From contig JAMPEU010000014.1 in NCBI GenBank assembly GCA_023664865.1, positions 23,334 to 87,333 of the forward strand: 64,000 nt of DNA, in the 5' to 3' direction. Origin of the DNA: Butyrivibrio sp. GTDB lineage: Bacteria; Bacillota; Clostridia; Lachnospirales; Lachnospiraceae. Position numbers and translations under genes: made by a program. The notes beneath the pieces are model-generated. The model was not told the DNA's origin. It did not search any database and saw nothing but the letters and a program-made list of their open reading frames with translations. Below, piece after piece: positions 1-64,000 of this stretch (position 1 is the first letter of the stretch; every line of letters begins with the position of its first letter).

Positions 1-864
1 ATTGATGGACTCCTGTTTATTATTTTCCTTATCCGTTTCCTTGTCATTTTCCGTATTCAAAAATCCCATTGTATACTGCTCGATATTAATATCCTCTATC
101 GACATTGCCGTGTCACTGTTGTAAATATTAACGTCAGCCTCATTAACGCAGCCAAAAATATTCCCCATATTGTCACCCGCTATGCCGCCTGTATAATGCG
201 CACCTTTTATCCTGCCGTCTGTCCTGCATTTTATCAGGATGCCGCTTGGCTCATTATAGCCCGTGATACCGCCTACATAATCATTTCCCTCTATTATTCC
301 GTCAAATGAGCTGTTAATTATAATCCCCCTGTTATCGCCCGCTATGCCGCCTACTACAACCTGTTTTCCCGCTGGGCGCACAGCGCCTTTTACATTCAGA
401 TTGGCAATTACCGCGCTCTTCTGCGTATAACAGAATAATCCTGTATATGATACGGAATCTCTGATTTCCAAGCCGCTTATGGTATGTCCTTGTCCGTCGA
501 AATAGCCGCCAAAAGTAGGAATTGAAGTAAAATCACCGTCTGTTAAATCCAAATCACATTCCAGATACACTTTCTTATCCTGCGACCATGTATCCAGCCG
601 GCAGTTTCTGGAAAATATCCTGAAATCATTCACGGATTTAATATGTATCTCTTTCCATTCACTCTCTCCCGAATCATAGGACTCCAAAGTTGCATTGGCA
701 TCTTCGATGGTAATAACGCTTTCTTTCGTTATATCTTCCTTCGATATTTCTTCTTCCGTCTCCTGCGCCATAACGTTTATAACCGGCATCATGATAAGCG
801 TAAGCGCCAGTAATAAAGATGCTGTCCTTTTCTTATATATATTCTTATATATATTCTTATACAT
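1..864 (-). CDS. Secreted GLUG-like repeat protein, C-terminus cut off by the window edge
   Basis: The frame is open from an ATG at 864 to base 1, giving 288 visible residues with no stop. The N-terminus has a short lysine-rich stretch made of a repeated YKNI unit, then a hydrophobic segment ending near VNVMAQE, which fits a signal peptide. Around residues 150-250 there are GLUG-like units such as YFDGQGHTISGLEI, VGGIAGDNRG, VGGITGYN and TGGIAGDNMG, as found in clostridial surface proteins. The start is preceded by AGAGGTGG, a good ribosome site that lies inside the end of the MMPL gene; the two frames overlap by 8 bases, so translation is probably coupled. An extracellular or surface role is inferred; the function is unknown. 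Confidence 0.75.
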   Translation of the reverse strand, partial: MYKNIYKNIYKKRTASLLLALTLIMMPVINVMAQETEEEISKEDITKESVITIEDANATLESYDSGESEWKEIHIKSVNDFRIFSRNCRLDTWSQDKKVYLECDLDLTDGDFTSIPTFGGYFDGQGHTISGLEIRDSVSYTGLFCYTQKSAVIANLNVKGAVRPAGKQVVVGGIAGDNRGIIINSSFDGIIEGNDYVGGITGYNEPSGILIKCRTDGRIKGAHYTGGIAGDNMGNIFGCVNEADVNIYNSDTAMSIEDINIEQYTMGFLNTENDKETDKENNKQESIN

Positions 865-866
865 AT
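831..866. repeat. Three tandem 12-bp units in the 5' end of the GLUG gene
   Basis: Units at 831-842, 843-854 and 855-866 read TCTTATATATAT, TCTTATATATAT and TCTTATACATAT. The array is in frame and encodes the repeated YKNI at the protein N-terminus. A change in copy number would keep the frame but alter the positively charged part of the signal peptide. Confidence 0.8.
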
Positions 867-3370
867 TCTTCCACCTCTTTATTCCCATTTTGTCGTAACC
901 GTTCAGCCATGCCATCAGCAAGCTTCTCATACTCTTCCTGCGTCAATTCCGTTACATCTCCCGCCTCTACATAAGCGCTGACACTACCCCTGATAATCGC
1001 ATTCATGCTGCCTGTCACCATACCGTCGATTTTACCGTGTACCAGACCGTCCACCTTGATAAGTCCCGTGACATTTTTGGTCCTAATCGGCATATTCATG
1101 ACAAACGCCGTCTTTTCTATAATAGCGTCTCCCACCAGAAGAATCTGCGGCAGTACAAACATCGTAATAAATATGGAAATCAGCGTACCGCGCCCTAAGC
1201 ATTTACCAATGCCAAAGATAGCGACATCGGAGGTCAGCTTGCCAATCAAAATACCCGCCACAGCCAACATAGTGCCGGAAGTAATAATCGTAGGGAACGA
1301 AAGATTCATGGTATTGATAATCGATTCCTTTCTTCCCATAGTTTTGCGCAAATCCGTGTAGCGGCTGGCGATAACGATAGCATAATCTATATTGGCGCCC
1401 ATCTGGATAGAGCTGACTATCAGATAACCTAAGAAGAAGAGGTTATCATGCTGCAGAGTAGGCACTGAGAAATTAATCCAGATGCTGCCCTGTATTACCG
1501 CAATCAGCAAAATCGGCATGCCTGCAGATTTAAAGGTGAACAAAAGCACCACCAATACCACCAGAATTGAAACGACGTTTACAACCATATTATCGCGCGA
1601 AAAAGTCTTCTGTAAATCATACTGGCTGACGGACTCGCCGCAGACAAGCACAGTGCCGTCATAATATTTTCCTGCTATCTCATGTATTTTATCTAAGAAA
1701 GCAAACGTTTCTTCACTCTCTTCAGGCAGCGTCAGATATACAAGCATACGGCTGTAATTCTCTCCCTGAAGCTGGTTTTTGGCAAAATTCATCTGCTTAT
1801 AAGCATCGTCAAGAGTTTCCTGCAAATCTGCCTCTAAAGTCACATAGCCTTCTTCCACTTCATCATATACAAACATAAACATGTCGATTAAAGCCACCTG
1901 ATAATCCGCCAGTCCATTGACTACCTTAGCATAATCCTCGTCATTGACCGCATATGCGGTATAGATTAATTCTGCCACTTCGTAGTCCAAGTCAATCAGC
2001 TCGGAAAACTGTCTGGGCGTAAGCTTATCGGTAAGATTATAGCCGTCCATCGCCTCAATATTGGCAAGCCCCATCGTATAATCCACTTCCGGGCAGGCGT
2101 CTAAATCGCGCAGCAGCGCTTTTTCATTGTCATAACTGCCTGACGGCACAATCAGCGCCACCATGTTCTCGCTGCCAAAATTCATCTCCTGCATTTCCTC
2201 CGCCTTCTGCACACTGTTCTGCAGCGGCGGCGTAACCGTGCTGTAACCGAAGACATACGGACAGTTCTTGGAAATCATATAGCCTGCGACAATCGCAATC
2301 AAAAAAAGCGGCGCCACAATATGCCTTGATACATATGCAAATTTTCCCACGATGGGGATATCCGGAATGAAATTCTTATGCTTAGTAGTATCCATTAGTT
2401 TTGAAAACAGCATAATAACGCCCGGCATCAGTAAAAATACCGCGAACAGGCTTAAGATAATCGCCTTAATAAGCACGACTCCCAAATCCGGTCCCATCTT
2501 ATACTGCATAAAAGTCATGGCAATCAGACCGCCTATAGTGGTAAGAGAACTTCCGGCTATCTCCGGAATCGCCTTGCTAAGCGCAATAATCGTCGCTTCC
2601 CGCGCCTCATACTTGGCGTGTTCTTCTTTATATCTGTTTAAAAGAATAACCGCATAGTCCACCGATAAGGCAAGCTGCAATACGATTGTTACCGAATTGG
2701 ATACAAAGGAAATAGTCCCTAACAAGAAGTTCGTACCCATCTGAATAACCGCGGCGGATAAAAAGGTGATAAGCAGCACAGGAATCTCCGCATACGCCTG
2801 AGTTGTCAAAAGCAGCACAGACACTACAATGACCGCTACCAGTACGGAAATCGTATTCATTTCCTGTCCAATCAGCTCAGCCTGCGTATTGCCAAGCCCC
2901 GTCGTCAGATAATAATCCGAATCCGCCAACAGCTCCTTAACCTTAGCTAACGCCTCAAGGCACGCATCATCATTCTCATCATAATCGAAAGTAATATTAT
3001 AATAGGCAGAACCGTTTGTATAATGCTCTGTAGAGTCATCAAAATCCACAGAAAAAACGCCGCCTATGTTTTCTATTCGTTCACAGACTTCCTGCGCCTG
3101 CTCGTATGACACGTTGGCAAGCAGCACATTACATGTTCCATAGGTAATAAACTCCTCTTCCATAAGGTCGAGCCCCTGCCTTGTTTCCGTCGTCCCCGGC
3201 AGATAATACGACATGGAATTCTCCACCCCTACCCAATTCCTTGATATTGCGGAAAAAATAATCAGAATGCCGAAAATCAGAAAAAAGAGATTTCTCTTAT
3301 CTACGATAAATCCGCATATCTTCAGCATTACCTGATTCGCATTTTTCTCCGCACCGCCCTTATTCTCCAT
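857..3370 (-). CDS. MMPL/RND-family membrane exporter
   Basis: The 837-residue protein has the layout of MMPL/RND transporters: a first membrane helix at about 28-46, a large outer domain, a helical block at about 170-370, a second outer domain at about 390-600 and a second helical block at about 610-760. The two membrane blocks resemble each other, for example SVDYAVILLNRYKEEHAK and NIDYAIVIASRYTDLRK. The family moves lipids or hydrophobic compounds using the proton gradient; the substrate here is unknown. The C-terminal tail is soluble. A ribosome site AAAGGAGG lies 12 bases before the ATG. The gene diverges from a TetR-type regulator, which probably controls it, and overlaps the downstream GLUG-like gene. 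Confidence 0.88.
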   Translation of the reverse strand: MENKGGAEKNANQVMLKICGFIVDKRNLFFLIFGILIIFSAISRNWVGVENSMSYYLPGTTETRQGLDLMEEEFITYGTCNVLLANVSYEQAQEVCERIENIGGVFSVDFDDSTEHYTNGSAYYNITFDYDENDDACLEALAKVKELLADSDYYLTTGLGNTQAELIGQEMNTISVLVAVIVVSVLLLTTQAYAEIPVLLITFLSAAVIQMGTNFLLGTISFVSNSVTIVLQLALSVDYAVILLNRYKEEHAKYEAREATIIALSKAIPEIAGSSLTTIGGLIAMTFMQYKMGPDLGVVLIKAIILSLFAVFLLMPGVIMLFSKLMDTTKHKNFIPDIPIVGKFAYVSRHIVAPLFLIAIVAGYMISKNCPYVFGYSTVTPPLQNSVQKAEEMQEMNFGSENMVALIVPSGSYDNEKALLRDLDACPEVDYTMGLANIEAMDGYNLTDKLTPRQFSELIDLDYEVAELIYTAYAVNDEDYAKVVNGLADYQVALIDMFMFVYDEVEEGYVTLEADLQETLDDAYKQMNFAKNQLQGENYSRMLVYLTLPEESEETFAFLDKIHEIAGKYYDGTVLVCGESVSQYDLQKTFSRDNMVVNVVSILVVLVVLLFTFKSAGMPILLIAVIQGSIWINFSVPTLQHDNLFFLGYLIVSSIQMGANIDYAIVIASRYTDLRKTMGRKESIINTMNLSFPTIITSGTMLAVAGILIGKLTSDVAIFGIGKCLGRGTLISIFITMFVLPQILLVGDAIIEKTAFVMNMPIRTKNVTGLIKVDGLVHGKIDGMVTGSMNAIIRGSVSAYVEAGDVTELTQEEYEKLADGMAERLRQNGNKEVEEYV

Positions 3371-3433
3371 GCTAAATGTGCCTCCTTTAATGCTTTTTTC
3401 TTAATTTCCATAGACCAATATATACGAAACAAA

Positions 3434-3557
3434 TCCGGCAAAAACAACGGTCAATTTGCCACAAATGTGTAAATTTTGGACATTTTTAGCATATTTGATG
3501 GAAAATGCAGATATATTGGGGCGTATCTATTGCAATTTTGCCGGACACATGTATAAT
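3434..3557. promoter_or_regulatory. Divergent promoter region with a repeated candidate TetR-site element
   Basis: On the plus strand, TTGCAA (3530-3535) and TATAAT (3552-3557) are 16 bases apart and point toward the TetR-type gene. TTTTGCCGGA at 3536-3545 sits between these boxes. The same ten bases occur inverted at 3434-3443, between a weak -35 and a TATATT -10 pointing toward the MMPL gene. Each promoter therefore carries one copy in its spacer, in the same orientation relative to that promoter. Binding by the TetR protein is inference. Confidence 0.5.
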
Positions 3558-3569
3558 AATTATTGCAGC

Positions 3570-3586
3570 AGTTCAGCCATGCAGAA
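3570..3586 (+). repeat. Solo copy of the end sequence of the 48.8-kb palindromic element
   Basis: The 17 bases AGTTCAGCCATGCAGAA also occur at 48780-48796, where their first 13 bases form one arm of an inverted repeat. Here no inverted partner is present. The copy lies between the TetR-gene promoter and its start codon. Confidence 0.6.
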
Positions 3587-3636
3587 TGATTGTACAATTA
3601 GAAAGCCTACATAAAAAAAGGGGGACATGCTCTCAT

Positions 3637-4227
3637 ATGAAGCATGAAGTCACATCACTTAATACCAAAAAAATGCTTGCCGCCTCTTTAAAGAGGCTGC
3701 TTAGAAGCAAATCTCTATCCAAAGTGACAGTAAGCGAGATTGTCACGGACTGCAAAGTGAACCGTAAGACCTTTTATTATCATTTTGAAAATATTTACGT
3801 TCTCCTGCGCTGGATGCTTAAACAAGAAGCGATTGAAGTCGTTAAGCAGATGGATTTGGTCACGAATTATGAGGAAGCCATTTACTTTGTAATAGACTAT
3901 ATTGACGAAAATGAAGTGATTCTTAAAAACATTTATCATTCTATGGGAAAAGATGAACTGTCACAGTTTTTCCACCATGACCTTATCGAAGTGTCCGCGT
4001 CAATTATTGAAAAGGCGGCGCAGAAAAATGGGATAAACGCCCCGCAGGACTTTAAAGACCTCTTAAGCAGGTTTTATACCGGGGCAATCGCAAGCCTTAT
4101 CCTTGAATGGATTGATAACGGATCTATCTCTGACCGTGAGAAAAGTATGCAGTATATCTCACTGATATTCCACAACTCTATAACTAATATTCTTAAAGCT
4201 GCGGAGTCGGAGAATGCAGCTAATTAA
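3637..4227 (+). CDS. TetR-family transcriptional regulator
   Basis: From the ATG at 3637 the protein has 196 residues. The N-terminal helix-turn-helix shows the TetR signature: KVTVSEIVTDCKVNRKTFYY followed by HFENIYVLLRWML. The C-terminal all-helical part is of the kind that binds a ligand or forms the dimer. The frame could start further upstream at 3505, but that extension would cover the promoter, and GGGGG at 3620-3624 supports 3637. It is the only plus-strand gene here and diverges from the MMPL exporter, a classic arrangement for a repressor of its neighbour. It converges with rsgA with only 12 bases between the stop codons and no visible terminator. Confidence 0.85.
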   Translation: MKHEVTSLNTKKMLAASLKRLLRSKSLSKVTVSEIVTDCKVNRKTFYYHFENIYVLLRWMLKQEAIEVVKQMDLVTNYEEAIYFVIDYIDENEVILKNIYHSMGKDELSQFFHHDLIEVSASIIEKAAQKNGINAPQDFKDLLSRFYTGAIASLILEWIDNGSISDREKSMQYISLIFHNSITNILKAAESENAAN

Positions 4228-4239
4228 ACAGCATGAGTT

Positions 4240-5136
4240 TTAACGCCTTCTTCTCAACTCCTTAACTTCTTCATATATCTGTATGTAATTTTCATAGCGC
4301 ACCCTGCTGATATCGCCGCGTTCTACCGCATCCTTAACACTGCACTCAGGCTCTTTTATATGCGCGCAGCTTGTGAAACGGCAGTAAGGCTCATATCGGC
4401 TGAATTCAGGATAATACGTGCGTATTTTTCTTTCTTCAATGCAAGAGATGTCAAGTGAAGTAAATCCCGGCGTATCCATAATGTAAGCTTCGTTCCCCAG
4501 CGCTATGATTTCTGAATGCCTTGTGGTATGGCGGCCTCTTTCAATCTTTTTACTAATGCTGCCGGTTTCCATCGCCGCCTCCGGATTAAGGCAGTTGATA
4601 AGCGTAGATTTTCCAACGCCGCTCGGACCGGCAAGAGTCGTCGTTTTTCCTGCAAGAACCAACTTTAGATCTTCTACGCTTTCCGGTTCAAGCGCGCTTA
4701 TAAAAAATACCCTGTATCCACAATTTCCATACGCCGATAGCAAAGTATTTTTCTCTTCTTCCGTCGCTATATCCTGCTTATTGAAACATATAACACAGGC
4801 AAGATTTTGATTCCTCATATGAATCAGAAGTCGGTCAATCAGATTTAAATTAGGGGTTGGTTTAGTCATGGCAAAAACAATCAACGCCTGGTCTATATTA
4901 GCTACTGCTGGACGTACCAGTTCATTCCTGCGTGGCAGGATTTCTGTGATATTCCCTTCCTTATCATTCTCATCAAGCGCTTCAATACAGACATCATCGC
5001 CTACTAGCGGCTTTACATGAATCTTTCTGAAAATTCCTTTCGCCTTGCATGAATAGATGCCTTTTCCTTCCACATGCACATAATAAAATCCCGCAATTCC
5101 CTTAATAATCTTTCCTACCATCAGCCCTCTTCTCAT
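4240..5136 (-). CDS. rsgA: Ribosome small subunit-dependent GTPase A (RsgA)
   Basis: RsgA is a circularly permuted GTPase that checks late maturation of the 30S subunit. The protein shows an N-terminal OB fold (about 8-70), the G4 motif NKQD (119-122), then G1 GPSGVGKST (170-178) and G3 DTPG (221-224), which is the permuted order typical of the family. The C-terminal zinc knuckle has C252, C257, H259 and C265. The listed ATG overlaps the pknB stop as ATGA; an ATG five codons later (5121) gives the more usual N-terminus MVGKIIKG and is a fair alternative. It is the last gene of the translation/kinase operon. Confidence 0.93.
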   Translation of the reverse strand: MRRGLMVGKIIKGIAGFYYVHVEGKGIYSCKAKGIFRKIHVKPLVGDDVCIEALDENDKEGNITEILPRRNELVRPAVANIDQALIVFAMTKPTPNLNLIDRLLIHMRNQNLACVICFNKQDIATEEEKNTLLSAYGNCGYRVFFISALEPESVEDLKLVLAGKTTTLAGPSGVGKSTLINCLNPEAAMETGSISKKIERGRHTTRHSEIIALGNEAYIMDTPGFTSLDISCIEERKIRTYYPEFSRYEPYCRFTSCAHIKEPECSVKDAVERGDISRVRYENYIQIYEEVKELRRRR

Positions 5137-7271
5137 TCCTCTGTAAAATTAACCACTCTCGTAACTATCTTATCCTCAGAAGTCCCTTCAATCATCATCG
5201 TCTCTCCGGTCTCCGGATTAGTCGTCGTAGTAGGCGGCGTCGTTACGGTAAACGTAAACTGGACTACTCCCGTAGCGCACTTGATGCCGGAATAATTAGT
5301 CGTTATCGGAAACGAAGACGTCTGCGTGCTTAACAGCTGTGTACCGTCTGTAGCTAACAAAACCACGGAAACCGACATGCCCGGCTGATAATCAGGATCC
5401 TCTGTCGGTGCCGATATTCCTTCCGTATATTTATAGGTCACTTCCGTAGGACCTATGCTTACTTTTAAATCAATGGCTGTGCCTTTATCTACATATGAAT
5501 CAGGCGAATAGCTCTGGTAACATACCTTATCCGTAAGCGAGACGTCCTCGTTTATGGTCTGTGTTACAGTGCCAAGTTCCAGCCCATTTTCATGCAGCGT
5601 CACCATAGCGTCCATCTCCGTATATCCAATCAGGTTAGGAACTTTTACTTTCGCGTCCTCTTCTCCCAGACTCACCCATATGGTTATTGCCGCTCCTGCC
5701 GGAGCCGTCGTATCAGCTTCCGGCGACTGTGAGATTATATATCCTTTTTCAACTTCTGTACTGTAATTCTCGGAAAGGCTTACGCTAAATCCCGCCTTTT
5801 CAAGAATGGAAGTCGCTTCCGACTGCGATTTGCCGGCAACTCCCGGCACGGGAACCCCATCGCTCCCCTGCGCTACCGTTAGAATTACATTTGTGTTCTT
5901 TTCCACCATCTCGCCCGCATTTTTGCTCGCCCTTATGACAATGCCTTCTTCGTAAGCGTCGGATACCTCGTACTGTATTTCGGGAGTCAGCCCCGCTTCC
6001 AGCAGCTCACGCTTTACATCGTCCAACGGTTTCCCTGCCACAGGCGGCATTTCCACTGTTTCAATCTGCTCTTCCTGCTCCTGTTCTTCTTCCAAAGAAG
6101 CTCCAAAATTGAACATGCCAAAAGTTCTTCCTACCATGAAAATAATGATTCCGCCGATTAAGAGCGCCGCCACTACTGCAAGAAAAGTAGTGAGTTTCTC
6201 CATTTTCGGATCGTAATCGTCATTTTCTTCGTAGTATTCTTCTTCGTCCTCGTCATCTTCCTCGTCTTCATCTTCATACTCTTCATAACGCTCGCGTTCA
6301 TGATAATACTCTGAATTCTTTCTAAGGCGCATGGTATCGTCCATAGAGTCTCTTCTGTCAGTCTGTCTTTTTATCTGCGCCATATCTCTATCGGTAATCG
6401 TTCTGGTAGATGACTCCTCATCGGGATCAACCACCTTGACAAAATCCTCATCGGGATTTAAAAGCGACTGTTTTAAATCCACAACCAGCTCATCCATGGA
6501 CTGATATCTTCTGTCCGGACTCTTCTGGCAGCATTTGTATACAATCTGCTCGACGCTGACCGGAATTTCCGGCACAAACTCTCTCGGTGACGGAAGTTCC
6601 TCCTGAATATGTTTAATCGCAATCGCAACTGTGGTCTCACCGTTAAAAGGCAGACGTCCGGTAAGCATCTCAAACATCGTGACGCCGAGCGAATAAATGT
6701 CGCTCTTTTCATCACTGTATCCGCCCCTTGCCTGTTCAGGCGAAGTATAATGCACGGAACCCATGACATTAGAAGTAATGGTATTGCTGGTCGCCGCCTT
6801 AGCAATGCCAAAATCTGTCACTTTAACTTTGCCTTCTTTGGATATAATAATATTCTGAGGCTTGATATCCCTGTGGATTATATGGTTGCTGTGCGCAGCG
6901 GCTATTCCCATGGAAACCTGAATCGCTATGCTTATAGCCTCTTTTACGGAAAGCCTTGCCTTTTTCTCGATATATTTTTTTAAGGTAATGCCCTCTACTA
7001 ACTCCATGACAATATAATGTATGCCGCCTTCCTCGCCGACATCATATACATTGACAATATTAGGGTGCATCAGACCTGCTGCCGCCTGCGCCTCTACCTG
7101 AAATTTGGAAACAAAATTCGCGTTTTCGCTAAACTCCTGTTTAAGTACCTTGACCGCCACAAACCTATTCAGCTTGTGGTCTTTTGCCTTATATACATCC
7201 GACATGCCGCCGGTACCGATTTTTTCCAAAATCTCATATCTATCTCCAATTAACATTCCAATCTTAATCAT
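5133..7271 (-). CDS. pknB: PASTA-domain Ser/Thr protein kinase (PknB/PrkC type)
   Basis: This is the membrane kinase that senses muropeptides and tunes cell-wall growth and dormancy exit in Bacillota. The kinase domain (about 11-270) has the glycine loop GTGGMSDVY, K41, HRD at 133-135 and DFG at 153-155. A very acidic juxtamembrane linker rich in Glu and Asp precedes a single membrane helix near residue 390, and three PASTA repeats follow outside the cell. The start at 7271 has GAGGTGG five bases upstream and overlaps the prpC stop by 8 bases; an upstream in-frame extension to 7331 lies inside prpC and is unlikely. The paired phosphatase PrpC is immediately upstream, rsgA downstream. Confidence 0.93.
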   Translation of the reverse strand: MIKIGMLIGDRYEILEKIGTGGMSDVYKAKDHKLNRFVAVKVLKQEFSENANFVSKFQVEAQAAAGLMHPNIVNVYDVGEEGGIHYIVMELVEGITLKKYIEKKARLSVKEAISIAIQVSMGIAAAHSNHIIHRDIKPQNIIISKEGKVKVTDFGIAKAATSNTITSNVMGSVHYTSPEQARGGYSDEKSDIYSLGVTMFEMLTGRLPFNGETTVAIAIKHIQEELPSPREFVPEIPVSVEQIVYKCCQKSPDRRYQSMDELVVDLKQSLLNPDEDFVKVVDPDEESSTRTITDRDMAQIKRQTDRRDSMDDTMRLRKNSEYYHERERYEEYEDEDEEDDEDEEEYYEENDDYDPKMEKLTTFLAVVAALLIGGIIIFMVGRTFGMFNFGASLEEEQEQEEQIETVEMPPVAGKPLDDVKRELLEAGLTPEIQYEVSDAYEEGIVIRASKNAGEMVEKNTNVILTVAQGSDGVPVPGVAGKSQSEATSILEKAGFSVSLSENYSTEVEKGYIISQSPEADTTAPAGAAITIWVSLGEEDAKVKVPNLIGYTEMDAMVTLHENGLELGTVTQTINEDVSLTDKVCYQSYSPDSYVDKGTAIDLKVSIGPTEVTYKYTEGISAPTEDPDYQPGMSVSVVLLATDGTQLLSTQTSSFPITTNYSGIKCATGVVQFTFTVTTPPTTTTNPETGETMMIEGTSEDKIVTRVVNFTEE

Positions 7272-8010
7272 GTTCCACCTCATCTGCTGCTCTTTCAATA
7301 ATAATGAGTGAAATATTATCTTTACCACCATTATTATTGGCAGTGCGAACCAATTCCTCTGCCATATCCTTTAGGCTCTCTCCACTCTTTAAAATTTTCA
7401 ATATATCTTCATCTTCTATCATATTCGTTAAGCCGTCAGAGCAAAGCAGTATCATATCGCCGACACGTACTTCCAGCGTAAATATATCCGCTTCCACAGT
7501 ATCCTGTGCGCCGATTGCCCTGGTAATTATGTTTTTATCAGGATGGTTCCTTGCCGCTTCCCTGCTAATGCTGCCCATCCTCACCATTTCTTCTACTAAA
7601 GAATGGTCTATGGTAATCTGCTCTATCTTATCATTAATAAGATAAAGCCTGCTGTCTCCCACATTGGCAACTTCAAGTTCGTTTCCGATACACGTTGCCA
7701 TTACCACAGTTGTCCCCATTCCCGACAGTTTATCGTCCTGTAAGGACTTTAGTATGGTATAAGTATTCGCCTTGGAAATCGCCTTATTTAAGATAGCGAC
7801 AGGCTCCTTTTCGTCTGTGGCTTTAATCTCCTCTATGATTGTCTCCACAGCATATCTGGATGCAAAGTCGCCCGCTTTATGCCCGCCCATACCGTCAGCT
7901 ACGATAAATAAGTTAGGCAGACTGCCTACAGGCTCTTCCGAAGAAAAAACAAAATCCTGATTCAGTTGTCTTCTTAATCCTATATCCGTGATTGCATAGG
8001 TTTTTAGCAT
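7264..8010 (-). CDS. prpC: PP2C-type Ser/Thr phosphatase, partner of PknB
   Basis: The 248-residue protein is a PPM-family phosphatase that removes phosphate from PknB and its targets. The metal-binding motifs are all visible: NQDFVF near 18, ADGMGGHKAGDFAS near 39, SDGLTNM near 192 and GGKDNIS near 229. The length equals that of single-domain Stp/PrpC proteins. It overlaps pknB by 8 bases and sits 10 bases after rlmN, so it is part of the same transcript. Confidence 0.93.
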   Translation of the reverse strand: MLKTYAITDIGLRRQLNQDFVFSSEEPVGSLPNLFIVADGMGGHKAGDFASRYAVETIIEEIKATDEKEPVAILNKAISKANTYTILKSLQDDKLSGMGTTVVMATCIGNELEVANVGDSRLYLINDKIEQITIDHSLVEEMVRMGSISREAARNHPDKNIITRAIGAQDTVEADIFTLEVRVGDMILLCSDGLTNMIEDEDILKILKSGESLKDMAEELVRTANNNGGKDNISLIIIERAADEVEHD

Positions 8011-8020
8011 TATTATCCCC

Positions 8021-9073
8021 CTATGACTGCTTAGTTAAAATTTTTCGCCTAAGCTGTCCGCAGGCGCCGTCGATGTCCCTGCCCAGTTCTCTTCTTATAG
8101 TAACATTTATTCCATTTTTTTCAAGATTATTTTTAAAAGCTTGTGCCGCCGCTTTGTCAGAACCCGCGTAGCTGCGCTCTTTAACCGGATTTACCGGAAT
8201 CAGATTAATATGACAGTTCTGCCCTTTTATAAGCTTGATGAGCGCCTCAATATCTTCCGCCGTATCATTGACGCCTCTTATCAGACTATATTCAAATGTA
8301 ATGCGCCTGCCTGTCATTTCAAAATAGTATGTGCAGCTTTCCATTAATTCTTCCACAGAATATTTATTTGCAATCGGCATAAGTCTTTGTCTTTTTTCAT
8401 CTGTGGCAGCATGAAGCGACAGCGCCAGCGTAATATTCAGCCTCTCCTTAGCCAGCTGCCTCATCATTGGTACAATGCCGCATGTCGATACCGTGACATT
8501 CCGCTGACTGATATGCAGTCCGTTCTCGTCTGTCAAAATCTTAATAAACTTAAGAAGATTATCATAATTATCTAACGGTTCTCCTGTCCCCATCACTACT
8601 ACATTGGATACTCTTTCGCCTATAAAAAGCGTGATAGAATAAATTTGTCCAAGCATTTCCGAGGGAAGCAGATTACGTTCTATGCCGCCTATGGCGGACG
8701 CGCAGAAAGCGCATCCCATCCTGCACCCGACCTGTGAGGAAATACAGACCGAATTGCCGTATTTATAGCGCATAAGCACGCTCTCCACCAGATTACCGTC
8801 CGGAAGTCCAAAAAGGAACTTCTTGGTTCCATCTTTTTGCGACTCCTGAACCTGTATAGTTTTCAACGTCGTCAAAGTAAAATTTTCCCTGCACTTATCC
8901 CTCAGGCTCTTAGGGATATTAGTCATTTCTTCATAATCCCCCGCAAGCTTTATATGCAGCCACTCATAGAGCTGTTTCGCCCTATATGGCTTCTCATTCA
9001 GTTTCTCCATCTCAGCTTTAAGTTCGTCAAGCGTCAGGGAGTTTATGTCTTTTTTTCCTTCTGTTTCGCTCAT
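8021..9073 (-). CDS. rlmN: 23S rRNA (adenine2503-C2)-methyltransferase RlmN
   Basis: RlmN is a radical-SAM enzyme that methylates A2503 of 23S rRNA and A37 of some tRNAs. From the ATG at 9073 the protein has 350 residues, normal for the family. The cluster-binding motif is CRMGCAFC (C117, C121, C124). GTGEPLDNYDN and the C-terminal DIDGACGQLR with the catalytic Cys fit RlmN and not Cfr. The frame opens 12 codons further upstream with a TTG, but AAAGG before the ATG favours 9073. It lies between rsmB and prpC in the usual order. Confidence 0.94.
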   Translation of the reverse strand: MSETEGKKDINSLTLDELKAEMEKLNEKPYRAKQLYEWLHIKLAGDYEEMTNIPKSLRDKCRENFTLTTLKTIQVQESQKDGTKKFLFGLPDGNLVESVLMRYKYGNSVCISSQVGCRMGCAFCASAIGGIERNLLPSEMLGQIYSITLFIGERVSNVVVMGTGEPLDNYDNLLKFIKILTDENGLHISQRNVTVSTCGIVPMMRQLAKERLNITLALSLHAATDEKRQRLMPIANKYSVEELMESCTYYFEMTGRRITFEYSLIRGVNDTAEDIEALIKLIKGQNCHINLIPVNPVKERSYAGSDKAAAQAFKNNLEKNGINVTIRRELGRDIDGACGQLRRKILTKQS

Positions 9074-9136
9074 ATTACGCACATACCTTTTCTTCCAATT
9101 TCTCCACAATCATTGCAATTCCCAATCTGCATCTTT

Positions 9137-10498
9137 TCAACATTCTTTTCTTAGTTTGGCAAGAAAAAATCCATCGCTCTTATGGACTCCGGGGAGAAGC
9201 TGCAACATTCCGCGCCCGCCTTCCTCTTTTCTTAGTTCTTCCGGCAGATACTGGCTCATGCTCTCTTTTTTAAATGGGAACTCTTCACAAAACCACTCTG
9301 CCATTTTCTCATTTTCTTCCGGATTTATCGTACAAGTGCTATACATCAGCACGCCGCCGTCTTTCACATAAGACGCAGCATTCCTAAGAATATCTTTTTG
9401 CAGCTTGGTAATCTCTTTAAGCGACTGTGCGCTTACATGATACTTAATATCCTGTTTCTTACCGATAACGCCAAGCCCCGAACACGGGACATCGGCTATA
9501 ACCACATCAGCTGCTTGGTACAAATCTTCCCTGTATATTACGGCGTCGTTTACTGCCGTTATCACATTCGCCTTTCCCATTCTAATACGGTTTTCTTCGA
9601 GTTTTGCGACTTTTTTCTCAGTCAAGTCATATGAAAGAACCCTGCCTGTCCCTGCGAGCTTAGATGCAGCATGAAGGGATTTCCCGCCCGGCGACGCACA
9701 CAAATCTACTATCGTCTGTCCTTCCTTTATTCCGGCGGCTTCCACCACCAGCATAGAACTTATATCCTGTACGCTGAAAAGCCCCTTATCGTAACCGTAC
9801 AGATTTCTCAAGCCTTCGACTTTCTCTATCTGTACGGCATAAGGCAGATATGGATGTTTAGTTATTTTTGCGACATTTTTCTTCCATTCTTCCAAGAGGG
9901 CGTTCCGCTCTTCTTCACCCAGCCGCTCCTCTAGGCGCAGCGTAATGGGCGCGCTCTGTAAAAAGGCGGCAAGCATTTTCTCTACTGTTACCATGTCATA
10001 AGAGTGCAGGAAATGCTCTATCAACCACTCCGGCATGGAATAGGCGACCGACAGATAAGCAAGCGGCTCTTTATCCTTATCCGGATATGACAGTTCACCT
10101 TTTTGCCTGGATACAGTTCTTAAGACGCCGTTTACATAGCCTTGAAGCGATGTGAACTTACGTTTCTTCACAATTTTCACTGCCTCATTGCATACCGCCG
10201 CGTCAGGTACGGCAGCCATGAATAAAATCTGATAGACGCTCATTCTAAGCAGCGCGCGTATAAACGGTTTCATTTTTCGTACAGGTATTGTGGAGATGCC
10301 GTTAAGTATATAGTCAATCTGTATCCTTCTCTCGACGGTTCCCTCGGTTACTCTTTTTATAAAAGCCTTATCCCTTGCGTCCGGATAATCATACCTTTCC
10401 AATGTATCCGCAAGCAGCAGATTTACATATGCGTCAGTCTTTTCAAGCTCTAACAGCATATCTACGATAATTTCTCTTGTATTAATTAAAACAGCCAT
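9137..10498 (-). CDS. rsmB: 16S rRNA (cytosine967-C5)-methyltransferase RsmB
   Basis: The 453-residue protein has an N-terminal NusB-like RNA-binding domain (about 1-140) and a Rossmann methyltransferase domain. The SAM motif is DLCASPGGKSLHAA, the first catalytic-site motif is ADVPCSGLGVIGKK and the nucleophile motif is YSTCTINPEENE. It makes m5C967 in 16S rRNA. The position between the Zn-peptidase gene and rlmN follows the common clostridial operon order. Confidence 0.94.
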   Translation of the reverse strand: MAVLINTREIIVDMLLELEKTDAYVNLLLADTLERYDYPDARDKAFIKRVTEGTVERRIQIDYILNGISTIPVRKMKPFIRALLRMSVYQILFMAAVPDAAVCNEAVKIVKKRKFTSLQGYVNGVLRTVSRQKGELSYPDKDKEPLAYLSVAYSMPEWLIEHFLHSYDMVTVEKMLAAFLQSAPITLRLEERLGEEERNALLEEWKKNVAKITKHPYLPYAVQIEKVEGLRNLYGYDKGLFSVQDISSMLVVEAAGIKEGQTIVDLCASPGGKSLHAASKLAGTGRVLSYDLTEKKVAKLEENRIRMGKANVITAVNDAVIYREDLYQAADVVIADVPCSGLGVIGKKQDIKYHVSAQSLKEITKLQKDILRNAASYVKDGGVLMYSTCTINPEENEKMAEWFCEEFPFKKESMSQYLPEELRKEEGGRGMLQLLPGVHKSDGFFLAKLRKEC

Positions 10499-10568
10499 AT
10501 AAAATCCCTTAAATTAACAATTATTCCCATGCCTTCCACATCTGCCACATCTTCTAATCCATCTGTAT

Positions 10569-11291
10569 CTATCTGCGTCTTCTGCCTCCATTATTTCCAT
10601 ACAGAAGAATAAGCCTTAGCAGCTGTAGTATCGAAGACGCCGCTGCCGCAACATAAGTTAATGCCGCCGCGCTAAGCACCTTGCGGCAGCCTCTGGTTTC
10701 ATCATTCTCCATAAGCCCGTAACCGCCAAGCATATTTAATGCCCTTCCCGAGGCGTTAAACTCCACGGGCAGGGTTACGACCTGAAACAGCACTGCAAGC
10801 GCAAACACCCATATTCCAATCTGTATAAAAAGCTGGTTCATGCCAAGTATTACGCCGATGAGTATTATCGGAATGCCAAGCTTAGAGCCGATATTTGCCG
10901 CCGGAACAAGCGCCGTCCTTATCTTTAAGGGCGCATAGCCTTTATCATGCTGCACGGCATGACCGCACTCATGCGCCGCAACCCCTATTGCCGCAATCGA
11001 ATTGGAACCGTAGACTGAATCAGAAAGCCTAAGCACCTTGGAAGAAGGATCATAGTGGTCTGTCAGTTCTCCCCTTATATGTTCTATCCGCACATCATAT
11101 ATACCCGAAAGCTGCAATATCCTCTGCGCTGCCTGCGCCCCTGTCATACCGCTTCTGCTCATCACCTTTGAATATTTCTTAAATGTGGTCTGGATCTTAA
11201 GCTGCGCAAAAATACAAAGCAGCGCGCCTATAATCACAAGTATATATGTCGAATCATAATAGTATCCGTAATATCCTCTGTAACATAACAT
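10569..11291 (-). CDS. YugP-family membrane zinc metallopeptidase
   Basis: The 240-residue membrane protein begins with a tyrosine-rich stretch and a helix at about 14-28. The zinc motif HECGHAVQH lies near 108-116, where the two His and the Glu are the expected metal and catalytic residues. Two or three further helices follow. This is the YugP/neutral zinc metallopeptidase family, regularly found between fmt and rsmB in clostridia; its substrate is not known. The tail ends in a run of four arginines. Confidence 0.88.
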   Translation of the reverse strand: MLCYRGYYGYYYDSTYILVIIGALLCIFAQLKIQTTFKKYSKVMSRSGMTGAQAAQRILQLSGIYDVRIEHIRGELTDHYDPSSKVLRLSDSVYGSNSIAAIGVAAHECGHAVQHDKGYAPLKIRTALVPAANIGSKLGIPIILIGVILGMNQLFIQIGIWVFALAVLFQVVTLPVEFNASGRALNMLGGYGLMENDETRGCRKVLSAAALTYVAAAASSILQLLRLILLYGNNGGRRRR

Positions 11292-11320
11292 AATAAATCC
11301 TCCCTTAAAAATTAGATGTT

Positions 11321-11502
11321 TGTGAAATAATATTTTTTAACCAGCCACGTTGTACAATATATACAAAACAACGTAGGGCACGCTCTCGCTGCATTGCCAC
11401 CAGTAGCGGTACTAAGCTCGAAAAAACCTCGCTAAGTACCGACGGCGGCATAGCGCCCTGCTTATGTTTTGCATATATTGCACAACTCATGCTGTGAAAT
11501 AA
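11321..11502. repeat. Intergenic palindromic element D with flanking 10-bp direct repeats
   Basis: Long imperfect arms at 11349-11370 and 11465-11486 pair in 20 of 22 positions. Inside are a one-sided conserved stretch GGCACGCTCTCGCT (11377-11390) and an inner hairpin starting with AGCGGTACTAAG (11405-11416). Both stretches recur exactly, on the other strand, in element E at 43.1 kb, although the outer arms there are different in sequence. TGTGAAATAA flanks the element at 11321-11330 and 11493-11502, like a target-site duplication. It fills the fmt-yugP gap. The weak open frames inside it are not taken as genes. Confidence 0.8.
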
Positions 11503-11521
11503 CAGATTTCGTAATTATTTA

Positions 11522-12460
11522 TTAATTCAAAATATCCCCGACAGCTATATGCGCGCCCAGCAGGAATTCTTTCACTGGCATGCGTTTCTTGCCTTCAAGC
11601 TGAACTTGGGTAATTTTGAGTTGTCCTTTTCCTGTGCATATATATATCGCCGTTTTATCTACTTCCGCTATCATTCCGATTTTTTTGTCTTTTTGCGACC
11701 TTTTACTTTCGCACACCTCGCTCTCCCATATTTTTAAGACCTTGCCATTATACGAGGTATAAGCTCCCGGCCATGAATTCAGTCCGCGCACCAGCCTTTC
11801 TATCTTCACTGCGTCCTCATTCCAGTTAATCTTCCCCATTGATTTACTTAATTTTCCCGCATAACATGACTCGGCGTCGTTCTGCGCTATAGGCGTAATG
11901 TCGCCTTTCTCTATCCTTGACAGTGCTTCAACGATAAGCCCCGCTCCCGCAGCCGCAAGCTTATCGTGCAGGCTGTCTCCGGTTTCCTTCTCATCAAGCA
12001 AAACCTTGCTTTGCAATAATATATCACCTGTATCCATGCCCTTATCCATCTGCATAATAGTGACGCCGCTCTCTTTCTCACCGTCCAGTATTGCCTGCTG
12101 GATAGGCGCTGCTCCGCGGTATTTGGGAAGAAGGGATGCATGGATATTGATGCAGCCAAATTTAGGCATATTAAGAATTTCTTCCGAAAGCAGCTGTCCG
12201 AAAGCAGCTACTACAAATATATCTGCACCATAATTCTTAAGTTTCCCCACGGCATCGCCGTCCTTAATTTTTACAGGCTGAAACACTGGAATGTCATGCT
12301 TAATCGCACACGCCTTGACCGGAGTTATCTGCACTTCCTTACCGCGCCCTTTGGGTTTATCGGGCTGCGTTACGACAAGCACGACTTCATGTCCGGCTGC
12401 CACTATTGCCTCGAGCGCGCCTACCGAGAAGTCCGGCGTCCCCATGTATATAATCCGCAT
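11522..12460 (-). CDS. fmt: Methionyl-tRNA formyltransferase
   Basis: Fmt formylates initiator Met-tRNA using 10-formyl-tetrahydrofolate. The 312-residue length is standard. The N-terminal domain shows MGTPDFSV and the active-site region HASLLPKYRGAAPIQQAILD followed by GVTIMQMDKGMDTGD. The C-terminal OB-like domain covers about 205-312. It follows def, with an unusually wide 160-base gap that holds palindrome A. Confidence 0.95.
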   Translation of the reverse strand: MRIIYMGTPDFSVGALEAIVAAGHEVVLVVTQPDKPKGRGKEVQITPVKACAIKHDIPVFQPVKIKDGDAVGKLKNYGADIFVVAAFGQLLSEEILNMPKFGCINIHASLLPKYRGAAPIQQAILDGEKESGVTIMQMDKGMDTGDILLQSKVLLDEKETGDSLHDKLAAAGAGLIVEALSRIEKGDITPIAQNDAESCYAGKLSKSMGKINWNEDAVKIERLVRGLNSWPGAYTSYNGKVLKIWESEVCESKRSQKDKKIGMIAEVDKTAIYICTGKGQLKITQVQLEGKKRMPVKEFLLGAHIAVGDILN

Positions 12461-12521
12461 ACTTAATTATTCTCCTTTTTTCATAAATCAACAATCACTT
12501 ACAAAACTATTTCCATAACCA

Positions 12522-12606
12522 GAGTTTAAGCAAAATGAACAAAACAAGGAGCGACTTACCGCTTTTCAGGCATGGAGCTCCGTTTTTGTTCGTTTTGCTT
12601 AAACTC
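12522..12606. repeat. Intergenic palindrome A (family 1)
   Basis: Arms at 12522-12552 and 12577-12606 pair in about 28 of 31 positions around a 24-base loop at 12553-12576 that begins GACTTACC and contains CTTTTCAGGC. The loop is nearly identical to that of element B at 41.6 kb (22 of 24 bases), while the arms differ but remain complementary. It lies in the def-fmt gap. The arms contain no simple T-run of the terminator kind directly after the stem. Confidence 0.85.
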
Positions 12607-12620
12607 GTGACAGCAAAGAT

Positions 12621-13094
12621 TTACTCCTCAACCTCTTCGGCATCCTGCAGCTCTCCTTCAACCTTCTCCACATATAAATGTCCGTCGAGATGATCGAGTT
12701 CGTGCATAATCGCCCTGGCAAGCAGCTCCGTTCCCTCGACTTCAATCGGATCCAGATTTTCATCATAAGCCATAACTTTAACATAATTTGGCCTTGTGAC
12801 CTGTCCGGTCTTGCCGGGTACGCTTAAACAGCCCTCGTACCCTGTCTGTTCTCCGCTTGCCTCCATTAGTTTCGGATTAATTAAAAGCAGCGGATCATCG
12901 CCCGTAGTGTCTATTACCACGATTCTTTTTAAGACTCCGACCTGCGGCGCCGCAAGCCCGACTCCGTTAGCCTCGTACAAAGTATCGTACATATCGTCGA
13001 TTAATTCCAACGTCCGCGGAGTCATTTCCTTAACTTCCTTACATACTTTCTCCAATACCGGATCTCCCATCTCCCTAATATTTCTTATTGCCAT
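12621..13094 (-). CDS. def: Peptide deformylase
   Basis: The 157-residue metalloenzyme removes the formyl group from new proteins. The three family motifs are present: GVGLAAPQVG (about 45-54), EGCLSVPG (about 92-99) and HELDHLDG (about 131-138) with the two metal-binding His and the catalytic Glu. The C-terminus is acidic and a little longer than the minimal enzyme. It is 29 bases after priA. Confidence 0.95.
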   Translation of the reverse strand: MAIRNIREMGDPVLEKVCKEVKEMTPRTLELIDDMYDTLYEANGVGLAAPQVGVLKRIVVIDTTGDDPLLLINPKLMEASGEQTGYEGCLSVPGKTGQVTRPNYVKVMAYDENLDPIEVEGTELLARAIMHELDHLDGHLYVEKVEGELQDAEEVEE

Positions 13095-13123
13095 CGTAGT
13101 CTTCCTTTCTATTCCCTTCAGTC

Positions 13124-15367
13124 TTAGTATGTATTCATCGGATCAAAATCAAACTGTATATTTATATTTCTGTAGTCCTGCTCTTTAATATGTGCCTCCA
13201 GCATATCCTTTATCCGTACAAGCCGCTCATAATCCGCATGTTTCAGATACAGCACATGCCTGTATAAATCATTTATCTTAGAGACCGCCGCCTGTGTGGG
13301 TCCGATTATATAAAGCATCTCTTCCTGCTTAGACTGCTTCTTTATAAGCTCGGCAAACTGCTCCATAACGTTCAGTCCCTGCTCTTCTTCCTTAGAAACC
13401 GCAAGTATGGCAAGCATATGCGCGGCGGGCGGATACTGTAGAAGCTCCCTGTACATGATTTCTTCAGCATAGAAACTTTCATAATCCTGATTTGCCGCAT
13501 GCACTATACTGTAGTTTTCCGGCTGGTAGGTCTGTATCACGACTTCTCCCGGCTTATCTCCCCTGCCGGCTCTGCCCGCCGCCTGAGTAAGCAGTTGAAA
13601 AGTCCGCTCGCCCGCCCTGTAATCGTTCTGATTTAATGACAAATCCGCCGCCAGAATACCGACTAGCGTAACATTGGGAAAATCATGCCCCTTTACAATC
13701 ATCTGCGTTCCGACTAAGATATCAGCCTTGCCGTCGGCAAAAGCGGAAAGTATTTTTTCATAGCTCTCTTTGGTCCGTGTGGAATCTGCGTCCATTCTAA
13801 GCACCCTTGCATTGGGGAACTCTTTATAGACGCTTTCTTCAATCTGCTCCGTGCCTGCCTTAAAGCCCAAAATATACTTAGAGCCGCAGGAAGGGCACTC
13901 CTTAGGTCTGACTTCCTCATAGCCGCAATAATGGCATATCAGTTTGCCGCCCCGATGCTCCGATAAAGATACGTCGCAGTGCGGACATTTCATCACATAT
14001 CCGCACGCCCGGCACGATATAAACCCTGCATATCCTCTTCTGTTAAGAAAAAGAATACTCTGTTCCCCGCGCTCAAGCCGCTCCTTAAGCAGGCTTTTTA
14101 ATTTCCTGCTGAAAATAGAGCGATTTCCCGATTTAAGCTCATCACGCAAATCTATCGTATACACCTGTGGAAGGCTGCCGCCCGTAAGACGCTCCTTTAA
14201 CCTATATAACTTATAATCTCCTTGTTTCGCCCTATAATACGCTTCCAAAGAGGGAGTTGCCGAACCAAGCACTACGCTTGCCGACTTCATATGTGCAATC
14301 TGAATCGCAGTCTCCCTTGCATGATATTTGGGCATGGATTCGCTTTTATAACTGTTCTCATGTTCTTCATCAACAATAATAATTCCCAGATTGGGAAACG
14401 GCGTAAAAAGTGCAGAACGTGGCCCTATAATCACGTCCAGTTCTCCACGTCCCGCCCGCTCCATCTGGTCTGATTTTTCTCCCATGGACAGAGTTGAATT
14501 CATTACCGATACCCTGTCGCCAAATCTTTTATAGAATCTAAGCAGCGTCTGATAAGTCAGCGCTATCTCCGGAATCAGCACAATCGCCTGTTTTCCCATC
14601 GCTATCATTTTCTCAATAATGCCCAGATAGACTTCCGTTTTCCCGCTCCCCGTAATTCCGTGGATTAAATATGTCCCCGCATTTCCGGCGCGGTAATCGT
14701 TTATTACATCCTCTATGATAAAACGCTGCCCCTCGCTTAAAAGCTTCGCCTCTTCCCGCTCCGAGGTCCGTTTAACCGGATTTCTATAGTAGCTTTCCGT
14801 ATCTATTGCAATAATACCTTGTTTTTCCAGACTGTTTAAAGTGGATGCCGACACGTTTAACTTCTCACTGAGCAGCGAATACGGCAGCACTTCTTCGTCC
14901 AGCATCGCGTTTAACACCCTCGCTTTAGCAGTCTGATGCTTACGCCCGAACTCCGCAATCAGATTTTCCGTCTCCTGCCTGCCGGTAAGTCTGGTTATTT
15001 TCTTCTTCTGCGGCAGTTTCAGCCTGCGCTTTACCGGGAGCGCCGTTTTAAGGGCGGTAATCATCGTAGAGCCGTAATGGCTTTTCATCCAATATGCCGT
15101 TTTAATCAAATCGCTCTCCAGCGTGGCGGCATCCTCATCAACATCCGCTATTTCCTTTATCTTTTCAGGCGGATAGTCCGCACTGTCTGCAAGTTCCACC
15201 ACATATCCCGTCATATCCTTATTGCCTTTGCCAAAAGGGACATGCACCCTGACTCCTATAGCAACCTTGTCAAGCAGCCTCTCGGGAATACGGTATCTGA
15301 ACGGCCTGTCAACTTTCTCATGGGAAATGTCTATAATAATATCCGCATACTTTTCACTCATTTGCAA
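13124..15367 (-). CDS. priA: Primosomal replication restart helicase PriA
   Basis: PriA reloads the replicative helicase at stalled forks. The 747-residue protein has the N-terminal DNA-binding domain, helicase motif I GITGSGKTEVYL, motif II DEEH, and a zinc-binding insertion with four CxxC pairs (CRAC, CPHC, CHYC, CPSC). Helicase motifs V-VI appear as ILVGTQMIVKGHDFPNVTL and QAAGRAGRG. It is 9 bases after murE, so the two are co-transcribed. Confidence 0.95.
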   Translation of the reverse strand: MQMSEKYADIIIDISHEKVDRPFRYRIPERLLDKVAIGVRVHVPFGKGNKDMTGYVVELADSADYPPEKIKEIADVDEDAATLESDLIKTAYWMKSHYGSTMITALKTALPVKRRLKLPQKKKITRLTGRQETENLIAEFGRKHQTAKARVLNAMLDEEVLPYSLLSEKLNVSASTLNSLEKQGIIAIDTESYYRNPVKRTSEREEAKLLSEGQRFIIEDVINDYRAGNAGTYLIHGITGSGKTEVYLGIIEKMIAMGKQAIVLIPEIALTYQTLLRFYKRFGDRVSVMNSTLSMGEKSDQMERAGRGELDVIIGPRSALFTPFPNLGIIIVDEEHENSYKSESMPKYHARETAIQIAHMKSASVVLGSATPSLEAYYRAKQGDYKLYRLKERLTGGSLPQVYTIDLRDELKSGNRSIFSRKLKSLLKERLERGEQSILFLNRRGYAGFISCRACGYVMKCPHCDVSLSEHRGGKLICHYCGYEEVRPKECPSCGSKYILGFKAGTEQIEESVYKEFPNARVLRMDADSTRTKESYEKILSAFADGKADILVGTQMIVKGHDFPNVTLVGILAADLSLNQNDYRAGERTFQLLTQAAGRAGRGDKPGEVVIQTYQPENYSIVHAANQDYESFYAEEIMYRELLQYPPAAHMLAILAVSKEEEQGLNVMEQFAELIKKQSKQEEMLYIIGPTQAAVSKINDLYRHVLYLKHADYERLVRIKDMLEAHIKEQDYRNINIQFDFDPMNTY

Positions 15368-15376
15368 CCACCGTTT

Positions 15377-16849
15377 TCAGGCTCTTCTTTCCTCTAAAAC
15401 AGCCTTAATAAGCTCCCTTTCGTCCATCGGATATTTTACTCCTTTTATCTCCTGATAATCTTCATGGCCTTTTCCCGCCAATACGATAATATCCCCCGGC
15501 TCTCCATTATCTATCGCATAAGCAATCGCTTCTTTCCTGTCGGGAATCTCTATATATCTGCCGTCTGTCTTGGATATGCCGGTCTTTATATCTTCAATGA
15601 TATCTAACGATTCCTCAAAACGCGGATTATCCGAAGTAATAATCGTTAAGTCCGCAAGGCGCCCGCTCACTTCACCCATTTCATAACGCCTTAACTTAGA
15701 GCGGTTTCCGCCGCAGCCGAATACGCTTATGAGCCTGTGCGGATTATAATCTTTTAGTGTAGAAAGCAGGCTTTCGAGCGCCATTGCATTATGCGCATAA
15801 TCAATCAACAGCGTGAAATCGTCCGATACTTTTACGGACTCTATCCTGCCTTTTACCTTAGCATGAAGCAGTGCGTCCACAATCAAATCCTGCGGCACGT
15901 TAAAGTGGCGGCAGATGGCAATCGCGCACAACGCATTATACACGCTGAACATGCCCGGCATGGCGATTCCGGCTTGAAAGTTCATGAGTCCGGTCACGTC
16001 AAACTTTACTCCCAAGCTCCCGTCCTCAGAACAGAATTCTATGTTCTTTGCCCCTGTATCCGCCTCGCTCTTTATTCCGAAAGTTTCCAGCTTGCATGTA
16101 TGCCCTTCCACTACCTGTTTCCAGTGCTTATCGTCCTTATTTACAACGCCTACCCTGCACTGTTTAAACAACATTCCCTTGCATGAAAGGTAATCCTCAA
16201 AATCCGTATGCTCATTCGGTCCTATATGGTCCGGTTCTATATTAGTAAAAATACCGTAGTCGAAAATAAATCCCTGTGTCCTGTGCAGCATCAATCCCTG
16301 CGACGACACTTCCATAACTACCGCGTCGCAGCCTGCATCGACCATTTGACTGAAATACTTTTGTATGAGATAGGATTCCGGCGTGGTGTTGTCCGCATGA
16401 ATATGCGTATCACAGATAATAGTCTCAATCGTGCCGATAAGTCCGACTTTGTGGCCTATCTGCTCCAAAATGGATTTTACCAGATATGTCGTGGTCGTCT
16501 TGCCCTTGGTTCCGGTAATGCCGATTGTCTTAAGTTTGGCTGCCGGATTGTCAAAATATGCCGCCGAAATAAACGCCATGGCATATCTTGTATCTTTGAC
16601 GCGTATTAGAGTTACATCGTTTTCTTCATTAAGCTTTACATCTTCCTGTATTATAAGCGCCTTTGCCCCGTCTGCTGCAGCCTGCGCGGCATACTCGTGT
16701 CCATCCGTATTTGCGCCCTTTATGCAGATGAAAAGGCAGTCTTTTGTCACCTTTCTGGAATCGTAAATGACATCGGTTATTTCTATGGTCTCTCTTCCTT
16801 TTATACATTCGTATTCCAATTTAGCAAGTAAATCCTTTAATCTGTGCAT
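15377..16849 (-). CDS. murE: UDP-MurNAc-tripeptide synthetase MurE
   Basis: MurE adds the third amino acid to the peptidoglycan stem peptide in the cytoplasm. The 490-residue protein has the ATP-binding motif GTKGKTTT (113-120) and the central Mur-ligase domain. The C-terminal pocket motif DNPR (in TSDNPRFEESLDI) is the one usually linked to meso-diaminopimelate, so that substrate is likely. It is the first gene of the operon that runs to rsgA and has its own promoter upstream. Confidence 0.94.
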   Translation of the reverse strand: MHRLKDLLAKLEYECIKGRETIEITDVIYDSRKVTKDCLFICIKGANTDGHEYAAQAAADGAKALIIQEDVKLNEENDVTLIRVKDTRYAMAFISAAYFDNPAAKLKTIGITGTKGKTTTTYLVKSILEQIGHKVGLIGTIETIICDTHIHADNTTPESYLIQKYFSQMVDAGCDAVVMEVSSQGLMLHRTQGFIFDYGIFTNIEPDHIGPNEHTDFEDYLSCKGMLFKQCRVGVVNKDDKHWKQVVEGHTCKLETFGIKSEADTGAKNIEFCSEDGSLGVKFDVTGLMNFQAGIAMPGMFSVYNALCAIAICRHFNVPQDLIVDALLHAKVKGRIESVKVSDDFTLLIDYAHNAMALESLLSTLKDYNPHRLISVFGCGGNRSKLRRYEMGEVSGRLADLTIITSDNPRFEESLDIIEDIKTGISKTDGRYIEIPDRKEAIAYAIDNGEPGDIIVLAGKGHEDYQEIKGVKYPMDERELIKAVLEERRA

Positions 16850-16912
16850 AAACCGCGCTGCCCTCCATATTTTCCGCGCTTTTGGCGCTTTGCTTGTTTT
16901 TACTTTACGCCT

Positions 16913-16941
16913 ACTATATCATGAAACACACTTTTTTTCAA
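16913..16941 (-). promoter_or_regulatory. Sigma-A promoter for the murE operon
   Basis: On the minus strand, TTGAAA (16936-16941) and TATAGT (16913-16918) are 17 bases apart, about 65-70 bases upstream of the murE start. The remainder of the 16850-17117 gap is AT-rich DNA plus the terminator at 17071-17098. Confidence 0.7.
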
Positions 16942-17070
16942 CTTTACATAAACTTTTAGAGAAGTTTATATTTTTATAATAAAGAAAACACACTTTAGAC
17001 ACATTTCCCAAATATCATAATAACATAGATAGTTGAAAGCAAACTATCTCCCCCCTCATAAGAAAATGCG

Positions 17071-17098
17071 AAAAAGTCTGAGGCTGCTCAGGCTTTTT
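17071..17098 (-). terminator. Rho-independent terminator after the PfkB-kinase gene
   Basis: Two 12-base arms around a 4-base loop (stem AAAAAG-CTGAG type) with one mismatch lie 20 bases after the gene stop. The stem is flanked by A and T runs on both sides and could work in either direction. Confidence 0.8.
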
Positions 17099-17117
17099 CT
17101 GCGTGGTTTTGTTTAAT

Positions 17118-18047
17118 TTATCTTATCTGCTCCGCCGTAGCGCTCTCAAGCAGTTCCTGCGCCGTATCTTTGGGAATGTCTGCACTCACAAGCGTAGTAG
17201 CGTTAGCAGCCGAAATCGCTACCGCTCTTTTCAGCGCGTTCTCATTGCGCTCTCTGTTCATAATAGACATGGCATATGAAGCCACTACGCAGTCTCCGCA
17301 GCCTACCGTGTTCAATGCCTTAACCGCTGCGGCTTTGGCAAAGAAAACCTTTCCGCCGTCTACTGAGAGCAGTCCCTTTTTCCCCATCGATACCATTACA
17401 TGAGCCACTCCCGATTTGTGTATGCTAAGCGCCGCATCCGCCACGGCGTCCCTATTTGAAAGTTTATGCCCTGCGATATACTCTAATTCCTTCTGGTTGG
17501 GCTTAATCATATAAGGTTTAGCCTCGATTCCTTTCTTAAGGCTTTCTCCGCTTGTATCAAGCATGGTTTTGATGCCCCGCATCCGCGCTTTCTCTATCAA
17601 TACCGTATAAAGGCCATCGGGCAGCCCCTGCGCCATGCTGCCGGACATTATCACGATTTCGCACTCTGGCAATAATTCCTCATACTGCGTAAGAAACTGC
17701 TTAAGCTGCTCTTCGCTTATTTTAGGCCCCGGCTCCAATATTTCCGTAACATAACCGTTATCCGCCAGAATATTCATATTGCTTCTGGTTTCTCCATCTA
17801 CGCGAATGAAACGACAATCCACCTGAATACTCTTAAGATAGTCTTCGATGAAATTTCCCGCATAGCCCCCCAGAAAACCTGTCGCGCAGACCGGATAATC
17901 ATACTGCCTAAGCACCTTGGTTACATTTATTCCCTTGCCTCCCGCGATGGACATGACGGTTCTCATTCTGTTCACATGCCCCGTAATCAGTTCTCCCGAC
18001 GTATATGTTTTATCCACTGCCGGATTTAACGTTACCGTAAGTATCAT
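17118..18047 (-). CDS. PfkB-family hexose-phosphate kinase (1-phosphofructokinase type)
   Basis: The 309-residue protein belongs to the FruK/LacC branch of PfkB kinases: it begins MILTVTLNPAVDKTY, has GGKGINV (36-42), and ends with an anion-hole motif near 249-252. That motif reads GCGD in place of the common GAGD; the catalytic Asp (D252) is kept. The likely reaction is fructose-1-phosphate to fructose-1,6-bisphosphate, but tagatose-6-phosphate kinase cannot be excluded since no PTS or regulator gene is adjacent. It is a single-gene unit between murE and recJ, with AGAGGTGGAG before the start. Confidence 0.82.
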   Translation of the reverse strand: MILTVTLNPAVDKTYTSGELITGHVNRMRTVMSIAGGKGINVTKVLRQYDYPVCATGFLGGYAGNFIEDYLKSIQVDCRFIRVDGETRSNMNILADNGYVTEILEPGPKISEEQLKQFLTQYEELLPECEIVIMSGSMAQGLPDGLYTVLIEKARMRGIKTMLDTSGESLKKGIEAKPYMIKPNQKELEYIAGHKLSNRDAVADAALSIHKSGVAHVMVSMGKKGLLSVDGGKVFFAKAAAVKALNTVGCGDCVVASYAMSIMNRERNENALKRAVAISAANATTLVSADIPKDTAQELLESATAEQIR

Positions 18048-18114
18048 ATATCTCCACCTCTCATGTGCTTTCTTCCTTATTATACTTCATATCACCTGAA
18101 CTCGTAATACTTCC

Positions 18115-19938
18115 CTACACCCTATAATCCTGCATAACAACCTGTAAACTCTCCCTACCTTGGTAGACATTTATATCAGGATAATAAATTATCTGAATTT
18201 TAATCGAAACACTCCTCGCATGGTAGAGTTTTTCAACTTCCTCATCTCCAAAATTTTCCCGCAGAAAATCGTGCCAGTTATCCAAATCCCCAAAATACAT
18301 CATATCATATTCCATGCCTGAAGAATCTCGGATAACATATTTCCCCACATTCCTATTTTTGCCAAGGATTCTCCCCCGCAATACCTGTATATCCTTTTGC
18401 GCAAATACCGGCTTGGGATTGCCGTTCCCGAAAGGTTCCAGTATCTTAAACTGTTTCACCAGCCCTATACTTAAATAAGATAACGGCATCGGCACGTCTA
18501 TGAGGATTTTTTCTTCAAAATCATCATCGGACAAATTGCAGTTCATATTAAGACATTTTCTAAATTCTTCCACGTTTTCTGTGGGCATCGACAATCCTGC
18601 CGCCATCTTATGCCCGCCGTACTTAGTGAAAAGTTCCTTGCAAAGGTTCATCTGCTCATACATATTATAACTTTCTATCGAGCGTCCCGAACCTTTTATG
18701 CCCTCCTCCGTGTCCGTCAGCACGAATACAGGTTTATGGTATTTTTCCTTAATCCTGCCCGCAATAATTCCGGCAAGGCTTTCATGGCAGTCCTCAAGAT
18801 AAACCACCAGCACCTTATCTTCCTTAAGCGCGCTGCCCTCTATAATTTCCACGGCGCGCTCCGTTCCCTTCCTCGTCATTTCTTTCCTGCTGTCGTTTAA
18901 TTCCTTAAGCTCCGCGGCAAGTGTGACTGCCTGTGCAAAATCATCGCTTGTCAGCATTGCAAGCGCCTTCTGCGCAGTATCGAGCCTGCCTGTGGCGTTA
19001 AGGCATGGACCAAGTATAAAACCGATATGATAAGCCGACAGTTCCCTGCCTTGCAGCCCGTTGACCTCGATTAACGCCTTAAGCCCGTTATTTTTCGTAC
19101 GCGCTATCTGCTTTAATCCATATTTCACAAGAATACGGTTCTCGTCGATAAGCTCCATCACATCGCCTACTGTGGCAAAGGCTGCAAACTCCATAAGTTC
19201 TTCCAGCATCTGCTGCCTCTTATCGTTATGCTCATGCGTGCAGGTTCCATTTTCAGTCGCGCCATTCCCGCACTTTTTCTCATATTCTTCCACTAATACC
19301 TGTACAAACTTATATGCGACAACTGCGCCGCATATACCCTTAAACGGATAATCGCATCTATCCTGTTTCGGATCTATAACCGCCTCTGCATCAGGCAGCA
19401 ATTCCTGTCTGCTGCCATCAGCCATGATTTCATACGGCACCTCGTGATGGTCTGTTACAATTACGCCCATCCCCAGCTCTTTGGCATATTCTACCTGGGA
19501 AGCTGCCGCAATTCCGTTATCGCAGGTAATAATCGTATCTATTCCATCGTCGTAAGCCTCTTTGATTAAATTATCGTTAAGCCCGTAACCGTCCTTTATG
19601 CGGTGCGGTATCACGGTATCCGCCACTGCCCCGCAGGATTTAAGCCCCTTAAGCAGAATATATGAAGCGCAGATGCCGTCAATGTCATAGTCCCCTATTA
19701 TTCTTATCGCTGCGCCTTTCTCAATTTTAGCCAGCGTGAACTGAACCGCTTTCTCCATATCGTAAAGCAGCCTCGGCGAATAAAAGTCTTCCGGCGTGCC
19801 GCCTAAAAACTTATTTATCTGCGCATCTTCACAAATATCCCTATTCCTTATAATGCGTGCAGTTACTTGATCTATATCATATTTTTGCGCAATTTGTTTA
19901 AAATCGGCTTTTTTAGCCGAAATCAGCCATTTTGCCAT
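18115..19938 (-). CDS. recJ: Single-stranded-DNA-specific exonuclease RecJ
   Basis: RecJ degrades single-stranded DNA 5' to 3' during repair. The 607-residue protein has the DHH-family motifs: DYDIDGICASYILLKG (motif I), DNGIAA, VTDHHEVPYE (motif III) and a DHHA1-type motif near GSGRSIESYN with GGHKMAAGL. The C-terminal OB domain is present. The length is close to the minimal RecJ core of clostridia. It is upstream of the PfkB gene with a gap of 67 bases. Confidence 0.92.
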   Translation of the reverse strand: MAKWLISAKKADFKQIAQKYDIDQVTARIIRNRDICEDAQINKFLGGTPEDFYSPRLLYDMEKAVQFTLAKIEKGAAIRIIGDYDIDGICASYILLKGLKSCGAVADTVIPHRIKDGYGLNDNLIKEAYDDGIDTIITCDNGIAAASQVEYAKELGMGVIVTDHHEVPYEIMADGSRQELLPDAEAVIDPKQDRCDYPFKGICGAVVAYKFVQVLVEEYEKKCGNGATENGTCTHEHNDKRQQMLEELMEFAAFATVGDVMELIDENRILVKYGLKQIARTKNNGLKALIEVNGLQGRELSAYHIGFILGPCLNATGRLDTAQKALAMLTSDDFAQAVTLAAELKELNDSRKEMTRKGTERAVEIIEGSALKEDKVLVVYLEDCHESLAGIIAGRIKEKYHKPVFVLTDTEEGIKGSGRSIESYNMYEQMNLCKELFTKYGGHKMAAGLSMPTENVEEFRKCLNMNCNLSDDDFEEKILIDVPMPLSYLSIGLVKQFKILEPFGNGNPKPVFAQKDIQVLRGRILGKNRNVGKYVIRDSSGMEYDMMYFGDLDNWHDFLRENFGDEEVEKLYHARSVSIKIQIIYYPDINVYQGRESLQVVMQDYRV

Positions 19939-19974
19939 CTATGCCGCCTCTTTCTTAGGTTCATCGCATTATAA

Positions 19975-20005
19975 AAGGCATACCCGGAAATCCGAAATAT
20001 GCCTT
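19975..20005 (-). terminator. Terminator after the chemoreceptor gene
   Basis: Arms AAGGCATA (19975-19982) and TATGCCTT (19998-20005) with an inner CGGA/TCCG pairing lie 15 bases after the stop at 20021; a TTTTAT run follows on the minus strand. Confidence 0.75.
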
Positions 20006-20020
20006 AGTATAATCTACATT

Positions 20021-21745
20021 TTACAGCTTGAATACATTCATATTCTGCTCTAAGCCGTCCGCAACGTTTTTCATTCTTGAGGCGTTTTCGGAAATATTAT
20101 ATACAATGCTGCTTACTTCCGTAACTGAGGCTGATGTTTCTTCCGTGCTTGCCGCGTTCTCCTGTGCTATTGCCGTCAGGTTTTGAACAACGTCAACTAC
20201 ATTAATCCTTGCCTCGTCCATCTTCTTTGTCTTTTCTGCAATTCTGTTTACTCCGTCTATAGAACTGTTAATTCCGGACTTAACCTCTGCAAAGATTGCG
20301 TCAGTCTTAGTAACATGCTCAATCTGCTCGTTCATGACTTCTTTTACTTCACCCATCGTCTTTACAGCCTTCTCTGAGTCGGCAATCAGCGAATCCGTAA
20401 TATTTTCAATCTGCTGCGCAGATTCATTGGACTGCTCGGCAAGCTTCTGAATCTGAGATGCAACCACGGCAAATCCTCTTCCCTGCTCTCCTGCCCTTGC
20501 CGCCTCGATACTTGCATTCAGCGACAGCAGGTTGGTTTCTTCCGCAATCGAAGTAATAAGCGACGTAGCCTCTCTGATTTTCATCGCCGACTCGTTGGTC
20601 GTATTGGTCTGTTCATAGATAATATCAATTGCCTCTTGGGCATGTTTGTTAATCTTCTCAAGCTGCATCAGCGTGGAAGTTGCCTTATCGCCGGACTCCT
20701 TCATCTGTGTGGCGTTTACAATCAGATTTTCAACTTCATTGGAAGTATCAATAACCATGTTTCCTATTAAAATAACGTTCTCCGTCGCTTTCTGCGTTTC
20801 ATCCGCCTGTGAGGTTGCGCCTGCGGAAATATCCGATACCGCTTTCTCCACCTGCTCTACCGTCGTAGCCGTTTCTTCTGCATTCACCTTCAAAGAATCT
20901 GATGCTTCCAGGATGCTGTCGCTCTGTTCTTTAAGCCCGCTTACGACTTCTATAAGCTTTGTACGAAGCACACCGACTGCACGGCTCATTTCCCCAGTCT
21001 CATCTTTACGGCTGTTTAACTTCCTTTGAATCTCATTCTCCGTAAAGTCCATATCGGCAAGCTTATTAACTATCTCGTTCACCTTGACAAGCGGAGAAGT
21101 CAACGACAATACTATAAAATATCCTGCAACTCCAAAAAGTACGACTATCCCAAAACCTACTTCCGCACTGATTGTCGTAATCCGCGTAACCGATTCCAGC
21201 ACTTCGTCTTCGTCTGCCGATATAACTAATATGTAATCGGAATTAGCATTCACATAGTAAGCCGCATACTTTTTTACGCCCTTAAAATCATATTCTATTA
21301 TCTGCGGTTCGATATTTTTCTTTCCCGCTTTAATCTCATTGACGACTCCCGTTACCACCACATTTTCAACCGGCTGTCCGATTTTGGATTCAGTCGGATG
21401 GTATAACATGGTTCCGTCTGCTGCTACCACATATGCGTAGCTGGAATCCATACCTGTGATGCCCACGCTGCCCACCATATACTGTAAAGCCTCCGGCTGC
21501 AGCATATTATTTATATCGACGCTGACTGCCGCCGCCAAATCCAGCTTTTCGCCGGTTGCCACGGTAATATCATACAAATAGTTCTTCGTCTGTTCTTTCA
21601 TGGTGTCTCTCATATTGGGAAGAATTAATAGAATCAATACCACCACAGGAATAAAAATGAACAAATCCATTGATACGGTCACCTTACCCCTGATAGACTT
21701 GAAAAAAGGAACTCGTTTCTGCTTGCTTTGTTTGCTTTGGTTCAT
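20021..21745 (-). CDS. Methyl-accepting chemotaxis protein
   Basis: The true start is the ATG at 21745 (AGGAAGG upstream), giving 574 residues. A longer open frame to 21922 exists but its first 59 codons lie in tmRNA. The protein has a helix at about 20-40, an extracellular Cache-type sensor to about 200, a second helix, a HAMP domain and a long coiled signalling domain with the hairpin-tip sequence [20 protein letters not shown]. It has no CheA, CheW or flagellar genes nearby. The ligand cannot be read from the sequence. Confidence 0.9.
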
Positions 21746-21783
21746 ATAGTGTACCTTCCTTATTGTATTTAGTTGTAGTGCAG

Positions 21784-22130
21784 TGGACCAGACGGGAGTC
21801 GAACCCGTGTCCAAAAGCCTATTCCCTGTCCTTCTACTATCATAGTCTGTTATTGCGGATTGCTCCTCATTCCCTCCCGTATCAGGAAACAGACGCCCCG
21901 ATACGCTTAGTAGCTTCATCATACGCCCACAGGCTCAAAGCTTTGCCTGTGTCGTTTCCTGCATAGTCGATGCCCGATTCTTAATGTGCAGGTGCACTAA
22001 GGCGGACAGCTGCCCTTAGGCAGCGTATGCTAAATTATCTTCAGCGTTTATATTTAGTTTTGCGATTTAACGATTCGCCATCGGATAGCTTCTCCAGCTG
22101 CAAAACCCCTGTCGAAACCATGACTGGCCC
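21784..22130 (-). ncRNA. ssrA: Transfer-messenger RNA (tmRNA)
   Basis: The 5' end GGGCCAG (22130 downward) and the 3' end CTGGTCC (to 21785) pair over 7 bases to form the acceptor stem, and the T-arm ACGGGTTCGACTCCCGT is next to the 3' end. The tag reading frame runs from the resume codon GCA at 22063 to TAA at 22016 and encodes AKLNINAEDNLAYAA, ending in the protease-recognised YAA form. The 3' CCA is not encoded: the bases are CTG, so it must be added. It rescues stalled ribosomes together with SmpB, encoded just upstream. Confidence 0.96.
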
Positions 22131-22206
22131 TTATTATTACTATAATATCATACATTTACTATTTTTTAAATAAAAATATTTTCTAAATTACAATTAAATT
22201 ACAAAT

Positions 22207-22674
22207 TTACAAATTTTTTATCTTAAAATCCCTCTCATGCTCCCTTCTCTGGTCCTTTTTAGCAATATCCTGCCTCTTATCATAGAGTTTCTTGCCCTTT
22301 GCGAGGCCTATTTCCATTTTTGCCCTGCCGCTCTTAAAATAAACCTGCAGCGGCACGATGGTATAACCCTGTTCCGTTATCTTGCCTTCCAGCCTGCGTA
22401 TCTCGCTCTTATGCAGCAGCAGTTTCTTTACCCTCAGCGGATCTTTATTAAAAATATTCCCCTTCTCATACGGGCTGATATTCATTCCATAGCAGTAAGC
22501 CTCGCCGTTTTCGATACGGATATAGCCTTCCTTAATGCTGCATTTTCCAAGCCGCATTGACTTAACTTCCGTACCATGCAGTGCGATGCCGGCTTCAAAT
22601 TTCTCTTCTATAAAAAAATCATGATAAGCTTTTTTATTATTCGCAACTAACTTCATTGCTTCTTTTTCAGCCAT
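22207..22674 (-). CDS. smpB: SsrA-binding protein SmpB
   Basis: SmpB carries tmRNA to stalled ribosomes. From the ATG at 22674, preceded by AAAGGGGTGAT, the protein has 155 residues. It contains the OB-fold core with HGTEVKSMRLGKCSIKEGYI and the basic C-terminal tail KGKKLYDKRQDIAKKD, which enters the mRNA channel. It is directly upstream of ssrA and downstream of rnr. Confidence 0.96.
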   Translation of the reverse strand: MAEKEAMKLVANNKKAYHDFFIEEKFEAGIALHGTEVKSMRLGKCSIKEGYIRIENGEAYCYGMNISPYEKGNIFNKDPLRVKKLLLHKSEIRRLEGKITEQGYTIVPLQVYFKSGRAKMEIGLAKGKKLYDKRQDIAKKDQRREHERDFKIKNL

Positions 22675-22731
22675 GCCAATCACCCCTTTCTTACATGCGC
22701 CATTCTGCCGCAGCCATCCGGTATCCACAAA

Positions 22732-24873
22732 TTATACCCAATCCTCTTCTAATTCAAATACCGAAAAATCCACGCTCCTTGTATATTCGTCCACGCCGTC
22801 AACCCGTATCTTTATCTGTTCGCCGAGCATATATTTTTTACCGGTATCCTGCCCTATCATTTCGTAAGTATTTTCATCATAATAGAAATAATCTCCCGGC
22901 AGTTTTGACACATGTATCATGCCTTCCACGGTATTAGGCAGCTCCACATATACCCCCCATGCCGTAATCCCTGAGATGACCCCATCATATACTTCTCCGA
23001 TATGATAACTCATATATTCAGCCTTCTTCAATTTATCTGTCTCGCGCTCAGCCTCATCGGCACGCCGTTCTGTCTCTGACGAGTGCTTAGCCACTTCGGG
23101 CAGTTTAGCCTGATAATGCTCTATTCGCTTATCTTTAAGTCGTCCGCGAAGCTGCTCCTTGATAATTCTGTGTATCTGCAAATCAGGATAACGCCTTATC
23201 GGAGATGTAAAATGACAATAATATTTACACGCAAGCCCGAAATGCCCCGTACACTCCGTAGTGTATTTAGCCCTTTTAAGGCTTCTGAGCGTCAGCCTGT
23301 TTATCAGCATTTCCTCCGGCGTTCCCTCTATTTTATCCAGTAGTTTCTGTATCTCCTTAGGATGCACCTCGTCCTGCGCCATTTTGATATGATAGCCGTA
23401 ATTATTAAGGAAAGTGGAGAGTTTCATAATCTTCTCCGCATCCGGATTGTCATGGGTACGATATACGAATGGCAGCTCCAGCCAGAAAAAATGCTGCGCC
23501 ACTGTCTCATTGGCAATAAGCATAAAATCCTCTATTATCTTCGTAGCCACATTCCGCTCATACGGCTTGATTTCCAGCGGACGCCCTTCCTCATCAAGTA
23601 TTATCTTGCTCTCCGGAAAATCAAAGTCAATCGAGCCTCTGGCATGTCTCTTTTGCCGCAGAATCGCCGCCAGTTCAGCCATCAGTTCAAACATCGGCAC
23701 AAATTCCTCATATTCCTTACTCTCGGCCTCGTCCTTATCTTCCAGAATTTTCTTCACGCTGGTATAAGTCATTCTCCTGTCCACGCGTATAACGCTCTCC
23801 ACAATCTGATAATCTACGACGCTGCCTTTATTATCAATCGTCATAAGACAGCTTAAACTGAGCCTGTCCACGCCTTGGTTAAGCGAACAGATTCCGTTGG
23901 AAAGCTTCGGCGGAAGCATTGGAATCACGCGGTCTACAAGATATACGCTTGTGCCTCGCTCAAGCGCCGCCCAGTCCAGAGCCGAGTTCTCCTGTACGTA
24001 ATTGGATACGTCTGCGATATGGACGCCAAGCTTATAAAATGCGCCCTCCTTGGATACGCTGACCGCATCGTCCAAGTCTTTAGCATCCTCGCCGTCTATC
24101 GTAACCATCTGCACATCGCGCAAATCCATACGCCCCACCGTATCCGCTTCTGAGATTTCATCGGGAATACGCTGCGCCTGATTCATGACTTTTTCCCCAA
24201 ACTCCACAGGTAAGTCAAAACCCTTCACTATCGACATTATATCCACGCCGGATTCGCCCATGCGCCCTAAGATTTCCACCACTTTTCCTTCCGGCTTATG
24301 CCGCTCGTCCCCATAGCTTGCCAGCTCTACCACTACTTTATGCCCATCCGCAGCGCCTTTAGAACAGCCCTTAGGCACAAAAACATCCACGGCAATCTTG
24401 CCATTGTCCGGAATCACGAAACCGAAATTGGCAGACTGCTCATAAGTCCCCACTATCTGTTTTAACCCATGCTCCAAAATTTTACGCACTACGGCTTCCT
24501 GCCTTTTGCCACGCTTGCCGGGCAATAACTCCACCTGTACCTTGTCCTGATGAAAAGCATTGTTCACCATATCCTCGGGAATATATAAATCTTCTTCCCT
24601 GCCTTCTATTTCCACAAAGCCAAAGCCTTTAGAATTGCCGATAAAAGTCCCTGTGAGAAAACGCTCATCAGGCTTCATATATCTGCCCTTAGATGTAATC
24701 TGAAGTTTCCCCTCTTGCAAAAGGACGTTCAGCACCCTGCGGAACTCTTCCCTGTCGTCTCCCGAGACCTGCATAAACGTCGCAAGCTCCTTTTCCTTCA
24801 TCGGCACATACAAATCATCTTCCACAAGTTCGCATATTAATTTTTTACGTTTTTCAAATAAGTCTTTATCCAT
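22732..24873 (-). CDS. rnr: Ribonuclease R
   Basis: RNase R is a processive 3'-5' exoribonuclease that acts on structured RNA and on tmRNA-tagged messages. The 713-residue protein has an N-terminal winged helix, two cold-shock domains (about 70-225), the RNB catalytic domain with GEDAKDLDDAV near 255-268, and a C-terminal S1 domain (about 630-710). Linkage with smpB and ssrA fits its role in trans-translation. Confidence 0.95.
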   Translation of the reverse strand: MDKDLFEKRKKLICELVEDDLYVPMKEKELATFMQVSGDDREEFRRVLNVLLQEGKLQITSKGRYMKPDERFLTGTFIGNSKGFGFVEIEGREEDLYIPEDMVNNAFHQDKVQVELLPGKRGKRQEAVVRKILEHGLKQIVGTYEQSANFGFVIPDNGKIAVDVFVPKGCSKGAADGHKVVVELASYGDERHKPEGKVVEILGRMGESGVDIMSIVKGFDLPVEFGEKVMNQAQRIPDEISEADTVGRMDLRDVQMVTIDGEDAKDLDDAVSVSKEGAFYKLGVHIADVSNYVQENSALDWAALERGTSVYLVDRVIPMLPPKLSNGICSLNQGVDRLSLSCLMTIDNKGSVVDYQIVESVIRVDRRMTYTSVKKILEDKDEAESKEYEEFVPMFELMAELAAILRQKRHARGSIDFDFPESKIILDEEGRPLEIKPYERNVATKIIEDFMLIANETVAQHFFWLELPFVYRTHDNPDAEKIMKLSTFLNNYGYHIKMAQDEVHPKEIQKLLDKIEGTPEEMLINRLTLRSLKRAKYTTECTGHFGLACKYYCHFTSPIRRYPDLQIHRIIKEQLRGRLKDKRIEHYQAKLPEVAKHSSETERRADEAERETDKLKKAEYMSYHIGEVYDGVISGITAWGVYVELPNTVEGMIHVSKLPGDYFYYDENTYEMIGQDTGKKYMLGEQIKIRVDGVDEYTRSVDFSVFELEEDWV

Positions 24874-24943
24874 ATCTTACCCCTCGCCCTATAACATTGC
24901 TGTACAATCAAAAATCCGCACTAATTCGTTGCCTATTGTAAAA

Positions 24944-24966
24944 AAGCACCCCTACAAGGAGTGCTT
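24944..24966 (-). terminator. Terminator after secG
   Basis: Arms AAGCAC and GTGCTT with additional GG/CC pairing lie directly after the secG stop, followed by six T on the minus strand. Some read-through into rnr is possible since rnr has no obvious promoter of its own. Confidence 0.8.
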
Positions 24967-24974
24967 CGCATTAT

Positions 24975-25214
24975 CTAAAAGATATTCAGGTTCAAAATAA
25001 CTGCAATCAGCATAAATCCTACCGCCAGCCACGTCGTTATCTTAACGAGCTTTCCTTCCATAGACCTGCCTTTATTCTTCCCCCAATATGTTTCTGCGGC
25101 GCCGCTTACGGAACCCAATCCCGCGGTCTTGCCCTCCTGCATCAGCACCAGTACCACCAGCGCAATACAAAGTATAATATATATAACGGTCAATATGATT
25201 CTTAACGTTCCCAT
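24975..25214 (-). CDS. secG: Preprotein translocase subunit SecG
   Basis: SecG is a small subunit of the SecYEG channel. From the ATG at 25214 the protein has 79 residues with two membrane helices (about 3-25 and 55-77) and the typical loop LMQEGKTAGLGSVSGAAETY. An in-frame GTG seven codons upstream exists, but AAAGGAG lies between the two and supports the ATG. Confidence 0.94.
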   Translation of the reverse strand: MGTLRIILTVIYIILCIALVVLVLMQEGKTAGLGSVSGAAETYWGKNKGRSMEGKLVKITTWLAVGFMLIAVILNLNIF

Positions 25215-25252
25215 TTCAAAATATACTCCTTTCACTGCATCAAGCAGATTTT

Positions 25253-25281
25253 AGTTTAACACAGATACGCGCGGTATGCAA
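25253..25281 (-). promoter_or_regulatory. Promoter for secG
   Basis: TTGCAT (25276-25281) and TAAACT (25253-25258) on the minus strand are 17 bases apart. This separates secG from the nine-gene unit that ends at 25303; I see no clear terminator in the remaining bases of that gap. Confidence 0.6.
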
Positions 25282-25302
25282 GCGAAATTTTTATATGTGT
25301 TA

Positions 25303-26496
25303 CTATTTTCCGCTCTTACGATGAGATACTACATCGAAGATAACGGCAAGCAGCAGAACGCCGCCTTTTACGACATACTGCCACGAATCACCGATACCCA
25401 TGATAGACATGCCCATATTGATAACGCCAAGTAAGAGCGCGCCGATGATAACGCCGGGAATCGTACCGCTGCCGCCGTATGCAGACGCGCCGCCGATAAA
25501 GCAGGCGCCGATGGCGTCCATTTCAAAAGAACTGCCGGTAGCTCCGTTCACTGAACCTATCCTTGCCAGACAGAGCAGACCGCATAAACCGGCGAGAAAC
25601 CCCATACTTGCATAGGCTATAAAATAAACTTTATTCGTATTAATACCGGAAAGCTGCGCCGCTTTCTCATTACCGCCTACCGCATAGAAATAACGTCCGA
25701 ATGCAGTTTTAGAAGTAATAAAGTGATAAATCAGGCAAATCGCCACAACCCATACAAGCATAACGGAAATGCCTTTATACTGGCAGAGTAAATAACAATA
25801 AAACAACAAAGCCACGGAAATAACTGCGCTTCGCCCAAAATCAGCAAATGCGCTGTTTTGCCTATAGCCTTTTTTTGCCTTATTTTTACGGGAAGAAATT
25901 GTGCTGTAGAAAATAAAGGCAGCCGCCAATGCGCCGATTATAAGCGGAGATAAAATACGTGCATCCGTATCCAGTAGGGGAATTTTAATATAGGCAGTAA
26001 AAATATTTAAAAATTCCGTATCCTGAACGGCTACCGTCTTACCATCCAGTATCAGACGGCCAAAACCACGGAAGATAAACATACCGCCGAGCGTAGTAAT
26101 AAAGGGTGGGATACGCACATAGCCGATTAAATACCCCTGCCATACGCCGGCTAAAAGGCCTACAAGGATACAGAGCGGGATTGCCAGAAAAATGCCAACA
26201 CCGTGGTTGGTAATTAAAACTGCGGCAATACCGCCGACCATACAGATAACCGAGCCGACGGAAAGGTCAATGTTGCCGCCGGTTAAGATACAAAGCAGCA
26301 TACCGCACGCCATAACTAATACATAACCATTTTGAATAAGCAGATTGGACATATTCTGCGCATATAAAAGCCGTCCGCCCGTCAGGAAATAGAATAAAAT
26401 AAATACAATGACAAGGGCGATAACCATGCTGTTTTTTGTTAAAAATGCTCCCACGTTAGATTGGCTTACGTCCATATTTTCTTTGTCAGTTGACAT
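25303..26496 (-). CDS. mmsB: Sugar ABC transporter permease (MmsB/XylH type)
   Basis: The 397-residue polytopic protein is a BPD_transp_2 permease with about ten helices, including the family stretch CILTGGNIDLSVGS and GGASAYGGSGTIPGV. It would form the membrane channel with the ATPase encoded 20 bases upstream. It is the last gene of the nine-gene unit. The family imports pentoses and hexoses; the exact sugar is not known. Confidence 0.9.
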   Translation of the reverse strand: MSTDKENMDVSQSNVGAFLTKNSMVIALVIVFILFYFLTGGRLLYAQNMSNLLIQNGYVLVMACGMLLCILTGGNIDLSVGSVICMVGGIAAVLITNHGVGIFLAIPLCILVGLLAGVWQGYLIGYVRIPPFITTLGGMFIFRGFGRLILDGKTVAVQDTEFLNIFTAYIKIPLLDTDARILSPLIIGALAAAFIFYSTISSRKNKAKKGYRQNSAFADFGRSAVISVALLFYCYLLCQYKGISVMLVWVVAICLIYHFITSKTAFGRYFYAVGGNEKAAQLSGINTNKVYFIAYASMGFLAGLCGLLCLARIGSVNGATGSSFEMDAIGACFIGGASAYGGSGTIPGVIIGALLLGVINMGMSIMGIGDSWQYVVKGGVLLLAVIFDVVSHRKSGK

Positions 26497-26516
26497 TATA
26501 ATAAGTCTCCTCTCAA

Positions 26517-28052
26517 TTAAACCTTAGCGTTTACGATGTAACTCATGATTTTTTCCTGTGTAGCGCCTTTAGCATTAAGTTCCCCGCAAAGTTCCCCTTC
26601 ATTCATAATATAGATGCGGTCACACATACCGATTAATTCCGGCATTTCAGAGGAAATCATAATTACTGCCTTACCGTCTTCTACCATTTTATTAATCAGG
26701 CAGTAAATATCATATTTGGCGCCGACATCAATACCGCGGGTTGGTTCGTCCAAAATCAAAATATCCGGCTCCGTAAACAGCCACTTGCCAAGCAGCGCCT
26801 TTTGCTGATTGCCGCCTGATAAGTTACCGGCCTTCTGTTCGATTGACTGTGTTTTTGTCCCCATCGCCTCTGTCATATTTTCCGCGGCGTTCTGCTCGGC
26901 AGTCGTGTCAATAATGCCTTTCGAGCAGACCTTATTCAAGTTCGCAAGCGTTGTGTTGAAACGGACAGATTGAGCAAGAATGAGTCCATTGGCTTTTCTG
27001 TCTTCTGTTACATAGGCTAATTTATGTGAAATTGCCTGCTGCGGATTTTTCAAATCAACCTTTTTGCCGTCCAGATATAACTCGCCTGTGATATTGCTGC
27101 CATAGCTCTTGCCGAAAATCGACATGGCAAGCTCTGTACGTCCTGCGCCCTGTAAGCCAAAGAAACCTACGACTTCACCTTTATGCACTTTAAAAGAAAT
27201 ATTTTTAACGGCAATTTTTTCATGATAAAGCGGGTGGTGAACTGTCCAGTCCTTCACTTCAAATCCGATTTCTTTACATATTTTATGCTCACGCTTCGGA
27301 TAGCGGTCGTCCATCGGACGTCCTACCATTCCTTTTATAATGCGGTCTTCGCTAAATTCGTCAACGCCCTTTACAAGGGTTTCAATACAGGCGCCGTCCC
27401 GTATAATGGTTGCCTTATCTGCGCAATAAATAATTTCATTTAATTTATGGGTAATAATAATGGAAGTCAGTCCGTTTTTCTTAAATTCCATTAATAAATC
27501 CAGAAGCCTTTCAGCATCTTCGTCGTTCAGTGAAGAAGTCGGTTCATCTAAAATCAGCAGTTTTACATTTTTGGAAAATGCCTTTGCAATTTCTACAAGC
27601 TGCTGCTTACCTGTACCTATATCTTTGATTAAAGTCTGTGCGGAGTCGTTTAACCCGACCTGGCGCATATGCTTTTCCGCTTCGTTATAAGTTAAGTCCC
27701 AGTCTATAATTCCAAGTTTATTCTTTTTCTCATTTCCTAAAAACATATTCTCGCCAATTGTAAGAAGCGGAATTAGGGCAAGCTCCTGATGAATAATGAC
27801 AATGCCTTTTGCCTCGCTGTCCCTAAGCGTCTTAAAGCAGCATAATTCTCCATTATAATATATTTCTCCCATATAAGAGCCATACGGATAAGTACCCGAC
27901 AACACATTCATCAGCGTAGATTTTCCTGCGCCATTTTCACCGATTAAGGCGTGGATTTCACCCCGCTCCACGCTCATACTTACATTATCCAGCGCTTTTA
28001 CCCCCGAAAACTCTTTGGTAATAGATTTCATTTCCAAAATAATGTCAGCCAA
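26517..28052 (-). CDS. mmsA: Sugar ABC transporter ATP-binding protein (MmsA/GguA type)
   Basis: The protein has two ABC domains in tandem. The first has GENGAGKST and LILDEPTSSLND; the second has a degenerate P-loop (GLQGAGRTEL) but an intact signature LSGGNQQK and LILDEPTRGIDVGAK, as usual for monosaccharide ATPases. The start chosen is TTG at 28052, 8 bases after an AGGAGG that overlaps the stop of the binding-protein gene, giving 511 residues; ATG at 28031 is the alternative. An extension to 28121 would lie inside the upstream gene. Confidence 0.9.
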   Translation of the reverse strand: MADIILEMKSITKEFSGVKALDNVSMSVERGEIHALIGENGAGKSTLMNVLSGTYPYGSYMGEIYYNGELCCFKTLRDSEAKGIVIIHQELALIPLLTIGENMFLGNEKKNKLGIIDWDLTYNEAEKHMRQVGLNDSAQTLIKDIGTGKQQLVEIAKAFSKNVKLLILDEPTSSLNDEDAERLLDLLMEFKKNGLTSIIITHKLNEIIYCADKATIIRDGACIETLVKGVDEFSEDRIIKGMVGRPMDDRYPKREHKICKEIGFEVKDWTVHHPLYHEKIAVKNISFKVHKGEVVGFFGLQGAGRTELAMSIFGKSYGSNITGELYLDGKKVDLKNPQQAISHKLAYVTEDRKANGLILAQSVRFNTTLANLNKVCSKGIIDTTAEQNAAENMTEAMGTKTQSIEQKAGNLSGGNQQKALLGKWLFTEPDILILDEPTRGIDVGAKYDIYCLINKMVEDGKAVIMISSEMPELIGMCDRIYIMNEGELCGELNAKGATQEKIMSYIVNAKV

Positions 28053-28065
28053 AAGAAATCTCCTC

Positions 28066-29193
28066 CTAGTCGGTGGCGGACAGATATCCGTCGGCGCCCA
28101 TTGTGTATAAACCTGTATCAACTAAATCCTGCAGATTATCCTTGGTAATTACATTCGGCACAAGCAGGAAAGAAGGACATTTGTGTCCTGCCGATGTTTC
28201 ATAAGAGTCTGTGTCGTATGCACATTCAATTCCAAAAGTATCGATTAAAGCTGCGTCAATAGTATCGCCTGCAATAATGGTCTGCGCGAGAGCTAATGTA
28301 ACAACCGCCTCATTGCTTACGTTCTTATACACAGTCATTGTCTGAATACCGTCAACGATATTTTTCAGGTTAGCCTCATCGCCGTCCTGACCTGTAATAA
28401 GTACAGAGTTAGAACCTGCATAGTCGGAGGTAACAGCCTGTGCAACGCCCAGTGCGGTAGAGTCGTTAGAGCAAACCCATATATCAAGCTGTGTTCCGTC
28501 CGCATAATAGGAAGAAAGCACGTTCTGCGCCCTTTCAAGAGCCGTATCGGTATTCCATTGCGCTGTAGCAACCGTATCAAAGTCCGTCTGTCCGGAAACA
28601 ACATTTAAAGTCCCCTTGTCGATATAGGGTTTTAGCGTATCCATAGCGCCGTTATAGAAATATCCTGCGTTATTATCGGCAGGATCGCCTGCGGTAAATT
28701 CTATATTGTAGACTTTATTTCCCGCATTAGCAAGGTCGAGCGTATCTACAACGAATTGTCCCTGAAGTCTGCCAACCGTATAATTATCGAAAGATACATA
28801 ATAGGAAACCGCATCGTTCAAAATCAGACGGTCGTAAGAGATAACCGGGACATCTGCCTGCGCAGCTTCATTCATGACGGTATTCAACGCCTCGCCGTCT
28901 ATGGCGGCAACAATGAGTAAATCAACGCCGTCTGCAAGCATATTCTGGATATCATTTACCTGTCTTCCGGAATCATTGTCTGAGAAAGTAAGAATAGTTT
29001 CATAGCCTGCTGCCTTGAACTTGTCGTTAAGATATGCTCCGTCACGGTTCCAACGCTCCAGAGATTGTGTCGGCATGGAAATGCCGATTTTACCCGCACT
29101 GTCTGTCGTAGTACCGCCATTTAAACCACAGCCTGCCAATAAAGCGGCAGCCAAAATAAGACTTAATAAAACGCTAAGTAATTTTCTTTTCAT
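28066..29193 (-). CDS. chvE: Sugar-binding lipoprotein of the ChvE family
   Basis: The 375-residue protein has a lipoprotein signal peptide with lipobox LAGC and a periplasmic-binding fold of the ribose/galactose type (KIGISMPTQSLERWNRDGAY, SYDRLILNDAVSYYVSFDN). It resembles ChvE/multiple-monosaccharide binding proteins more than RbsB. It would deliver sugar to the permease encoded downstream. ChvE is also known in other bacteria as a ligand-loaded input to sensor proteins, which is of interest given the signalling genes upstream. Confidence 0.9.
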   Translation of the reverse strand: MKRKLLSVLLSLILAAALLAGCGLNGGTTTDSAGKIGISMPTQSLERWNRDGAYLNDKFKAAGYETILTFSDNDSGRQVNDIQNMLADGVDLLIVAAIDGEALNTVMNEAAQADVPVISYDRLILNDAVSYYVSFDNYTVGRLQGQFVVDTLDLANAGNKVYNIEFTAGDPADNNAGYFYNGAMDTLKPYIDKGTLNVVSGQTDFDTVATAQWNTDTALERAQNVLSSYYADGTQLDIWVCSNDSTALGVAQAVTSDYAGSNSVLITGQDGDEANLKNIVDGIQTMTVYKNVSNEAVVTLALAQTIIAGDTIDAALIDTFGIECAYDTDSYETSAGHKCPSFLLVPNVITKDNLQDLVDTGLYTMGADGYLSATD

Positions 29194-29215
29194 TTTCTTT
29201 TAATCCTCGCAATCG

Positions 29216-30982
29216 TTATAGTTTTTTCGTAAGCTTTAAAACATTATGCCCGCCTTCATAAACATACTCCACAGCATCCATAAAATTTTTTACAATATGA
29301 ATACCCATACCGCCTTCCTCGCGGGAATTTTCCATCTCTGCCGCATCCGGAGCGGCTTTAACTGTCGGATCGAAAGGCTCGCCGTTATCCGTAAACGTAA
29401 GGCACACCTGACTTTCTTCCACATTGCATGACACTTCTGCGCTTTGCGCCTTGCTGTAACGTACAATATTGGAAAAAATCTCGTCCACAGCAATATTCAG
29501 CTTGATAATAATTTTGTGCGACACATGGTTTTTTTGCAAAACGTCTTCTACAAAAGAGGAAACCTCCGCCATGCTCTCCAGCGTGGGAGCGACCGTAACA
29601 GAGTTTATAAAAAGCAGCTTCAAATGAAGCATAGTCATATCGTCGAACTGCGGCGCGTCCCCCACAAATCCATCTACATCTGCTTTCACGTCAGTACACA
29701 ATTCCTTCGCAACTTTTCCCTTAGAGCAATTTAGTACCGTAAGAAGCCTTTCATTACCATACATCTGCTGCCTTGCATTAGTCGCTTCCGTAACCCCGTC
29801 CGTATACAGAAAAATTTCATCACCCGGCACAAAATCCGTCTCCCCTATGCGATAATGAAGATTGCCGAACTCTCCAAGTACAAAACCGGGTTTGAACTTC
29901 AAAAATGTAAATTCCCCGCCATTGTGACGAAGCAGAGGCGGATTGTGTCCTGCGTTCGCAAAAAAGAGCTTCCCTTCCTTTATATCCGCAATCCCCATAA
30001 AACAGGTTACAAACATTTCCGCATCATTATTCTCACATAGCTGGTTATTCACCTTTTCTAACGCCTTATCAGGTGAAAGCCCCGCCTGTGCCGCGTTATT
30101 TAACAGATTTTTCGCCACCATCATAAACAGCGCAGCCGGAACTCCCTTGCCGGATACATCCGCTATCACAATCGCAAGCCGCGTTTCGTCCACTAGAAAG
30201 AAATCATAAAAATCGCCGCCTACTTCCTTTGCCGGCGTCATTGACGCGTAAATATCAAACTCCTGCCGTTCCGGAAAAGCGGGGAAAATACAAGGCAGCA
30301 TAGATGTCTGTATGCGGGTTGCCACATCAAGCTCTGCCGCTGCGCGCTGACGCTCCTCATTGTCCTTTGCCTGTTTCTCCAAAAGATTTCTCGTCCGTCC
30401 CGCAATCGTCATGCAGACCGCGTGCGCACCGATTAAAATCAAGGTTCTTGGAAGGACAAAAAACAGGGTGTTCTCCAATAAAAGCCTGCCCGTAATGACA
30501 CGCTCGCCGGAATAATAAGGCGCATCTAAAAACGTCTGATCCCACTCTCCGAAGTACATAGCTATATAGATTGAGGCAGAAAACAATACCACTGACAAAA
30601 TCAGTACAAACCGCGTCAGCTTTTTGGAATAATAGTGACAGCTTAAAATAAGCGGCAGCATCCACGCAACCACCATATGCTTTGAAATTGCACAGGACAG
30701 TATGAATATTCCGGTAATCGAACAGCACATAACCGCATATTTTACCCATGCCCTATCCAACTTGCAAATGAAAGCGGGAAGAATGGAAAATGCTAAAAAT
30801 ATGGGCATTGCCGTATTCATGATTACTTTGGGCGTGATAAAAATCCCGACCATATCCAAAATCCAGCACAATATGGCAACCAATGAAACTATTCCGATAC
30901 ATCTGGCAGCATACCGGTTCGCTTCCCACTCATTCTCAAGGAACAGATTGTAATCAGCCTGCTGCCCTGCATGCTTCTCCAT
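29216..30982 (-). CDS. Membrane SpoIIE-type phosphatase fused to an RsbW-type ATPase domain
   Basis: The 588-residue protein has six or so membrane helices in residues 27-195, a short coiled linker (200-225), a SpoIIE/PP2C domain (about 235-455) and a histidine-kinase-type ATPase domain (about 460-588). Phosphatase motifs are AKEVGGDFYDFF, IADVSGKGVPAALFM, NAGHNPP and YTDGVTEA. The ATPase part has an intact N-box (VDEIFSNIVR, N505), DNGEPFDP (532-539) and GGMGIHIV (558-565), so it may act as a kinase. The likely substrate is the STAS protein encoded immediately upstream. Having both enzymes on one chain could make it a two-way switch. The N-terminal membrane part has no recognisable ligand domain. 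Confidence 0.88.
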   Translation of the reverse strand: MEKHAGQQADYNLFLENEWEANRYAARCIGIVSLVAILCWILDMVGIFITPKVIMNTAMPIFLAFSILPAFICKLDRAWVKYAVMCCSITGIFILSCAISKHMVVAWMLPLILSCHYYSKKLTRFVLILSVVLFSASIYIAMYFGEWDQTFLDAPYYSGERVITGRLLLENTLFFVLPRTLILIGAHAVCMTIAGRTRNLLEKQAKDNEERQRAAAELDVATRIQTSMLPCIFPAFPERQEFDIYASMTPAKEVGGDFYDFFLVDETRLAIVIADVSGKGVPAALFMMVAKNLLNNAAQAGLSPDKALEKVNNQLCENNDAEMFVTCFMGIADIKEGKLFFANAGHNPPLLRHNGGEFTFLKFKPGFVLGEFGNLHYRIGETDFVPGDEIFLYTDGVTEATNARQQMYGNERLLTVLNCSKGKVAKELCTDVKADVDGFVGDAPQFDDMTMLHLKLLFINSVTVAPTLESMAEVSSFVEDVLQKNHVSHKIIIKLNIAVDEIFSNIVRYSKAQSAEVSCNVEESQVCLTFTDNGEPFDPTVKAAPDAAEMENSREEGGMGIHIVKNFMDAVEYVYEGGHNVLKLTKKL

Positions 30983-31006
30983 AATTTTATCTTCCTCCCG
31001 CCGCCA

Positions 31007-31306
31007 TCACAGCTCAATCGTCAGTATGTCAAAGGAGCCTGTCACCTCGAATACTTCCAGCACATCTTCATTTGCGCCCCTGATTACCATTTCCCCCTGC
31101 CTATCCATTGCCTTCTGCGCAGAAAATATTACGCGGAGTCCTGCGGAAGAAATGTACTCTAACTCTGAAAAATCCATAATCAGCTTTTTCACGCCTTCAA
31201 GTGATTTCTTTAATTCCGCATCCAGTTCGGGAGCCGTTGTCGTGTCAAGCCTTCCCACAGTCTTAATGGTCATTTCATTTCCGGCAGTCGTTGTTGTAAT
31301 CGTCAT
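31007..31306 (-). CDS. STAS-domain anti-anti-sigma-type protein
   Basis: The 99-residue protein is a single STAS domain: GRLDTTTAPELDAEL, then LIMDFSELEYISSAGLRVI with the serine pair at the usual phosphorylation site. The start at 31306 has GGAGG 8 bases upstream; the ATG at 31321 is itself part of that ribosome site and is unlikely. Such proteins bind RsbW-type kinases when unphosphorylated. The phosphatase/ATPase gene follows after 24 bases, and the 5'-nucleotidase gene precedes it. No sigma factor gene is present in the unit. Confidence 0.9.
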   Translation of the reverse strand: MTITTTTAGNEMTIKTVGRLDTTTAPELDAELKKSLEGVKKLIMDFSELEYISSAGLRVIFSAQKAMDRQGEMVIRGANEDVLEVFEVTGSFDILTIEL

Positions 31307-31323
31307 TTTCTTTTCCTCCATTT

Positions 31324-33012
31324 TTACTTTTCGGATAACACTTTAATGCGTCCCTGTTCTTTTCTATATTCGTCCCCGATTGTTCCGCCTAAATGCTCCT
31401 TTATGTATGTGCTTAAAACCTGATAGTCTGACATTCCCTCGTCAATTATGAGCTGGTTATCCGTGAACATATTCAAGCCGTCCCCGCCTTCCTTTAACAG
31501 ATAGTTGTGAGACGCCACTTTATACATCTTATCAGGCTCGATTGCCTGATAGCTTCCGTCTTCTCCAAGCACTTCCACATCTTTTACGCGCCGTTCTCCC
31601 TCCACAGATACAAACATGCCGTTTTCGTCTGTTATAACGGAGGACTCTACCGATAAATCAACGGTGAAGCGCAGTCCCGACACCTGCTGAAAGCCGCCGT
31701 TTTCTCCAATGGCGTTTCCCGCCTCTGAAACCTCAGCCATCATCTGTGAACATGACATTTCCAGACAATCCAATATCTCCTGTCCGCTTGCCCATACCAT
31801 GCAAAGCGTATTCCCATACGGGTGTACCGCAATTATGTCTCCATAAGTGATATCGCCTGCCTCAATATCCGCCCTGATACCGCCGCCATTGATAAAGGCA
31901 ATGTCCGCCCCGGCAACCTCCCTGTACGCATCTGTGCAGAAATCTCCCAGATTTGTTTCCCTGCTGCGAACAAGCCGCACGCCATCTGAACCCGCAATCG
32001 TCAATGCCACGCTGCTGCTGCTGCCTATTATCTCGTTAAGCGTAGCTTCATAGCGTAACTGAATATCTTCCACGCAGGAAGCCATTTCATCATCTTCTTT
32101 GGGATATCCCATAATCAAAGTGGACACCATTTGCCCTTTAGGCGTAATCATAAGCTGTCCGATTGCGCCAAACTTTTCTCCTGTAGAAGATAAAAGCACT
32201 AACTCTCCTTCCTTGTTTTTAACATATTCACAGGGAATTGTGCTATGGGAATGTCCGTCCAGCACGGCATCCACGCCCGTAGTCCCCATAATCAAATCAA
32301 CCGAGCGGAAGGGTTCTGAGACCTCGTCCGTTCCCAGATGAGTAAGTAAAACCACATAATCTGCGCCTTCTTTTAAGCAGTCGTCAATGCTTTCCTGCAC
32401 CGTGGCATAAAATGACTCTTCATCTTCTGCACTAAATCCATATACATACTCACCGTTCTCGTCCATAAATACAGACGGCGTAGAAGAAAGGATACTTTCC
32501 GGCGTAGACACCCCGATAAATGCTACTTCCACATTCCCATATTTCTGAATAGCATAAGGTTTTACTGCGGAAAGCTTATTTTCCCCGGTCCCGGAATAAG
32601 TGATATTGCAGCCAAGATACTCTGCATCTGACAATTCCAGCAATCTGGCAAGCTGATCCATGCCATAGTCAAACTCATGGTTGCCAAGCACCGCATAGTC
32701 GTAGCCGACCTTATTCATAAGCTCCACGGGATATTCCCCGTCCGACACGGTGCCGAGGGCATCTCCCTGAATGGCGTCGCCGCAATCCACCAGCGTAACG
32801 TAAGGCGAATTCGCCTCAAGAAATTCGCTGTAAGCCGTAAGCTTAGCATACCCCATATTCCCGTCCACTGCACAATGGACGTCATTGGTATAAAGGATAT
32901 AGATATTACTGTCTCCTTCGTTCCGTACACTGCCAAAAAAAGCTGACAGCCCGACTGCCAATAGAATGGCCGCACATATGCACAGTATCGTAAGTTTCTT
33001 TTTTTTGCTCAT
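31324..33012 (-). CDS. Membrane-anchored 5'-nucleotidase / metallophosphatase
   Basis: From the ATG at 33012 (AAAGGAGACGG upstream) the protein has 562 residues. An N-terminal helix (about 6-26) anchors it outside the cell. The metallophosphatase domain has YTNDVHC, GDAIQGD, GNHEFDYG, LTHLG and GHSH; the C-terminal 5_nucleotid_C domain has GGGIRADIEAGDITYGDI. The family removes phosphate from extracellular nucleotides or UDP-sugars. Its place between a transporter gene and a STAS gene suggests nutrient scavenging tied to the same signal. No LPXTG motif is seen. Confidence 0.9.
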   Translation of the reverse strand: MSKKKKLTILCICAAILLAVGLSAFFGSVRNEGDSNIYILYTNDVHCAVDGNMGYAKLTAYSEFLEANSPYVTLVDCGDAIQGDALGTVSDGEYPVELMNKVGYDYAVLGNHEFDYGMDQLARLLELSDAEYLGCNITYSGTGENKLSAVKPYAIQKYGNVEVAFIGVSTPESILSSTPSVFMDENGEYVYGFSAEDEESFYATVQESIDDCLKEGADYVVLLTHLGTDEVSEPFRSVDLIMGTTGVDAVLDGHSHSTIPCEYVKNKEGELVLLSSTGEKFGAIGQLMITPKGQMVSTLIMGYPKEDDEMASCVEDIQLRYEATLNEIIGSSSSVALTIAGSDGVRLVRSRETNLGDFCTDAYREVAGADIAFINGGGIRADIEAGDITYGDIIAVHPYGNTLCMVWASGQEILDCLEMSCSQMMAEVSEAGNAIGENGGFQQVSGLRFTVDLSVESSVITDENGMFVSVEGERRVKDVEVLGEDGSYQAIEPDKMYKVASHNYLLKEGGDGLNMFTDNQLIIDEGMSDYQVLSTYIKEHLGGTIGDEYRKEQGRIKVLSEK

Positions 33013-33040
33013 CTTCCGTCTCCTTTGACACATTTGTATT

Positions 33041-35776
33041 CTACAAAGAAATCTCTAAGCGGTTCTTGCCCCTCTCGTATCCATAACGGCTTTCCCTGAT
33101 TACAGATTTTACCAGCTTAATGGAAATCTCGTCGCCGCTTTCTAAGGGATTGTACGGTGCGCCGCCCCAGACAAAGCTCATAGTCAGCGCGCCGTCCGCC
33201 TCGTAATACTGTACGGATATCTCCAGCATATAATTCCCTTTCCGGTTCGGAATGATATTAAGCGCACAAACCTCTTCAAACACACGCCTTAAGTTTTCCG
33301 TCTGCCGCTGGCTCAAGAACTGCTTTTCCCCAAAGTTCCTTAACTGCTCGCTCATGGCGATAAAATCATATTCAGGAGAGGAAATTGTAAACGTTAATGC
33401 CTTCAAGCGCTTCACAAAAGCCCTCGTCTGCTCCCGTTTAGGGGAATCAAAAATTTCCTCCGGCGTGCCTTCCTCGTATATTTCACCCTGATCCATATAA
33501 AAAATCCGCGTGCTGACGTCCCTTGCAAACTGCATTTCATGGGTAACAATCATCATGGTAAGCCCGCCTGCCGCCAGTTGTCTGATAACGGAGAGAACTT
33601 CGCCTACCATCGTCGGATCTAACGCGCTCGTCGGCTCGTCAAACAGCACAATTTCCGGTCTCATGGCAAGCGTCCTTGCAATAGCCACCCTCTGCTTCTG
33701 CCCGCCGGAAAGCTCGTCCGGATAAGAAAGGGCTTTCTCCGCCAGTCCTACCGTTTTGAGCAAGTACATTCCGTATTCATACGCTTCCTGCCGTCCCTCG
33801 CCCTTTAAGAGCGTCGGCGCCAGCATGATATTCTCAATGACGGTCAGATGTGGGAAAAGGTTAAAGCTCTGGAATACCATGCCCATCCGCTCTCTTACAG
33901 CGTTCAGGTTCGTTTCCTTTTTCCCCATGTCCTCGCCGAATACGCAAACCTTACCGCCCGTCGGCTCTTCGAGCCGGTTCAGGCAGCGCAGGAAGGTGGA
34001 CTTTCCCGTGCCGGATGGACCGATAATGGTAATGACCTCTCCCCGCTTAATCTGCGCATTTACATCTTTTAACGGCGTTGCGCCTATAAATTCCTTCTTT
34101 AAATGCTCTACCGTAATCAGCTCAGACGCCTCATACGACGCGGTTTCCTCTTTTTCCACATATACTGACATCACATCTACGCCTTTAGGGTACGCCCTCG
34201 GCTTCCGTTTCACGTCAAGCTTAAGCTCAACCCTTCCAATTAAGAAGGCAAAAATTACAGAAATCAAAAAATATATCGCAGCAGTCGCAAGCAGCGGGAA
34301 AAACGCCTCATAGGTACGGCTGCGGATAATATCCCCCGCCTTCGTCAAATCCTCAATCGAAATATATCCCACGATAGAAGTCAGCTTCAACATGGTGACA
34401 AACTCACCCCTGTAAATAGGAAGAACGCTCCTTACCGCCTGCGGCAGAATAATACGGATAAAAGTTTTACCCCTGCTAAAACCAAGCGCCGTAGCCGCCT
34501 CCCATTGCCCTGCATCTACCGTCTCTATGCCGGTATTCAAAATCCCCGCGACTGCCACTGCAAAAATCAGGGAAAAAGAGATAACCCCGACCGTCACAGG
34601 CTCAATCTTAACCGAGGCAAACACTACAAAATAAATAATCATCAGCACGACAAGGCTTGGGATACCCTCCATCAGCCTGCATATCACCCTTGCAAGCCCC
34701 GCAAGGAAACGGTTCTTACAGCGCAGCCACAGACAGAGCAAGAATCCCAGAACCGTCCCGAAAATTCCGGCAAGCACAGTAATCTCAAGCGTAACTAAAA
34801 GCCCGTCCACAATCAGCTTCCAGCGGTTTTCACGCACGAAAGTCTTTTCAAAGCTCTGAGCTATTCCTGCAAAAATGCCCATTCCAGCACTCGCGCCCGT
34901 CTCCGCGGCAATTGACGCCGAAGGGCTGTTTAAATCAAGCGTCTCTGATACTCCCTCTAAACTTTCGGTTCTGCATAAAAAAACCGTGCCGCCCGAATAA
35001 TAAGACTCACAGAAATCCACGCTCTCGGCGCGTTCCGCAGTGACAATGATACAGCATGCCGCAATATCCGCCTTATCCTGCTGTATAAACGGAACGAGCG
35101 AGGCAAATTTCGTTTCAATCAGTTCCACGCCCATATCAAGCCTGTCCGCAATTATAAGCACAAGCTCCGTCTCAAAGCCGGACGGATTGCCGTCGCTTCC
35201 TATGTACAACATCGGCATATTCGTTCCGTCAAAGGCGAAGCGCAGCGTCCCATTCGCGCGTTCGGATAAGTTATACTGCGTCCAGTCAATCTGCATGGCT
35301 TCTTCGTCGCCGTTTAGCCATTTTTCCGCCAGCTTGTCAATGACTCCCTCTGACTTAATCTCACGGATAACGCCGGATACCTTATCAGTCAGCGCACTCC
35401 CCTTTTTCAACATCATGCTATACGCATCACTTGATATAATCTCCGGAAACATTGCAAACTCATCCGGTCTTTGTGCAGCAGCCATCTGCGCCACCGGACT
35501 GTCTAAGGCGAGCGCCTCCACATCACCTTTTTTCAAAGCCTCAAGCTGCGTCGTAAGGTCGTCATAGTAATTGTAGTTAAGGCCTTCAAACTTATCTCCC
35601 AACACCTGGTCATAGAGCGAACCCGTAAGAACGCCGATAGTTTTCCCGCTAAAATCTGAGAACGACCGATAAACCTCTGTTTCCTTTTCACTGCCGGCAC
35701 AGCCTGTAAATGCCATGACAACAAACAGCATAAGCCCGATTAGCCATGCCGCCTTCTTCATTCTTTTTTGTCTCAT
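33041..35776 (-). CDS. One-piece amino-acid ABC transporter (binding domains, permease, ATPase) with a C-terminal RsbW-like domain
   Basis: One 911-residue chain holds a whole polar amino-acid importer. It has a lipobox (FTGC, C26), two half-binding segments (about 36-160 and 176-270), a HisM-type permease (about 320-516, with [17 protein letters not shown]), and an ATPase (about 553-790) with GPSGTGKST (586-594), LSGGQ (689-693) and FDEP (712-715). The last 115 residues do not belong to the ATPase. They resemble the RsbW fold: an N-box-like [10 protein letters not shown] (N840) and GGAPYNPLE where DNGxPFxP is expected, but the Asp and the glycine-rich lid are lost. I infer a non-enzymatic docking domain for a STAS protein. 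Ribosome site AGGAGG; 15 bases after the chemoreceptor gene. Confidence 0.87.
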
Positions 35777-35791
35777 TTTCCCTATAACCTC

Positions 35792-37795
35792 CTATATCCT
35801 GAACACCCTCATTCTCTCCATCAGTTTCTTTGCTTCCCGCTCTAATTCCTTCGCGTTACGGGCTACAATATCACTGTCCTGAGTTACCGTTTCGGTATAA
35901 CCTTCCAGTTCCTGCGCCGACTGAGTAATCCGCTCCATTTCCTGCACTTGATAATCAGCGATTTTGTGCATATTTCCTGCAACTTCTTCTGTCCTTCCGA
36001 CCAATTGCACCATGCGCTCCACCGCAGTATCCGTCTCTCCCACCTTTTCGTACACCATATCAAAAGTTTCCCTGTTCGCACCGACCAGCTCCGCGCTTGT
36101 CTTTACCTCCACAACACTTTCCTTCGTCTTGGCAATGGCGCGCTGCATAGCCTCCTTAATCTCCGACGTCAATCTGGAAATATCATCTGCCGCGTCACCG
36201 CTATTTGCTGCAAGTTTTCCAATCTGGTCCGCTACAACCGCAAATCCTTTTCCTGCCTCACCCGCACGTGCCGCCTCAATAGAAGCATTTAAAGACAGAA
36301 GATTCGTTTCCTCCGCAACATTGACAATCATCTCCACCATACTGCCAATCTGCTCCATCGCAGTATCCGTCTTCATCATCTGCTCCGCAAGGGAAGATAT
36401 GCTTTCTTCAATATGGCGCATACTTTCGCTGACACGCTCCGCCGCTTCTCTTCCGTTCACCGAGATATCCACCGTCTGACGCATAACTAAACCTGCGCGC
36501 CTGCCCTCTGAGTCCGCCTCTTTGATAACTTCGGAAAGCATCTCCATCTGTTCGGATACTCCCCTAGCCGCTTCAGACAGTTCTTTTACAATCTGTCCAA
36601 GAGCTTCCATTGCTTCCGACTGGCTTTTAGAAGAACCGGTCAGTGAGCCTGACACATGGCCATTCTCCACCGACTGACGCTCCAGCCATTGCGCGATACC
36701 GATAATATCGGATATCGTCGTGCGCATCTGTGTCAAAAATTCCTGCATATGCGCACTCATAACAGCAATCTCATCTTTTCCTTTAACTTCAACCGTCTGT
36801 GAAAAATCACCTTGCGCTACATTCTGTATGACATCTGTAATGCGCCCTACCGGTTTTACAACGCGGTTCATCAAGTTAAATGTCGCAAAAATCAGCACTG
36901 CCGCAGCAGCCGCAGCAATCACTATCATAATTATCTCCAGCCGATGTAATCCCGCAAGTGCCTCGCTTCTGGACATATAGCTGACTAAAACCCAATCCGT
37001 CCCGTCAATTTCATTCAAACATACAAAATAACCCTGCACAGAAAAGAAATCATCTGCACCGGCTTTCTGATTTCCAATTTCCTTCCCGATAGCTGCATAC
37101 AATTCATTCAAGTCCGAATCAGAAAGCGTGCGCGCTATCATATCGGTATTCGGATGCGCAATAATCGTCCGGCTTTCCTTTGTCACTAAGAACGAGCTGA
37201 TTCCGCCGCTTCCCTCAATATTCGATACAACCTCAGAAAGATAATTCAGATATACGTCTACGGCAAGTACCCTGACTGCATCAGTATTTCCCATGCGCAC
37301 AGCAGCGCTGACGCAGATATCGCCTGTCTGTGAATCGTAATACGGCTCCCCAAAAGCAATCTCCTCATTTTCCTTTCCGTCAAGATACCAATCCCGTTCC
37401 GTCAAAACCCAGTCGTCACCCGGCACCCAACCTGACGCATCTAAATACACTCCCCGGTCATCACCCATATACAATCCCACCGGATAAGCATCACTCTTTT
37501 CAAAAGAAGTCTCCATAAATGCAAGCACCTCTTCATCGTTAGCAAATCCGCCTTCTTCAATCGTATCCTTATAGACCTGAAGCTCGCCAAAAATCCGATC
37601 TGTCCATGCGTAAATATCACCTGCACAGACTTTTGCATTAGCGGCAAGATTCTGCTCTGAAATACTTGTAATCATTTTTCGTGAAAGTCCGAAAAACGTT
37701 ATAATAATAACCAGCACAATAGGAATAATGACCACGATTAATTTTGTACGGATTCCAAACGTTATGATTTTCTTCTGCCCATCTTTATTGTCCAT
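35792..37795 (-). CDS. dCache-domain methyl-accepting chemotaxis-like sensor
   Basis: The 667-residue protein has membrane helices at about 17-36 and 283-305 around an extracellular dCache domain, then HAMP (about 305-360) and a methyl-accepting signalling domain with the tip [20 protein letters not shown]. In the dCache domain R134, W136, Y137, Y152 and D180 follow the spacing of the amino-acid-binding dCache motif known from receptors such as PctA; the first motif Tyr is replaced by W129. So amino acids are the likely ligands. The gene is 14 bases after a LytTR regulator and 15 before an amino-acid transporter, which suggests local signalling and not flagellar taxis. Confidence 0.9.
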
Positions 37796-37809
37796 GAATT
37801 TTTATCTCC

Positions 37810-38511
37810 TTATCGTTTCTCAAATACCTTATCAAACAAGGTTTCCCGATATCTTTTTCTAACCTCATCATAGTAGCGTCTGGATATCGGTATTCTCTCT
37901 CCTGCAATTATCAGATCCGTACCATCCATTCCTTCCACATGGTTTAAGTTGACGATAAAACTCTGATGACACCGCATGAGGATTTCCCCGCACACCTGCT
38001 TCTCCAAATCACTCAGCTTTCCCGCGCTTTCCTTCATACTCCCGTCCATACAATATATAGACAGCGTATGTCCCCTGCTGCTGATATAACGAATTTTTCC
38101 ATAGGGAACTGAACCGACCTTCCCGCGCCATGAGTATGAAAGCTTCTTCCCGCCGTCACAATCAAGGTTTTTCTGCACCTTCAGAAGAAGTTTATTCAAA
38201 GCTTCCTCCTGTACAGGCTTAATCAGATATTGTATGGCATATAAATCATAGGCCTCCCTGTAAAATTCATTACTGCTGGAAATAAAGCAGATGACCGCTT
38301 CTTCATTGACTTCCCTAAGTCGTTTAGCAAGTTCAATCCCGTCCATAGAGTCACCCATAAAAATATCCAGCAGGTATAAATCATATGGTGCCTTGCCCAT
38401 GTCTGACAAAAGGCTGTCCGCACCGGAATACACATTAACCTCATGCCCCGACAGGCATTTTTTAAGAAACAACGCATCTTCCGCACAGTCGTCGCAGACC
38501 GCTATCCGCAT
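37810..38511 (-). CDS. LytTR-family response regulator
   Basis: The 233-residue protein has a receiver domain (1-115) with acidic D7/D8, the phospho-acceptor D49 (YLLDIFM) and K98, and a LytTR DNA-binding domain (about 130-230, with HQSFIVNLNHVEGM). It is the AgrA/VirR type. No histidine kinase gene is next to it; the kinase must lie elsewhere, or the regulator responds to another partner. It heads the nine-gene unit, with AAGGAGGG before the ATG and paired LytTR-type boxes upstream, so it probably activates its own operon. Confidence 0.9.
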   Translation of the reverse strand: MRIAVCDDCAEDALFLKKCLSGHEVNVYSGADSLLSDMGKAPYDLYLLDIFMGDSMDGIELAKRLREVNEEAVICFISSSNEFYREAYDLYAIQYLIKPVQEEALNKLLLKVQKNLDCDGGKKLSYSWRGKVGSVPYGKIRYISSRGHTLSIYCMDGSMKESAGKLSDLEKQVCGEILMRCHQSFIVNLNHVEGMDGTDLIIAGERIPISRRYYDEVRKRYRETLFDKVFEKR

Positions 38512-38581
38512 AGGTATCCCTCCTTCGCACAGACTACAAACACCAAAATTTATTAATAAGCATAGTTATCTACAATAATTC

Positions 38582-38638
38582 ATTATAGTATGATTCCTTC
38601 TTTTACGTTATGTTAATTTTGTTTCCAATCATGTTAAT
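38582..38638 (-). promoter_or_regulatory. Paired LytTR-type boxes and -10 element upstream of the response regulator
   Basis: Two 9-base direct repeats, TATGTTAAT (38609-38617) and CATGTTAAT (38630-38638), start 21 bases apart, which is two helical turns and the spacing known for LytTR sites. They lie directly before a -10 TATAAT on the minus strand (38582-38587) that lacks a good -35. A poor -35 with adjacent activator boxes is typical for activated promoters. Regulation by the gene product itself is inference. Confidence 0.6.
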
Positions 38639-38866
38639 TTTGTCGCAAGGCGCAATTTACACTGCTTGCAGCATGGAGTTGCTCCTCTAAAGCTTCGTTC
38701 CATTAACTTCTATTATAAATCAGAAATAAGCATTTGACCTTAAATGAACTTAAGGGGCTGTCGCTGTTATGTTGTGTCGTGTTATTAGCATGGGATTTCT
38801 GAAAGAGAATCCATCATGAATGCAGGGCATTTACCGCTCTGCATATAGAAAATAACTGATAAACGT

Positions 38867-38896
38867 AGTATAGCACATTTGTGTTCAGAAATGCAA
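38867..38896 (-). promoter_or_regulatory. Distal promoter of the nine-gene unit, with a long leader
   Basis: On the minus strand TTGCAT (38891-38896) and TATACT (38867-38872) are 18 bases apart. Transcription from here would give a leader of about 350 bases before the response-regulator start. The leader contains two short hairpins (around 38824-38848 and 38790-38818) and a possible five-codon frame preceded by AGAGGAG near 38675. The rest of the 38512-38974 gap shows the LytTR boxes and otherwise AT-rich DNA without a recognised gene. Confidence 0.55.
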
Positions 38897-38974
38897 CACT
38901 TGATTGGAAATTTTTTAGAAAACCGAAAATTAAATAAAATACAGATGATTACTATAAAGTGAAATCCTGGACCG

Positions 38975-39904
38975 TTACAATTCCAATCCTGCAAACACAT
39001 TATCCATATCCACCCACAGCTCCCTACAATTCATAAGAAACGACTTCATCTCCGTATGCCCTTCACCCATATCGAAAAGCACAGCCTCAAAGTTATCTTT
39101 ATCAATACAATCATAGTCCAACAAAAACTGATAATACGCCTTCTCGTCTCCGTGTTCTTCTAAAACCACCTTCCAGGTTTCTTCCGACTCGCCGCCCTTC
39201 TTATGTAATTGCAGATAAGAAATAAGCTTCTTTCTTATTTCCGTATCCAGCCTGACGCCATACATAAGCCTTAACATGGCAAGCCTTACTTTAAACCGCC
39301 TTCGCTGCTCGACATAATAATCCAGATTGTTCTCCTTACTGCCGTAATCTTCCTCCCCGCATAGCAGCATTTTGGAAAAGCCTTCCGTATCTTCCTGCTC
39401 CATAAGCGACATCATGCGCGCATCCCATTGTTTAAACCATTCCACGCTTCCTGCCGCGGATAAATCAAACAGATAAAAAGCGTCCAGCACTGTTACAGCA
39501 GATGCAAGCAGACGCGGAATACACTCCAACATAGCCGCATCTTCATCTGCTATGTCATTTTCTTCATACTTAGTCGGAATAATTTTCTGCAGGCTGTTAC
39601 AGTCCTTAAAGATGCCAAGCCCCGCCGTAATCTTTCTGCATGGAAGATAAATCGTCTCCAGATTACTGCATGAGGCAAACGCCCACTCCTGTATCTGCAT
39701 AAGAGATTGAGGGAGCAAAATGTTTCGCAGGCTCTTTGCTCCGAGAAACGCCTTTTTCCCGACTATCGTTACCGGCATATCCGCAAGCCGGTCCGGTATC
39801 GCCAGCGATACGTCTTTGCCTTTATATTCAGTCACCATAACTTCATTATCCAGAATATTATACTTCAAAACACCGTATTCAGTTTCCCATTCATACTCCT
39901 TCAT
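38975..39904 (-). CDS. LRR_5 (BspA-like) leucine-rich-repeat protein
   Basis: The N-terminal 110 residues hold BspA-type leucine-rich repeats (IPDRLADMPVTIVGKKAFLG, SLRNILLPQSLMQIQEWAF, NLETIYLPCRKIT). The remaining 200 residues are helical, acidic and not recognised. There is no signal peptide, so the protein is probably cytoplasmic. It follows the MoxR and VWA-like genes; the LRR part could recruit a client to that machine, which is inference. Confidence 0.75.
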   Translation of the reverse strand: MKEYEWETEYGVLKYNILDNEVMVTEYKGKDVSLAIPDRLADMPVTIVGKKAFLGAKSLRNILLPQSLMQIQEWAFASCSNLETIYLPCRKITAGLGIFKDCNSLQKIIPTKYEENDIADEDAAMLECIPRLLASAVTVLDAFYLFDLSAAGSVEWFKQWDARMMSLMEQEDTEGFSKMLLCGEEDYGSKENNLDYYVEQRRRFKVRLAMLRLMYGVRLDTEIRKKLISYLQLHKKGGESEETWKVVLEEHGDEKAYYQFLLDYDCIDKDNFEAVLFDMGEGHTEMKSFLMNCRELWVDMDNVFAGLEL

Positions 39905-39955
39905 TTATATACCCTCATTCTATAACTGACTGTTACTATTCACAGCTTACAACGG

Positions 39956-39989
39956 CATGAACTCATATGCTTCTGCTTGAAGTCCTTGT
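39956..39989. repeat. Partial copy of the outer arm of element E
   Basis: These 34 bases match 43076-43109 in 32 positions (core CTCATATGCTTCTGCTTGA). The copy ends exactly at the MoxR stop codon (39990-39992) and has no pairing arm. It lies in the gap between the MoxR and LRR genes. Confidence 0.8.
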
Positions 39990-41525
39990 CTAAAGCCCCA
40001 GCTCCTCTATCTGCTCCATCAATACGTCATGCCTCTCAGAAATCATCATTTCTTCATTATGCCGCTTATAGTCCTCACAGCCATAGAGGGCAATAAATTT
40101 AGAGCTGTCCTTATTCACAGTACATTCCGTCAGCAGCACAAGCATCTCGTTGCCGCCCCCGAACGCGCCCTCCACAAAGGCAAACAGATAATGCAGCATA
40201 TCCCCTGTTTCTTTCGTCTCCTGCTTATAAGAAAGCATTTCTGTTTCATAACGCCCCTTTAAAAATGAAAATGCCTGCCCGCCTTCCGTTATGCCCTCAA
40301 GCCGCAGACTCCTTGCGCAGTCCTGTAAAAAGCGTATGACGCTGCGCTGCTTGCGTTTCTCCCGCTCGGAAAGAGAACCCGCTTTTAAAAGCGCCTCCAT
40401 GCCTTTCTTCCTGCCTTCAATCTGAACGTCCAGCATAGCGTAAACGTCGGTTTCTTTTCCACATTCCGTACTATCTTTTCCGCTTTCCACACTATTCCTT
40501 ATCGCCTTTAAGTGATTGAGCACATTGCTTATATAGTCAAACTTCTCCATATTTTCCCGTATTGCACGCTGGACGCGGTCAATCAGCATGCCCATAAGCG
40601 AGAGCCTTTCGTCAAAATCCGCTTTTCCCACTCTTGCCTTTATCTGCTCTGACACTTGCCCTCGCAGTATGTCCTCGATGCTGTAATCTTTCCTGTACTT
40701 CTGATATAAATCATAGTATGCGCTAAATTCCTTAGCCACGCGCTCGTTTCTGATATACTGCCCGACAAGTGAGTCCTCTACCTTAATACCTTCCTCTTCA
40801 TAGAGCGTCAGCATGACGGACAAGTCTTCCCAGCCCCTTGCCGTCACATAGCTTTTTCCCTTAACCGTCGTCTCCACCAGATAAAAATCTTCCTTTTTTA
40901 TATCCAGATAATTTACTATTGCCGTATGAAGATTTCTATCCTTCGCATATTCCTTCCAGACTCCGTAGTCCGCTTCGACTTCCAGAATCTTCATCCTATC
41001 CAGCGTAACGACGTCAAACTCTCTAACCGACTTGTTATATTCCGGCGGATTACCCGCCGTAACTATCACCCAGCCGTCCGGAACCTTGTGCCGCCCGAAC
41101 ACCTTATATTGCAAAAATTGCAGCATGGAAGGCGCAAGCGTCTCCGATACGCAGTTAATCTCGTCCAAAAACAAGATTCCTTCCTTGATGCCGCTCTCCC
41201 TCATCACATCATAAATGGACGCAATAATCTCACTCATGGTATATTCCGACACATCATAGGCAATCCCTTCATACTCCTTATGCGCAATAAAAGGCAGCCC
41301 CAGCGCCGACTGTCTTGTATGGTGCGTCATGGAATATGAAACAATCGCAATCCCAAGCTCCTGCGCTATCTGCTCCATAACCGCCGTCTTGCCGATGCCC
41401 GGAGCCCCCAGCAGAAAAATGGGACGCTGCCTCACCACAGGAATCCTATACTCCCCATCCTCGTCCTTCTTTAAATATATCTTTACGGAATCTTTAATAT
41501 ACTCCTTCGCCTGCTTTATGTTCAT
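39990..41525 (-). CDS. MoxR-type AAA+ ATPase
   Basis: The 511-residue protein has an N-terminal AAA+ module with Walker A GAPGIGKTA (40-48), Walker B ILFLDEINC (about 120), and sensor region VIVTAGNPPEYN. The C-terminal 280 residues are helical and family-specific. MoxR ATPases work as chaperone-like machines with VWA-domain proteins; the VWA-like partner is encoded just upstream. The gene is bounded by palindromic repeats on both sides. Confidence 0.88.
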   Translation of the reverse strand: MNIKQAKEYIKDSVKIYLKKDEDGEYRIPVVRQRPIFLLGAPGIGKTAVMEQIAQELGIAIVSYSMTHHTRQSALGLPFIAHKEYEGIAYDVSEYTMSEIIASIYDVMRESGIKEGILFLDEINCVSETLAPSMLQFLQYKVFGRHKVPDGWVIVTAGNPPEYNKSVREFDVVTLDRMKILEVEADYGVWKEYAKDRNLHTAIVNYLDIKKEDFYLVETTVKGKSYVTARGWEDLSVMLTLYEEEGIKVEDSLVGQYIRNERVAKEFSAYYDLYQKYRKDYSIEDILRGQVSEQIKARVGKADFDERLSLMGMLIDRVQRAIRENMEKFDYISNVLNHLKAIRNSVESGKDSTECGKETDVYAMLDVQIEGRKKGMEALLKAGSLSEREKRKQRSVIRFLQDCARSLRLEGITEGGQAFSFLKGRYETEMLSYKQETKETGDMLHYLFAFVEGAFGGGNEMLVLLTECTVNKDSSKFIALYGCEDYKRHNEEMMISERHDVLMEQIEELGL

Positions 41526-41569
41526 TATTATGATATCCCTTCTTAATTCTTATATGTTTTCGACAACCA

Positions 41570-41654
41570 GAGTTCAACATACATGGACAAAATAAGTGGC
41601 GACTTACCTCTTTTCAGGCGTGGAGCCACGTTTTTGTCCATGTATGTTGAACTC
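41570..41654. repeat. Intergenic palindrome B (family 1)
   Basis: Arms at 41570-41600 and 41625-41654 pair almost fully around a 24-base loop (41601-41624) that begins GACTTACC and contains CTTTTCAGGC. It is the same family as palindrome A at 12.5 kb: loop 22 of 24 identical, arms different but again complementary. It lies between the MoxR and VWA-like genes. Confidence 0.85.
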
Positions 41655-41678
41655 GTCACGCATAGCACAAATTAAGCA

Positions 41679-41741
41679 CGACTTACCTCTTTTCAGGCAT
41701 GGAGCCACGTTTTTGTCCATGTATGTTGAACTCGTCACGCA
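41679..41741. repeat. Partial copy C of palindrome B (loop plus right arm)
   Basis: These 63 bases repeat 41600-41662 with a single change; the left arm is absent and replaced by unrelated bases. The copy supplies the last codons and the TGA (41735-41737) of the VWA-like gene, so the present C-terminus of that protein ends inside the repeat. Confidence 0.8.
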
Positions 41742-43045
41742 AAATCATAATCCAGCACAACCTTTACCGCCCACGGCGGCACCTCCGGCGCTTCCCCTTC
41801 ATCGCTTAAAAACACGAACGCAGTATCATAGTCCGTCATATGCTCCGGATATATTCCGTATCCGTCCGTAAAATAGATAAGCCCCTTTAGATTATCGAAC
41901 TCACCCTCGCCCTTAAGTTTCTCAACATATTGAAAAACCGGCCTAAAATCGGTAGCGCCGAATCCGCGCAGCTTCCCGCTTTTCATAAATTTATCAAAAT
42001 CTTCCCTGCATGTTATCTTTATGTCGCTTTGCACTTCATTATCGCACTGTATAATATGCACGTTAATCTTTCTGAAAAAATTTTCCCTATCCTGGATAAT
42101 CTGATATGTCTTATTAAGAAATGCCCTCACAAGCTCCCCTCTGCACGACGCAGAAGTATCAATCGCAATCACAAAATCCCTGATTTTATTAGCGTACTTG
42201 TATTCAAGCGGCTCTACAAGCGGCATATTTCCGTAATGCGACAGTCCGTAAGTATAATAAATGTAATCAAATTCATCATCATTCACCTGTACAGTCTCGC
42301 CCATAACCATGAACCGCTTAAGGAAATCAGTGTAATCATATCTCTCCCTTACCGCCTCTTTAAGATTTTCTTCCATGCTGCGTGCTTCATTCTTATCTTT
42401 GGAAAAACTTCTTAAATCCGCCTTAATCCGCTCGCTCACCTTGCGCCATTCTTCCCCCGAAAGCTCAAGTTCTTCCTTCCTATCCCAATATATATGCTCG
42501 TCGTAACGGCATAAGCTGCGCCACTCTTTCATGGCTTTCATAGACGGCGGCTCAATCCTGAAATGCCTGTATATCTTTTCTGCGCTAAGACCGCCCGCCT
42601 GTTTCCTAAGAATATCCAACTTATCCCTTAATACAGCATCCGCGTTCATAGCCGCCAGATGAAGATTAATTTCCAAAATCGTGTTTTCCACGGCAATGTC
42701 AGTGGCGAGATTCCAATACTCCCGCTCAAGCTTATCAGTCTGAAAACCATGGTAAAAAATACAGTGCAGCAGCACATGCAGATAAAGCCTTGCCGCATAA
42801 TTCGGTTCAGCGCGGTATCTTTCAAGCAAAAGAGCCGGATCATAATAAAGGGTTCTGCCGTCATAAGCAAAATCCCCCATCCCAAAACGCTCTTCCAGCC
42901 TCAATTTAGACAACGCCACATCCAGAAAGCGCATATTAATCAAAATCCCATCATGCGCCAACTTAATAATCTCTTTGGCAAGCACTGATATGCGCTCCTC
43001 TTTATCCATAACTGCCGCTTTCTCCATTCCTTTATCCATTCTCAT
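41735..43045 (-). CDS. VWA-like / metallopeptidase-like protein (DUF2201 type)
   Basis: The 436-residue protein combines an N-terminal metallopeptidase-like domain with a C-terminal VWA-like domain (about 285-436, DFVIAIDTSASCRGELV with the DxSxS metal site). At the usual HExxH position it reads HVLLHCIFYH near 90-99, so the catalytic Glu is missing and peptidase activity is doubtful. Such proteins pair with MoxR ATPases, encoded downstream. Several ATGs (43045, 43039, 43027, 43009) are possible starts and none has a clear ribosome site. The stop codon comes from repeat C. Confidence 0.82.
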   Translation of the reverse strand: MRMDKGMEKAAVMDKEERISVLAKEIIKLAHDGILINMRFLDVALSKLRLEERFGMGDFAYDGRTLYYDPALLLERYRAEPNYAARLYLHVLLHCIFYHGFQTDKLEREYWNLATDIAVENTILEINLHLAAMNADAVLRDKLDILRKQAGGLSAEKIYRHFRIEPPSMKAMKEWRSLCRYDEHIYWDRKEELELSGEEWRKVSERIKADLRSFSKDKNEARSMEENLKEAVRERYDYTDFLKRFMVMGETVQVNDDEFDYIYYTYGLSHYGNMPLVEPLEYKYANKIRDFVIAIDTSASCRGELVRAFLNKTYQIIQDRENFFRKINVHIIQCDNEVQSDIKITCREDFDKFMKSGKLRGFGATDFRPVFQYVEKLKGEGEFDNLKGLIYFTDGYGIYPEHMTDYDTAFVFLSDEGEAPEVPPWAVKVVLDYDFA

Positions 43046-43072
43046 TTTTTCTTATTATTCACAACCGTCAAG

Positions 43073-43220
43073 CGACATGGACTCATATGCTTCTGCTTGA
43101 GGTCCTTGTAAGACATCGGTCCTTAGTGAAAAAGCTGTTTTTTAGCTTTTGAACTTAGTACCGCTATGTCTTACACGGAGCGAGAGCGTGCCTCAAGCAG
43201 AAGCATATGAGTTCATGTCG
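43073..43220. repeat. Intergenic palindromic element E (family 2)
   Basis: Outer arms at 43073-43102 and 43191-43220 pair in 29 of 30 positions. An inner stem (43108-43137 with 43144-43175) follows, and a one-sided 14-base stretch AGCGAGAGCGTGCC at 43179-43192 sits between the two on the right side. This stretch and CTTAGTACCGCT (43154-43165) are identical, inverted, to element D at 11.4 kb, while the outer arms are unrelated in sequence. It fills the gap between the hydrolase and VWA-like genes. Confidence 0.85.
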
Positions 43221-43235
43221 CCTCCAGCCAATTAT

Positions 43236-43865
43236 TTAGAAAAACGGATTACACACCCTCTCATGCCCGATATCCGTACTCGCGCCATGTCCGGGATACA
43301 CCTTTACATCGTCCGGCAGCACAAACAGCCTCTCCTTAACAGAGCGTACCAGCGCACTCATGCTCCCCGTCGGCAAGTCCGTCCTTCCAACCGACTCCTG
43401 AAACAGGGTGTCTCCGCTTATCAAAATCTTATCGTCTTCAAAATAATAACAGCAGCTCCCGATTGTATGCCCCGGCGTCGCAATCAGCTTACACGTCATA
43501 TCCGCAATCGTAATCTCTTCGCCATCCTTTAAATATCTGTCAGGAACTACGGTATACGCCCTTCCGGATCTTTCCGACACATTTTTTACCGCGTCTTCGC
43601 ACAACGCCTTTTCTTCCTCATAAGCATAAATAGGCGCGCCGGAAAGCTCTCTTAATTTATTGGTTCCCCAGATATGGTCGAAATGCCCGTGCGTAAGCAG
43701 TATCCCCGCTACGTTAAAGCCTTTTTCCTTAAGGGTGTCATATATATAATCTCCTTTATCGGCAGGATCGAAAAATATAACGTCCTTCGTTCCTTCCCTA
43801 TACACAAAATAACAGTTGGTCTGGCATATGCCCATCATAAGCCTGCCTATCTTTAAATTCGCCAT
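43236..43865 (-). CDS. Metallo-beta-lactamase-fold hydrolase (glyoxalase II-like)
   Basis: The 209-residue protein has the zinc motif THGHFDHIWG, GHTIGSCCYY and VYPGHG, as in single-domain hydrolases related to glyoxalase II. It begins MANLKIGRLMMGICQTNCYF. The gene lies 90 bases after rel, as in many Bacillota where a similar gene follows relA. The substrate is not known. Confidence 0.9.
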   Translation of the reverse strand: MANLKIGRLMMGICQTNCYFVYREGTKDVIFFDPADKGDYIYDTLKEKGFNVAGILLTHGHFDHIWGTNKLRELSGAPIYAYEEEKALCEDAVKNVSERSGRAYTVVPDRYLKDGEEITIADMTCKLIATPGHTIGSCCYYFEDDKILISGDTLFQESVGRTDLPTGSMSALVRSVKERLFVLPDDVKVYPGHGASTDIGHERVCNPFF

Positions 43866-43955
43866 CTTAAACTATACTCCTTCCTACTTTGCGCACTCCA
43901 AACAACAATGATTTCTGTACAGATATCGCGTAAATCTTTAAACATGCGCAAAATT

Positions 43956-46268
43956 TCAGCTCGTCGTTCTCTCAATATCCAGCACACTCTCGATAGTGCG
44001 TATCTTATCAATAATGCGGTCCAGTTCGTCCCTGCTCTTTATCTCAAAGCTGACCGCCATCGTCGCCGTTCCCTTTTTGCTTACCCTGGTATTAAGCGCC
44101 AGAATGTCTATGTCTTTCTCCGTCAGAGCTTTAGAGATATCCGCAAGAAGACCGTTCCTGTTATTGGCATAAATCGTAATTTCAGCGGCATACTTCTCAT
44201 TGCCTTCGCTCTCAACGCCGCTTTGCCATTCCGCATCAATCAGCCTTACCCGGTCTATTTCCGGCAGATTCATGATATTGATACAGTCGGTTCTATGAAT
44301 GGAAACTCCCCTTCCCCTCGTAACAAAACCGACAATCTCGTCTCCCGGCACGGGGCTGCAGCACTTGGAAAATCTGACAGCCACGTCATGAATACCCTTT
44401 ACCGTGATGCCGCTTGAACTCTTCTTATCACGCATTTTGCTAAACTGCGCATTTTCCTGTATTTCAGCCAGCACGTCTTCATTGGACATAACCTTTTGAT
44501 GCTCACTGTCATACAGCTCCTGCATACGGTTGATAATCTGTCCTTCTTTAAGGCCTCCGTGTCCTACGGCGGCAAGTACAGAATCCCAATCCTGAAAACC
44601 GTATTTGCGCATAACCGCTTCTTCATACTTGGGCGTCAGTATATCCAAGGTATTAATGCCCTTCGCCTTACAGTAATTCAGAAGAAGCTCCCTGCCCTTT
44701 ACGATATTGTCCTCTTTAAGCTGGTGCTTGAACCACTGGTTGATTTTATTTTTAGCCTGAGTGCTTTTTACCACACTAAGCCAGTCGCGGCTGGGTCCTT
44801 TGGAGTTCTGGGAAGTCATTATCTCTATACGGTCGCCGTTTTTAATCTCATAATCTATGGTAACAAGTTTGCCGTTTACCCTTGCGCCAATCATCGTATT
44901 GCCGACTGCGCTATGGATACTATAAGCAAAGTCAATCGGCGTACTTCCTGCCGGCAAGTTCTTGACATCTCCCGTAGGCGTGAAACAATAGACTTGGTCG
45001 GAAAAGAGATTCAAATCGCTCTTTAAAAGCTGCATAAACTCCCTGTTATCCTCTTCTGTCTGCTGCCACTCCAAAATCTGCCTCAGCCATGCAAGCTTCT
45101 CTTCTTCCTGCGTCTCTACTTTCTTACCGTCAGACGCCTCCTTATATTTCCAGTGGGCAGCGATACCGTATTCAGCCGCCTTGTGCATTTCATAGGTGCG
45201 GATCTGTATTTCAAACGGCTGTCCGCTTGTGCCGACGAGCGTTGTATGCAACGATTGATACATATTCGCCTTAGGCATGGCGATATAGTCCTTAAAACGT
45301 CCGGGGATAGGTTTATACATCTCATGTATAACGCCGAGCGCGGCGTAGCAGTCCTTTACCGTATCCACGATTATCCTGACCGCAAAAAGGTCATATATCT
45401 GGTCAATAGTCTTATTCTGGTTTACCATCTTCTTATATATACTGAAAAAGTGTTTGATACGCCCGTCGATATGCGCCTTAATCCCCGCATGTTCGATATG
45501 CTCGCTGACTTCATCCACTATTGTCTGAATATATTTTTCACGCACGTTTTTGCGAATCGCAATCTTATCCACCAGATCATAATAAGCCTCCGGCTCCAGA
45601 TATTTAAGCGATAAGTCGTCTAACTCTACCTTTATCTTGGAAATGCCAAGCCTCTGCGCAATAGGGGAATAGATATCCAGAGTCTCCCTTGCGACTTCCT
45701 GCTGTTTCTCCGGATTTCTATACTGCAGAGTACGCATATTGTGAAGCCTGTCGGCAAGTTTAATCAGAATTACGCGGATATCCTTTGCCATTGCAAGGAA
45801 CATTTTACGAAGGTTTTCCGCCTGTCTTTCCAGTTTCTCGGCGTTCTTGTCACCGTCATGACCGCCGTGGAAATTCATCTTATCCAGTTTCGTCACGCCG
45901 TCCACTATAAGCGCCACGTCCGCGCCAAACTTCTCTTTAATCTCTTCGTCCGTTATCGGGGTATCTTCCACTACATCGTGGAGCAATCCCGCAATAATGG
46001 TTTCTTTATCGAGTTCCAAATCCGCCAGAATAATAGCCACACATAACGGGTGGATAATATATGGCTCGCCCGATTTGCGAACCTGTTCCTTATGCGCCTC
46101 ATAAGCGACCTGATAGGCGTTTTCAATTAAAGAAATGTCGTCGGACGGGTGGTATTTGCGCACACGCGCAATAAGCTCCTGATATAAGGTCTCAGGAGAC
46201 TGAAACTCCTCAATCGCTTCAATTCTTCCATCGTCAATAACAACTTCTTTTTTTTCTTCTTCCGCCAT
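43956..46268 (-). CDS. rel: Bifunctional (p)ppGpp synthetase/hydrolase
   Basis: The 770-residue protein makes and degrades the stringent-response alarmones. An HD hydrolase domain (about 45-200, with HD at 97-98) is followed by the synthetase domain (about 240-370, RFKDYIAMPKANMYQSLHTT), a TGS domain (about 395-455, FTPTGDVKNLPAGSTPIDFA) and a C-terminal ACT domain (about 695-770). Both enzymatic halves look intact. The synthetase motif has Ala-Asn-Met where Pro-Asn-Gly is more common. CGGGAGAAG precedes the ATG. Confidence 0.95.
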   Translation of the reverse strand: MAEEEKKEVVIDDGRIEAIEEFQSPETLYQELIARVRKYHPSDDISLIENAYQVAYEAHKEQVRKSGEPYIIHPLCVAIILADLELDKETIIAGLLHDVVEDTPITDEEIKEKFGADVALIVDGVTKLDKMNFHGGHDGDKNAEKLERQAENLRKMFLAMAKDIRVILIKLADRLHNMRTLQYRNPEKQQEVARETLDIYSPIAQRLGISKIKVELDDLSLKYLEPEAYYDLVDKIAIRKNVREKYIQTIVDEVSEHIEHAGIKAHIDGRIKHFFSIYKKMVNQNKTIDQIYDLFAVRIIVDTVKDCYAALGVIHEMYKPIPGRFKDYIAMPKANMYQSLHTTLVGTSGQPFEIQIRTYEMHKAAEYGIAAHWKYKEASDGKKVETQEEEKLAWLRQILEWQQTEEDNREFMQLLKSDLNLFSDQVYCFTPTGDVKNLPAGSTPIDFAYSIHSAVGNTMIGARVNGKLVTIDYEIKNGDRIEIMTSQNSKGPSRDWLSVVKSTQAKNKINQWFKHQLKEDNIVKGRELLLNYCKAKGINTLDILTPKYEEAVMRKYGFQDWDSVLAAVGHGGLKEGQIINRMQELYDSEHQKVMSNEDVLAEIQENAQFSKMRDKKSSSGITVKGIHDVAVRFSKCCSPVPGDEIVGFVTRGRGVSIHRTDCINIMNLPEIDRVRLIDAEWQSGVESEGNEKYAAEITIYANNRNGLLADISKALTEKDIDILALNTRVSKKGTATMAVSFEIKSRDELDRIIDKIRTIESVLDIERTTS

Positions 46269-46412
46269 TCTCTTCTCCCGGTTGCTTTATCTTCGCCTAT
46301 TACTAATTTATTATCCCACTTTATAATATGTTATATTACTTCACTGTGCATTACGTTATATTTCTTTACTTTTCACTATAGTATCCGTAATGTATTATAA
46401 CATTTACAATGT

Positions 46413-46441
46413 ATTATAATATCAAAAGTTATGTAAGTCAA
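46413..46441 (-). promoter_or_regulatory. Promoter for rel
   Basis: TTGACT (46436-46441) and TATAAT (46413-46418) on the minus strand are 17 bases apart. A second TATAAT-bearing copy of the same 12 bases lies at 46389-46400, so two start sites about 20 bases apart are possible. Otherwise 46269-46480 is AT-rich leader. Confidence 0.7.
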
Positions 46442-46484
46442 AATATTTTAACAAAACCAGCAAAAAAGAATAAAATCCAGCAAA

Positions 46485-46513
46485 AAAGGCACGGAACAAA
46501 CTCCATGCCTTTT
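46485..46513 (-). terminator. Terminator after groEL
   Basis: AAAAGGCATGGA and its inverted partner with one mismatch form a stem about 25 bases after the groEL stop, followed by a T-run on the minus strand. Confidence 0.85.
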
Positions 46514-46536
46514 AATCAATAATTTTAATGAACGTC

Positions 46537-48165
<1,629 letters not shown>

Positions 48166-48221
48166 TCATTGCCTCCTAAATTTAGATTTAACTTTTAATT
48201 TAACCCAATTAATAACATTTG

Positions 48222-48509
48222 TTATTCTGAAAGAATTGCCAGAATGTCGCTCTGCCTTACGATAATATACTCGTCCTCGCCAAGCTTTACTTCCGTTCCT
48301 GCATATTTGGAATAAATAACCTCTTCTCCAACCTTTACTTCCATTTTAACTTCTTTGCCGTCTACAACGCCGCCCGGCCCTACTGCGATAACTTCCGCCT
48401 GCTGCGGTTTTTCTTTACTCTGTCCGGGAAGAACGATGCCGGATTTGGTTGTTTCTTCAGCCTCTAACTGTTTCAATACTACTCTGTCGCCCAATGGTAC
48501 TAATTTCAT
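48222..48509 (-). CDS. groES: Co-chaperonin GroES
   Basis: From the ATG at 48509, with AAGGAGG upstream, the protein has 95 residues. It begins MKLVPLGDRVVLKQ and has the mobile loop TTKSGIVLPG. An upstream in-frame extension has no support. It is the first gene of the groESL operon controlled by CIRCE. Confidence 0.97.
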   Translation of the reverse strand: MKLVPLGDRVVLKQLEAEETTKSGIVLPGQSKEKPQQAEVIAVGPGGVVDGKEVKMEVKVGEEVIYSKYAGTEVKLGEDEYIIVRQSDILAILSE

Positions 48510-48590
48510 AGCTCTGCCTCCTTGAATATAATAAATCTTTTCTTTTTGCAGCCGCATTTTATTCGTAACAGCTGCTATTTTATCTGTTTG

Positions 48591-48657
48591 TTAGCACTCA
48601 TTTATGTCGAGTGCTAATCGTTAAACATATATTACTCAGCCAACATTCACTTTGCAA
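48591..48657 (-). promoter_or_regulatory. groESL promoter with CIRCE operator
   Basis: A perfect CIRCE inverted repeat, TTAGCACTC-N9-GAGTGCTAA, lies at 48591-48617. Just upstream on the minus strand are TTGCAA (48652-48657) and TAATAT (48629-48634), 17 bases apart. The repressor HrcA would bind over the transcription start and lose hold on heat shock. HrcA itself is not in the window. Confidence 0.95.
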
Positions 48658-48779
48658 CTGTAAGCAGAAATGTTTTTCTAGGTATTATCTCGTTTTATCT
48701 CTCGTTTTCTTAATTTTTCTATTGTTTTCTTATCATTTCTTAAAAAATAGGATTTAATACTTTTTTTATAATTTGTAAT

Positions 48780-48954
48780 AGTTCAGCCATGCAGAAATGA
48801 ATGTCAAATTGCTCGTGGGAACTTGCTCACTAAGGGCAATTTGCACATTCATTTATATAGGGCGGACGCCTGACATAAATAATTTGCCAGCCAGCTCGTA
48901 ACTATTTTGTGTATAATGTATATTCCGGCAAATTATGAATGGCATGGCTGAACT
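48780..48954. repeat. Composite palindromic element with 13-bp inverted ends
   Basis: AGTTCAGCCATGC at 48780-48792 and its exact inverse at 48942-48954 enclose two hairpins. The first has arms at 48795-48812 and 48836-48854 (18 paired, one bulge) with a loop containing CACTAAGG, a stretch also seen in element E. The second has AATTTGCC (48881-48888) and GGCAAATT (48927-48934). The element lies after the GGDEF-like gene stop, upstream of groES, and may also end transcription. The rest of 48658-48779 is AT-rich with no gene. Confidence 0.7.
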
Positions 48955-48958
48955 GTTA

Positions 48959-49888
48959 CTATAATTTTCCTTTTTCCAGACGCACTCTGTATCCCGGAGC
49001 GTTTTTAATTTCAAGCTTGTTATTAAACATCTCGTACTCCGCATCGGGAAGCACATCTTCTATTCTTTCTTCCACATTGGTCTTATATACGACGCCGCAG
49101 GCGACAGAAGGCGCAATAATATCGTCTTCATATTCCATACAGGCTTTCTGCACCCTGCTGCAATAATCTTCGGCTTCATTATCTTCCGCCATAGGTATAA
49201 GGATGATAAATACGTCGCCGTCTATACGCCCGATAAGATAGTCGGATTTAGCTTCTTTTTTCAATATATCCGCTATCGTCTTTATCAGGCGGTCGCTTTC
49301 TTCATCGCCATAATTATCGTTTACATATTTCCAGTCGTTGATGTTGGCGTTAATTACCGCTATCGGTATAACCCCCGAATTATCCATAGCCCTCATGCGT
49401 TCCTCAAAGTAAAACTTATGATACACGCCTGTAAGGACGTCCTCATTGCCGCCGGAAGCCACATTTGCATGGCGCTCGTTCAGCTTATCTTCAAGCTCGT
49501 CCATATATATAGAAGATTCCCTGTGCAAATATGCTTTTTCACCCATATATGAAAACATAATAACAGTCGTGTCTAACATTCTTTCCACGTCATCAAGCCT
49601 GTCTGCGTCTACTCCGTCCGTTTTAGCATACAGATGCGCCACTGTCCTGTTATATATGCGCACCTTTCTTCCGGGTTCTCCCACGACGTCGGGTATAAAT
49701 CCCGCAAAATTGCCTACCGAGACTACTTTTTCCCCGTGTCTGTCCGTGAGTAAAATCTCTGCGCCCGTTACCGCCGCGAGCGCTTTAAGATGTGCGGTAA
49801 GCGAACCCACCGGATACAGATTATCCATCGCATAATTTCTGATATTCTCATTGATTCTCTTGTCAAAAGGAACTTCATTATACTTCAT
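48959..49888 (-). CDS. Degenerate GGDEF-domain protein
   Basis: The 309-residue soluble protein has an N-terminal sensory-like domain (about 25-125), a coiled linker and a GGDEF-type fold (about 150-305: NEDVLTGVYHKFYFEERM, INDWKYVNDNYGDEESDRL). The active-site loop reads DGDVF where GG(D/E)EF is needed, so cyclase activity is unlikely; it may bind c-di-GMP, another nucleotide or a partner. No receiver, EAL or transmembrane part is seen. Confidence 0.8.
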   Translation of the reverse strand: MKYNEVPFDKRINENIRNYAMDNLYPVGSLTAHLKALAAVTGAEILLTDRHGEKVVSVGNFAGFIPDVVGEPGRKVRIYNRTVAHLYAKTDGVDADRLDDVERMLDTTVIMFSYMGEKAYLHRESSIYMDELEDKLNERHANVASGGNEDVLTGVYHKFYFEERMRAMDNSGVIPIAVINANINDWKYVNDNYGDEESDRLIKTIADILKKEAKSDYLIGRIDGDVFIILIPMAEDNEAEDYCSRVQKACMEYEDDIIAPSVACGVVYKTNVEERIEDVLPDAEYEMFNNKLEIKNAPGYRVRLEKGKL

Positions 49889-49942
49889 ACTGTATACCTC
49901 TCTCGTCCTTATTAATCTACTTACAAACCGCGCTTACACGCC

Positions 49943-50431
49943 CTATGTTGATTGATACCACTCTAATTCCTTCGCCGGTATTGTTGTATAGTTATCCGCA
50001 CCTTCTCCAATTCTAAGTATCACATTGTTTATTCCCGCCTGGATAATCATCCTTGCGCATAGCGGGCAGGGTTTTGCCCTATGCACGGAGCAATCCTCCG
50101 GATTGATGCCAGCCAAATATAAATCGGCTCCCATAGTCTGTTCCCGTGAGCAGTTTAACAAAGCGTTCGCCTCCGCATGAATGGCACGGCATATTCCATA
50201 GCCTTCGCCTTGGTGCATATTTAGCGGAATGCGAGGACATTTGCCAATATCGCAGCAGTTTTCAAATCCCCTGGGGGAGCCATTGTATCCTGTGGAAATA
50301 ACGGCGTCGTCTTTTACTATTACCGCCCCGTACTTTCGCTTTATGCACGTGCTTCTGTAGGCAAAAGCCTCCGCGCAGTTCAGATAAGTGTCGCATTTTG
50401 ATATTCTTATGTTTCCCTGTGGTATTACCAT
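49943..50431 (-). CDS. dCMP deaminase-family protein
   Basis: The 162-residue zinc deaminase has the catalytic HAEANAL motif (about 93) and PCPLC (about 128) of the cytidine/deoxycytidylate deaminase family, and the insert CCDIGKCPR typical of the ComEB/dCMP deaminase branch. The expected role is dCMP to dUMP in thymidylate supply. It sits after greA in the same direction with a gap of 36 bases. Confidence 0.88.
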   Translation of the reverse strand: MVIPQGNIRISKCDTYLNCAEAFAYRSTCIKRKYGAVIVKDDAVISTGYNGSPRGFENCCDIGKCPRIPLNMHQGEGYGICRAIHAEANALLNCSREQTMGADLYLAGINPEDCSVHRAKPCPLCARMIIQAGINNVILRIGEGADNYTTIPAKELEWYQST

Positions 50432-50467
50432 AGAAATCCCCTGTTCCTTTCATAACCTGCGGCTGCC

Positions 50468-50971
50468 CTAAAAACTTCTCAGCTTATCGCTTCCATCGTC
50501 CACAGTATTCTCTATTGATTTTATTATAACATAATATCCGTAACTGTCATTTACCTTTACATACACCCTGTCGCCAACCTTATGTCCAAGAAGCGCCTTC
50601 CCTAACGGCGATTCCGTGCTGATAAGCCCTTTTAGCGAATCACCCCTTACTGTGGTCACAAGCTTGTACTTCTCTGATATTCCGTCTTCTTCGAAAAATA
50701 CCTCTACCGTATTATTCATTCCGACCTCATCCTCGGCGGATTCATCGGATACAATAACAGCTGTTCTTATCATTCTTTCCAGGTAGCGGATTCTGCTTTC
50801 GTTCTGGTTTTTCACCTTCTTAGCCGCATGGTACTCAAAGTTCTCGCTCAAGTCACCGTGCGCCCGCGCCGCTTTCACATCTTCAAGCGCTTCCTTGCGT
50901 ACCACAAGCTTTCTGTATTCTATTTCTTCCTGCATCTTTTCGATATCCTGCCTGGTTAATTCATTATTCAT
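50468..50971 (-). CDS. greA: Transcription elongation factor GreA
   Basis: The 167-residue protein has the N-terminal coiled-coil with HGDLSENFEYHAAK, keeping the acidic tip residues that rescue backtracked RNA polymerase, and the C-terminal FKBP-like domain (ISTESPLGKALLGHKVGD). The start is the ATG at 50971, with GGAAGGGGAG upstream; an extension to 51001 lacks support. Confidence 0.9.
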   Translation of the reverse strand: MNNELTRQDIEKMQEEIEYRKLVVRKEALEDVKAARAHGDLSENFEYHAAKKVKNQNESRIRYLERMIRTAVIVSDESAEDEVGMNNTVEVFFEEDGISEKYKLVTTVRGDSLKGLISTESPLGKALLGHKVGDRVYVKVNDSYGYYVIIKSIENTVDDGSDKLRSF

Positions 50972-51038
50972 AGATGCTCCCCTTCCAAATACAGGGGACA
51001 TCCCCCTGCGGAAATGCCCCCTGTGTGAAATCCGTTTT

Positions 51039-52181
51039 CTATACCGTCTGCGACTTGCCGATATACACGGGGAATGTATCAGTTCCCTTCATTTCTTTGC
51101 CGGCTGAAATAATGACATTCTTGTCAGTAACAAGATATTCAATATTCGCGCCTGCACCTACTTCCGTTCCCTGCATCAGGACACAGTTCTTCACCTTCGC
51201 CCCTTTTGCAATTTTAACTCCACGGAACAGAATACTGTTCTCTACCTCGCCTTCAATGACGCAGCCATCTGCAGCCATTACTTCCTGCACCTTTGCCCCA
51301 TCGATATATCTGGTAGGATCGCCGCCGTGGAGCTTAGTATAAATCGGAGCCCCTGAGAATAGAGCGTCCAGATTATAATCGTCCAAAAGCTTCATATTTT
51401 CATCAAAATAACTCTTCATATCGCTGATACGCGCCACATATCCGTCATACCTGTAAGCATGAACATTGAGCTTACTAAGCAGCGGAAGCAGTACATCGCG
51501 CTCAAAATAATGCTGTCCGTGTATAAACGCCGTATTAATTATATCAATTAAAAGCTCGCGTTCTATTACATATATATTCATGGAGAAGTTCTGTACCCCT
51601 AAATCCTGCGGATTAACATATATTTTCGTGACTCTGCCGGCTTCGATTTCAAAAGTATAATAATAACACTTGTCATCTAATTGTGCCGTAACAAAGCCAA
51701 GCGGCAGCTCCTGCTCGTTATACGCGATTGTAACGTCTGCGCCGCTGTCGATATGCTCCTGTATCATCGCCTTAAAATCGAAATTAACGGCTATATTGGT
51801 ATCCGTCATAATTACATATTTTTCCTTCTGGTCCTTGAGGAAATTTAAGATACCCGCTAACGCTTCGACACGTCCGATATACGGTTTGGAAGTCTTCTCC
51901 GCAAATGGCGGGAATATATTTAATCCCCCGTTTTTACGCACCAAATCCCATTCGCGCCCTGAACCGAGATGATCCATAAGCGAATGATAATTGTTGTTTA
52001 CCATGATTGAAACATTTCCTATATTACAGTGCGTCATGCTGGATAAGATAAAATCTATCATACGGTAACGGCTGGCGAAAGGAATCGACGCCATCAGCCT
52101 GACATTAACAAGCTCCGGAACCAGCGCATCATAACTGTTGGGAAAAATAATGCCGAGAGCGCTCATATCTGAATTCAGCAT
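51039..52181 (-). CDS. glgD: Glucose-1-phosphate adenylyltransferase subunit GlgD
   Basis: The 380-residue protein has the nucleotidyltransferase fold followed by a left-handed beta-helix. It lacks the N-terminal glycine-rich loop of active GlgC and matches GlgD, the regulatory subunit that enhances GlgC in Bacillota. Its ATG overlaps the glgC stop by 7 bases, so the two are translationally coupled. Confidence 0.93.
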
Positions 52182-53383
52182 ACTTCTTCACCGCCTTTCA
52201 CATCTTTATTTACCATGGCTTTCGGACCTACCACAGCATTATCACCGATTGTAATGCCCGCGCCGATTGTTGCGACATCGTTGCCCTCACCTGACGGCAT
52301 AGCCCCTACTACTGCATTCGCGCCGATTGTCACATTTTCCGCGACTATACAGTGCCGCACTACTGCACCCGACTTAATCACTGTGTTGCCCATAACGACC
52401 GCATCTTCAATCAATGCGCCTTTTTCCACCCTGACGCCTTCAAACAGAATGGAGTGTCTTACCGTGCCTTTTATACGGCAGCCGTCCGTAACCATGGAGT
52501 TTTCAACTTCCGCTCCCGCGCTTACCTTCTGCCCCGGCAGCGCGCTCTTGCGGCTGTAAATCTTCCAGTCTTCGTCAAACAGGTTGATTCCGCTGTGTTC
52601 CGGATCGAGAACCTCCATATTCGCTTCCCATAAAGATGAAATAGTTCCGACATCCTTCCAGTATCCGCTGAAATGATATGCGTACATTCTCCTGTCGTCC
52701 CTTAAAAGGTTAGGAATGATGTTATTGCCGAAGTCATTCTCTGAATTAGGATCTGCTTCATCCTCTTCCAAATACTTCTTTAAAATATCCCAGTTAAAAA
52801 TATATATGCCCATTGAAGCAAGGTTCGACTTAGGCTCCTTTGGTTTCTCCTGGAACTCTGTAATTCTGTCGTCTTCGTCCGCAACCATCAGGCCGAAACG
52901 CGAGGCTTCCTCCCACGGAACCTCCATAACCGCTACGCTGAACTCCGCGTTCTTTTCCTTATGGAAACGCAAGAAATCACTGTAATCCTGCTTACATATC
53001 TGGTCGCCTGAAAGAATAATCACATACTCAGGATCATATCTTTCGATAAATGAAAGATTTTGATAAATTGCATTTGCCGTACCCTTATACCAGTCCGACT
53101 TCTCAGCTTTCTGATAAGGCGGCAGAACCCGTACTCCCCCATACAGACGGTCCAAATCCCACGGTTGTCCGTTTCCGATATACTCATTCAGCACTAACGG
53201 TTGGTACTGAGTCAGAATCCCCACCGTGTCAATACCGGAATTCACGCAGTTAGAAAGCGGAAAATCGATGATACGGTATTTGCCGCCAAACGGAACTGCC
53301 GGTTTCGCAAGTTTCTCTGTCAGTGCGTACAGACGTGAACCTTGTCCGCCTGCAAGAAGCATTGCAATCATTTCCTTTGCCAT
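52175..53383 (-). CDS. glgC: Glucose-1-phosphate adenylyltransferase GlgC
   Basis: GlgC makes ADP-glucose for glycogen. The 402-residue protein has the pyrophosphorylase loop [20 protein letters not shown] (about 10-29), the catalytic region [10 protein letters not shown], and a C-terminal beta-helix (about 290-400). Glycogen synthase and branching-enzyme genes are not in the window. Confidence 0.96.
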
Positions 53384-53415
53384 AGTCTTACCCCCTTTAA
53401 TTTACTCATGTATAT

Positions 53416-53445
53416 AGTGTACCACAGAAATATTTTCCATGTAAA
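53416..53445 (-). promoter_or_regulatory. Likely promoter for glgCD
   Basis: TTTACA (53440-53445) and TACACT (53416-53421) on the minus strand are 18 bases apart, in the short gap before glgC. Confidence 0.45.
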
Positions 53446-53460
53446 GGCAAAAAGCAAAGA

Positions 53461-53478
53461 GCGGCTATTTTCAGCCGC
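53461..53478 (-). terminator. Terminator overlapping the LysM-gene stop codon
   Basis: GCGGCT and AGCCGC pair around a 6-base loop. The upstream arm includes the stop TGA (53471-53473), and TCTTTGCTTTTT follows on the minus strand. Confidence 0.8.
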
Positions 53479-54469
53479 CCAAAATTCTCTCTTTTGCATT
53501 CTTCTTTTCTTTCGGCAGATTCGACGCCTCGCCAAAGATGCCATCGTAATACTTTTCCACCCACTCAAAGGGATTGTGGATTCCCTTAACCGCCCACTCT
53601 TTGGATGGGCTCAGCATAACATTGTAATCATTCACAGAAAAGTCCGCCTCTGACTCTTCCGCAAGTTCTTCAAAGCTCCCCGCCATATATAGCACGATGC
53701 CCTCAATGCCTTCGTCCATCTGAAATCCCGTGAACTCCGCCTGAATATGCTCAGTCTGGCAAACCGTATGGCAGACATGTATATCCAGACTGCCCGTATA
53801 TCCATACTGCGCCCCGTCAATAGTATGGCAATATGAAAACATATAAATATCCGTTTTGCCCTCAGAACTGTATTTGTGAAATTCTAAATCAGAAACCTGT
53901 GCCTTATAATTCTTTTTCACATAATCCGTAACCAGCTTCTTAACGTTCTCCCAATCTGACAGGCTTTTTACCCCCGCATCTTCCTTATCCCGTAAAAGGC
54001 AGACTACCGCCGCATCTGATTGCCTGTCGTAAAAGGCATCGTTTGCATACGCCTCACCCTCTCCAAGAATGCCAAAAGCCCAATTTTCGGGCATCCCGTG
54101 GCGATATTCAGGCGTCTTAATGCCGTTTACCCCCGTCCGTTTTCTGACACAGACATTTCTTCCCACTTGAAGCCGCAGCCCCGGATAAATCAAGTCGGGA
54201 TTTTCAATTTTTCCTTCATTCTGCCTGACAAGCTGCATATAATCGCCGCCGTTTCCTAAAAACCGCTCCGCAATGCCCCATAAGCAATCCCCTTCACGAA
54301 CCTCGTACTCGTCCAATTCTTCCGTCAGGACATTATAATTTCCCTGTTCTTTCGCAGGCACATCATAATATATTTCATATGCTTCCTTTGCCTGCGCCTC
54401 ATTATTGTATGTCAGGGCAAAAAAACATGCAAATGCCGTGGTCATCATTATTTTCGATATGCTTACCAT
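53471..54469 (-). CDS. Secreted LysM-domain protein
   Basis: From the ATG at 54469 the protein has 332 residues: a signal peptide ending near NNEAQA, then a LysM domain (about 55-105, YEVREGDCLWGIAERFLGNG and NPDLIYPGLRL), and a C-terminal domain of about 200 residues that is not recognised. The ATG overlaps the stop of the lipoprotein gene as ATGGTAA and has GGAAGAGAG upstream. A peptidoglycan-binding envelope role is likely; no catalytic domain is seen. Confidence 0.82.
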   Translation of the reverse strand: MVSISKIMMTTAFACFFALTYNNEAQAKEAYEIYYDVPAKEQGNYNVLTEELDEYEVREGDCLWGIAERFLGNGGDYMQLVRQNEGKIENPDLIYPGLRLQVGRNVCVRKRTGVNGIKTPEYRHGMPENWAFGILGEGEAYANDAFYDRQSDAAVVCLLRDKEDAGVKSLSDWENVKKLVTDYVKKNYKAQVSDLEFHKYSSEGKTDIYMFSYCHTIDGAQYGYTGSLDIHVCHTVCQTEHIQAEFTGFQMDEGIEGIVLYMAGSFEELAEESEADFSVNDYNVMLSPSKEWAVKGIHNPFEWVEKYYDGIFGEASNLPKEKKNAKERILGG

Positions 54470-55395
54470 TCTCTCTCTTCCCAGAAATCCCATACGCTTG
54501 CGTCCTCTCCCAGCCAAATGTTTTCTGTCAGTTCACAATCAACCACTTCGCCCGTATTCTCCGATTTATCATATAATTCCCAAAATTCCGACTCTGTGCG
54601 GTAAGCCTCTAAATCCGCCACCGCAAAATGCGCATAAAAAGTATTGTCCTTCGGCGTACCCGCGCCAAACGCGCTCGGCTTCGGGTCATATGAAATGCCT
54701 ATCACAAAATCTTTATTTTCATCTATGTAAAAGAAGGGCGTAAACATATAATATTCCGCCGATTCCTCATCTTCTCCCAAAAACCAAGCACGGAACGTAT
54801 CGCGCGTATCTTCATCATTTACAACCAAGTCGTCATACATTCCATCTTCCTCCACCTGCGCGCACCAAAGCGACATAAAATCATCATCTATCCTAAAAAT
54901 ATCGGCAAGCCGGTACTGTTCTCCGGTCATAAGATTAATCGTAACGCTGCGCCGCGTCATTCTCGTATAATATACAGGCGAAATCGGCGCATACGCCTCA
55001 TGGAAGCCTACGCTAATAAGATATTGACTATGGAAGTCAACGTCACACGACACATCGCTGCAATAAATTGAATATTCTTCTTGAATCTCCTTGACGGTTT
55101 CGTCCGGCGTAAAATGCCAGTAATTCGCCATTTCCATCGCCGTATCATAAAGCGTCTTATTGATTTCTTCTATCTGCTCTCCCTCAATCCCTGACAGAAC
55201 CGGATATTCTATGGTAATTACGTCCCAATAATCATACTGCTCCGTATACTCGTCCACATACTGCTGCTTTTCCACGGTATAGTCCGTATAGCCTTTAGGC
55301 GCTCCCATGCCACCGCAGCCGCCAAGCATAAGACAGACTGCCGCAGATGCAAGGCTTAAGCAGGCCGCTGCCGTTTTATTCTTCTTTTTCCACAT
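54463..55395 (-). CDS. Lipoprotein with DUF4163/DUF3298-like (RsiV/PdaC-like) architecture
   Basis: The 310-residue protein has a lipoprotein signal peptide with lipobox LGGC. The body resembles the DUF4163-DUF3298 pair: DYWDVITIEYPVLSGI, a central HSQYLISVGFHEAYAPISP and LMTGEQYRLADIF, then FFYIDENKDFVIGISYDPKP. Such domains occur in RsiV-type anti-sigma factors and in wall-binding proteins. It is co-transcribed with the LysM gene, so an envelope sensor or binding role is likely. The family call is moderate. Confidence 0.72.
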   Translation of the reverse strand: MWKKKNKTAAACLSLASAAVCLMLGGCGGMGAPKGYTDYTVEKQQYVDEYTEQYDYWDVITIEYPVLSGIEGEQIEEINKTLYDTAMEMANYWHFTPDETVKEIQEEYSIYCSDVSCDVDFHSQYLISVGFHEAYAPISPVYYTRMTRRSVTINLMTGEQYRLADIFRIDDDFMSLWCAQVEEDGMYDDLVVNDEDTRDTFRAWFLGEDEESAEYYMFTPFFYIDENKDFVIGISYDPKPSAFGAGTPKDNTFYAHFAVADLEAYRTESEFWELYDKSENTGEVVDCELTENIWLGEDASVWDFWEEREW

Positions 55396-55428
55396 AATGA
55401 TGCTCCCCTCTTTGATGTTTTTACCACT

Positions 55429-55475
55429 ATTGTAAATGATAATTGCATCAAAGTTGCATCATAGTTGTATCAAAA
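55429..55475 (-). promoter_or_regulatory. Promoter with three 11-bp direct repeats (OmpR/PhoB-type layout)
   Basis: On the minus strand the heptamers GATACAA, GATGCAA and GATGCAA recur every 11 bases (plus-strand units at 55443, 55454 and 55465). The last one ends 8 bases before a -10 TACAAT (55429-55434), and there is no usable -35. Heptamers in 11-bp phase ending 8 bases from the -10 are the arrangement used by OmpR/PhoB-type winged-helix activators. The rest of 55476-55634 is AT-rich with no gene seen. Confidence 0.55.
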
Positions 55476-55634
55476 GTGTTTCATTTGGGGAAAAAATTTC
55501 ATACATTATCAATCTACTTTTTCATATCATATTTTGCAGATTTTCAAAAAATATTCGTGTAATTTAGTGTTAAAATTCAATAAAAATACAGACAACTCTT
55601 AAAACATATAGTCATCTGTATTCTATCACCAGCC

Positions 55635-55826
55635 TTATACAAGTTGCTTCCCATACTGCTTCAAATACGTTTCTGCCCGGTTTAACGGCAGTCCGATAAT
55701 TTTCTCTTGCAGCTTTTTCAGGATTTCTGAATCCTCAAGACTAACTTTCTGCCCTATTTCAATAATCGTCCTTATTTTAATTTTATCAGATTCAGTTTCA
55801 ATAACAGTTCCACCCATAATGTTCAC
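55635..55826 (-). pseudogene. Remnant of a duplicated small gene
   Basis: The 63-codon frame corresponds to the last third of the 146-residue protein at 58238-58678 (shared NIMGGTVIETESDKIKIR and IIGLPLNRAETYLKQYG). The stretch 55771-55823 is identical to 58374-58426 over 53 bases. The N-terminal two thirds are absent. It marks the left border of the decayed accessory region. Confidence 0.65.
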
Positions 55827-56006
55827 CAGCCTCCCTCATTATACCCATCAGACATTATAAAAGCAATCAACTTTACAAGATAAACTTATAAGCGAGAATT
55901 TTCAAGGTAAATGCAACACACTTGTCAGTTCCCGTGACGGTTTCGACCTTACTGCCTCACAGTTCCAGAAGAACACTCCAAAAGATATATTTCACCCTCT
56001 ATCCCT

Positions 56007-56261
56007 TTATATATCTTCTTCTATATATCCCGTTCTTAGCATTAGTCTTTTATTCCAACGAATCTGATATTTTCTATATTCAGATGAACGAATTTCCTGA
56101 GTCCTACATTTATTAGCTACAATCCGATATCGTAAGCTATAACCAGAAAGTTGTTGAATCAACGCTTTTTCTGTTCCTTCTAATTGTTTTACAGCTTTTA
56201 CCAAATCAGAACCTTTTAGTTCAATCAGATATGCTATCTTAGCCGCTTCATTCATTAACAA
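56007..56261 (-). CDS. Small PD-(D/E)XK-nuclease-like protein, probably 5'-truncated
   Basis: The 84-codon frame starts with TTG at 56261 (ATG at 56255 is in frame) and overlaps the AAA-ATPase gene. It contains IELKGSDLVKAVKQLEGT, where the E-x-K spacing and hydrophobic strand look like the core of PD-(D/E)XK nucleases. In the same frame 11 further codons upstream read TFKLTGKRCDYLL; its Asp would be the missing first acidic residue, but a TGA precedes and no ATG is available. I think the gene has lost its 5' end. The family assignment is by motif only. Confidence 0.5.
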   Translation of the reverse strand: MLMNEAAKIAYLIELKGSDLVKAVKQLEGTEKALIQQLSGYSLRYRIVANKCRTQEIRSSEYRKYQIRWNKRLMLRTGYIEEDI

Positions 56262-57583
56262 ATAATCGCATCTTTTTCCTGTAAGTTTAAAAGTTCATCA
56301 AATTCAGCATTTATTACCTTTGAAATTTCATCAATCTTTTCATTCTGAATCATATGCACTTCCGTATCCATACAATTTTCAACTGTTCCATTTTTTACAA
56401 ACCACGAATCAAATTTCTTATTATCAAGCCAAATTGACATTGGTATAATTTCATCCGCCTTTCTTGAATATTGGCTTGGAATGGTGTGCGCATATAATAA
56501 ATTATTCAAAGTTCCAAGTACATACGGACTATGAGTAGTCAGCACTACCGAATGTTTGCAATTACTTACCAAAGCAATTAGTTCCGTAATATACTTTTGT
56601 GATTCAGGAAACAGATGTGATTCCGGTTCTTCAATAATAAACATAATTGGCGTTTGCTGCAGCAGATAATAAAATAACAAGTTCAAAATCCAGACACATT
56701 CCTGCTGACCTGATGATGAAAAGTTAGTTTTAACATATTTTCCGTTTTCAAGAACAATCTGTTCTTCCCCATTGCTGTAGCGATATGTGCCTCGGAGTAT
56801 TTTTTCAATCAGGTTTAATGCCTGTTGTACAATCTGCGACGGCAGGCTGGTTTTGTTTCCATAATATGCCGTTAATCCCTGAATTCCTTCTGAGAACTCT
56901 GACCTTATCCGCAATATCCGCTCCAAATAGTCCTTTGTACAACAGTCGAGGGAACGCTTCTGCTCATCACCCATAGTTGCATAAATATAAGCAAATTGTT
57001 GGGATAGCAAAGTCATCATGCTTCTTCCTGCAGGAATATACACAACAGAGAAATTGTCATCAAATATATTATACAATTCTGTCTTTAACTTTTTTATATT
57101 CTCATTAGGTATTCCTAATGATGTAGCTGTAAAATAATTATTCTTTTCCCCCAGGATTTTTAACAAATCTTCACTGAAAGTTATATATATAGTCAGATGA
57201 AGAAAATTTAATATCCTCTTTAAGAGAAACCTTTATGAAGCACGTATCTGTAAAATAATATTCCATACACATATCGTTTGACATTCCCAATAATGAACCA
57301 AATGTCCTCAAAAATTTTTCCTTTAAATAATTCTCCAACCCATTACTTAAGCTGGTTCCATATATAACATCATACTCTGACTCAAACCCCAATATGGGTA
57401 CTCCATTAAATGCCTGCGTTTGAACCAGTTCTATAATATCATCCTTTATTGTCCTAAAATAATAAATTGCTTTTGCTATTGTACTTTTCCCAGATGCCTG
57501 GAACCCTGTCAATGTCATGAATTGGTCACATTCCAACTCACACTGTTCTATTGGTCCAAGTTTTTTATAATTAATCTATGCAT
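56255..57583 (-). pseudogene. AAA-family ATPase with two frameshifts
   Basis: Restored, the gene would run from the ATG at 57583 (AGAGGTG 6 bases upstream) to 56255, about 443 residues. The start MHRLIIKNL goes out of frame near 57556, where one G seems missing; the next frame has GPIEQCEL and Walker A GFQASGKST. A second shift near 57182-57191, in a run of five TA units, leads to the C-terminal half with IMFIIEEPESHLFPE (Walker B) and VVLTTHSPYVLG (switch His). It resembles SMC-like AAA ATPases that pair with nucleases in defence loci; the nuclease-like frame follows with a 7-base overlap. Confidence 0.75.
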
Positions 57584-57626
57584 CCATCGCACCTCTAACC
57601 GACATTTTGTTTACTATAAGCCCTGC

Positions 57627-57689
57627 CTATTTTTCCAGATAAAAATCTATATCATCTTTTGTGAAGTCTCTAATATTATCAGACAACAT
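57627..57689 (-). other. Possible 20-codon frame overlapping the end of the upstream gene
   Basis: An ATG at 57689, with GAGGTGCGGG directly upstream, opens a 20-codon frame rich in Asp and Lys that ends at a TAG. It may be a leftover of a longer gene: the same frame carries further open stretches between two stops down to the AAA pseudogene. Coding is not established. Confidence 0.25.
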
Positions 57690-58083
57690 CCCGCACCTCA
57701 CATTCAATGATGTTAAATCTGGCAAATTCCGGGATTGCATTTTTGATTGCTTGTTCTACATTCAAGGTTGTATGCATGGCTGTGTCCAAAATGATTGAGC
57801 CAACTGGATATACAGGCTCTTCCAATTTCCTGCATCGGAGATCATCATAATTTGTACAAATCGGTATGTTGTTCTGGCGCGACAAATAATCCACCATGGC
57901 TAGTAGATAAAATGTCTCCGGATACCATGCTGAATCATACAGTTTACGGATTTCATTGCTCTTTAAGGTATCTAGGATAAAAAGCAGATCCCCTTTATCT
58001 TTTACCAAATGACATACATTGCTTTTATATACACCGAAAGAAGTTCTATATGGCTGCTGTTCTGCCTTTTTTGTTGCAATCAT
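57679..58083 (-). CDS. Hypothetical protein with a YDSAWYPETFYLLAMVDYLS core
   Basis: The ATG at 58083 has GGGGTG at a good distance and gives 134 residues; in-frame GTG at 58092 and ATG at 58089 are alternatives. The central block WYPETFYLLAMVDYLSRQN and then YDDLRCRKLEEPVYP look like a conserved small family, but I do not know a function. It has no membrane helix. A decayed second copy of its C-terminal part lies at 58674-58780. Confidence 0.6.
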   Translation of the reverse strand: MIATKKAEQQPYRTSFGVYKSNVCHLVKDKGDLLFILDTLKSNEIRKLYDSAWYPETFYLLAMVDYLSRQNNIPICTNYDDLRCRKLEEPVYPVGSIILDTAMHTTLNVEQAIKNAIPEFARFNIIECEVRDVV

Positions 58084-58237
58084 GACCATCACCCCACATT
58101 AACCATAAATTAGATATTTTAAATTATTTCAGACAGCCATGTCCGGCAGTTTACCGCTGGGATAAACTTTTCCGCTGCTGATACTTTAGTCACTTTATAT
58201 ATCGGTTTCTGCTGACAAACTCATAATATCAGCAGCA

Positions 58238-58678
58238 TTACACAAGCTGCTTCCCATACTGTTTCAGATACGTCTCTGCCCGGTTTAACGGCAGACCAAT
58301 TATCTTTTCCTGAAGTCTTTTTAGAATAGCCTCATCATCAAGACCATCTTCCTGTCCCAATTCAATAATAAGTCTTATTTTAATTTTATCAGATTCAGTT
58401 TCAATAACAGTTCCACCCATAATGTTTACCAGCCTTTCTTCATTTTTGTTTCCATTTGTGATATGCGTAACAATAGTGTTTACAAATCCTTTCAAATCTA
58501 TCAGTTCATCATCTGTTAATTCGCCTTCCTGATGCACACGTTCCATTTCATCCCTAAAATAAGCTAATGACTCTATCGCTTTTTCAATATTGCTTTCCGA
58601 TGCGATTTCTTTTTCGTATCGAGCAATATAGAATGGAATATATCTATATACATTTTCAACATTATATCTTTTATCCAA
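58238..58678 (-). CDS. Hypothetical 146-residue protein, possibly chimeric
   Basis: The first 25 residues (DKRYNVENVYRYIPFYIARY) line up with the tail of the protein at 57679-58083 (IILDTAMHTTLNVEQAIKNA region). The middle is helical and acidic, and the last 60 residues match the remnant at 55635-55826. The present start therefore lies inside a decayed copy of the neighbouring gene family. Whether it is translated is unclear; no good ribosome site precedes the ATG. Function unknown. Confidence 0.5.
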   Translation of the reverse strand: MDKRYNVENVYRYIPFYIARYEKEIASESNIEKAIESLAYFRDEMERVHQEGELTDDELIDLKGFVNTIVTHITNGNKNEERLVNIMGGTVIETESDKIKIRLIIELGQEDGLDDEAILKRLQEKIIGLPLNRAETYLKQYGKQLV

Positions 58679-58780
58679 AATGATTAAACCAACAGAAACT
58701 ATAAGGTTCTTTTAATTTCTTGCATCAAGAAATATCGTAATTTGCGCAAATGTATTGTAAGTTGCTATCTTGACATATTT
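58674..58780 (-). pseudogene. Decayed fragment of the 57.7-kb hypothetical gene
   Basis: With one frame change and an internal stop this stretch reads SNLQYICANYDIS-stop-CKKLKEPY, matching NNIPICTNYDDLRCRKLEEPV of the intact gene. It follows the hsdS stop and leads into the 146-codon frame. Confidence 0.65.
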
Positions 58781-58785
58781 TTTCT

Positions 58786-60009
58786 TTATACAAACATCTG
58801 TTGTAGCAATCCTTTCTTGATATTCTTCCATGTTTCAAGTTTCTGTTGCTTTATCTGAATTACTTCATCAATCGTAAACAGCAGTTCAGCTATTCTCTCC
58901 TGTTCCTCACTATCCGTTGGATATTGAATCTTTACCCTGCTCAATTCCTTTGCTTGTATATGGACAATGGATTTCCCTTGTGCAATTTGGGCTATTCTGC
59001 TTTTTGCCTGACAATTCAGTATATAACTCATAATTCTTCCATCAACTATATCTGAACGAAATATATATAAATCTCCTGCAAGAATTACTCCTTCTCTCAT
59101 CACACAAGTTGCTGTAGAAATTTCTTCTGCACTTTCACCTGAGGTCGGTATAACAACGTCACCCATTTTGCTATAATACTTATCTTCAACTATAGCTTTT
59201 GTTTTTCTTTTAATTTCATATGTAACTTCATTGTATGTAGTGTAAAGTTCTCCATACAATATAAAGGGATTTCCTGTTTCAGAAATATCGGCTTTCGATA
59301 ATGAAGCGCCTTTAATGAATACTCCCAAATTTCCAATTTCCTGTTCTTCCCACTCCGGATAATCACTTCCATCCTCTTTCTTAAATCTTACTTCTTGTGA
59401 GAAAATTTTCTGCATCACACCCTTTTTCTTTTCTTCCCACAATGCAACTTCTGATTCTATGGCACTAATAGTATCATCAATAGATTCAAATAATTCTAAT
59501 ATTTTTTCTTCCTCTTTCTTATCTTTAGGCAAACAAACTTCCATATTTAAAAAATCATCTACCGGAACATTCAACAACCCATGATTTCTTGCACCTTCCG
59601 CACAAATTTCATAAACCCCTTTATACCATTTCTGGCTATCAAAATATTTAACCATAAAATCTGATTGTTCAGCATCTTTTAAGGAAAAACAGATATACAA
59701 AGTTGATAATGCCCCCATATCAAACATATCCAACCTTTTTATGGAACCATAATCATATCCCACAGAATAACTCTTATTATATGCAAATTCACCATTCTTC
59801 AATAGGTAATATCCCGACATATCTTTACTTGCTACTACTTTATTAAAATATGTCCTTTGATCAACCAATCCATCCAATGACGAAATTGTAAGCGGCAAAT
59901 CTGTTTCATTGTTAGAGTTTTTTCTATTAACTCTGTCTGCTATATCTGATAGTTTTAATACTTTCCACTCACCTTTAAACTCTGGAAATCGCAATTTTGG
60001 TTCTGCCAT
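58786..60009 (-). CDS. hsdS: Type I restriction enzyme specificity subunit HsdS
   Basis: The 407-residue subunit has two target-recognition domains (about 12-185 and 215-385), each followed by a helical spacer (KEEEKILELFESIDDTISAI and SEEQERIAELLFTIDEVIQI). It sets the bipartite DNA target of the methylase and nuclease. The ATG at 60009 has AGGGAG upstream and lies 13 bases after hsdM; an open extension overlaps hsdM and is unlikely. The second half begins with sequence much like the first (FPEFKGEW versus YPEWEEQE), as usual. Confidence 0.92.
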   Translation of the reverse strand: MAEPKLRFPEFKGEWKVLKLSDIADRVNRKNSNNETDLPLTISSLDGLVDQRTYFNKVVASKDMSGYYLLKNGEFAYNKSYSVGYDYGSIKRLDMFDMGALSTLYICFSLKDAEQSDFMVKYFDSQKWYKGVYEICAEGARNHGLLNVPVDDFLNMEVCLPKDKKEEEKILELFESIDDTISAIESEVALWEEKKKGVMQKIFSQEVRFKKEDGSDYPEWEEQEIGNLGVFIKGASLSKADISETGNPFILYGELYTTYNEVTYEIKRKTKAIVEDKYYSKMGDVVIPTSGESAEEISTATCVMREGVILAGDLYIFRSDIVDGRIMSYILNCQAKSRIAQIAQGKSIVHIQAKELSRVKIQYPTDSEEQERIAELLFTIDEVIQIKQQKLETWKNIKKGLLQQMFV

Positions 60010-60022
60010 ACACAAACACTCC

Positions 60023-61570
60023 CTATAATCCAAGCTGTGCCAAAAGTTCATTTGCTTTTGCAACAGCTTCCTTCTCTCTTTTTTCTATCTCTGCAAGCGC
60101 CAGCCGGTTTGCTTTTATATCAATCTCTTTTTCTTCCTCAAATGTATCAACATATCGGGGAATATTCAGGTTATATCCATTATCCTTTATTTCATCTTTC
60201 TTTGCTATATAGCAAAACTTATCAACATTCTTTCTGCTTATATATGCCGAAATAATCCGGTCAATATCTTCATCAGTAATGATATTCTGGTTTGTTCCGG
60301 AAGTATAATATTTCGATGCATCAATAAAACAAATATCATCTGAATTACCATTCCTGTTTTTCTTCAAAACAAGCACACAAACAGGAATAGAAGTTCCATG
60401 AAACATATTCGCCGGAAGCCCGATAACAGCATCTATACAATTCAGGGTATCAATCAGATATCTGCGGATTTTCTCTTCCGCCCCACCCCTAAAAAGCACA
60501 CCATGCGGCAGAAGTACCGCAACCCTGCCATCATCCGCCATATGGTAAGCCATATGCTCCACAAATGCCAAATCTGCTTTGGATGCAGGGGCAAGCACTC
60601 CAGCACCCGAATATCGCGGGTCTGCTTCATAGGACTTCCCCATCGTATGATGCGCTGAATATGGCGGATTGCTTACCTGTATCTGGAAAGTCTCATTGTT
60701 AAAGTTGTCCCTTTTTAATGTATCATCATTGTAAGTTGTGAATTTCTTATAAGGAACACCATGCATCAAAAGGTTCATTCTGAGCAGATTGTAGGTCGTT
60801 CCATTTAATTCCTGCGCATAGAAATGGGTTACATCATGGGATTCCACCTGCTCCTGAACCTGAAGAAGTAACGAACCTGAACCAGCACAGGGATCACATG
60901 CCGACACCACCTCTGAAAGCCCTGCTGTCGCCAGTTTTGCCAGCAGTTCACAGGCACATGTAGGAGAGAAAAATTCCCCGCCTTTCTTCCCTGCATCTGA
61001 CTGGAATAATCCAATCAGTATCATATATGCCGTTCCGAGAATATCCACATGTTCCCCGCTCAAGTCAAAAGAGATATCGCCAATCTTCAATATGATTTTA
61101 CTGATTAGGTCGGTTCGCTGTGAAACTTCTTTTCCCAAGTCCTTATCCTGTAAATTCATATCATCAAACAACTTATCAAATGCCGTCTCCGACTCCTGCC
61201 CTATTGTGGAAGCAGTCAGTTCAGAGATTGCCGTTTCAAAATGTTCTATGGAAAAATCTGCTTCCTTGATTTCTGATATGAAGCTGTTAAACAGATATTT
61301 TGGCTCGATGATATATCCAAGATGCTCTATCGCCCACTCTTTGACAACCGGAGCCAGTTCTTCATCTTCAAGCGCCTGTCTGTATGTCACACCATCTTTC
61401 CTAAGCAGCTCATCCATATAGCTTTCCGTCCGTTCAGAAAGATAACGATAAAAAATAACCCCAAGAATATAATCTTTAAATTTGGAACTGTCCATATTGC
61501 CCCGCAGGTCATTGGCAATCGCCCATAATTTATTCGCCAGTTCCCTTGACTGCTCGCTCTGCACTGCCAT
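60023..61570 (-). CDS. hsdM: Type I restriction enzyme DNA-methyltransferase subunit HsdM
   Basis: The 515-residue protein has the N-terminal helical domain and an N6-adenine methylase domain with the SAM motif DPCAGSGS (226-233) and catalytic NPPY (301-304). It methylates adenine at the site chosen by HsdS and forms the M2S core. It is 4 bases after hsdR and 13 before hsdS. Confidence 0.95.
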   Translation of the reverse strand: MAVQSEQSRELANKLWAIANDLRGNMDSSKFKDYILGVIFYRYLSERTESYMDELLRKDGVTYRQALEDEELAPVVKEWAIEHLGYIIEPKYLFNSFISEIKEADFSIEHFETAISELTASTIGQESETAFDKLFDDMNLQDKDLGKEVSQRTDLISKIILKIGDISFDLSGEHVDILGTAYMILIGLFQSDAGKKGGEFFSPTCACELLAKLATAGLSEVVSACDPCAGSGSLLLQVQEQVESHDVTHFYAQELNGTTYNLLRMNLLMHGVPYKKFTTYNDDTLKRDNFNNETFQIQVSNPPYSAHHTMGKSYEADPRYSGAGVLAPASKADLAFVEHMAYHMADDGRVAVLLPHGVLFRGGAEEKIRRYLIDTLNCIDAVIGLPANMFHGTSIPVCVLVLKKNRNGNSDDICFIDASKYYTSGTNQNIITDEDIDRIISAYISRKNVDKFCYIAKKDEIKDNGYNLNIPRYVDTFEEEKEIDIKANRLALAEIEKREKEAVAKANELLAQLGL

Positions 61571-61574
61571 GTTC

Positions 61575-64000
61575 TCAATCTCCTTCTGCCGTATATTTAT
61601 TGTACATTTCTGATATAAACAACTGTATCGCCTTTATCCGCTTTGTCATTTGCAGCAGCCCCAAATTAAGGTCATGCAGTTCAATGCGGATTGTTTCTTT
61701 CGTAACTGCCTTGTCATTTGCAAAATACTGTACCAAGATATCTGTCACTTTCCTGCTTGGCACATCGTTTTCTTTTGAAAACGCTTCTATGTCATCTGTC
61801 ATCCGCTCTTTCTCATACTCTTCATATGCTTTTATGATATCCTCTTCCGGATCAAGGTCGAAGAACCGGAGATTAATGAAGTCAGCCATAATGTCTTTCT
61901 TATAACGCATCTTTTCATTATCAGAACGTTCAATCTCCCTAAGAATCAGGTCAACAGACTTCTTCATTTCTTCCTTGTCTTTCCGGTTAATGTCTTTCAG
62001 GAGGTTAAGGATATAGACCACATTGATTTTATCCGTCCTTACCAGCTCTATATTGAAATCCACATCTACAAGGACAGATTCTTTCCCTCTTTCCCTGTCT
62101 TTTTTCATCTGATCATAAAATGTCAGATACCATGACTTATAATCATAGTACTCCGCCTCGTCCAGAAATACATCCAAGTCTGCCTGCTCAAATTTTGAAA
62201 ATGTTTTTAAAGTAGAATATACGCCTGCAAGACTCCTGAATGCAATCACATAAGCCCTCTGCTCGTTTTCATCTATGATATTTCCGGCATCATCCGGATT
62301 CTCGCAGACTGCCCTTAATTCTTCCGCTTTCTTCCGATATTCCGACAGATAAAACTCATAAGACTGTAGAAGGAACTCATTTGGGTTCCCGTCTCCTGAA
62401 AACAGTTTCAGGGCATTGTCCTGTGCTGTTTTAATATTCCTGTATGTCACAATCTGTCCGTACCGCTTTGTTGCCTTATCCACCCGGTTCGTCCTTGAAT
62501 ATGCCTGTAGCAGACCATGCCATTCAAGGTTTTTATCCAGTATCAGAAGATTCGTAGGTTTGGAATCAAATCCGGTCAGCATCATGTCAACTACGAGAAG
62601 CAAGTCCACCTGCGGGAGATCTTTCTGCTTCATTCTCTTTATAATATCTTTTCTGTACCCGTCAAATGTGTCCAGTTCAAAAGAAGTCTGAAACATCTCA
62701 TTATAGTCATTCATGCACTTTTGCAGTTTATCTTTTGATGTTTCATCACAGCCGTCCTCCATATCTTCGTTACTCTGGCAGTGATAGATGGCGGCAATCC
62801 GGTATCCCTTGTTATTATGCTTTTTCAAAAATTCATAGTATTTCAAAAGGATATCCACCCTGTCTACTGCAAATAAAGCAGTATAAACATCTTTTCCCTC
62901 CGGATGCACATGCTGCTCCAAATGCTCTAATATATCAACGGCTATTTTTTCCAATCGGTCATCATCGTGGTAAATTTTTGTTATGTCAATCCCCTTTTGC
63001 TTACAATATACAGGATCGTCAATCTTGGAAATGTCAATGTCTTTTCCATCCGGCACTTTGGATATATTGATATTTCTCATGTATTCCACAGAGAAACGAA
63101 GCACATTTCCATCCGCGATTGCTTCTTTGATCATGTAACGGTGGATACAGGGATTTAATGTGCCTGCCTTGAAAATGTCGGCTGTGGTTCTTTTGTTTGC
63201 ACCTTTATTTTTATCAAAAATCGGTGTCCCGGTAAACCCGATATAATCTGCATTTCGGAAATGCTTTTCAATCTCCCCATGCATCTTACCGAATTGTGAG
63301 CGGTGGCACTCATCTATGATAAAAACACATCGTTTTTCTTTCAATGTATCCATTACCAGCGCATACTTTGTCTTCTTAACAGCAATCGCCATTTTTTGAA
63401 TCGTGGTAATAATCATTGCTTTGGAAGAATCCGAAAGCGCATTTACCAACTGTCTTGTATTTTCGGTATTATCGACACATCCATCTTCAAAGGAATTGTA
63501 TTCGTCAACTGTCTGGTCGTCCAGATCCTTCCTGTCTATAAGGAAAAATACTTTGTCTATTGAAGCATCATCCCGAAGAAGCGTAGCCAGTTTAAAACTC
63601 GTCAGCGTCTTCCCTGAACCTGTGGTGTGGAAAACATACCCCGAAAGATGGCTGCCCTTTATCCGCTCAAATGCCTTCTTGACAGCATAAACCTGGTAAG
63701 GCCGCATAACCATCAGTACAGGCTCAGTTTCCTTAATCACGATAAATTTATTAAGCATTTCCGTAATGGCGAACCTGTCAAGGAAATCATTGGTAAATGG
63801 GATAAGTTTATTGATTCTTGTGTTTTCATCATCTGTCCAGAAAAACACAAGGGATTTCAATATATTGTTCCTTGTGCCATCTGGCTTGATTTCATTTGCA
63901 TTCGCAAAATATTTGGTCTGTGCAGAATTGGAAACGATAAATATTTGGATATACCGGAACAATCCCTTAAAAGAGTCCTTCCTGTATCTGTTGATCTGGT
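61575..64000 (-). CDS. hsdR: Type I restriction enzyme endonuclease/translocase subunit HsdR, N-terminus beyond the window
   Basis: The open frame continues through the right edge; about 807 residues are visible, beginning QINRYRKDSFKGLF. Motor motifs are HTTGSGKTLTSFK (Walker A), DECHRSQFGK (Walker B region) and MLTGFDSKPTNLLILDK plus YSRTNR. The C-terminal helical domain that contacts HsdM is complete. The N-terminal PD-(D/E)XK nuclease domain lies outside the window. A TTG at 63962 is not the true start, since coding continues upstream without a break. Confidence 0.93.
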   Translation of the reverse strand, partial: QINRYRKDSFKGLFRYIQIFIVSNSAQTKYFANANEIKPDGTRNNILKSLVFFWTDDENTRINKLIPFTNDFLDRFAITEMLNKFIVIKETEPVLMVMRPYQVYAVKKAFERIKGSHLSGYVFHTTGSGKTLTSFKLATLLRDDASIDKVFFLIDRKDLDDQTVDEYNSFEDGCVDNTENTRQLVNALSDSSKAMIITTIQKMAIAVKKTKYALVMDTLKEKRCVFIIDECHRSQFGKMHGEIEKHFRNADYIGFTGTPIFDKNKGANKRTTADIFKAGTLNPCIHRYMIKEAIADGNVLRFSVEYMRNINISKVPDGKDIDISKIDDPVYCKQKGIDITKIYHDDDRLEKIAVDILEHLEQHVHPEGKDVYTALFAVDRVDILLKYYEFLKKHNNKGYRIAAIYHCQSNEDMEDGCDETSKDKLQKCMNDYNEMFQTSFELDTFDGYRKDIIKRMKQKDLPQVDLLLVVDMMLTGFDSKPTNLLILDKNLEWHGLLQAYSRTNRVDKATKRYGQIVTYRNIKTAQDNALKLFSGDGNPNEFLLQSYEFYLSEYRKKAEELRAVCENPDDAGNIIDENEQRAYVIAFRSLAGVYSTLKTFSKFEQADLDVFLDEAEYYDYKSWYLTFYDQMKKDRERGKESVLVDVDFNIELVRTDKINVVYILNLLKDINRKDKEEMKKSVDLILREIERSDNEKMRYKKDIMADFINLRFFDLDPEEDIIKAYEEYEKERMTDDIEAFSKENDVPSRKVTDILVQYFANDKAVTKETIRIELHDLNLGLLQMTKRIKAIQLFISEMYNKYTAEGD

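Follow-up and report, generated by a model that had tools for sequence, protein, structure and literature searches.

Gene content of the locus

The window, that is, the whole 64,000-nucleotide stretch of DNA analysed here, carries nine co-oriented minus-strand open reading frames (ORFs) running from position 38511 to 25303 (Table 1), which confirms the nine co-directional genes of the original prediction. That prediction put the gaps at 14 to 28 bases, whereas the raw ORF-to-ORF gaps from gene 1 to gene 9 were 14, 15, 7, 2, 24, 22, -56 and 20 bases. With better-placed starts, namely ATG codon 8 of the nucleotidase and ATG codon 6 of the STAS gene (both internal and chosen by eye) and a TTG behind AGGAGGAG for GguA, the odd gaps changed from 7 to 28, from 2 to 17 and from -56 to 13, close to the predicted range. 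The predicted gene families were matched by Pfam and NCBIfam, but genes 2, 6 and 3 had been described incompletely: gene 2, named as a dCache sensor, does contain dCache but is a whole methyl-accepting chemotaxis protein; gene 6, a phosphatase/ATPase in that account, combines its phosphatase with a GHKL kinase domain whose motifs are intact; and gene 3, an all-in-one amino-acid transporter as proposed, has an extra C-terminal domain that went unmentioned. ChvE, GguA and GguB were by far the best NCBIfam models for genes 7-9, yet all three scored below their equivalog cut-offs. Gene 4 showed a single N-terminal hydrophobic segment by hydropathy.

Table 1. Positions of the nine genes, and of the domains of gene 3, within the window
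Feature	Length	Position	Strand	Evidence
Gene 1, response regulator, receiver + LytTR DNA-binding domain	233 aa	37810..38511	-	Pfam Response_reg 3.9e-13, LytTR 2.9e-16
Gene 2, methyl-accepting chemotaxis protein, dCache-HAMP-MCPsignal	667 aa	35792..37795	-	Pfam MCPsignal 1.1e-28, dCache_1 5.4e-12, HAMP 5.9e-11
Gene 3, all-in-one amino-acid ABC importer	911 aa	33041..35776	-	Pfam SBP_bac_3, BPD_transp_1, ABC_tran; translation
Gene 3, solute-binding protein (SBP), permuted halves (second, then first)	aa ~38-273	34958..35665	-	Alignments to PDB SBP3 chains
Gene 3, nucleotide-binding domain (NBD), GlnQ/TcyN type	aa 553-790	33407..34120	-	ABC_tran 4.6e-34
Gene 3, putative degenerate RsbW/SpoIIAB-like GHKL domain (pseudo anti-sigma)	aa ~795-911	33044..33394	-	Family profile
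Gene 4, extracellular 5'-nucleotidase/UshA family	569 aa	31324..33033	-	5_nucleotid_C 6.1e-36, Metallophos 7.3e-11
Gene 5, free STAS protein	104 aa	31007..31321	-	STAS 3.7e-16; ant_ant_sig above cut-off
Gene 6, membrane SpoIIE-type PP2C phosphatase + intact GHKL kinase domain	588 aa	29216..30982	-	SpoIIE 4.3e-54 (PF07228), HATPase_c_2 2.2e-23
Gene 7, ChvE-type sugar-binding lipoprotein	375 aa	28066..29193	-	NCBIfam ChvE 2.2e-98, 329.5 bits (cut-off 460)
Gene 8, GguA ATPase		26517..28052 (ORF from 28121; likely start TTG 28052)	-	NCBIfam GguA 2.4e-237, 788 bits (cut-off 810)
Gene 9, GguB permease	397 aa	25303..26496	-	NCBIfam GguB 6.2e-127, 424 bits (cut-off 450)

Upstream of gene 1 lie 463 bases without a called gene, and a riboswitch or other structured RNA heading the unit was rejected, as nothing but tmRNA reached the Rfam gathering score in the window. 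At the other end, secG is the next gene, 67 bases beyond gene 9, and the transcript may run past gene 9 into secG because no terminator-like site was found in this gap.

The partner-switching parts present are a STAS protein with its serine motif, a SpoIIE/PP2C phosphatase and an intact GHKL serine kinase. The phosphoacceptor motif of gene 5 is YISSAGL (aa 56-62). Gene 6 has hydrophobic segments at aa 23-194, phosphatase stretches GGDFYDF, DVSGKG, YTDGVTEA and FDDMTML, which we take to hold the metal-binding Asp residues, and a GHKL domain with its N, G1 and G2 boxes all intact. No sigma-factor output was found encoded nearby: Sigma70_r2 gave 33 matches genome-wide and none on the window's 87,333-base contig, which rules out a hidden sigma factor as the output on this contig and agrees with the original prediction of partner-switching proteins without a sigma factor. 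By contrast, a trio of STAS, HATPase_c_2 and sigma genes lies within about 1.1 kb on contig C103 of this genome, and a further STAS-HATPase pair occurs on contig C92 with a SpoIIE gene about 3 kb off.

The C-terminal domain of the amino-acid importer

Gene 3 is ordered as a lipoprotein-like signal, a permuted SBP3 domain, a transmembrane domain (TMD), an NBD and a GHKL-like tail, and thus contains the SBP3, BPD_transp_1 and GlnQ-like parts of a GlnPQ/PAAT amino-acid ABC importer. In alignments of the solute-binding part to PDB SBP3 chains, its first half corresponded to chain residues ~107-231 and its second half to residues ~8-102. The NBD matched NCBIfam TcyN/GlnQ models at E values of 1e-83 or better, below the cut-offs of these models. 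As in GlnPQ-type importers, the SBP is fused to the TMD, and the N-terminus can be aligned in co-linear order to the tandem domains in 6h30 (residues 103-325); gene 3 differs from them in its permuted SBP halves, its fused NBD and its added GHKL tail.

Comparisons with GHKL domains suggest that the tail is a degenerate RsbW/SpoIIAB-type (GHKL, HATPase_c_2) domain placed behind the ATPase. Among 25 tails from the family, 9 matched Pfam HATPase_c_2 (best 7.5e-6), while the window's own tail, searched alone, matched no Pfam model at E <= 1; we therefore rejected the idea that the tail is by itself a known Pfam domain, and the homology is carried by the family profile. This 25-row profile aligned with the kinase domain of gene 6 (hhalign, 95.9%, E 5e-9) and with 13 SpoIIE/RsbW ATPase domains (97.6%, E 4e-12, with a score of 72, whereas none of 20 column-shuffled controls scored above 16), and a search of the genome with it recovered the kinase domain of gene 6 (E 2.9e-5). 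In a PDB sequence search with the same profile, RsbW came top at a non-significant E of 0.37, followed by hedgehog chains. The predicted ATP-binding residues of the tail are lost: the G1 Asp was present in 0 of 25 tails versus 13 of 13 SpoIIE/RsbW domains, the N-box Asn in 4 of 25 versus 13 of 13, and the G2 glycines were mostly replaced by D/N, E/D or S. An active kinase was rejected on account of these lost motifs.

Neighbourhoods of tailed importers and related transporters

We compared gene neighbourhoods of tailed and tail-less importers. STAS and SpoIIE genes both lay within 10 kb of 5 of 36 tailed NBDs versus 0 of 64 tail-less ones in the family sample (P = 0.005; 4 of 35 tailed without the window, P = 0.014), and within the genus a SpoIIE gene lay within 10 kb of 8 of 16 tailed versus 0 of 31 tail-less importers (P = 4e-5; 6 of 14 tailed when the window and its near-copy are excluded, P = 4e-4), although the counted loci are mutually related and these P-values overstate the evidence. 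The family comparison used hand-copied tables with the 100 NBD rows of at least 197 bits that remained once one 397-aa row (G392:C141) was set aside. It excluded about 20 weaker NBD rows (mostly 320-375 aa), STAS proteins with open frames >200 aa, SpoIIE rows at the weak end (E above about 1e-16) and genomes G168 and G241. Genus controls were 31 rows resembling separate TMD and NBD genes. All 21 STAS proteins near tailed importers retained the phospho-serine motif Y[ILV]SS[AM]GL. Among the family's tailed ABC loci, SpoIIE was absent within reach at 24 of 29 and STAS at 25 of 29; at loci lacking them, either STAS would need to work in trans or the tail would serve another function.

The family locus survey covered, for the 36 tailed NBDs, 31 loci, each read over as much as 20 kb and two of them not tailed NBDs (L047, L052), and set aside several G327 and G392 copies; L060, L068 and L075 among the named loci and L117-L124 in the genus were removed because they duplicated contigs counted before. 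The simple ORF caller gave no tailed ABC ORF in 2 of 31 family and 4 of 41 named loci, and one 20-locus set was hand-picked from the strong end of a longer list, one locus per genome, so that its 20 of 20 is non-random.

The original prediction named scattering of the homologues in related genomes as its refutation, and the unit as a whole was indeed scattered. Among the 15 further congeneric genomes that have a tailed importer, the chemoreceptor and a co-oriented ChvE-GguA-GguB set occurred only in the near-identical relative (G444, loci L053/L117), and we rejected the nine genes as a conserved unit since they were seen together there alone. In one congener (G060) the importer had none of the other eight genes within the 20 kb read, and in L055 and L056 the ChvE gene lay about 7 kb away on the opposite strand. 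The 5'-nucleotidase recurred in 8 of 37 named loci. As judged from these neighbourhoods, the tailed importer with STAS and SpoIIE, often with the nucleotidase, is the conserved core, and the rest are lineage-specific additions. A cultured relative, Blautia schinkii DSM 10518, also carries the set at its locus (L058).

Related GHKL domains were also found on other transporters, N-terminal in SDF symporters (profile match 95.2%, E 3e-8) and C-terminal in MATE transporters (98.5%, E 4e-15; Pfam HATPase_c_2 at 1.2e-16 for the MATE tail in L126). Pairing with STAS/SpoIIE recurred at SDF symporter loci, and 4 of 20 MATE loci had both genes nearby. One locus (L128) carried SDF-GHKL, ABC-GHKL, STAS, MATE-GHKL, SpoIIE and RsbW in a single run. 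A search for an SDF-type relative in the window's own genome gave no match.

A putative partner switch acting on a transporter

The evidence read from sequence comprises the genes, the homology of the tail to HATPase_c_2, its lost ATP motifs and the intact kinase, phosphatase and STAS motifs, and likewise the statistical STAS/SpoIIE neighbourhood and the related domains carried by SDF and MATE transporters. On this basis we lean towards the view that a partner-switching circuit forms the core of the unit and acts on a transporter instead of a sigma factor. The N-terminal membrane part of gene 6 would sense some signal and set the phosphorylation of the STAS protein, with the PP2C domain taking the phosphate off and the intact GHKL domain putting it on, and unphosphorylated STAS would dock onto the ATP-dead RsbW-like domain attached C-terminally to the gene 3 NBD. 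NBDs form dimers, as do GHKL domains of the RsbW/SpoIIAB type, so that two tails paired beneath the NBD dimer could govern whether the importer cycles, and docking of STAS on the tail may thereby change transport. As for the sign, we favour, with little confidence, activation of the importer by unphosphorylated STAS, because in SiaC-SiaD and MlaB-MlaF it is the STAS-fold partner in its unmodified form that binds and sustains activity. The idea that the parts work together would accordingly hold for the signalling genes and the importer, which are tied by the RsbW/SpoIIAB-like tail and the STAS/SpoIIE enrichment, but not for all nine genes.

It is unlikely that the STAS/SpoIIE pair has its target elsewhere, for example another HATPase_c_2 protein, and that the importer, nucleotidase and sugar transporter are merely co-transcribed with it; the other two STAS-HATPase pairs of the genome and the unconserved nine-gene grouping would fit such an arrangement, which however leaves the RsbW-like tail and its enrichment beside STAS/SpoIIE in other genomes unexplained. 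We give an equally low probability to a tail that works alone as a regulatory or dimerisation domain (cf. MetN C2 and ModC), either sensing a small molecule or holding the NBD dimer, with the partner switch not its partner. Most tailed loci indeed have no adjacent STAS/SpoIIE, the loss of the ATP site means that the domain is no longer a kinase, and fused regulatory domains are a common transporter theme in the available text of a review (PMC10710835). Against this stand the known role of the superfamily in binding STAS proteins, the higher frequency of STAS/SpoIIE neighbours than at tail-less importers, and the same pairing on MATE and SDF transporters. The original view of all nine genes, sugar transporter and chemoreceptor included, as a self-contained nutrient-sensing and uptake machine is very improbable and already weakened by scattering in relatives: the tight spacing in the window recurs in L053/L117, but of 72 tailed loci outside the window, 1 had the chemoreceptor and 3 had ChvE within the stretches read, two of the latter on the opposite strand.

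Extending the transporter-directed circuit, we see an even chance that in gut Clostridia, above all Lachnospiraceae, partner switching is a general post-translational control of membrane transport, in which RsbW-like domains (ATP-dead on ABC and SDF, partly intact on MATE) are fused to at least three unrelated transporter superfamilies, while a single STAS protein, whose state depends on a SpoIIE-type phosphatase and an RsbW-type kinase, can address several transporters per locus at once. A literature search for GHKL- or anti-sigma-tailed transporters found no such fusion in the titles and opening lines of abstracts, which, given its thin coverage of subscription journals, is weak evidence of novelty. 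In its available text, a review of transporter regulation has 0 occurrences of STAS or anti-sigma domains and gives LacS as the sole case of direct phosphorylation controlling a bacterial transporter (PMC10710835). If true, the fused RsbW-like domain would be a plug-in receiver for Ser-phosphorylation signals on transporters, orphan STAS/SpoIIE genes of gut Clostridia would be explained, and amino-acid, dicarboxylate and efflux traffic could be matched quickly to an outside signal. This gut bacterium may tune nutrient uptake itself up or down by this STAS/SpoIIE switch, and the question is now testable, with the partner, docking domain and modification site all named.

The textbook role of partner switches is to regulate sigma factors, and a few known ones have other targets. 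The locus resembles SpoIIE-SpoIIAA-SpoIIAB-sigma F and RsbU-RsbV-RsbW-sigma B in its PP2C phosphatase, GHKL kinase and STAS protein with a conserved Ser motif, and in an importer tail homologous to the SpoIIAB/RsbW domain, but its contig has no sigma factor, its kinase is fused to the phosphatase, and an extra, apparently ATP-dead GHKL domain is fused to the transporter. SiaA and SiaB are the phosphatase and kinase of SiaC. In SiaABCD of Pseudomonas aeruginosa, as described in the available part of PMC8457831, a SpoIIE-type phosphatase and a small STAS-type partner likewise act on an enzyme and not on a sigma factor, and phosphorylation of SiaC at T68 blocks SiaD binding; the target there is a diguanylate cyclase reached via a helical stalk, not a GHKL-bearing transporter. 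In MlaFB, the STAS protein MlaB regulates an ABC transporter through the NBD of MlaF, but binds MlaF directly with no GHKL domain; within the available text of that paper, phosphorylation of MlaB is not established and the authors report finding no further STAS/ABC pair in the PDB (PMC7367683). Finally, the MetN C2 domain and ModC share with gene 3 an added domain behind the NBD, able in their case to gate transport, whereas theirs have other folds and bind substrate for trans-inhibition, according to the available review text (PMC10710835).

Composition of the unit and the sigma factor question

The unit comprises nine minus-strand ORFs separated by short gaps, as the original prediction of nine co-directional, closely spaced genes had it. 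These encode a response regulator with a LytTR domain (gene 1), a methyl-accepting chemotaxis protein (gene 2), an ABC importer of 911 aa with every part in a single chain (gene 3), a 5'-nucleotidase (gene 4), a STAS protein (gene 5), a membrane SpoIIE phosphatase that also carries a HATPase_c_2 domain (gene 6), and ChvE, GguA and GguB (genes 7, 8 and 9). An LRR_5 protein and a MoxR/VWA pair lie upstream, and secG-rnr-smpB-ssrA downstream. A second chemoreceptor-type ORF (MCPsignal) overlaps the tmRNA gene, both being on the minus strand; this ORF opens within the tmRNA gene, and therefore its true start is necessarily further in.

That partner-switching proteins occur here with no sigma factor was borne out, since none of the 33 Sigma70_r2 matches in the genome falls on the window's contig (87,333 bases), and the unit lies outside partner switching as defined by a sigma factor. 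As a positive contrast, STAS, HATPase_c_2 and sigma factor genes adjoin one another on another contig (C103) of the same genome. This genome has a further SpoIIE + HATPase_c_2 + STAS set on contig C92, where the closest Sigma70_r2 match is ~70 kb off.

The solute-binding part of gene 3 is circularly permuted relative to SBP3 chains: its opening stretch resembles the second SBP3 half and its later stretch the first, and it is co-linear with the middle of the GlnP tandem domains (6h30). Importers of relatives have the same permuted order, single or double. The order looks as if a duplication had been followed by loss of the outer halves.

Coordinates of features in the window, elsewhere in its genome (C92, C103) and at loci read in relatives (L numbers)
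Feature	Location	Position	Strand
Nine-gene unit	window	38511 to 25303	-
Gene 3, solute-binding part	window	34958-35665	-
MCPsignal ORF	window	20021-21922	-
tmRNA gene	window	21783-22130	-
STAS	C103	35596	
HATPase_c_2	C103	35070	
Sigma factor	C103	34761	
SpoIIE + HATPase_c_2 + STAS set	G000:C92	150353-155372	
Free tail-domain copy	L047	9583-9990	-
STAS-APH-type phosphotransferase fusion	L058	10488-11675	
GH3-family enzyme	L065	3678-5345	
GH3-family enzyme	L127	5410-7146	
GH3-family enzyme	L128	3002-4672	
Lone Peripla_BP_4 lipoprotein	L074	4850-5989	
GguB, GguA, ChvE relatives	L142	16295-19899	

The importer tail and related transporter domains

Gene 3 continues for ~117 residues beyond its NBD, which ends at ~aa 790. 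With its last 127 residues as query, this tail domain was present in 22 of 299 family genomes, at the end of all-in-one importers of 900-1150 aa or of ~365-aa NBD proteins adjoining an SBP-TMD gene. The sole free copy (135 aa) lies two genes away from an unrelated ABC ATPase. The 25 tail copies aligned over their full length, with E50, E51 and G88 invariant. Pfam HATPase_c_2 matched nine of these (best 7.5e-6), the window's own copy giving no match at E <= 1, and a PDB sequence search with the tail placed RsbW on top, but at E 0.37. The tail profile matched gene 6's C-terminal kinase domain (95.9%, E 5e-9) and a set of 13 SpoIIE/RsbW domains (97.6%, E 4e-12, score 72; maximum 16.0 for 20 column-shuffled profiles and 15.7 for the reversed profile). 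It also recovered gene 6's domain in its own genome (E 2.9e-5) and matched many family ORFs of ~580-600 aa and 140-170 aa. These results are evidence, at the sequence level, that the tail is an RsbW/SpoIIAB-type GHKL domain.

At the G1 Asp position the 25 tails carry Y (20), W (4) or C (1) and never D, the N-box Asn is retained in four, and the G2 glycines are mostly substituted; the same positions are intact in 13/13 SpoIIE/RsbW domains. With its ATP-site motifs gone, the tail appears to be a binding domain rather than a kinase, and the working kinase of the unit is predicted to be the C-terminus of gene 6.

Neighbours of ~530 aa proved to be SDF (Na+:dicarboxylate) symporters with ~125 additional N-terminal residues, whose profile matched both the ABC tail (95.2%, E 3e-8) and the SpoIIE/RsbW set (95.1%). 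MATE transporters also occur as neighbours, and their C-terminal domain matched the ABC tail (98.5%, E 4e-15) and Pfam HATPase_c_2 (1.3e-4 at L065, 3.4e-5 at L128 and 1.2e-16 at L126); compared directly, the SDF and MATE domains matched weakly (27%, E 7e-4). The MATE-tail profile had matches in 48/299 family genomes, some of them to SpoIIE or RsbW domains, gene 6 among these, and MATE and GHKL shared one ORF in 20/20 strong, hand-picked loci (STAS nearby in 6, SpoIIE in 8, both in 4). Because a motif search found N-box Asn and G1 Asp both retained in 15/21 MATE tails, intermediates between live and dead GHKL domains exist. In the tree, the ABC (97/93), SDF (100/99), MATE (89/73) and SpoIIE/RsbW (98/99) domains each formed one group; support of 82/78 did not fix the branching order among these groups.

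Neighbourhoods of tailed transporters

Scanning named genomes by pattern yielded 44 loci, 37 of them non-duplicate with a tailed ORF, including Blautia schinkii DSM 10518 (L058), Clostridium sp. Marseille-P3244 (L065) and some labelled Oscillospiraceae. Near the tailed importer, STAS occurred in 13, SpoIIE in 13 and both in 10 of the 37; purine-type permease was found in 15, tailed SDF symporter in 14, 5'-nucleotidase in 8 and tailed MATE transporter in 5. The expected recurrence of the neighbourhood in other Lachnospiraceae stood in one relative (L053, JAMPHY010000018.1; tail identity 96%), which repeats all nine genes; across the 37 loci, ChvE occurred in 3 and the chemoreceptor in 1. Gene order is importer-STAS-SpoIIE at L072 and L073, the latter with another STAS and a nucleotidase farther along, and SpoIIE-STAS-importer at L054. 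At L128 (genome G478), a single direction is shared by, in order, response regulator, GHKL sensor kinase, SDF-GHKL, ABC-GHKL, 5'-nucleotidase, purine-type permease, STAS, MATE-GHKL, GH3 enzyme, SpoIIE and RsbW-like kinase. The motif Y[ILV]SS[AM]GL is kept in 21/21 STAS proteins near tailed importers.

We compared 36 tailed with 64 related tail-less NBDs from 26 family genomes. STAS and SpoIIE both lay within 10 kb of 5/36 tailed and 0/64 tail-less NBDs (p 0.005; 4/35 tailed without the window, p 0.014), STAS with or without SpoIIE giving 6/36 versus 0/64 and SpoIIE with or without STAS 6/36 versus 1/64, figures that kinship among loci inflates, as it does those for the genus. Across 77 genomes of the genus, 16 had the tailed importer, with SpoIIE within 10 kb in 8/16 versus 0/31 tail-less TMD-NBD pairs (p 4e-5), or 6/14 once the window and its near-copy are excluded (p 4e-4). 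Counting against the association, SpoIIE was absent within ~12 kb from 24 and STAS from 25 of the 29 family-sample loci read; somewhere in the genome, SpoIIE-domain proteins occurred in 28/28 and STAS domains in 27/28 genomes searched.

Several other arrangements were observed. In Blautia schinkii, a STAS-APH-type phosphotransferase fusion sits directly behind the tailed importer, and GH3-family (acyl-amido synthetase-like) enzymes adjoin SpoIIE or the tailed importer at several loci. A 526-aa ORF at L151 matches STAS and RsbW-type HATPase together; next to it are SpoIIE and a separate, free STAS. Upstream of the tailed SDF symporter, at L074 and in relatives, a Peripla_BP_4 lipoprotein (~379 aa) recurs on its own, perhaps as a sensor or the binding protein of a lost transporter. 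In another genome (L142), co-directional GguB, GguA and ChvE relatives lie close to a MATE-GHKL gene, a hint that the sugar transporter may be a recurrent companion.

Proposed mechanism and known systems

Anatomy, homology, motif loss and neighbourhood are what we observed for the unit. Beyond these, we propose that STAS would dock on the importer tail and that transport would change upon docking; by analogy with SiaC-SiaD and MlaB-MlaF, unphosphorylated STAS might be the activating form. Genes 1 and 2 are outside the conserved core, and may contribute a transcriptional (LytTR regulator) and a behavioural (chemoreceptor) response, respectively.

In the parts of the literature consulted, a partner switch with a non-sigma target (SiaC-SiaD; PMC8457831), an ABC ATPase bound by a STAS protein (MlaFB; PMC7367683) and regulatory domains at the C-terminus of ABC importers (PMC10710835) are described, and a transporter with an RsbW-like receiver domain adjoining its own STAS and SpoIIE genes was not found in this incomplete coverage. 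Relative to known partner switching, the window unit is a variant that differs in having no nearby sigma factor and in a transporter that bears the RsbW-like domain.
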